Shown one piece after another: positions 1-21,287 of a stretch of 21,287 bases of DNA; the stretch's first letter is position 1, and each line of letters begins with the position of its first letter. The DNA is from a virus, in the IMG/VR virus record IMGVR_UViG_3300018411_000079, positions 1 through 21,287 of that record. One strand, written 5' to 3'. The position numbers and the translations under genes were made by a program. The notes below the pieces were generated by a model, which was given only the letters and a program-made list of their open reading frames with translations, did no database searches and was not told the DNA's origin.

Positions 1-573
1 CAGGTCGGCCGGGGCCAGCAGGCTGGTGCTGTACTGCGCCGTCAGGTCGGCCGGGGCCAGCAGGCTGGTGCTGTACTGCGCCGTCAGGTCGGCCGGGGCC
101 AGCAGCGATTCACGATAATCGCTCCGGATCCCGAAAGGCGGCAGCAGCGAGGTGCTGTAGTCCGCGGTCAACCCTGTTGGCGGAAGCGGTGCTGTGCTGT
201 ACTGCGCCGTCAGGTCGGCCGGGGCCAGCAGGCGGGTGCTGTAGTCCGCGGTCAACTCGGTGGGCGCGGTCAAAGCAGCGCTGTAGTCTGCCGTCAACTC
301 GGTGGGCGGCAGCAAGGCGGTGCTGTACTGCGCGAACAGGTCGGCCGGGGCCAGCAGGCTGGTGCTGTAGTCCGCGATCAACCCAGTGGGCGGCAGCAGG
401 GCCGTGCTGTAGTTTGCCGTCAACTCAGTGGGCGGCAACAAGGCGGTGCTGTATTGCGCTCTCAAGCTGGAGGGCGCGGACAGGGCTGTGCTGTATTGCG
501 CTCTCAAGCTGGTGGGCGCGGACAGCACATTGCTGTACTCGGCGAACAGGTCGAACGGGGCAGACAGTCGGAC
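1..573 (-). repeat. 42-bp tandem repeat array encoding 14-residue repeats in the tail hub C-terminus
   Basis: A conserved Tyr codon recurs exactly every 42 bp at plus-strand positions 31, 73, 115, 157, 199, 241, 283, 325, 367, 409, 451, 493 and 535, giving 13 regular copies and a partial one at the edge. The unit reads roughly T-[A/S]-L-L-[A/P]-P-x-x-L-T-A-x-Y-S. The copies at 1-42 and 43-84 are identical at DNA level, and 85-105 repeats their first half; copies further right differ more. The earliest unit (VRLSAPFDLFAEYS) continues directly from the hub domain, suggesting the array grew from that sequence. One copy (about 106-147) is divergent, with SLLPPFGIRSDYRE. Confidence 0.95.
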
Positions 574-3500
574 CGGCAGCGCAATCCGGATCATCCGGTT
601 CTGCAGCGACACCAGCGCCCCGCGACGAGCCTCTATGATCAAGTCAGCGAAGACCGCGCCTTCCGGCATCGGGTCGGCCACGAGATCCAGCACAAACGAC
701 GTCCCGGTGCCCATATCGATCACCGGCATCTCCGGCATCGGCGCCAGCGCGGCATCCAGCGGCAGGCGGCGCAGGAAGTAGGACACCCCGGTCTCCGGTC
801 CGAAGTTGCTTTCTGCCAGCCAGGAAACGGCCTGATTCGACTGCTGCACCCGATGGCGGTGGGCCCAGGTCAACGTGACCGCGTCTGCAGGGGTGCCCAG
901 GGCGGGCTGATATGACCCGTCCACCTTGAAGGCGGCGGCAGGGTATGGGCGACCCTGGCGGCCCAGCATCTCGACGTCCAGGTACGTGAAGGGACCCTGG
1001 TACGCACCCTTACCATTCTTGGGCCGGCCATATGCCCCGACCTGCTCACCATCCGTGCGCTCTGTTGTGTCGGTACCGGCGAAGGTGCCCACCACGTAGA
1101 TCGCCGTGCCGATGGGCGCAGCCTTCGGGTAGGTGTCGGCGACCGCGCGAATGAGTTTCAGCGCCACCGGGGACGAACCAGGATCCTCGGCCACGGTCAT
1201 GACCTCCCGCTGGCGGTCATCCACGTTGCCCACCAGCACCCAGTCGCCAGCTCGAACGTTCGACATGTCACGCGGGGACGACACCGCCACGGTGATCTCG
1301 GTGTCGGTGATCTCCTCTATGTCCTCGGCCAGTAGCGCGGTCGGGGTGAATTCCGCATCCCGCTCCTGCTGGCTGTCCGTGACCGGCGGAGCGCCTTCCG
1401 GATAAGCAAAGAAGCCGTAATCGATGTGTGACCCGGTACCAGGGCGCCCGCCTGCAAAGACGAAATAGCTGGAGTCATTGCGCGTGGCCACAGCCGCGTC
1501 TTCGCCCAGGCGCTCCACCAGCATCGGGTAAGGTTCGTCGAACCCGGTGACCAGATCGAAGTTGCTGGGCGGGGCGATGGGGTCCACCCAGCCGCTGGGA
1601 GGCGGCACGGCAGCGACCCGGTACTCCTCGCCGAAGATGTCCTCGCCGAACTCGATCCCGACCATGCCGTCGAGCTCACCGTTATCGGATCGGCGGGCAG
1701 CCCGGCAAACCAACTGGTTCACCCCACGCGCCGGCCAGTTGAGCAGGAACACATCCCCGACCTTGATGTTCGCCACCTTCCGGTTCACGGTCAGGCGCCC
1801 CTGGCGGAACGGCTTGGAGTAGCGAGCCAGGTCCCGCTGGCCGACCATCAGGGCGACCCTGTCCGAGCAGATGCCGGAATACTCCATGGTCTGGTTGTTG
1901 ATGGTGCCGACCATGTTGATCGCAGCGGTGTCCTGGACGGCCAAGGCGGAGTCCGACCCGCTCTCCCGGTTCCAGTAGTTGACGGTGATCTGGTTGACGA
2001 GGTCATAGAGCATGGGCTCCGTGAGCTGTTCCAGGCTGCAGTTTGATGGGGTGAGCACCGGCAACGTGGCCACGTCATAGTCCGGCCGGATGAGCTGTAT
2101 CTCCTGCAGACCGGTTTCCGGGTCCTCATAGCGCACGGCATCGATATGGCGGATCACCTCCAGGATGAAGTCGTTCACGGCCATCTCGCTCGTCCAGAGC
2201 ATAGAGAGGCCCAGGCCCTCCTTGTAAAGGGTGTTGGCCGCCTCTGTGAAGGATGGGCCTATGATCGACTCCGGCAGGCCGCGGCCCCATTCCGTGTTGG
2301 TCATGCACTCCCGGATGATGTGAGCCGGGTTCATGTCGTAAGGGCCGGGGGACATGCGATAGGCCGCGCTGCCGTCAGCAGAGGTCAAACCCATGTCCAC
2401 TTCTACGCCGAGGCCCATCTGAGGGCCGCCTTTGGTCCAGTGGGACGTGACGCACATCGGGATCCCGTGCAAGGTAACCCGGTCCCCGTAGATCGCCCCA
2501 GGACCTGGGGTGTACCCCGAGGCGTCCGGACCAACGTGCACCCATGGCATCTGCTCGACCGTGCCCATCTCCAGCCCGGGGCCGCGCCCAGGGGTGAAAA
2601 TCAGGCCCGGCTCGGAGGAGGCGATACTCCAGCAAACCGTGCGGCCATCACGGCCCCGTTCGCCGCGGAACAGCCGGCCCGGCAGGTTGTTACCGGATCC
2701 CCAGTTGATGCTCTGCGGGAAGCTGGCGGACCCGTTTACAGAGGGAGCGAACCACGGCAACCCCATATCCGTGAGCTCCGGGTTTTCCCCCTGGGCCGCT
2801 GCAGTGTTGTACACCATGAACCGTTTGCCCATCGTGGCAGCCATAGCGCGCGGCAAAACCACGTAGACAAAACGGTCCTCCAGGCAAACGATGCTGACGT
2901 CCGGGACTGGGGCCTGACGGCCTCCGCCGTCTCGAACGAAAGCTCCCCCAGGGATCAAGGTGGACCCTGATTGCCAGATTTTCGCGCCGGTCTCAGTGTC
3001 GAGTATCGCTGCGGTAATCTGGTCTCGTTTCGCTCCGCCGACATCAAACTGTGAGACCCACAAGACGAACATCCGACGCTGCGGGGCCTTCTCCACGCCC
3101 ATCCGCCAGCCATTCGGCCCGATAGGGGTATCCTGGAATTCTGCTGTCACTTGCCCGGTCAACGGGGACAAAGTGAAGGAGTTGCCGGCGGGACCGAGGA
3201 CCAGATAGTGCCCATCGGGATCATCGTCCCAACATGAGACATAACGGGGGCCCATGAAATTGTGGCTGCAGTAGTTTGCCGAGTCGTCATAGATCCCCTG
3301 CCCTGTCCTGGAGGCATCGACGATCTGTTTTATGTTGGCCATGAGTGGTGACGCCGGGTACTGGATCCTGGTCACTTCCATAGTTTCGAGGTCGATCACC
3401 GCTGCGTAGTGGTATCGCCATTGCCATGTCGGGGACGACTCCGGCCATCCGGTGTTCGCATAGGGTGTAGCGCCGTCCCCGTCCACGCACAGCGGCCACA

Positions 3501-4314
3501 ACAGTTTTCGCCCGCCCTCCAGGGGGATAGGGTCATCTGTCATAGGCAGGAAGTAGAAGCCGGCGTCAAGGTGGCCGCGCGGCAAGTTGATATACGTCCG
3601 CTTGCCGGTGGCTTGGTCATTGATCGCGACGGTCACCCCGGACGATGTCCCGGCAGGGACGCGGCGTTTGCCCTCCAGTGTCCCGGTTACCGGGGCAACT
3701 TTGATCGAGTAGATGCGCCCCTTGTAGTAGGAGCTCCCCACCATTAGCGCCGTGCCGCTTGCGCGGAATAGTGCGCCCCACACAGAAGATGTGGACCCGT
3801 TGCCGCCGTTGCAGTAGGCCCCGGACGACCCGTAGAGATCTCCCGGCAGGCCGATGCCGGCGATCGCAGGCGCCCACTGCACTCTCCCGGTGGAGGTCGG
3901 TGACCAGATCCGTTGTACCCTGAATTTCCAAGGTTTGAGGTAGGGGTTTGTGCCGACGTAGAGGTGTTTCAGGATGACCGAGACCACGCCCCGGTATGCT
4001 GGGACCAATTTATCCTTGAGGACCGTCTGTAGGTAGCTGTTTTTCGGCTGCTCCCGGTGCCCCATGCCGATGTCGATGTCCCCGGCGATCCCGCCTTCCC
4101 TGTCCTCGCCACCGAACAGCTCCGGCACGTCTACGTGGATGGTCTCGTAACCGTCGGTCAGCCCTTGCCCTGGGCCGTTGTCATCTGCCGGCACCCACAA
4201 CAGTTTGTCGTCTACGTGGATGGCTTTTATTGCGTCGATGGGCCCGTGGCAAATCGAGAAGTGGACCCCTACTTTGTATCGGTAGCCGACCGTTTGGCTT
4301 TTCTTTCCACCCAT
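1..4314 (-). CDS. Central tail hub / tail fibre protein (3' end outside window)
   Basis: An open frame of 1,438 codons from ATG 4314 to the left edge without a stop; I checked the frame codon by codon. AGGA lies 10 nt before the ATG. Residues 1-136 begin MGGKKSQTVGYRYKVG and contain ICHGPIDAIKAIHVDDK, a tail-hub start, up to KPWKFRVQRI. Residues about 137-657 form a large apparent insertion with beta-propeller-like motifs. From DMNPAHIIRECMTNTEWGRG (about 660) the usual hub sequence resumes: LYKEGLGLSMLW, DFILEVIRHIDAVRYED, LIRPDYDVATLPVL, and VALMVGQRDLARYSKPFRQG. Near 1145 comes TLTWAHRHRVQQSN with FGPETGVSY, a block usual late in such proteins. From about 1246 to the edge there are tandem 14-residue repeats. 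The protein should form the tip of the tail and contact the host surface. The stop and any further fibre domain lie outside. Confidence 0.9.
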   Translation of the reverse strand, partial: MGGKKSQTVGYRYKVGVHFSICHGPIDAIKAIHVDDKLLWVPADDNGPGQGLTDGYETIHVDVPELFGGEDREGGIAGDIDIGMGHREQPKNSYLQTVLKDKLVPAYRGVVSVILKHLYVGTNPYLKPWKFRVQRIWSPTSTGRVQWAPAIAGIGLPGDLYGSSGAYCNGGNGSTSSVWGALFRASGTALMVGSSYYKGRIYSIKVAPVTGTLEGKRRVPAGTSSGVTVAINDQATGKRTYINLPRGHLDAGFYFLPMTDDPIPLEGGRKLLWPLCVDGDGATPYANTGWPESSPTWQWRYHYAAVIDLETMEVTRIQYPASPLMANIKQIVDASRTGQGIYDDSANYCSHNFMGPRYVSCWDDDPDGHYLVLGPAGNSFTLSPLTGQVTAEFQDTPIGPNGWRMGVEKAPQRRMFVLWVSQFDVGGAKRDQITAAILDTETGAKIWQSGSTLIPGGAFVRDGGGRQAPVPDVSIVCLEDRFVYVVLPRAMAATMGKRFMVYNTAAAQGENPELTDMGLPWFAPSVNGSASFPQSINWGSGNNLPGRLFRGERGRDGRTVCWSIASSEPGLIFTPGRGPGLEMGTVEQMPWVHVGPDASGYTPGPGAIYGDRVTLHGIPMCVTSHWTKGGPQMGLGVEVDMGLTSADGSAAYRMSPGPYDMNPAHIIRECMTNTEWGRGLPESIIGPSFTEAANTLYKEGLGLSMLWTSEMAVNDFILEVIRHIDAVRYEDPETGLQEIQLIRPDYDVATLPVLTPSNCSLEQLTEPMLYDLVNQITVNYWNRESGSDSALAVQDTAAINMVGTINNQTMEYSGICSDRVALMVGQRDLARYSKPFRQGRLTVNRKVANIKVGDVFLLNWPARGVNQLVCRAARRSDNGELDGMVGIEFGEDIFGEEYRVAAVPPPSGWVDPIAPPSNFDLVTGFDEPYPMLVERLGEDAAVATRNDSSYFVFAGGRPGTGSHIDYGFFAYPEGAPPVTDSQQERDAEFTPTALLAEDIEEITDTEITVAVSSPRDMSNVRAGDWVLVGNVDDRQREVMTVAEDPGSSPVALKLIRAVADTYPKAAPIGTAIYVVGTFAGTDTTERTDGEQVGAYGRPKNGKGAYQGPFTYLDVEMLGRQGRPYPAAAFKVDGSYQPALGTPADAVTLTWAHRHRVQQSNQAVSWLAESNFGPETGVSYFLRRLPLDAALAPMPEMPVIDMGTGTSFVLDLVADPMPEGAVFADLIIEARRGALVSLQNRMIRIALPVRLSAPFDLFAEYSNVLSAPTSLRAQYSTALSAPSSLRAQYSTALLPPTELTANYSTALLPPTGLIADYSTSLLAPADLFAQYSTALLPPTELTADYSAALTAPTELTADYSTRLLAPADLTAQYSTAPLPPTGLTADYSTSLLPPFGIRSDYRESLLAPADLTAQYSTSLLAPADLTAQYSTSLLAPADL
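2341..3906 (-). other. Apparent ~520-residue insertion in the tail hub protein, beta-propeller-like
   Basis: In hub proteins of this type as I remember them, the block KPWKFRVQRI is followed after a short linker by NPAHIIRECMTN. Here about 520 residues separate them. The insert has spaced strand-turn-strand motifs such as SIKVAPVTGTLEG (near residue 205), VIDLETMEVTRIQ (near 310), LSPLTGQVTAEF (near 385) and LDTETGAKIWQS (near 442), the sort of D-x-x-TG turn seen in propeller blades. The reading frame runs through without interruption. The boundary positions are estimates. Confidence 0.55.
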
Positions 4315-4502
4315 TGATTGTTTTCCTGCTCCGCTAGATCCGCTGCCGCGATGGCGAAGGGGTCACCAGTTTGGCGGAGTCTGTCTGCATCGATCCCGTC
4401 CCGGAACCCGCGCATCTCGAACCCGTTATGCTGGCACCACTCGCGCAGGCGTGGAGTGCAATACCCCAGCGCTCGAATGTGTTTGAAGGTGACTTGGCCC
4501 AT
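4269..4502 (-). CDS. Small conserved-type tail-module protein of unknown function
   Basis: A 77-residue protein beginning MGQVTFKHIRALGYCTPRLR, then WCQHNGFEMRGFRDGIDADR, then LRQTGDPFAIAAADLAEQ. As far as I recall, small proteins with this layout (a VT-x-x-DIR-x-x-GYC start, a W-x-x-HG-x-x-x-x-x-F block, then a GI-x-A-x-x-L-x-x-TGD block) are found just before the tail hub gene in many phages; none has a known function to my knowledge. The predicted structure is mostly helical, like a small DNA- or protein-binding helical bundle. Only a weak ribosome site precedes ATG 4502, 5 nt after the previous stop. Its 3' end overlaps the tail hub gene by 46 bp in another frame. Confidence 0.7.
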   Translation of the reverse strand: MGQVTFKHIRALGYCTPRLREWCQHNGFEMRGFRDGIDADRLRQTGDPFAIAAADLAEQENNQWVERKAKRSATDTK

Positions 4503-4507
4503 CGTGG

Positions 4508-4732
4508 TTATGCTCTTTTCTTGATGGCTTCGGTCGCGACGTCACCATACCACACAACGGATGGGCTCTTAATATCGCGGGTGCCGAATAGTACCACTAT
4601 CGACTCCCCCTCCTGGGCCGTCGGGACTTCCTGGAACTCCTGGGCCTGCGGCGGAGAGGTCTTCGGTTTGCGTTGCAGAAGGAAAGAGACCGCCATCATA
4701 ACGATCGCGTAGACGAAAAACTCCCAGCCCAT
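4508..4732 (-). CDS. Small tail-tip protein with N-terminal membrane segment
   Basis: A 74-residue protein. Residues 3-19 (WEFFVYAIVMMAVSFLL) form a single hydrophobic segment, followed by a basic and Pro-rich linker (QRKPKTSPPQAQEFQE) and the block VPTAQEGESIVVLFGTRDIKSPSVVWYGDV, read here as FGTRDIKSPSVVWYGDV near residues 49-65, ending IKKRA. That block resembles the start of phage tail-tip hub proteins in which FGTR and WYGD are followed closely by KKGGKK and VGYRY; here the GGKK and VGYRY part begins the large gene downstream. So this seems to be the N-terminal piece of a tail hub carried as a separate gene. The start has AAGGGG 7 nt upstream, in the 9-bp gap after the BR0599-type gene. 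Confidence 0.75.
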   Translation of the reverse strand: MGWEFFVYAIVMMAVSFLLQRKPKTSPPQAQEFQEVPTAQEGESIVVLFGTRDIKSPSVVWYGDVATEAIKKRA

Positions 4733-4741
4733 GATGTCCCC

Positions 4742-5563
4742 TTAAACGATACTGGTGCCCTCGAACGGGCCCTTCGGCGGGATGTAGTCGAACCCGCCAT
4801 AGTTGTCGAGATTGTTGAACTTGTCTTTGCAGGTCGCGGCCAGTCGGTCGCAACCTGGGTGCAGTGTAACACTCTCGCCCACATCAAGGTCGAGCAGCGG
4901 ACGGCTGAGTTTCAGGTTCGATCCGTTCTGCTCGATGATGAACCGGGAGAGGCCGTTGAACAGCAGGATCCCGCCAACGTAGTATCCGGCTGACGGGGTG
5001 CTGGGTAGTGTGACCGTCACCGTTGCCTTGTTTGTTGAGAGGGCCGTGACCTGCCCGACCGCCTTGAATTGCTCTTTGTCGGCCCAGCAGCGCGGCATGT
5101 AGAGCGCATGTGGGCACTGCCGCATATAGCGGATCCGGCAGCCGGTCTGTGTCAATGCCGTGGCGATCTTCTCGCACCCCATCACCATCCACGGGGCCTC
5201 GAAGGATACGCCCACCAGCCGACCGCTCCAGATGTTGAACGTGCCGAGGTCCGGGTCATTGAGATGGCACCGCTTGATGCGGACGGCCACCATGGTCGGG
5301 AACTCCCGCTGGTCGAACTCCAGGATGAAAGGGTGGTCGCGGGGGACCCTGATCGAGAGCTGTTTCGCGTCGTCCGGGTTTCCCTCGTCGTCAAATTGGT
5401 CGCGAGTTGTGGTGAATGCGAGATAGGTCTTGCCGCCGACCACCACGTCCCGGTCGCCGCTGGTGGTCCGGACGATCTCGGCCTCTGTCTGGCCGTATTG
5501 AATCTCAAGCAGCTCGACCGGCTGCCCGCTGTGACTACTCTCATCGAAAGCGCGGTATGTCAC
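4742..5563 (-). CDS. Tail tip hub protein, DUF2163 / phage BR0599 family
   Basis: A 273-residue protein from GTG 5563, which overlaps the preceding stop as GTGA. The N-terminal half (PVELLEIQYGQTEAEIVRTT, TYLAFTTTRDQF, WSGRLVGVSFEAP) and the C-terminal half with CPHALYMPRCW, LHPGCDRLAATCKDKFNN and NYGGFDYIPPKGPFEG match the DUF2163/BR0599 pattern. Four cysteines, C150, C159, C238 and C245, lie in the conserved places. In lambda gpL and in the gene transfer agent hub protein, clustered cysteines in the equivalent domain hold an iron-sulfur cluster, so a metal site is plausible here. It should form the ring between the distal tail protein and the central hub. AAGGGG after its stop serves the next gene. 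Confidence 0.88.
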   Translation of the reverse strand: MTYRAFDESSHSGQPVELLEIQYGQTEAEIVRTTSGDRDVVVGGKTYLAFTTTRDQFDDEGNPDDAKQLSIRVPRDHPFILEFDQREFPTMVAVRIKRCHLNDPDLGTFNIWSGRLVGVSFEAPWMVMGCEKIATALTQTGCRIRYMRQCPHALYMPRCWADKEQFKAVGQVTALSTNKATVTVTLPSTPSAGYYVGGILLFNGLSRFIIEQNGSNLKLSRPLLDLDVGESVTLHPGCDRLAATCKDKFNNLDNYGGFDYIPPKGPFEGTSIV

Positions 5564-6756
5564 CAGTTAGCTCCTACGGTGGTTGTGGCGATCTTTATCT
5601 CACCGATGCCGGCGGTTAGCCAGTTGATATTGATTGAGTCTGACCCCAGGCGGCAGAGCGATGCGAGGTAGTGAACCGGGGATTGGTCTTGGCGATAAGG
5701 TTGGTCCCAGGGCTCCACCGTCTCGATGTAGGTGACGTCGTTTATGTAGTCAGGCTGCATCGCCTTGATCTTGTAGAGCCGATAAGACATGTCTTTCAGC
5801 CGCACCATCATGTGCGTCAGCATCGTCGTACCGGGCTGCGCCAGTTGGTAGAACTTGGTGCCGGCCACGGCGAAGGGGGAGATCACCGGGGTGGGGGACA
5901 GCACCAGTGGGAGATCGCGGCTGCGGGTGGGGGCGTAGAAGACGCCCCGGCGGCCCTTGTGGCGATCGAAGAAGGACCACCACCAATCGGCCTCGGTGTG
6001 CCCGTTCACCAGGATGGTGCCGCTGCTGGTCCGCTGCTGCAGGGTCGATAGCACATCATAGGAGGTACGGCCCACTTGCCCATCCATAAGCTGGGTGACC
6101 CAGGACATGTCGATGTCCATGGCATCCCGCCAGTTGATGTCCCGGACCAGCACCTCCTGGCCACTGTAGATCATGTCGGCGGGCACCTGGGCCACCGGCA
6201 CATCGTCACCGCTCACTTGCCGGGTCAAGGTCAGCGACGCTTCCGACACCGTCGTGGTGTGGCGCTTGAAGGGGACCCCGTCCGGCACCCGGCACTCCCA
6301 AGTTGGATAGACCGCCGTGCCGGTGCCCCAGTTGCCAGGGACCGGGGTGCTCGGGTCCAGGACCACCGTGTTACCCGTCACCGCGCCGACCACCACGGCC
6401 TGACTGTCCTTGCTCCCGCCGAGCAGCACCAGCCGCTCCCCAGGAACCACCCAGGCCGGCAGGGCTTTGGTCAGGTGGATCACCACGTCGCCATTGCTCG
6501 CCGGTTGGGCCAGGGTATTGAGCGCCGGCCAGTAGGGCACCAGCAGGACCTGGGCCTGGGCGGCGGACATGACCCAATCGAACTGGGACGCCTCTGCACC
6601 GTGGAGCAGAACGTTGAAATTCAGGGTGCAGCGGGGCTTACTGCGAAGGGCTGCCCGCTGCTCGGTCTGGTCATAGGAAACCATGATGTTGGTCAAGTAT
6701 TCCCGGGTCTCCGACACCGGAGATCTCCAGTTGGGTTGAAAGTCCAGTATCTGCAT
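5560..6756 (-). CDS. Distal-tail-like phage tail protein
   Basis: A 398-residue protein immediately after the tape measure gene, the usual place of distal tail (Dit-like) proteins that join tube to tip. It opens with LDFQPNWRSPVSETREYLTNI and has a strand-rich N-terminal part (CTLNFNVLLHGAEASQFDWVM, given here as CTLNFNVLLHG), a middle segment with PGERLVLLGGSKDSQAVVV and TVVLDPSTPVPG that reads like a small inserted beta domain, then WWWSFFDRHKGRRGVFYAPTRSRDLPL, a stretch typical of this tail-protein type, and a C-terminal YIETVEPWDQPYRQ region. In gene transfer agents and related phages a Dit protein precedes a DUF2163-type hub, as seen here. I recognise the type but not a named family. It overlaps the next gene by GTGA. 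Confidence 0.75.
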   Translation of the reverse strand: MQILDFQPNWRSPVSETREYLTNIMVSYDQTEQRAALRSKPRCTLNFNVLLHGAEASQFDWVMSAAQAQVLLVPYWPALNTLAQPASNGDVVIHLTKALPAWVVPGERLVLLGGSKDSQAVVVGAVTGNTVVLDPSTPVPGNWGTGTAVYPTWECRVPDGVPFKRHTTTVSEASLTLTRQVSGDDVPVAQVPADMIYSGQEVLVRDINWRDAMDIDMSWVTQLMDGQVGRTSYDVLSTLQQRTSSGTILVNGHTEADWWWSFFDRHKGRRGVFYAPTRSRDLPLVLSPTPVISPFAVAGTKFYQLAQPGTTMLTHMMVRLKDMSYRLYKIKAMQPDYINDVTYIETVEPWDQPYRQDQSPVHYLASLCRLGSDSININWLTAGIGEIKIATTTVGANW

Positions 6757-9700
6757 CAGCCTATCCCCAGGATCTGTTTAATTTCGCGCTTCTTGGAGCG
6801 GATGATGTTAACCGTGGCCGACCCGGTGGACGGGTTCGACATGACCGCCTGGGCCAGCTCGTCCTGGTCCAACATGTTGTAGATGACCGGGCCGGGAAGC
6901 GAGACGTTGGTGCCGCCTGCCCCTCCGCCGCCGTTCATGACGTTGCGCGGGTCGTTCTTGTTCAGCACCTCCTCGCCTTTCTGCAGGATGGTTGGGACCT
7001 CGTCCGGCGCGAGGCCGACCACGCCGCCTGTGTGCATCCTGGGCGCGTTGTTGAACCATGTCGACGGGGCGCTGCGGGTCCGGTTCATGCTACCTGACCC
7101 GACGACGGCGCCATCGTGGGCCACCCCTGCCGCCACGCCCCCGGCTGCCGATGCCGCCCCGCCTACCGGGCCACCGAATGACGCCAGGGAATTCAGGATC
7201 ATCTGCTGCAGGATGGCTTTCGCAATCTGCATCAGGAAGTCGGCGAAGAACTGCCGGATGACGTCGCCCAGGTTGCTCCAGACATCCCCCATCGTCATGG
7301 TGCCGTCGATGATCCCGGCGATGCCCTCGGCGACGGCCTCGATCCCAGAGATCATCCCGTCCAGGACCCCGTTCACGATCAGGGAGTCCATCTTGGTGTA
7401 GGTACCGGACACTTCCTGCAGCCCGGCTCGCATCTTGGCGATCTCGGCGTTGATGAGGGCCAGTTGCTCCGGCGTCATGCTGGTGGCCATGGTCATCGCG
7501 TATTGCTCGAGGGCCGTCACAGCCTTGGCGATCTCGGCGTTCTGGGTGGCATAGAGCTCGTTCACCCGGCGGACCTGCTCGTCTTCCGAGATGAGCCCTG
7601 CCTCCCGCAGCGCGTTGATCTCCTCGATCCCGGCGCGCTTGATGTTGACGTGGGAGATGGCGGCGGCCTCCAGGCGGTCCAGCTCGTCCAGGCGCATCCG
7701 CTGGGTCTCGAGCTCCTGGTTGGTCTTGCGCAGGCCCTCGAACTGCTGGGTCAGCCTTGCTCCCTCTTCCCCTCCCAGCTTGTTGGCCTTGGCGATCAGT
7801 TGGTCATACTGGACGTTGATGACCTTGAGCTGGGCCGCCAGTCGGTCTTCAAACGGTGTAGTCGGGTCCACCTTAGCCTGTTGCTTGCCGACACTGGCGG
7901 CCAGCTTCTCGTACTCCTGGCGCAGCGTCTCCAGGGCCTTGGCCCGCTTGTCGGTCGATGCCTTGACCGCCCCTGCCCCCTGGGCCTGGAATTGGTCGGT
8001 CTCCGCCTTCTTGCGCAGCGCGATGATCTTCTCTAGCTGGGCCACCAGCTTCGCGCCTTCCGCGCCGCCGATACCCTTGGCGGCGGCCATCTGCGGGGCA
8101 AATTCCTGGTCTATCAGCTTGAGCCGGCCCGGCAGGTCTTTCCGCAGCAGGGCTTTCTGGGCGGCGATGTCGGCCTTCTTCGCCTTGTCCTCCAGCTTGG
8201 CGAAAGCCTTGGTCAAGGCGTCGACTTGGCGGGACCGTGCATCGGGGCCGGTGCCGGGATCCTCGGTGAACTCGAACTCGGATTTCATGCCGGCGGCCTG
8301 CTTCCTGGCTTCGGCATATTCGATCTGCGCCCGCTTCTCCGCTTCCATCCGCTGCTTGTTGGTCATGTCCTCCTGCATGGTTTTCCAGTCTTTGTCTAAC
8401 TGGTCCCAAAGCGCTTGGGTCTTGCTGACGAACTCGCCTTCTGGGCCGTCCAGGCTGCCTGCCCAATCCTCCACGGACAGGGCCAGCCCTTCGCCGACTT
8501 TCGGGATCAACCGCAGGATCCCGGCCACTTGCTCGGCCATCACCTTCGCGGCATCGGTGCCCATCTGGTGGATTGAGCGGAACAGCAGCCGTGATAGGTC
8601 CTCGATCCCTGTCACCAGGGACCCGGTGAGCGTGGCCAGGAGATTGCGGAAGCCGTTGAGATACAGGGCCATGGTATCGACGGCATCGCGGAAGGTCTTG
8701 CTCTGGTCGTACATTATCGAGCCGATGTCCCAGGCCAGCAGCAGGCCGCCGACGATAGGGATCAAGCGCATCAGACCTCGCAGGGCTATTCCCAGCCCCC
8801 CGACTGCACCGCTCGATGCGCTTAGTGTCGCTGACCATGCCAGGAACTTTACCCGTGCATCGATGACAGCCTTGACCAGTGTCCCGATCTTGGTCCCCAG
8901 GCCCACGACGATGGAGCCGATTTTCAGGCCCAGTAACACCTTGAAGGCTATGACCAGCAGATCGGTATTGTCGACACACCAGATCAAGGCCTCGGCCAGG
9001 GCGGAGAAGCCTTCGCCCAGGGCTTGCGCGGCCTGCGCCCCGTCCGGGCTATTCAGGAACTCGGTGAGGCGCACCAGGGCGCGGGAATATGCGTCGATGA
9101 AGCCGGAGTCCGCGATCGCCAGTTTGAAGAGGAACATCGCATTCTCGAGGCGAGCCTCGACGGCCCCGAGTGATTTGTCGGCCGCTTCCAACTGTGCGTA
9201 GACCGCCGCGCCTTGCTCCCGGGAGAAGTTGATGACTTCCTTCGCGGTGACGTTGCCGAGCTCGAGTTGTTTGGTGACTTCCTGGATGGACATGCCCATC
9301 GCCTTGGCGAAGGTAGCCACCGCCCCAGGCAGACGCTCGCCGAGCTGGCCGCGCAACTCTTCCGCGTAGACTTGCCCTTTCGACAGCATCTGCTCGAGCG
9401 CCCGGAAGACGCCGTTCATGTCGTCAGCGGAAAGGGCGAATACCCGGCCTGCCTTCGCGATGTTCTCGAAGATGAATTTCGTCTCTTGCAGCGAGTTGCC
9501 CACGGCGTTCGAGGCGACGGCGAACTTGGTGTAGCTGGTGGCCACGACATCCAGGCTGATGCCCAGCTTGTTTGCCAGCCCGACCATGTATTCCCATTCG
9601 GCGTTTTGTGCCTCTGCGCTCTGCCCGACGACCGTGGAGATCTTCAACAGCGCTTGCTGGCGCACCTTGTAGGCATTGACCGCGCCGCCCGCCAGGGTGA

Positions 9701-11156
9701 TTGCCCCCTGGACACCGACGAAAGCCGTGGCGATTGCCAGCAGCTCACCGCGGATCCGCTGGAAGATGGACAGCGACTCGCGGCCGTTGTCGGACATCAT
9801 CTTGAACAGGCTGGCGCTCTTGCCGCTGGCGGCGGCCTGCTGCTTGAGCGCGGCGGTCAGTCGTTGCGCCGAGCTGGTGGCCCGGTTGGCTGTATCGACC
9901 AGTCGGCTCTCTTCCGTCGCCAGTCTGGCGGTGTTGATGCCCGCCTGCTTGAGCGTGGTCTGGGTGTTGCGGGCTTCCTGGGTGAGCTGGCGCAGGGACG
10001 TCCCGGCCTGGGCGACCTTGGCCTGGGCCTGTTTGATCCGGTTGCCCATGACCTCGGCGTCGACCCCGGCCAGTCTGGTCTGGGCCGCCAGGGACTGCAG
10101 CTCGGCTTTCGCCGCGATGTAAGCAGTGCGCGCCTCGCGCACGGCCGCTACCTGCTGCCGGTAGGCATCGATGCCCTGGGCCGAGGTGAGGAGGGCTTTC
10201 TGGGCGGCGGCCAGCTCGCGGAGCTTGGCGGCCCCGTCCTTGATGCTCTTGCCGGCGCTCGTGATCTCCTTGTCTAGGTCGTTGACCTGCTTCTCCACGC
10301 CAGCCAGGGTCTGCCGGGCGGCCGCGGCGGGCGCAATGATCCCGTAAATGGTCTGGCCGAGGCGCTGCTGGTCTGCAGTGACGTCCCGGACTGCCTTGCC
10401 GAGGGTTGAGTACCCTTTCGACGCGGCGACGGCCTGATCAGCTTGGCGCTGCAGGGCGTTGATGACGGACTGGGCTGCTTCCCGTTGGGCGGCGGCTTGC
10501 TTATACGCCTGGGCGGCGGCTTGCTGCGATGCGAGCAGGGACGCCTGCCGTGCCGCCGCTTCCTGCTGGCGAATGGCGGCGGCCTGAGTGTTGGCGGGCA
10601 GCGACTCGATAGCGCGGTCCTGGCGCTCCAGTGCCGCATTCACCTTACCGACCTGACTGGCCAGGATTGATTGGGCGTCCGCCACCCGCTTGGTGTCGAT
10701 GCCGTAGCGCTCCATCTGCTCGGAGGTCCGGGCCAGGGCCGCTTGGCGGTTGGACTCGGCTTTCTCTGCGCGGACGACCGCCCCGGCCGCCGACCGCAGC
10801 GCGGCTTCCTGCTTCTTGGTCACCTTCTCGGACTTGGCAATCTCGGCGGCCAGGGCGGCCTGCTTGACCCGGGCCGCCTCGGCGTTGACCTTGGCCTCCT
10901 CCAGGGCGGCGGCTTGGCGCTCCCAGGTCTTGGTGAGGGCATCCATCTTGAGGAGCTGGCGGCCGACCTCCTCCAGGCGGGAGTAAGTGGCTGCCAGCTC
11001 TTTGGCTTTCCCCTCTCCTTTGTCGGCGGCGTCGCTCTGCTGCTCTTGCAAACGAGTCAAGGTCTTGAGCGTAGATCCCAGCTCCTTGAAGGTCTTCTGC
11101 GAGTAGTCCTTCGCTCGGATCCGTAGTTCTACGTCTTTCGTTGACTCGTTAGCCAT
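6756..11156 (-). CDS. Tail tape measure protein
   Basis: A 1,466-residue protein from ATG 11156 (a TTG one codon upstream is also possible; GAGGA lies 8 nt before the ATG, the better spacing). It sets tail length and takes part in DNA delivery through the membrane. Residues 1-430 are a long Ala/Gln/Lys-rich coiled-coil region. About 465-650 is the conserved tape-measure N-terminal-type domain (LLAIATAFVGVQGAITLAGG, SLDVVATSYTKFAVASNAVG, AEELRGQLGERLPGAVATFA). Hydrophobic segments lie near 735-755 and 795-815 (LIPIVGGLLLAWDIGSIMY). A second coiled-coil region covers about 880-1230. The C-terminus has a Gly-rich stretch and MHTGGVVGLAPDEVPTILQK, seen in many tape measure proteins. By the lambda rule of about 0.15 nm per residue, a tail near 220 nm is implied. 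Its TGA overlaps the next ATG (TGATG). Confidence 0.95.
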   Translation of the reverse strand: MANESTKDVELRIRAKDYSQKTFKELGSTLKTLTRLQEQQSDAADKGEGKAKELAATYSRLEEVGRQLLKMDALTKTWERQAAALEEAKVNAEAARVKQAALAAEIAKSEKVTKKQEAALRSAAGAVVRAEKAESNRQAALARTSEQMERYGIDTKRVADAQSILASQVGKVNAALERQDRAIESLPANTQAAAIRQQEAAARQASLLASQQAAAQAYKQAAAQREAAQSVINALQRQADQAVAASKGYSTLGKAVRDVTADQQRLGQTIYGIIAPAAAARQTLAGVEKQVNDLDKEITSAGKSIKDGAAKLRELAAAQKALLTSAQGIDAYRQQVAAVREARTAYIAAKAELQSLAAQTRLAGVDAEVMGNRIKQAQAKVAQAGTSLRQLTQEARNTQTTLKQAGINTARLATEESRLVDTANRATSSAQRLTAALKQQAAASGKSASLFKMMSDNGRESLSIFQRIRGELLAIATAFVGVQGAITLAGGAVNAYKVRQQALLKISTVVGQSAEAQNAEWEYMVGLANKLGISLDVVATSYTKFAVASNAVGNSLQETKFIFENIAKAGRVFALSADDMNGVFRALEQMLSKGQVYAEELRGQLGERLPGAVATFAKAMGMSIQEVTKQLELGNVTAKEVINFSREQGAAVYAQLEAADKSLGAVEARLENAMFLFKLAIADSGFIDAYSRALVRLTEFLNSPDGAQAAQALGEGFSALAEALIWCVDNTDLLVIAFKVLLGLKIGSIVVGLGTKIGTLVKAVIDARVKFLAWSATLSASSGAVGGLGIALRGLMRLIPIVGGLLLAWDIGSIMYDQSKTFRDAVDTMALYLNGFRNLLATLTGSLVTGIEDLSRLLFRSIHQMGTDAAKVMAEQVAGILRLIPKVGEGLALSVEDWAGSLDGPEGEFVSKTQALWDQLDKDWKTMQEDMTNKQRMEAEKRAQIEYAEARKQAAGMKSEFEFTEDPGTGPDARSRQVDALTKAFAKLEDKAKKADIAAQKALLRKDLPGRLKLIDQEFAPQMAAAKGIGGAEGAKLVAQLEKIIALRKKAETDQFQAQGAGAVKASTDKRAKALETLRQEYEKLAASVGKQQAKVDPTTPFEDRLAAQLKVINVQYDQLIAKANKLGGEEGARLTQQFEGLRKTNQELETQRMRLDELDRLEAAAISHVNIKRAGIEEINALREAGLISEDEQVRRVNELYATQNAEIAKAVTALEQYAMTMATSMTPEQLALINAEIAKMRAGLQEVSGTYTKMDSLIVNGVLDGMISGIEAVAEGIAGIIDGTMTMGDVWSNLGDVIRQFFADFLMQIAKAILQQMILNSLASFGGPVGGAASAAGGVAAGVAHDGAVVGSGSMNRTRSAPSTWFNNAPRMHTGGVVGLAPDEVPTILQKGEEVLNKNDPRNVMNGGGGAGGTNVSLPGPVIYNMLDQDELAQAVMSNPSTGSATVNIIRSKKREIKQILGIG

Positions 11157-11855
11157 CAAGCATGTCCTCGATTATTTTTTGGAAGTTTTTGCCGCCCTGC
11201 TTGGACTGCACGGAGGCCATGGCCGCCTGTAGCAACGTCGCTTCGGCCGCCATGGTGTTCGCCACCCGTTTCCGCACCAGATTGGCTTCCCGCCATATGG
11301 TGCCGATGGTGTAGCTCCAGGCTCGGCGGTGATGACCGTGGGCCATGAGCAGACTGACTTCTGCCCGCAGGTCATCGTACAACTGCATGGCTTTTTCTTC
11401 TGGGGTCAGGCCGACATCTTTGCGGGATCCAGCAGCCCGGCCTTGTCCAGCTCCGCGATGTCGGCCAGTAGCTTTTTTGCTCCGCCTACCTCGTCGACGG
11501 TCATGGCCGCGATCTCTCGCAGTGCCTCGATCTGGGTCATCATCGGGAGGCGGACGGCGCTTTCTACCCAATCGGGGTCATCCGCTGCTCGCGCGATAGC
11601 GTGGGCCAGCAGCCCGGGTGCATCCTTCCAGATCCGCATCGCCAGCTTGCCGAGGGTGGCCTCGTTGAGCTGGCCGCCCGAGTCCTGGTACATAGCGACC
11701 ACCGCGCCGATGTCTGGCAGGTGGGTCTTGAACAGCTCGGTCAGGTCCAGGAGGTTCAGGCCTCGGACTTTGAAAGCGAAATCGGGTTGCCCGCGACGCT
11801 TCACAGTGATGGTGCGGGTTTCAGCGATGAACTCGGGAAGAGGTTGGTTGGTCAT
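11149..11855 (-). CDS. Tail assembly chaperone fusion, gpGT-like, made by -1 ribosomal frameshift
   Basis: The predicted fusion reads the gpG-like frame from ATG 11855 to the AAG ending at 11472, then continues in the -1 frame to TAA 11149-11151, giving about 235 residues. After the shift the sequence starts ATGRHRGAGQGRAAG, an Arg/Gly linker, then LTPEEKAMQLYDDLRAEVS and a helical T domain ending KIIEDMLDG. The -1 frame has no good start of its own: the only in-frame ATG upstream (11571) lies deep in the gpG gene without a ribosome site. In lambda, gpGT recruits major tail protein through its T part while G binds the tape measure; the same job is inferred here. The T domain overlaps the tape measure start by a few bases. 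Confidence 0.85.
11406..11855 (-). CDS. Tail assembly chaperone, lambda gpG-like (zero-frame product)
   Basis: A 149-residue protein in the gpG position, upstream of the tape measure gene. Such chaperones coat the tape measure protein during tail assembly and are absent from the finished virion. The N-terminus (MTNQPLPEF, then TITVKRRGQPDFAFKVRGLNLLDLTELF) and the helical remainder match the usual chaperone pattern. I chose ATG 11855 because AGGAG lies 9 nt upstream; a GTG in frame at 11879 has only a poorly placed AGGG. Near its 3' end, the codons GCA AAA AAG form a slippery site (see the frameshift element), so a share of ribosomes should move to the -1 frame and make the longer protein. 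Normal termination is at TGA 11406-11408. Confidence 0.88.
   Translation of the reverse strand: MTNQPLPEFIAETRTITVKRRGQPDFAFKVRGLNLLDLTELFKTHLPDIGAVVAMYQDSGGQLNEATLGKLAMRIWKDAPGLLAHAIARAADDPDWVESAVRLPMMTQIEALREIAAMTVDEVGGAKKLLADIAELDKAGLLDPAKMSA
11409..11492 (-). promoter_or_regulatory. Programmed -1 frameshift signal: SD-like element, A AAA AAG slippery site, 10-bp stem-loop
   Basis: On the minus strand, in order: GAGGT (11492-11488), 9 nt, the heptamer A AAA AAG in the correct phase (11478-11472), a 5-nt spacer CTACT, then GGCCGACATC (11466-11457) that pairs perfectly over 10 bp with GATGTCGGCC (11418-11409). The loop is 38 nt and could contain a further 4-bp GCGG/CCGC pairing. The gpG stop codon follows directly after the stem. 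The slippery heptamer, upstream Shine-Dalgarno-like element and downstream hairpin repeat the plan of the well-studied E. coli dnaX frameshift site. Confidence 0.85.
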
Positions 11856-12008
11856 GTCAGTGGTCTCCTGTTTTTCCACGCCCTACTGTAGCACGGGGAG
11901 GGGCCCGCCTGGGAACGAGAAAAGCGCCCGAAGGCGCTTTGCTGTTTGTCGAGCAGGCGGTGGCGGAGACCCCCAGGATGGTGGAACACCGCCCGCCCGA
12001 CGCCCCTG
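11856..12008 (-). other. 153-bp non-coding gap between major tail and chaperone genes
   Basis: The only sizeable non-coding stretch in the window. It holds the UUCG terminator and, at its left end, the AGGAG ribosome site of the chaperone gene. I see no convincing promoter: the best -10-like hexamer, TACAGT on the minus strand (11885-11890), has no matching -35 at a normal distance. Confidence 0.7.
11916..11940 (-). terminator. Rho-independent terminator after the major tail gene
   Basis: In the non-coding gap after the major tail gene, the minus strand carries a perfect 8-bp stem AAAGCGCC / GGCGCTTT closed by a UUCG tetraloop with a C-G closing pair, followed by T-rich TTTTCTCGTT (the last stem bases included). 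This is a textbook intrinsic terminator for minus-strand transcription. Read-through is needed to express the tape measure and tip genes unless a promoter lies in the gap. Confidence 0.85.
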
Positions 12009-13157
12009 TTAGCTGAAAGTGATCAACTGGCTGGAGCCGGATACCGGGCCTGCAGCAGTGGTCACAGTAGCGGTGACAGTGGTAGAGCCCGCGGCGGCCA
12101 GATTGACCGTGCCGACGACCTTGCCGTTGAGACCGGTATTCTCGCTGGCGTCAGAGATGACCCCGCCGTTCGATGCAGTGATGGTAACCGCCTCGCCGGC
12201 CACGGCGTTGTTGTTGCCATCGCGCACGGTGACGGTGTACTGGATCGGAGTGTTGGCCGGGCCGGCGCTGGCCGCTGCCACGACGTTGACGGTGCGGACG
12301 TCAGACGGGACCTGCCCCTGCTCGTTGGCGGATTCGCGGATGTCGACATAGACGAGGCTATGGTTCCCCAGCTTGAGCGCGGAGAAGGAGAAGCCCATGG
12401 TTTGCCAGTCATCACCCTTGAGGTTGTAATCACCGTCGGGGGTCAGTGCCACTTTCGGGAAGAACATGTCGCGGTTTTCGCCGACCGGGTTATCTGCGAT
12501 GTAGCGCAGAGCACCGTACATCATCTCGTTTTTGGCCAGGACCACGCTGCGGGACTGGGCCTCGATGTCGAACTGGGCGACGATCTGCTTGTTGGCAGTC
12601 AGCTCGGAGCTGGTGGGCTCCAGGTACAGACGGCCCATGGCCAGATCGGCGGTCGCGTTGCCGGACAGCGGGATCACGGTAACGTTCGGGTTCGAGTTGA
12701 TGTCCCCGGACAGATCCAGGGTCAGGGAGGCGTCCGCAATACCGATCACCAAGTTGGTGATATTGCGGGCGCCGGTCGGGGAGACGTCCGTGGTGCCCAG
12801 TTGCAGGGTGCGGCCGAGCACCCAGGACTTGAAAGCCTCGCGCTGGTCAGGGAGCTCCATCATGGTGGAGCTGTCCACGTCGCCCATGAAGAACATCGCG
12901 ACGTTTTCCTTGGAGATCACATCGGTGGCGAAGGCCCCGCCACGGCTGGATTCCAGCAGCACTGTCAGGTCTTTCTCGCGGATACCCGCGTCACTGTTGA
13001 AGTGATCCAGCACCTCGGTCTCGGTGGTCAGACTGACTTCCGGGGTGTTGCCCAGGTAGCGCTCACCCGTGCCGGTGTTGGTGCCGGGCTTGAAAAGGTC
13101 GAGATAAACCTTGCCGCGGCCAAGCGTATAAAATTGCGTTTGTTGGGAGTTATCCAT
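12009..13157 (-). CDS. Major tail tube protein with C-terminal Ig-like (Big_1-type) domain
   Basis: A 382-residue protein in the gpV position. The first ~280 residues look like a tail tube protein: TQFYTLGRGKVYLDLFKPG, EVSLTTETEVLDHFNS, the DVISKENVAMFFMGD helix and strand-rich C-terminal part ending GNHSLVYVDIRES. Residues about 286-382 are an extra bacterial Ig-like domain (VNVVAAASAGPANTPIQY, then TVTVRDGNNNAVAGEAVTIT, SNGGVISDASENTGLNGKV, STTVTATVTTAAG), the invasin/intimin-like pattern. Lambda gpV also carries a C-terminal Ig-like domain that decorates the outside of the tail. AAGGG lies 8 nt before the ATG. A strong terminator follows the gene, as fits the most abundant tail protein. 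Confidence 0.9.
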   Translation of the reverse strand: MDNSQQTQFYTLGRGKVYLDLFKPGTNTGTGERYLGNTPEVSLTTETEVLDHFNSDAGIREKDLTVLLESSRGGAFATDVISKENVAMFFMGDVDSSTMMELPDQREAFKSWVLGRTLQLGTTDVSPTGARNITNLVIGIADASLTLDLSGDINSNPNVTVIPLSGNATADLAMGRLYLEPTSSELTANKQIVAQFDIEAQSRSVVLAKNEMMYGALRYIADNPVGENRDMFFPKVALTPDGDYNLKGDDWQTMGFSFSALKLGNHSLVYVDIRESANEQGQVPSDVRTVNVVAAASAGPANTPIQYTVTVRDGNNNAVAGEAVTITASNGGVISDASENTGLNGKVVGTVNLAAAGSTTVTATVTTAAGPVSGSSQLITFS

Positions 13158-13163
13158 CAGCTT

Positions 13164-13685
13164 TTACCCTTTTGGCTGTTTGATGTTTGAGGCCAATGTA
13201 ATCTGGACCGGCATGTAGAAAAATGCGCGGTCAGACAGCCCATCTTCTGGTGGTCTGACTATCGGCTGGCTCAAGGCCATGCCGGCGATCAGACCTCCCA
13301 GGTTGTAGACGCCCGGCCATTTGGGAGCGTTCGACCCTTCTTGCACGGCTACTATATCAGACAAACGCCTCTCGACATCCCCCAGCAGCGCATAAACCGG
13401 ATCCGTGGGGTTCTGGGCGTCATCCTCGGCCCAGCCCTGCAACAGGATGACCCAGGTATCCTTTCGATAGGATTTCTCCTCATCTGCAAAGTTGCCGAAC
13501 TCGACCGATTTTGCCTCCAGGAGGGAAAGCATGGCGGTCCTGCCTTCTTGGGCGCCGAAACGGTTGCGCCCTCGGAACACCCGACCTCGGAGGTCGTGGG
13601 TGTATTCCTCGTCGTTGTCCGGATAGATCCCCTCCAGGTGCGTGGTCAGCGCCTTGAGGATCTGCAAGCGGAGATGATCAGCCAT
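13164..13685 (-). CDS. Tail terminator protein, in the gpU position
   Basis: A 173-residue protein between the gpZ-like and major tail genes, the place of gpU in lambda, which caps the growing tail tube and sets its end. The layout is an N-terminal helix (LRLQILKALTTHLEGI), strands around GRVFRGRNRFG and AMLSLLEAK, then DTWVILLQGWAEDDAQNPTDPVYALLGDVERRLSDIV (a strand then a long helix, typical of tail-terminator folds), and a final strand FFYMPVQITLAS. It overlaps the gpZ-like gene by 8 nt and ends 6 bp before the major tail gene start. Identification rests on order and secondary structure pattern. Confidence 0.75.
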   Translation of the reverse strand: MADHLRLQILKALTTHLEGIYPDNDEEYTHDLRGRVFRGRNRFGAQEGRTAMLSLLEAKSVEFGNFADEEKSYRKDTWVILLQGWAEDDAQNPTDPVYALLGDVERRLSDIVAVQEGSNAPKWPGVYNLGGLIAGMALSQPIVRPPEDGLSDRAFFYMPVQITLASNIKQPKG

Positions 13686-14283
13686 TTGAAAGTCTCGCGA
13701 ATTGTCGGAAGAACTCAGCCCCTACCATATCACCGATCGGGTCCAGGACGTCATCTGCCACTTCGGAGAAAACCTGATCAACAGAGGGGCCGTAGAGCAG
13801 CGCCACCTTGCCGGGGACCAGCCAGGAGCGGTGGTCGGTTTTCTTGTTGAGGGTTTCGCCCTCTTTCAAGCGCACCGCCAAACCGAGGTTATATTTATCT
13901 TCGGTGAGGGATGCGCCCGCGTTGAGGCGGACGATGAAGGCGTTTCGCATAGTGACGGTGCGGCCCTTGCGGACGGTGACCGTGACCGGTGCCTTTCCTG
14001 GAACCCGGCTATTGGAAAATCGGGCGAGGCTGGTGGCCCGCTTCCGCCCGACAATGATGGCCTCGAGGTCCGTGTTTCTGGCGCGCTTTGCGACGCCCAG
14101 CTTATCCGCGCTCAGGTAGCCGGTGGGGAAGTCTATCTCGTCGGTCATCTTCCCTTTGATAAGCTTCATGCCGCTGCCCTGGGCCACGTCGTTGATGGCC
14201 ATCCTGGCCGCCTGCGTGGCGATGTCAGGGGCCCGCTCAAAGAATGCCCCCAGCTCCTCCAATCCGGTGCTGGTGATGCGCAT
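13678..14283 (-). CDS. Minor tail protein, lambda gpZ-like (tail/neck completion)
   Basis: A 201-residue protein (lambda gpZ is 192) in the Z position. Family-like features are the N-terminal GLEELGAFFERAPDIATQAARMAINDVA helix (given in parts: ELGAFFERAPDIA and ARMAINDVA), the basic AKRARNTDLEAIIVGRKRATSLARF region, and the LAVRLKEGETLNKKTD plus LLYGPSVDQVFSEVADDV C-terminal region. In lambda, gpZ is needed for DNA to be positioned in the tail tube so that particles are infectious. Start ATG 14283 overlaps the preceding TAA and has GAGGA 7 nt upstream. Its stop lies 8 nt inside the next gene. Confidence 0.8.
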   Translation of the reverse strand: MRITSTGLEELGAFFERAPDIATQAARMAINDVAQGSGMKLIKGKMTDEIDFPTGYLSADKLGVAKRARNTDLEAIIVGRKRATSLARFSNSRVPGKAPVTVTVRKGRTVTMRNAFIVRLNAGASLTEDKYNLGLAVRLKEGETLNKKTDHRSWLVPGKVALLYGPSVDQVFSEVADDVLDPIGDMVGAEFFRQFARLSNG

Positions 14284-14636
14284 TATCTGGTCCTCACTGA
14301 TTGCCAGATTTGCTCGATGGGGCCGGTGATCTCCTCCATCTCCTCGATCTGCAATTCGGCGTTCTCATAGATGGGGGGCATCAGGATCTTGTCGCCCCTG
14401 GCCAGGGTGATCTGCAGGGTGGCCAGCTCCTCCATGTTGAACACCAGTCGGTCCTGGGTCTCCAGCATCTGGGCGTATCCACCGTCGGACAGCTCGCCTC
14501 GTAGCGCCTGCTTGTTGTGCCAGCGCACTGTCACCGCCTTAGTCTCGCCGGTCAGTGCGCTAGTCCAGGTCGCAGGTACAGATAGGGCCCCGTGAAGGGC
14601 CCTTCTGGCGTTCGCTTTTATCTCAGCGATCCCCAT
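14283..14636 (-). CDS. Head-tail connector protein, in the gpFII position
   Basis: A 117-residue protein, the same length as lambda gpFII, sitting between the gpFI-position gene and the gpZ-like gene. Strand-rich blocks such as AVTVRWHNKQALRGELSDGGY, RLVFNMEELATLQITLARGDKILMPP split around a turn, and a C-terminal GPIEQIWQSVRTR fit a small beta-sandwich connector of the kind found at the head-tail interface. The sequence itself is not close to gpFII as I remember it, so the role rests on order, size and predicted fold. The start ATG lies 3 nt after the previous stop and has no clear ribosome site, suggesting translational coupling; its TAA overlaps the next ATG (TAATG). Confidence 0.65.
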   Translation of the reverse strand: MGIAEIKANARRALHGALSVPATWTSALTGETKAVTVRWHNKQALRGELSDGGYAQMLETQDRLVFNMEELATLQITLARGDKILMPPIYENAELQIEEMEEITGPIEQIWQSVRTR

Positions 14637-14639
14637 GGA

Positions 14640-14999
14640 TCACAGCTCGTCATCGGCGCTGGTGCTGCCTTTGCCCTTGCCGCCGGCCTTGGCTTTGGCC
14701 TTGGCTTCGGCTTCGGCCTTGGCTTCGGCTTCGGCCTTGGCTTCTGCTTCGGCCCGGGCGGCTTCTTCGGCCTTGGCTTCTGCTTCGGCGCGGGCGGCCT
14801 CTTCGGTTTTGTGAGGACGGTTCGCTGCTACCCACTTGTCCGCCTCGGCTTCGGTCACAGTGACCAAGCAAAGCGGGTTGATGCGTTCGATTTTCTTGAG
14901 CTCATCCTCGGTCAGCTCGACCACGGTATTGGGCTCAATGACGGTGCGCTTGCCGGCACGTACAAGGTGCAGGGCGCCGGTTGTTTTACGGATCGGCAT
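14640..14999 (-). CDS. Small phage protein with AEAEAK repeats, in the gpFI position
   Basis: A 119-residue protein between the capsid gene and the connector genes, where lambda carries gpFI. The first ~65 residues look like a small folded domain (TGALHLVRAGKRTVIEPN, then TVVELTEDELKKIERIN and a VTVTEAEADKW helix). Residues about 66-105 are an almost pure Ala/Glu/Lys tract with AEAEAK units, expected to be one long charged helix, ending in a Gly/Lys-rich and acidic tail (DDEL). The N-terminal domain type occurs in head gene clusters of other phages as far as I recall, but I cannot name its function. GpFI in lambda helps packaging by aiding terminase-prohead contact; extending that to this protein is inference from position. 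Start ATG 14999 has a GGAG site 9 nt upstream. Confidence 0.7.
   Translation of the reverse strand: MPIRKTTGALHLVRAGKRTVIEPNTVVELTEDELKKIERINPLCLVTVTEAEADKWVAANRPHKTEEAARAEAEAKAEEAARAEAEAKAEAEAKAEAEAKAKAKAGGKGKGSTSADDEL
14686..14810 (-). repeat. 18-bp (six-codon) tandem repeats encoding AEAEAK
   Basis: The plus strand shows repeats of ggccttggcttcggcttc and close variants. On the coding strand they give the hexapeptide AEAEAK and relatives (AEAKAEEAARAEAEAKAEAE). The near-identity of adjacent copies points to recent slippage or unequal recombination, so the helix length is likely to vary among relatives. Confidence 0.8.
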
Positions 15000-15020
15000 G
15001 TAGGATCTCCTGGTAATAGG

Positions 15021-15042
15021 AAATGCCCGGTTTCCCGGGCAT
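15021..15042 (-). terminator. Hairpin after the major capsid gene (weak terminator or mRNA 3'-end stabiliser)
   Basis: On the minus strand, 6 nt after the capsid stop codon, there is a perfect 8-bp stem ATGCCCGG / CCGGGCAT with a GAAA (GNRA-type) loop. Only three T residues follow the stem, so full termination is unlikely. It fits better a partial terminator or a structure that protects the 3' end of capsid mRNA. It lies in the 49-bp gap before the next gene, upstream of that gene's GGAG ribosome site. Confidence 0.5.
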
Positions 15043-15048
15043 CAGGGT

Positions 15049-16092
15049 TTACGCCAAGATCAGGAAAGAGGCGTTGGGATCACCGGGGACCATCAGCGGC
15101 GCACTCTGAGTCATCAGATACTCCACGCTGGGGTCGTCACTCTTCCAGTTTTTGGGGTAGTTCATCATCGGCTGATAGCCTGCGTCGGCGTCCATGATGG
15201 CACCGAAGCAGCGCACACCATCGATGGCCGGGCTGATGCCGTGGACGCTGTTCTGCGGCTGCAGGTACTGGCTGGTGCCGTCGGCCGCCGTGTATTTCTG
15301 GGTGTTCAGGAAGAAGTCCAGACGACCGCCGCCCTCACTGCCGGAGATAGAGCCCAGGTATTCCACGCCCTCGAAGCCATCCCAGCGCTTGGTGACTTCG
15401 CTGCGGGAGCCGCCCTGGTTCTTGTCCATCAGGTCCTTGAGGGTGGCTTTCTCTGCCGCATAGAACATGTCCCAGGCTTCCTGCCCGAAGAGGATCTGGG
15501 AGATGGTTACCCCTGCCATCGACTTGTCATTGGCGTTCTTGCGAGCGGCATAGATGTCTTTCAGCGGGGTGGGGGTGGCACCTGCCGACCAGTCGGTGGT
15601 GACGGTCAGAGACGGGTCACGGCCGAAGTCGACGCGGGTTTTCGGGTAGTCTTCGCCTTCGACGTCGACATAACCGAACAGCGCAGCTTGGGCGGCCATC
15701 CACTCACAACGGTTTTCAACCATGGTCTTCTGGACCCGCAGCAGGTGGGTTACCACTGCAGCGCGACGCTGGGCCAGGGTCTTGGTGCCGGTACCCGGCT
15801 GCTCGCCCGGCTGTACCGGGATGATCAGGGTCGGGTCGACCACATGCTTGGGCTTGACGTAAGCCGGGGAGAAGGATTCACGACGGAAGCCCTTCTCGCG
15901 GATCACGCGGCCTTGCACGTTGGGCGCGACGAACGGAGCGAGGCGCTTGTAGTTCACAGAGACTTTGTCGAAGGCGATTTTGTCTTCTTCAAAGTTGATC
16001 TGGCGACCAAAGAAGGTCAGGTAAAACGCGGGCAGCGTTTTGAATTGCTGCTGGACTTCAACCAGCTTAACGGTGGGGTACAGACCTGCCAT
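15049..16092 (-). CDS. Major capsid protein, lambda gpE family
   Basis: A 347-residue shell protein (lambda gpE is 341), HK97-fold by family. Supporting blocks are the N-terminal FKTLPAFYLTFFGRQINFEEDKIAFDKV, which is characteristic of gpE-type capsids, VSVNYKRLAPFVAPNVQGRV, RESFSPAYVKPKHVVDP and VENRCEWMAAQAALFG, and a C-terminal half with YLGSISGSEGGGRLDFFLNTQKY and the ending SFLILA. The gene directly follows the decoration gene (10-bp gap) with an AGGAG ribosome site 6 nt before the ATG. A stable hairpin lies just after its stop codon. It is full length with no sign of a maturation cleavage site that I can identify. Confidence 0.95.
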   Translation of the reverse strand: MAGLYPTVKLVEVQQQFKTLPAFYLTFFGRQINFEEDKIAFDKVSVNYKRLAPFVAPNVQGRVIREKGFRRESFSPAYVKPKHVVDPTLIIPVQPGEQPGTGTKTLAQRRAAVVTHLLRVQKTMVENRCEWMAAQAALFGYVDVEGEDYPKTRVDFGRDPSLTVTTDWSAGATPTPLKDIYAARKNANDKSMAGVTISQILFGQEAWDMFYAAEKATLKDLMDKNQGGSRSEVTKRWDGFEGVEYLGSISGSEGGGRLDFFLNTQKYTAADGTSQYLQPQNSVHGISPAIDGVRCFGAIMDADAGYQPMMNYPKNWKSDDPSVEYLMTQSAPLMVPGDPNASFLILA

Positions 16093-16102
16093 TGATGACT
16101 CC

Positions 16103-16483
16103 TTACAGAACAGTGCCGACGCGGACTTCGGTACCGCGCATGGCAGTCCGGCGTTCCTCGAGGGTATCTAGTGCGGCAGGCCACACCAGGGCTTCGTGAT
16201 TCAGGAAAGCGCTGGTGTAACCAGAGACTTTCCCGCCGTTGGCAAGGGTCACTGCATAGCAGGTGACACCGATCGCCTTGTTGGTGCTGTCAACAGCGGC
16301 CGGATCCAGCTTCACGGCGGCCCCGGCGGCGTTCTGGGCGAACACCTCATATTGCGCGAGGTCTGCACCGACGGTGAAACTCTCGGTGACGATCTCTTTC
16401 TCGCCAGCGAAGAGGTGGACCGGCTCATAGGAGCCGAGGCTTTCGTTCCCTGCCATCTGGAAGGGGGGATTTACGTTGGGCAT
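16103..16483 (-). CDS. Head decoration protein, lambda gpD family
   Basis: A 126-residue protein (lambda gpD is 110) between protease and major capsid gene, as in lambda. GpD-family trimers bind the outside of the expanded capsid at the three-fold positions and stabilise it against internal DNA pressure. Features typical of the family are a disordered N-terminus, the block FTVGADLAQYEVFAQNAAG, a DSTNKAIGVTCYAV strand region and GKVSGYTSAFLNHEALVWPA followed by ERRTAMRGTEVRVGTVL at the end. A good ribosome site (AAGGAG, 7 nt before ATG) overlaps the stop codon of the protease gene, so strong translation is expected, as needed for a capsid-stoichiometric protein. Confidence 0.9.
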   Translation of the reverse strand: MPNVNPPFQMAGNESLGSYEPVHLFAGEKEIVTESFTVGADLAQYEVFAQNAAGAAVKLDPAAVDSTNKAIGVTCYAVTLANGGKVSGYTSAFLNHEALVWPAALDTLEERRTAMRGTEVRVGTVL

Positions 16484-16493
16484 GTCGAGCTCC

Positions 16494-16913
16494 TTATTTC
16501 TTGTCGAACTTGTAGCCGGTCTGCGCCGAGTAAGCGGACATCAGCTCGTCTGCCTGATCTTTTTCCGCGTCCTGGCCGGACGCTGCGGCGTCAGCCCCGA
16601 CATTCGGATGGTCGCCTTGGTCCATGGCAGTCTGGAAATTGGTGGTCGCGGCGGCGGTGGTGGTGGTCACAGCCGGGGCGGTAGTGGTCGCGGCGGTAGT
16701 GGTCGCGGCGGTGGTGACAACCGGAGCGACAGCAGCTTCGGTCGCGGACGCGGACAGGATGGCGGTCGCGTCTGCAGCACTCATGCTGGTGTTGAAAGCC
16801 AGATGGTTTGCCAGCTTGGAGCGGCCGGTGGCATGTTCGCAGGTCGTGATAGCCGAGATGCGATCGCGCTCTGCTTTCTGGACCTCCGCTTGTTCCTCGG
16901 GAGTGAATGGCAT
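16494..16913 (-). CDS. Putative nested scaffold protein (Nu3-like), internal in-frame start within the protease gene
   Basis: Met299 of the protease (ATG at 16911-16913 on the plus-strand numbering) is preceded by AGGGGA, with AGGGG ending 8 nt before the ATG, a reasonable ribosome binding site inside the gene. Starting there gives a 139-residue protein that begins MPFTPEEQAEVQKAERDR, then has an Ala/Thr-rich linker and an acidic C-terminus. In lambda, the capsid scaffold Nu3 is made from an in-frame internal start in gene C and covers its C-terminal third, so this is the expected place for a scaffold gene, and no separate scaffold gene is present in the window. The start is inferred from sequence and context alone. 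Confidence 0.5.
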   Translation of the reverse strand: MPFTPEEQAEVQKAERDRISAITTCEHATGRSKLANHLAFNTSMSAADATAILSASATEAAVAPVVTTAATTTAATTTAPAVTTTTAAATTNFQTAMDQGDHPNVGADAAASGQDAEKDQADELMSAYSAQTGYKFDKK

Positions 16914-17807
16914 CAGGTTTTCCCCTGTTTCAGTGGTAGAAGTGCTGCCGCCCGACAGAATTACGCGGATGGCTTCCATTGGCGATGCTACACCATCGAT
17001 AAGGCCTAATTCCAGTGCGGCGTCGGCATTATAGCAACGGGCCTGGGTATCGATGACAGTTTTCACGTCCATATTGCGATTTTGGGCCACCAGGGTGGTG
17101 AATCGGTCATAGGTGTGGCCGATGCTCGCCTCGATGCTGGCGCGGGCGTCGTCGCTCAATTCCTCAAACGGGTTGCCCTGGACTTTGTGGTCGCCCTTGT
17201 GGAGCAGGGTGATCTTGACGCCGAAGTTATCCAGCATCTTGGAGACGTCTACGTGCATGGAGAGGACGCCGATCGACCCTGCCCCGCCTGACGGAGTGAC
17301 GATGATCTGGTCGCACCCGCTCGCTATGGCGAAACAGGCGCTGTAACAGTTGGAGTCGACGATGGCCGTGGAGGGCTTGATGCCCCGCATCTCGAAGGAC
17401 TCCTGGGCGAACTCCATGCACCCCGCCGCCTCCCCGCCGCCGGAGTTGCAATCATAAATGATGTGCTTGACGTCCGGGTCCTGCATGGCCGCCTCGCGCT
17501 GGCGGCGGAGGAAGGAGTAGCCGGTCACGTAGCCGTAGCAGGCCCCGAAGCGGTTCAACAGGGTGCCGTGGACCGGGATCACCGCCAGCCCGTCCTGGAA
17601 GGCGAACGGCTTGGATTGGGTGTTGGGGTTGAACCCGTAGGCCTCGCACAGGGCGGTCATGACCTCTTTTGCCCGAACCTGGGCGCTCGCCTCATCCTCT
17701 GCCGCCAGCTTGGACAGATCCTGGGCGATGCTGGTCATGTGCCCCGCCACCATGATCGGGTTGAGAGAAAGCCGCTGAATGGCGTTGGTCGCGGATGTCA
17801 GGCTCAT
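16494..17807 (-). CDS. Prohead protease, S49 (SppA-like) family, with scaffold-like C-terminus
   Basis: A 437-residue counterpart of lambda gpC. The N-terminal ~290 residues form an S49 serine peptidase: an N-terminal helical part, GLAVIPVHGTLL near residue 73, YDCNSGGG (residues 118-125), the SNCYSACFAIASGCD segment whose S156 is the likely nucleophile, GGAGSIGV (174-181), and LLHKGDHKVQGNPF, whose K208 is the likely general base of the Ser/Lys dyad. From about residue 299 the protein changes to a polar scaffold-like region: charged helix (PEEQAEVQKAERDR), an Ala/Thr-rich linker and an acidic tail ending YKFDKK. In lambda the same layout lets gpC and the nested scaffold Nu3 share a C-terminus. 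Start ATG 17807 overlaps the portal stop; its TAA stop runs into the AAGGAG ribosome site of the decoration gene. Confidence 0.92.
   Translation of the reverse strand: MSLTSATNAIQRLSLNPIMVAGHMTSIAQDLSKLAAEDEASAQVRAKEVMTALCEAYGFNPNTQSKPFAFQDGLAVIPVHGTLLNRFGACYGYVTGYSFLRRQREAAMQDPDVKHIIYDCNSGGGEAAGCMEFAQESFEMRGIKPSTAIVDSNCYSACFAIASGCDQIIVTPSGGAGSIGVLSMHVDVSKMLDNFGVKITLLHKGDHKVQGNPFEELSDDARASIEASIGHTYDRFTTLVAQNRNMDVKTVIDTQARCYNADAALELGLIDGVASPMEAIRVILSGGSTSTTETGENLMPFTPEEQAEVQKAERDRISAITTCEHATGRSKLANHLAFNTSMSAADATAILSASATEAAVAPVVTTAATTTAATTTAPAVTTTTAAATTNFQTAMDQGDHPNVGADAAASGQDAEKDQADELMSAYSAQTGYKFDKK
16640..16745 (-). repeat. Ala/Thr codon-rich short tandem repeat in the protease/scaffold gene
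   Basis: GCN/ACN codons repeat in this stretch, including two adjacent copies of a 15-bp unit (plus-strand gcggtagtggtcgcg) and several imperfect ones. They encode a linker of Ala, Thr and Val (for example TTAATTTAPAVTTTTAAATT) between the charged helix and the acidic tail of the scaffold-like part. Such a linker is probably flexible and may vary in length between relatives. Confidence 0.75.
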
Positions 17808-19468
17808 TGTTCGTCTTCCTTCTGTTTGTCTTGTTCGTCGGTGGCGGTTTGTGCCGCCGGCTTGGATGGGTCGGCTGGTGGCGGGTCGATGCCGAGGCGT
17901 TTCCGCATTTTCTGCTCCCGGGCGATCTGCTTCAAGTTGTCCCGCCAGTCGGTGCCGAGTCGCGCGCTCTCCATCTCCAGGGTGGAGAGGTTGCTGTTCA
18001 TCCGCTTGATCGCGGCGTCCGTCTCTTTCCCTTCATCTATCTGACCGCGTGACGCGCCGATCCAATCACAGGCGCTGATGGCCTCCTTCACGATCGGTTT
18101 GTAGAACTCATCGGGGGTCATGTTGCCGGGGAGCGGCAGGGTGCCGGCCTGGATCTCCTCCTCCAGCCAGAGGGTGTAAACCTCCGTTGCGAACCGGTCC
18201 GCGACCATCTTCTTTCGGCTCATCATGAACTTCCAGGTCTCCGCCATGGTGGCTCGAGCGCTGGAATAGTTGGTCTGCGAGTAGTCGCGGCTCAGTTGCT
18301 CGTATGACAGGCCGAGGCCGGTGGCGATGTGCCGCAAAAGGCTGGCCTCAAACTCGGTACCGACGCCGCCGGGGGTGCCCATGGGTTTGAGGTTCAGTTT
18401 CGTGCCCGGGAACAGGTGGGGCATCTTCACCCCGTCGACTGCGATGTTCTTGGCTGACGCCAGATAGGAATTCATCGCCGTGAGGTATTCCCCCAGCATC
18501 CCGGCCATAGGGGTAGCGCCGTCCAGGCTCTGCCCTGCCCCCATTGACGCATAGATCATGTCGCTGGGGAGGTCGGACTCGACCACGGCGGCATAACTGG
18601 CGTTGACGACGGCGTTCTGCAAGGTGATCTCACTGAATCGCTTGGTCATCCTCATGTCTTTCAAGACGCTGACCATCTCAGAGATGCCCCGGGATTGGCT
18701 GGGGTTCATCTGCTCCAGGATATGGATGACCTGCTTGCGTCCCCACGGCTTGGTCGCCGGTACGTATTTCCATATCCAGGCGTTCTCCATATTGAAGATT
18801 TCGCCGGGGTAGGTGGACTTGATGTAGTAGCCGAGGGGTGCCCCGTAGGTCGGATCTATGCGGACCCCGCTGCGCAGAGTGGCATTGTCGGCCTCACCTT
18901 GCGGGTTGCTCAGGCGGAACGGGGACACCATCTGGATCGCGGTCCTGCAGGGGCGTCGGGGGTCCTTGATCCACTCCGCCGTTGCCAGCACTTCCCCGTG
19001 AACGAAATACACCCCGATGGCAAGGCGCACCATGCTGGTCAGAGTGTTCATCCGGGCGGCGTCCAGCCAGTTATTCGGGCTGTCTGCAATGAGGTTGAAA
19101 CGGGACTCCACCGCCACCTGGAACTCGTCCGCCCACTCGTCGGTCGCTCCATATCCCAGGAGCGCTTCGACGTTGGGCTTGGCGTTGAGCCGGTAGACTG
19201 CCCCGACGATCGAGTCTTTGTGTGTGGCGCTGGCCCCGCGCATCATGCCGATGTTCTGGACGGCGTCGCTGGTGCGGGCGTCGGCCATCTCCTTGTCGGC
19301 GGCTATCTGCTGGTCAGGGGAGATGATGGCCGGCTGCCATGACAGCATTTCGCGGCTCAACTTCTCCGCGCCCTCCAGGCCGCCGCCGGCCATCTTCTGG
19401 TCGTTGTTGACCACCTTATGGGTGCGGCCGTCGATGACCACGGGGATAGATCGGGCGTCTTGCTGCAT
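17804..19468 (-). CDS. Portal protein, lambda gpB family
   Basis: A 554-residue portal, close in length to lambda gpB (533). It forms the dodecameric ring at one capsid vertex through which DNA is packaged and ejected. Recognisable family blocks are the early region with DARTSDAVQNIGMMRGASATHKDSI split across residues about 63-90, the stretch SPFRLSNPQGEADNATLRSGVRIDPTYG with a following GYYIKST, and the late LGLSYEQLSRDYSQTNYSSARA region that is typical of lambda-type portals. The last 40 residues are charged and rich in D, E, K and Q, probably disordered. ATG 19468 is fixed by the TGATG overlap with the gpW-like gene, and the TGA stop overlaps the protease start (ATGA). No frameshift or truncation is visible. 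Confidence 0.95.
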   Translation of the reverse strand: MQQDARSIPVVIDGRTHKVVNNDQKMAGGGLEGAEKLSREMLSWQPAIISPDQQIAADKEMADARTSDAVQNIGMMRGASATHKDSIVGAVYRLNAKPNVEALLGYGATDEWADEFQVAVESRFNLIADSPNNWLDAARMNTLTSMVRLAIGVYFVHGEVLATAEWIKDPRRPCRTAIQMVSPFRLSNPQGEADNATLRSGVRIDPTYGAPLGYYIKSTYPGEIFNMENAWIWKYVPATKPWGRKQVIHILEQMNPSQSRGISEMVSVLKDMRMTKRFSEITLQNAVVNASYAAVVESDLPSDMIYASMGAGQSLDGATPMAGMLGEYLTAMNSYLASAKNIAVDGVKMPHLFPGTKLNLKPMGTPGGVGTEFEASLLRHIATGLGLSYEQLSRDYSQTNYSSARATMAETWKFMMSRKKMVADRFATEVYTLWLEEEIQAGTLPLPGNMTPDEFYKPIVKEAISACDWIGASRGQIDEGKETDAAIKRMNSNLSTLEMESARLGTDWRDNLKQIAREQKMRKRLGIDPPPADPSKPAAQTATDEQDKQKEDEQ

Positions 19469-19704
19469 CAGAATGTGAACCTCGCCGGGCCGGTTACCGC
19501 TTGAGCGCAGCCGGTGGGGCTATTGAGCAGCGATAACAGGGATTGGATATAGGCCTGCAGCCGGGAGGCATTGGCCGCCGTGTATTCGACCCTTTCGCCG
19601 TTCTGGTCGACGAACACCCGGACTTGTTGGCCAAGCATCAGGTCGTGATACGCTTTTTGCGCTTCTGCTAGTTTTTGTTTGATGGTCTCTTTGTCGCAGG
19701 TCAT
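19468..19704 (-). CDS. gpW-like head-tail joining protein
   Basis: A 78-residue protein between terminase and portal, the exact position of gpW in lambda, where a 68-residue protein plugs the portal after packaging and provides the platform for tail attachment. Two predicted helices are visible (about residues 5-25, KETIKQKLAEAQKAYHDLML, and 44-62, NASRLQAYIQSLLSLL) flanking a short VRVFVDQNGERVEYT hairpin, which fits the small alpha+beta gpW fold. It starts with ATG inside the end of the terminase gene (ATGA) and its TGA stop overlaps the portal ATG (TGATG), so translation is probably coupled through all three genes. The call rests on size, predicted secondary structure and position more than on sequence identity. 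Confidence 0.82.
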   Translation of the reverse strand: MTCDKETIKQKLAEAQKAYHDLMLGQQVRVFVDQNGERVEYTAANASRLQAYIQSLLSLLNSPTGCAQAVTGPARFTF

Positions 19705-21287
19705 CCTAATGCCTCTCCGAGTTTGGCGAAATCTATTGTGGGGGCGTGGCGCTGGTTAAACCGTGTCGGTGCATCAGGTTGAATGGGTGCCATCACCAGG
19801 GCATTCGTGTCCCACTCCGTCGCCCACGCGGGCGGGTTGTCCCAGTCTACCTTCTCGATCGACAAGAGTCTCGGGCAGATACAGATCGCCTGCGCATAGT
19901 TGCACAAGTCCCAGGCTTCGTTCGAGAGCTTTTTAGGGTTCATCCAGCCTTTGTCGGTGCGCACCTCGGCACACATCTCCGAATACCAGCGCTGCGGGAG
20001 CCACTTCGGCAGGTGTACCATCCCTTTTCCTGGTTCTACCACCAGCAGGCGGCCTTCCAGGGAGTCTTTCAGCATGTTGGTGTTGATGAAGAGGATCGGG
20101 ATGTCCCCCCTGGCGGCGGATTTGTTGTCTTTCTTCTGGCTGTCAGGGTAGTTGATGGCCGTCCTGGGGGCGTTGTTGGTGTTCGCACCCTTGATGAGGA
20201 CGAAGCGGCCATGCCGGTTTTCCGCGCGCAACTGGCGATAGAAGTCATAAGCGCGGTCGGTCACCCCTGCTTTACCGCCTGAGTCACAGCCGGTGAAGCG
20301 GACGCCCATGGTGCGGCCCGACCCGTCGGCCAGGGGGTACTCTCGATCCATGACCTGCTCGGTGATCAGATCCCAGTCCTCCAGGTAGGAGGCAGGGGCC
20401 ACCGGCATCGGGTCACCATCCTCGTCCAGGCGCTTGGATTTGCGGATCTCAAAACGGTCGATGGGGATCATGTCGAACGGGCGGCCCGGCATGATGCCGG
20501 TGATCTGCACTGAGAAGCAGTTTTTCTGGACGTCGACAGTGCCCACGATGAAGCGGACGCCGGGTGGGATCATGCCTTCCGGGTAATCGGCCGCGTTGCT
20601 CATCATGGTCTCCGGGGTCCTGGTCCCTTCCACATTGGCTGGGACGTAGGGCTCCCCCATGTCGTTATTCCAGAATTTTTTCAGTGCCTCTTCGGACAGG
20701 GTCCGGTCGTACTCATCCTTTGCGTCCAGGTAGAGGTTGACCAGCTTCGGCCATGTCACGAATGCCGCCGCCGTGCCGCGCAGCCAGAAGGACGCGAACA
20801 GGGTCCGGGGCTTCTTCCCGCGCAGGCGGCCTTTCGAGTCAACGTGCATCCCGTCAGGTACCCACATCCCCCACTGTTGCATTTCGTGGCGGTCATCCGG
20901 GTGCAGAAGCGACCCGCAGTGAGGGCAGGCCATCCGTACAGTTTCGGAGATGGACTGGTTTGACCCGGCTTTCTCATCCCAGGTGAGGAGCTGGAATTTC
21001 CCCTCGAACCACTCCCAGCACTCCAGGCATGGCCAGTACCAGCGGCGGCGGTCGCCACGGTTGTAGAGGCCGACGATGCCGGTACACGGCGGGGCCTCAT
21101 GGGCGGTTTTGGCGATCCACTTCGGGTCTATGATCGGGCGGCTTGGCGACGATTCAGCGGCGCACATGGCGAAGGTGCCGAACGTGGTGGTCCGCTTAGA
21201 GGCGAGGTCGAATGCGGAGCCATCCCCGCCGATGTCGTCATCCATTCGGTCATAGTCGGTCATGAGGATCCGGCCGACCGGTCGGCC
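19701..21287 (-). CDS. Phage terminase large subunit, lambda gpA family (5' end outside window)
   Basis: This is the DNA-packaging motor and nuclease that cuts concatemeric phage DNA and pumps it into the prohead through the portal. The frame is open to the right edge; eight codons (GRPVGRIL) precede the first in-window Met at 21263, so that Met is not the true start. The hydrophobic run GRILMTDYDRMDDD looks like the Walker B region of the ATPase; the Walker A part must lie upstream, outside the window. Counting from Met 21263, a zinc-ribbon-like pair of CxxC motifs follows (C79/C82 and C113/C116), as in gpA relatives. The C-terminal nuclease half has GTVDVQ near residue 240, TGCDSGGKAG, VLIKGA, and WDLCNYAQA near the end, matching the order of lambda gpA blocks from memory. 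It overlaps the next gene by 4 nt (ATGA). The family call is firm; the missing N-terminus is a window effect. Confidence 0.95.
   Translation of the reverse strand, partial: GRPVGRILMTDYDRMDDDIGGDGSAFDLASKRTTTFGTFAMCAAESSPSRPIIDPKWIAKTAHEAPPCTGIVGLYNRGDRRRWYWPCLECWEWFEGKFQLLTWDEKAGSNQSISETVRMACPHCGSLLHPDDRHEMQQWGMWVPDGMHVDSKGRLRGKKPRTLFASFWLRGTAAAFVTWPKLVNLYLDAKDEYDRTLSEEALKKFWNNDMGEPYVPANVEGTRTPETMMSNAADYPEGMIPPGVRFIVGTVDVQKNCFSVQITGIMPGRPFDMIPIDRFEIRKSKRLDEDGDPMPVAPASYLEDWDLITEQVMDREYPLADGSGRTMGVRFTGCDSGGKAGVTDRAYDFYRQLRAENRHGRFVLIKGANTNNAPRTAINYPDSQKKDNKSAARGDIPILFINTNMLKDSLEGRLLVVEPGKGMVHLPKWLPQRWYSEMCAEVRTDKGWMNPKKLSNEAWDLCNYAQAICICPRLLSIEKVDWDNPPAWATEWDTNALVMAPIQPDAPTRFNQRHAPTIDFAKLGEALG

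What the first reader, a model, noticed from the sequence alone, without database searches (positions are those of the whole stretch)
1..573. Exactly periodic 42-bp repeat array at the end of the tail hub gene
Thirteen copies keep exact 42-bp spacing, with no in-frame indel, and the copies nearest the left edge are identical at DNA level while those nearer the hub domain have diverged. That gradient suggests recent expansion at the distal end. A repeated T-x-L-L-x-P-x-x-L-T-A-x-Y-S unit could build a fibrous stalk or a receptor-binding surface whose length can change by recombination, a possible host-range device. The repeat type is not one I recognise from named tail fibre families.
Basis: partly seen in the sequence, partly recalled or inferred. 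Interest (0 to 1): 0.68.

Follow-up and report, generated by a model that had tools for sequence, protein, structure and literature searches.

The report
Swappable repeat stalk on phage tail hub
The left edge of this viral fragment cuts through a real run of 14-amino-acid repeats at the end of a phage tail-tip protein; complete relatives that infect Aeromonas show it to be a repeat tail of 14 to 25 units that changes in length and type and is swapped together with the next gene, probably to hold a host-recognition protein.

Summary
The array is real: 13 full 42-bp copies plus 15 nt (window 1-561, minus strand), with no indel, encoding 14-aa units at the C-terminus of a siphophage tail hub. It is cut by the contig end. 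A near-identical contig stops in the same array 18 nt further on, so total length, distal end and downstream gene are unknown. The 'distal expansion' gradient is largely an edge effect. In complete homologues from Aeromonas Casjensviridae phages (14-25 units of 14-17 aa), the interior is homogenised while both ends are divergent caps. Copy number differs between close relatives: 20 against 15 units at 99% identity of the adjoining hub region. Array type is unrelated to hub similarity (r=0.12, p=0.16) but tracks the next gene (r=0.72-0.78, p=0.0001), so array and next gene move as a cassette between 96-99% identical flanks. The hub is homologous to JBD30 gp53 and to PDB chain 8vjh; the JBD30 hub C-terminus docks into its receptor-binding trimer (PMC11445458). 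Best reading: a modular stalk or adaptor holding a receptor-binding protein, swapped as a host-range cassette. AlphaFold2 gave no confident fold, and trimers were untestable. No library held the repeat.

The parts
1..561 (-). Tandem array: 13 complete 14-aa units (consensus [A/P]-P-x-x-L-x-A-x-Y-S-x-x-L-L) plus 5 aa of a fourteenth; C-terminal end of the hub protein, cut by the contig end
1..99 (-). Perfect 42-bp periodic tract (units 12, 13 and 15 nt of 14), the likely cause of the assembly break
   Evidence: near-twin contig ends 18 nt further in the same tract
100..141 (-). Unit 11 (PPFGIRSDYRESLL), the most divergent unit
1..4314 (-). Tail hub / tip-attachment protein gene, 1438 codons, start ATG at 4314, open at the contig edge
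   Evidence: phrog_1101 E=2.8e-197, tail protein; PF13550 E=2.1e-9
562..2217 (-). Hub region homologous to the solved hub chains 8rk3 (phage JBD30 gp53) and 8vjh (minor tail protein; phage Chi by the 1296-aa length shared with YSD1_29); the array follows directly
   Evidence: (E=1.5e-35 and 6.3e-39)
2395..3927 (-). Approximately 510-residue insertion in the N-terminal half of the hub; propeller-like by eye, no match in PDB sequences

Best explanation
The array is the variable C-terminal extension of the siphophage tail-hub protein. It works as a length-variable stalk or adaptor that projects from the tail tip and holds the product of the next gene, a putative receptor-binding protein (conserved N-terminal domain, variable propeller-like body). 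Unit number grows and shrinks by recombination within the interior of the array, while the first and last units are kept as junction caps. Array and next gene are exchanged together as a host-range cassette, with the hub as a constant socket. Shown here: hub homology, array variability, capped ends, cassette swapping, co-segregation with the next gene. Inferred: physical docking of the next protein on the array, the stalk structure, the receptor role, and that this truncated window carries the same kind of downstream gene.
For: Hub homologous to JBD30 gp53 and 8vjh. In JBD30 the hub C-terminus docks into the helical bundle of the receptor-binding protein trimer (PMC11445458), and a gene annotated 'tail fiber protein' directly follows the hub in the related phage B3. 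Aeromonas phages related to the window carry arrays at the same place. Array class is independent of hub similarity (Mantel r=0.12, p=0.16) but follows the next gene (r=0.72 whole protein, 0.78 first 100 aa, p=0.0001; unchanged when hub similarity is controlled). The first 60 aa of the next protein are at least 78% identical within an array class and at most 57% between classes, whereas the rest overlaps (39 against 40%). phiA034/BUCT551 have 97-99% identical hub ends and downstream flanks but different arrays and next genes; BUCT552, AVP3 and UViG_3300006192 show the same. In sister phage phiWae15 the slot after the hub holds a retroelement-diversified protein: 12 of 12 VR/TR mismatches fall on template adenines. 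Purifying selection acts among units (dN/dS 0.22-0.51).
Against: Genes next to each other can co-segregate by linkage alone, and the first 60 aa of the next protein are also the part closest to the array. The window's own downstream gene is not visible. AlphaFold2 monomer models of the array are low confidence (pLDDT about 25 and 48). The next proteins have no family match that identifies them as receptor-binding.
Confidence: 0.55

Rival explanations
1. Multivalent docking track: each unit (or pair of units) is a copy of a docking peptide, so one hub chain binds many copies of the next-gene protein and copy number sets valency.
For: JBD30-type hubs end in a C-terminus that docks into the receptor-binding trimer (PMC11445458), and the array sits at that place; strong positional conservation within units (L near the unit end 86%) with a loop of variable length; array type tracks the N-terminal domain of the next protein.
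Against: No stoichiometry data; a stalk would also need conserved repeats; one-to-one docking at the terminal cap explains the co-segregation equally well.
Confidence: 0.2
2. The repeats themselves bind the host surface (flagellum, pilus or polysaccharide), and the next gene is only linked.
For: Arrays differ strongly between otherwise near-identical phages; Chi-like relatives in the family are flagellotropic (literature).
Against: Within an array the units are homogenised and under purifying selection, unlike a diversified binding surface; the next-gene slot, not the hub tail, is diversified by the retroelement in phiWae15.
Confidence: 0.12
3. Disordered spacer with no specific partner; repeats expand and shrink neutrally within length limits.
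For: No confident AlphaFold2 fold; Chi-like YSD1 has a proline-rich low-complexity tail at the same place.
Against: Conserved hydrophobic positions across 215 units, dN/dS 0.22-0.51, caps conserved at both ends, class-specific coupling to the next gene.
Confidence: 0.12

Closest known systems
Tail-hub C-terminal arrays of Aeromonas Casjensviridae phages (BUCT551, BUCT552, AVP3, vB_C4, 13AC503A, A18P4 and others)
   Same: Same gene, same place, same repeat plan; hub end 52-65% identical to the window
   Different: Window units are a separate sequence type of 14-aa unit; its distal end and next gene are missing. I found no paper describing these arrays
Phage JBD30 baseplate hub gp53 (8rk3) and the 8vjh minor tail protein (phage Chi)
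   Same: Homologous hub core; hub C-terminus is the attachment point of receptor-binding proteins in JBD30 (PMC11445458)
   Different: Short C-terminal tail in the JBD30 relative B3, proline-rich tail in the Chi-like YSD1; no 14-aa array
Triple beta-spiral fibre shafts (adenovirus fibre type)
   Same: Repeat of about 15 residues with alternating hydrophobic residues, a conserved proline or glycine and a loop of variable length (own knowledge of the family)
   Different: No sequence match; fold and trimer not shown
Phage receptor-binding cassettes, including DGR-diversified adhesins
   Same: Slot after the hub is exchanged or diversified while the hub stays constant
   Different: Here the exchanged unit starts inside the hub gene and includes a tandem repeat array

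Membership tests
JBD30/Chi-type siphophage tail hub | Sequence homology of the hub core to solved hub proteins | tested here: met
   8vjh_A E=6.3e-39, 8rk3_o E=1.5e-35; phrog_1101
JBD30/Chi-type siphophage tail hub | Hub C-terminus docks the receptor-binding protein | not testable with these tools
   known for JBD30 (PMC11445458); here only co-segregation with the next gene
Capped hub array of Aeromonas Casjensviridae phages | Tandem 14-17 aa units directly after the conserved SLQNR...RL hub end | tested here: met
Capped hub array of Aeromonas Casjensviridae phages | Diverged terminal cap followed by the propeller-like gene | tested here: inconclusive
   met in complete relatives; the window is cut before the end
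Triple beta-spiral shaft | Match to known shaft repeats by profile or sequence | tested here: not met
   no shaft family or solved shaft matched
Triple beta-spiral shaft | Homotrimeric fibrous fold | not testable with these tools
   only monomer prediction available
Single-chain beta-solenoid | Confident regular solenoid in a monomer model | tested here: inconclusive
   array pLDDT about 25 and 48, pTM 0.32
Diversity-generating retroelement target | Reverse transcriptase and adenine-specific VR/TR pair beside the gene | tested here: inconclusive
   present in phiWae15; not seen in array-bearing relatives' annotated flanks; the window is cut at this place

The most novel reading that the evidence does not exclude
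The array is a multivalent docking track: a duplicated hub C-terminal docking peptide on which many copies of the next-gene propeller-like protein are strung, so that unit number tunes adhesin valency, and track plus adhesin are swapped together between phages.
Probability: 0.2. Interest if true: 0.72.

Novelty: new variant of a known kind. Interest (0 to 1): 0.5.

Why it matters
It would show a siphophage tail tip built with a constant hub socket, a repeat stalk of adjustable length and a matched, exchangeable recognition protein. That gives a concrete unit for predicting host range in Aeromonas phages (used against fish disease) and a clean system for testing whether stalk length or valency matters for adsorption. 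The repeat had no match in Pfam, PHROGs, NCBIfam or PDB sequences that I could credit.

Tried and rejected
Distal-end expansion: rejected as the general rule, because complete arrays are homogenised inside and capped at the end. Assembly artefact creating the array: rejected, because independent isolates have it; but its length in the window is an assembly limit. Single-chain solenoid: two AlphaFold2 jobs gave no confident fold, so no fold search was run. A natural alignment of full arrays was too gapped to use. Whole-protein Pfam and PHROG hits of the arrays (for example PrtN, HTH_68) are sums of weak repeated matches with no single passing stretch, rejected. The genome-contig scan found no prophage relative. 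Scans of IMG/VR with two array sequences found only the BUCT551 record. The only match of the array outside Aeromonas, Alteromonas phage XX1924 (E=2e-6), is a different protein with an N-terminal alanine-rich 14-aa array, so homology is unproven. Coding on the plus strand: long open frames there have no support and follow from the 42-bp period.

Full report
WHAT IS THERE. The window is a complete IMG/VR record of 21,287 bp, that is, a fragment. It carries a siphophage morphogenesis module on the minus strand: terminase, portal, S49-type protease, capsid region, major tail protein with Ig-like domain, tape measure, tail assembly proteins and the hub. The head module is closest to Aeromonas phage 13AC503A (80% DNA identity over the whole 7.9-kb query), family Casjensviridae. 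The hub gene starts at 4314 and runs off the contig at position 1.

THE ARRAY. Residues 1252-1438 are 13 units of exactly 14 aa (42 bp) plus 5 aa. Lag-42 self-match is 0.69 against 0.23-0.24 one base off register, and at most 0.39 in other 561-bp stretches. There is a 126-bp higher-order period. Only units 12 and 13 are identical; unit 11 is the odd one out. Between units, substitutions favour synonymous changes (dN/dS 0.40 in the window, 0.22-0.51 in relatives), so the repeat is constrained as protein.

THE EDGE. A contig differing from the window at 3 sites in 4 kb (IMGVR_UViG_3300018405_000040) ends in the same perfect tract, 18 nt further on. Two assemblies breaking in the same identical copies is what a repeat-limited assembly gives (inference). 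The array is therefore at least 13 units, of unknown final length.

RELATIVES. Translated search found Aeromonas Casjensviridae phages with the hub at 55-60% identity over the query, array included, and nine Aeromonas records plus an Alteromonas phage with the array alone as query. Their complete arrays have 14-25 units (final part-unit counted) of 14, or 16-17, residues. The units were cut at the pattern xPxx[LMV], so the conservation of P2 and L5 is partly by construction; the 86% leucine near the end of the unit is independent. The length difference lies in a loop between position 9 and the last three residues. Every complete array stops part-way through a unit, and close relatives share the same last units (BUCT552 and PhAER-6: APYGMRPSAQAELV SPYNVRVFAQGELV APYNLRPYGLAE; A18P4 and pAEv1812: APVGLSTSYH). 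In most arrays interior units have near-identical copies (about 88-100%) while the last 2-5 are typically 60-79%. vB_C4 repeats a four-unit block (three RSTVQ, one RSMVQ). BUCT552 and PhAER-6, 99% identical over the last 250 hub residues, have 20 and 15 units.

CASSETTE. I grouped the arrays by eye into four classes and also used a class-free similarity. Array similarity does not follow the hub (Mantel r=0.12, p=0.16) but follows the next gene (r=0.72; first 100 aa r=0.78; p=0.0001; partial r controlling for hub 0.73 and 0.78). phiA034 and BUCT551 are 97-99% identical just before the array and 97% after the next gene, but their next genes are only 61-64% identical in DNA; BUCT552, AVP3 and UViG_3300006192 show the same pattern with three array classes. 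The first 60 aa of the next protein separate cleanly by array class (within at least 78%, between at most 57%); the remaining body does not (39 against 40%). That is the layout of many receptor-binding proteins: constant N-terminal anchor, exchangeable body. Caveat: the N-terminus is also the part nearest the array, so linkage alone could give this.

MECHANISM. The hub core is homologous to JBD30 gp53 and to 8vjh. In JBD30 the hub is a trimer, and the hub C-terminus docks into the helical bundle of a receptor-binding protein trimer (PMC11445458). At the same place other relatives have a short tail (B3, YuA) or a proline-rich tail (YSD1). In sister phage phiWae15 the gene after the hub belongs to a diversity-generating retroelement: VR L030:8588-8707, TR 9136-9255, 12 mismatches, all at template adenines, with a reverse transcriptase gene. 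So the slot after the hub is very likely an adhesin slot in these phages. The most likely role of the array is a length-variable stalk or adaptor between the hub and that adhesin. A multivalent docking track is the more novel alternative.

LIMITS. AlphaFold2 monomer models were poor (array pLDDT about 25 with a two-row alignment, 48 with nine rows); they neither support nor exclude a trimeric shaft. No credible family or PDB match exists for the repeat. The literature library returned no description of these arrays, but it is not complete.

VERDICT. A real, well-bounded and apparently undescribed modular tail-tip feature; a new variant of a known kind (repeat stalk plus receptor-binding cassette).

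Noticed in passing
L030:8588-8707 and 9136-9255 (Aeromonas phage phiWae15): Diversity-generating retroelement right after the hub gene: VR/TR pair with 12 of 12 mismatches at template adenines, and a reverse transcriptase gene
   Followed up: partly
L008:5246-5535 (Aeromonas phage AhMtk13b): The array runs into a frame change; the remaining units and nearly the same terminal cap as 13AC503A lie in another frame. Sequencing error or real truncation cannot be told apart
   Followed up: partly
L017:3797-5350 (Alteromonas phage XX1924): A different tail-module protein has an N-terminal alanine-rich 14-aa repeat array that resembles the window's units weakly (tblastn E=2e-6)
   Followed up: no
window 2395-3927, minus strand: Approximately 510-residue insertion in the hub, propeller-like by eye, with no PDB sequence match
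   Followed up: partly
window 14684-14806: 18-bp and 36-bp repeats encoding an Ala/Glu/Lys-rich C-terminal tail of a small protein (14640-14999, minus strand)
   Followed up: no
window 16640-16716: 15-bp and 21-bp repeats encoding a Thr/Ala linker near the C-terminus of the S49-type protease gene
   Followed up: no
window 1-915, plus strand: Long open frames opposite the array (304 and 211 codons), a by-product of the 42-bp period without coding support
   Followed up: no
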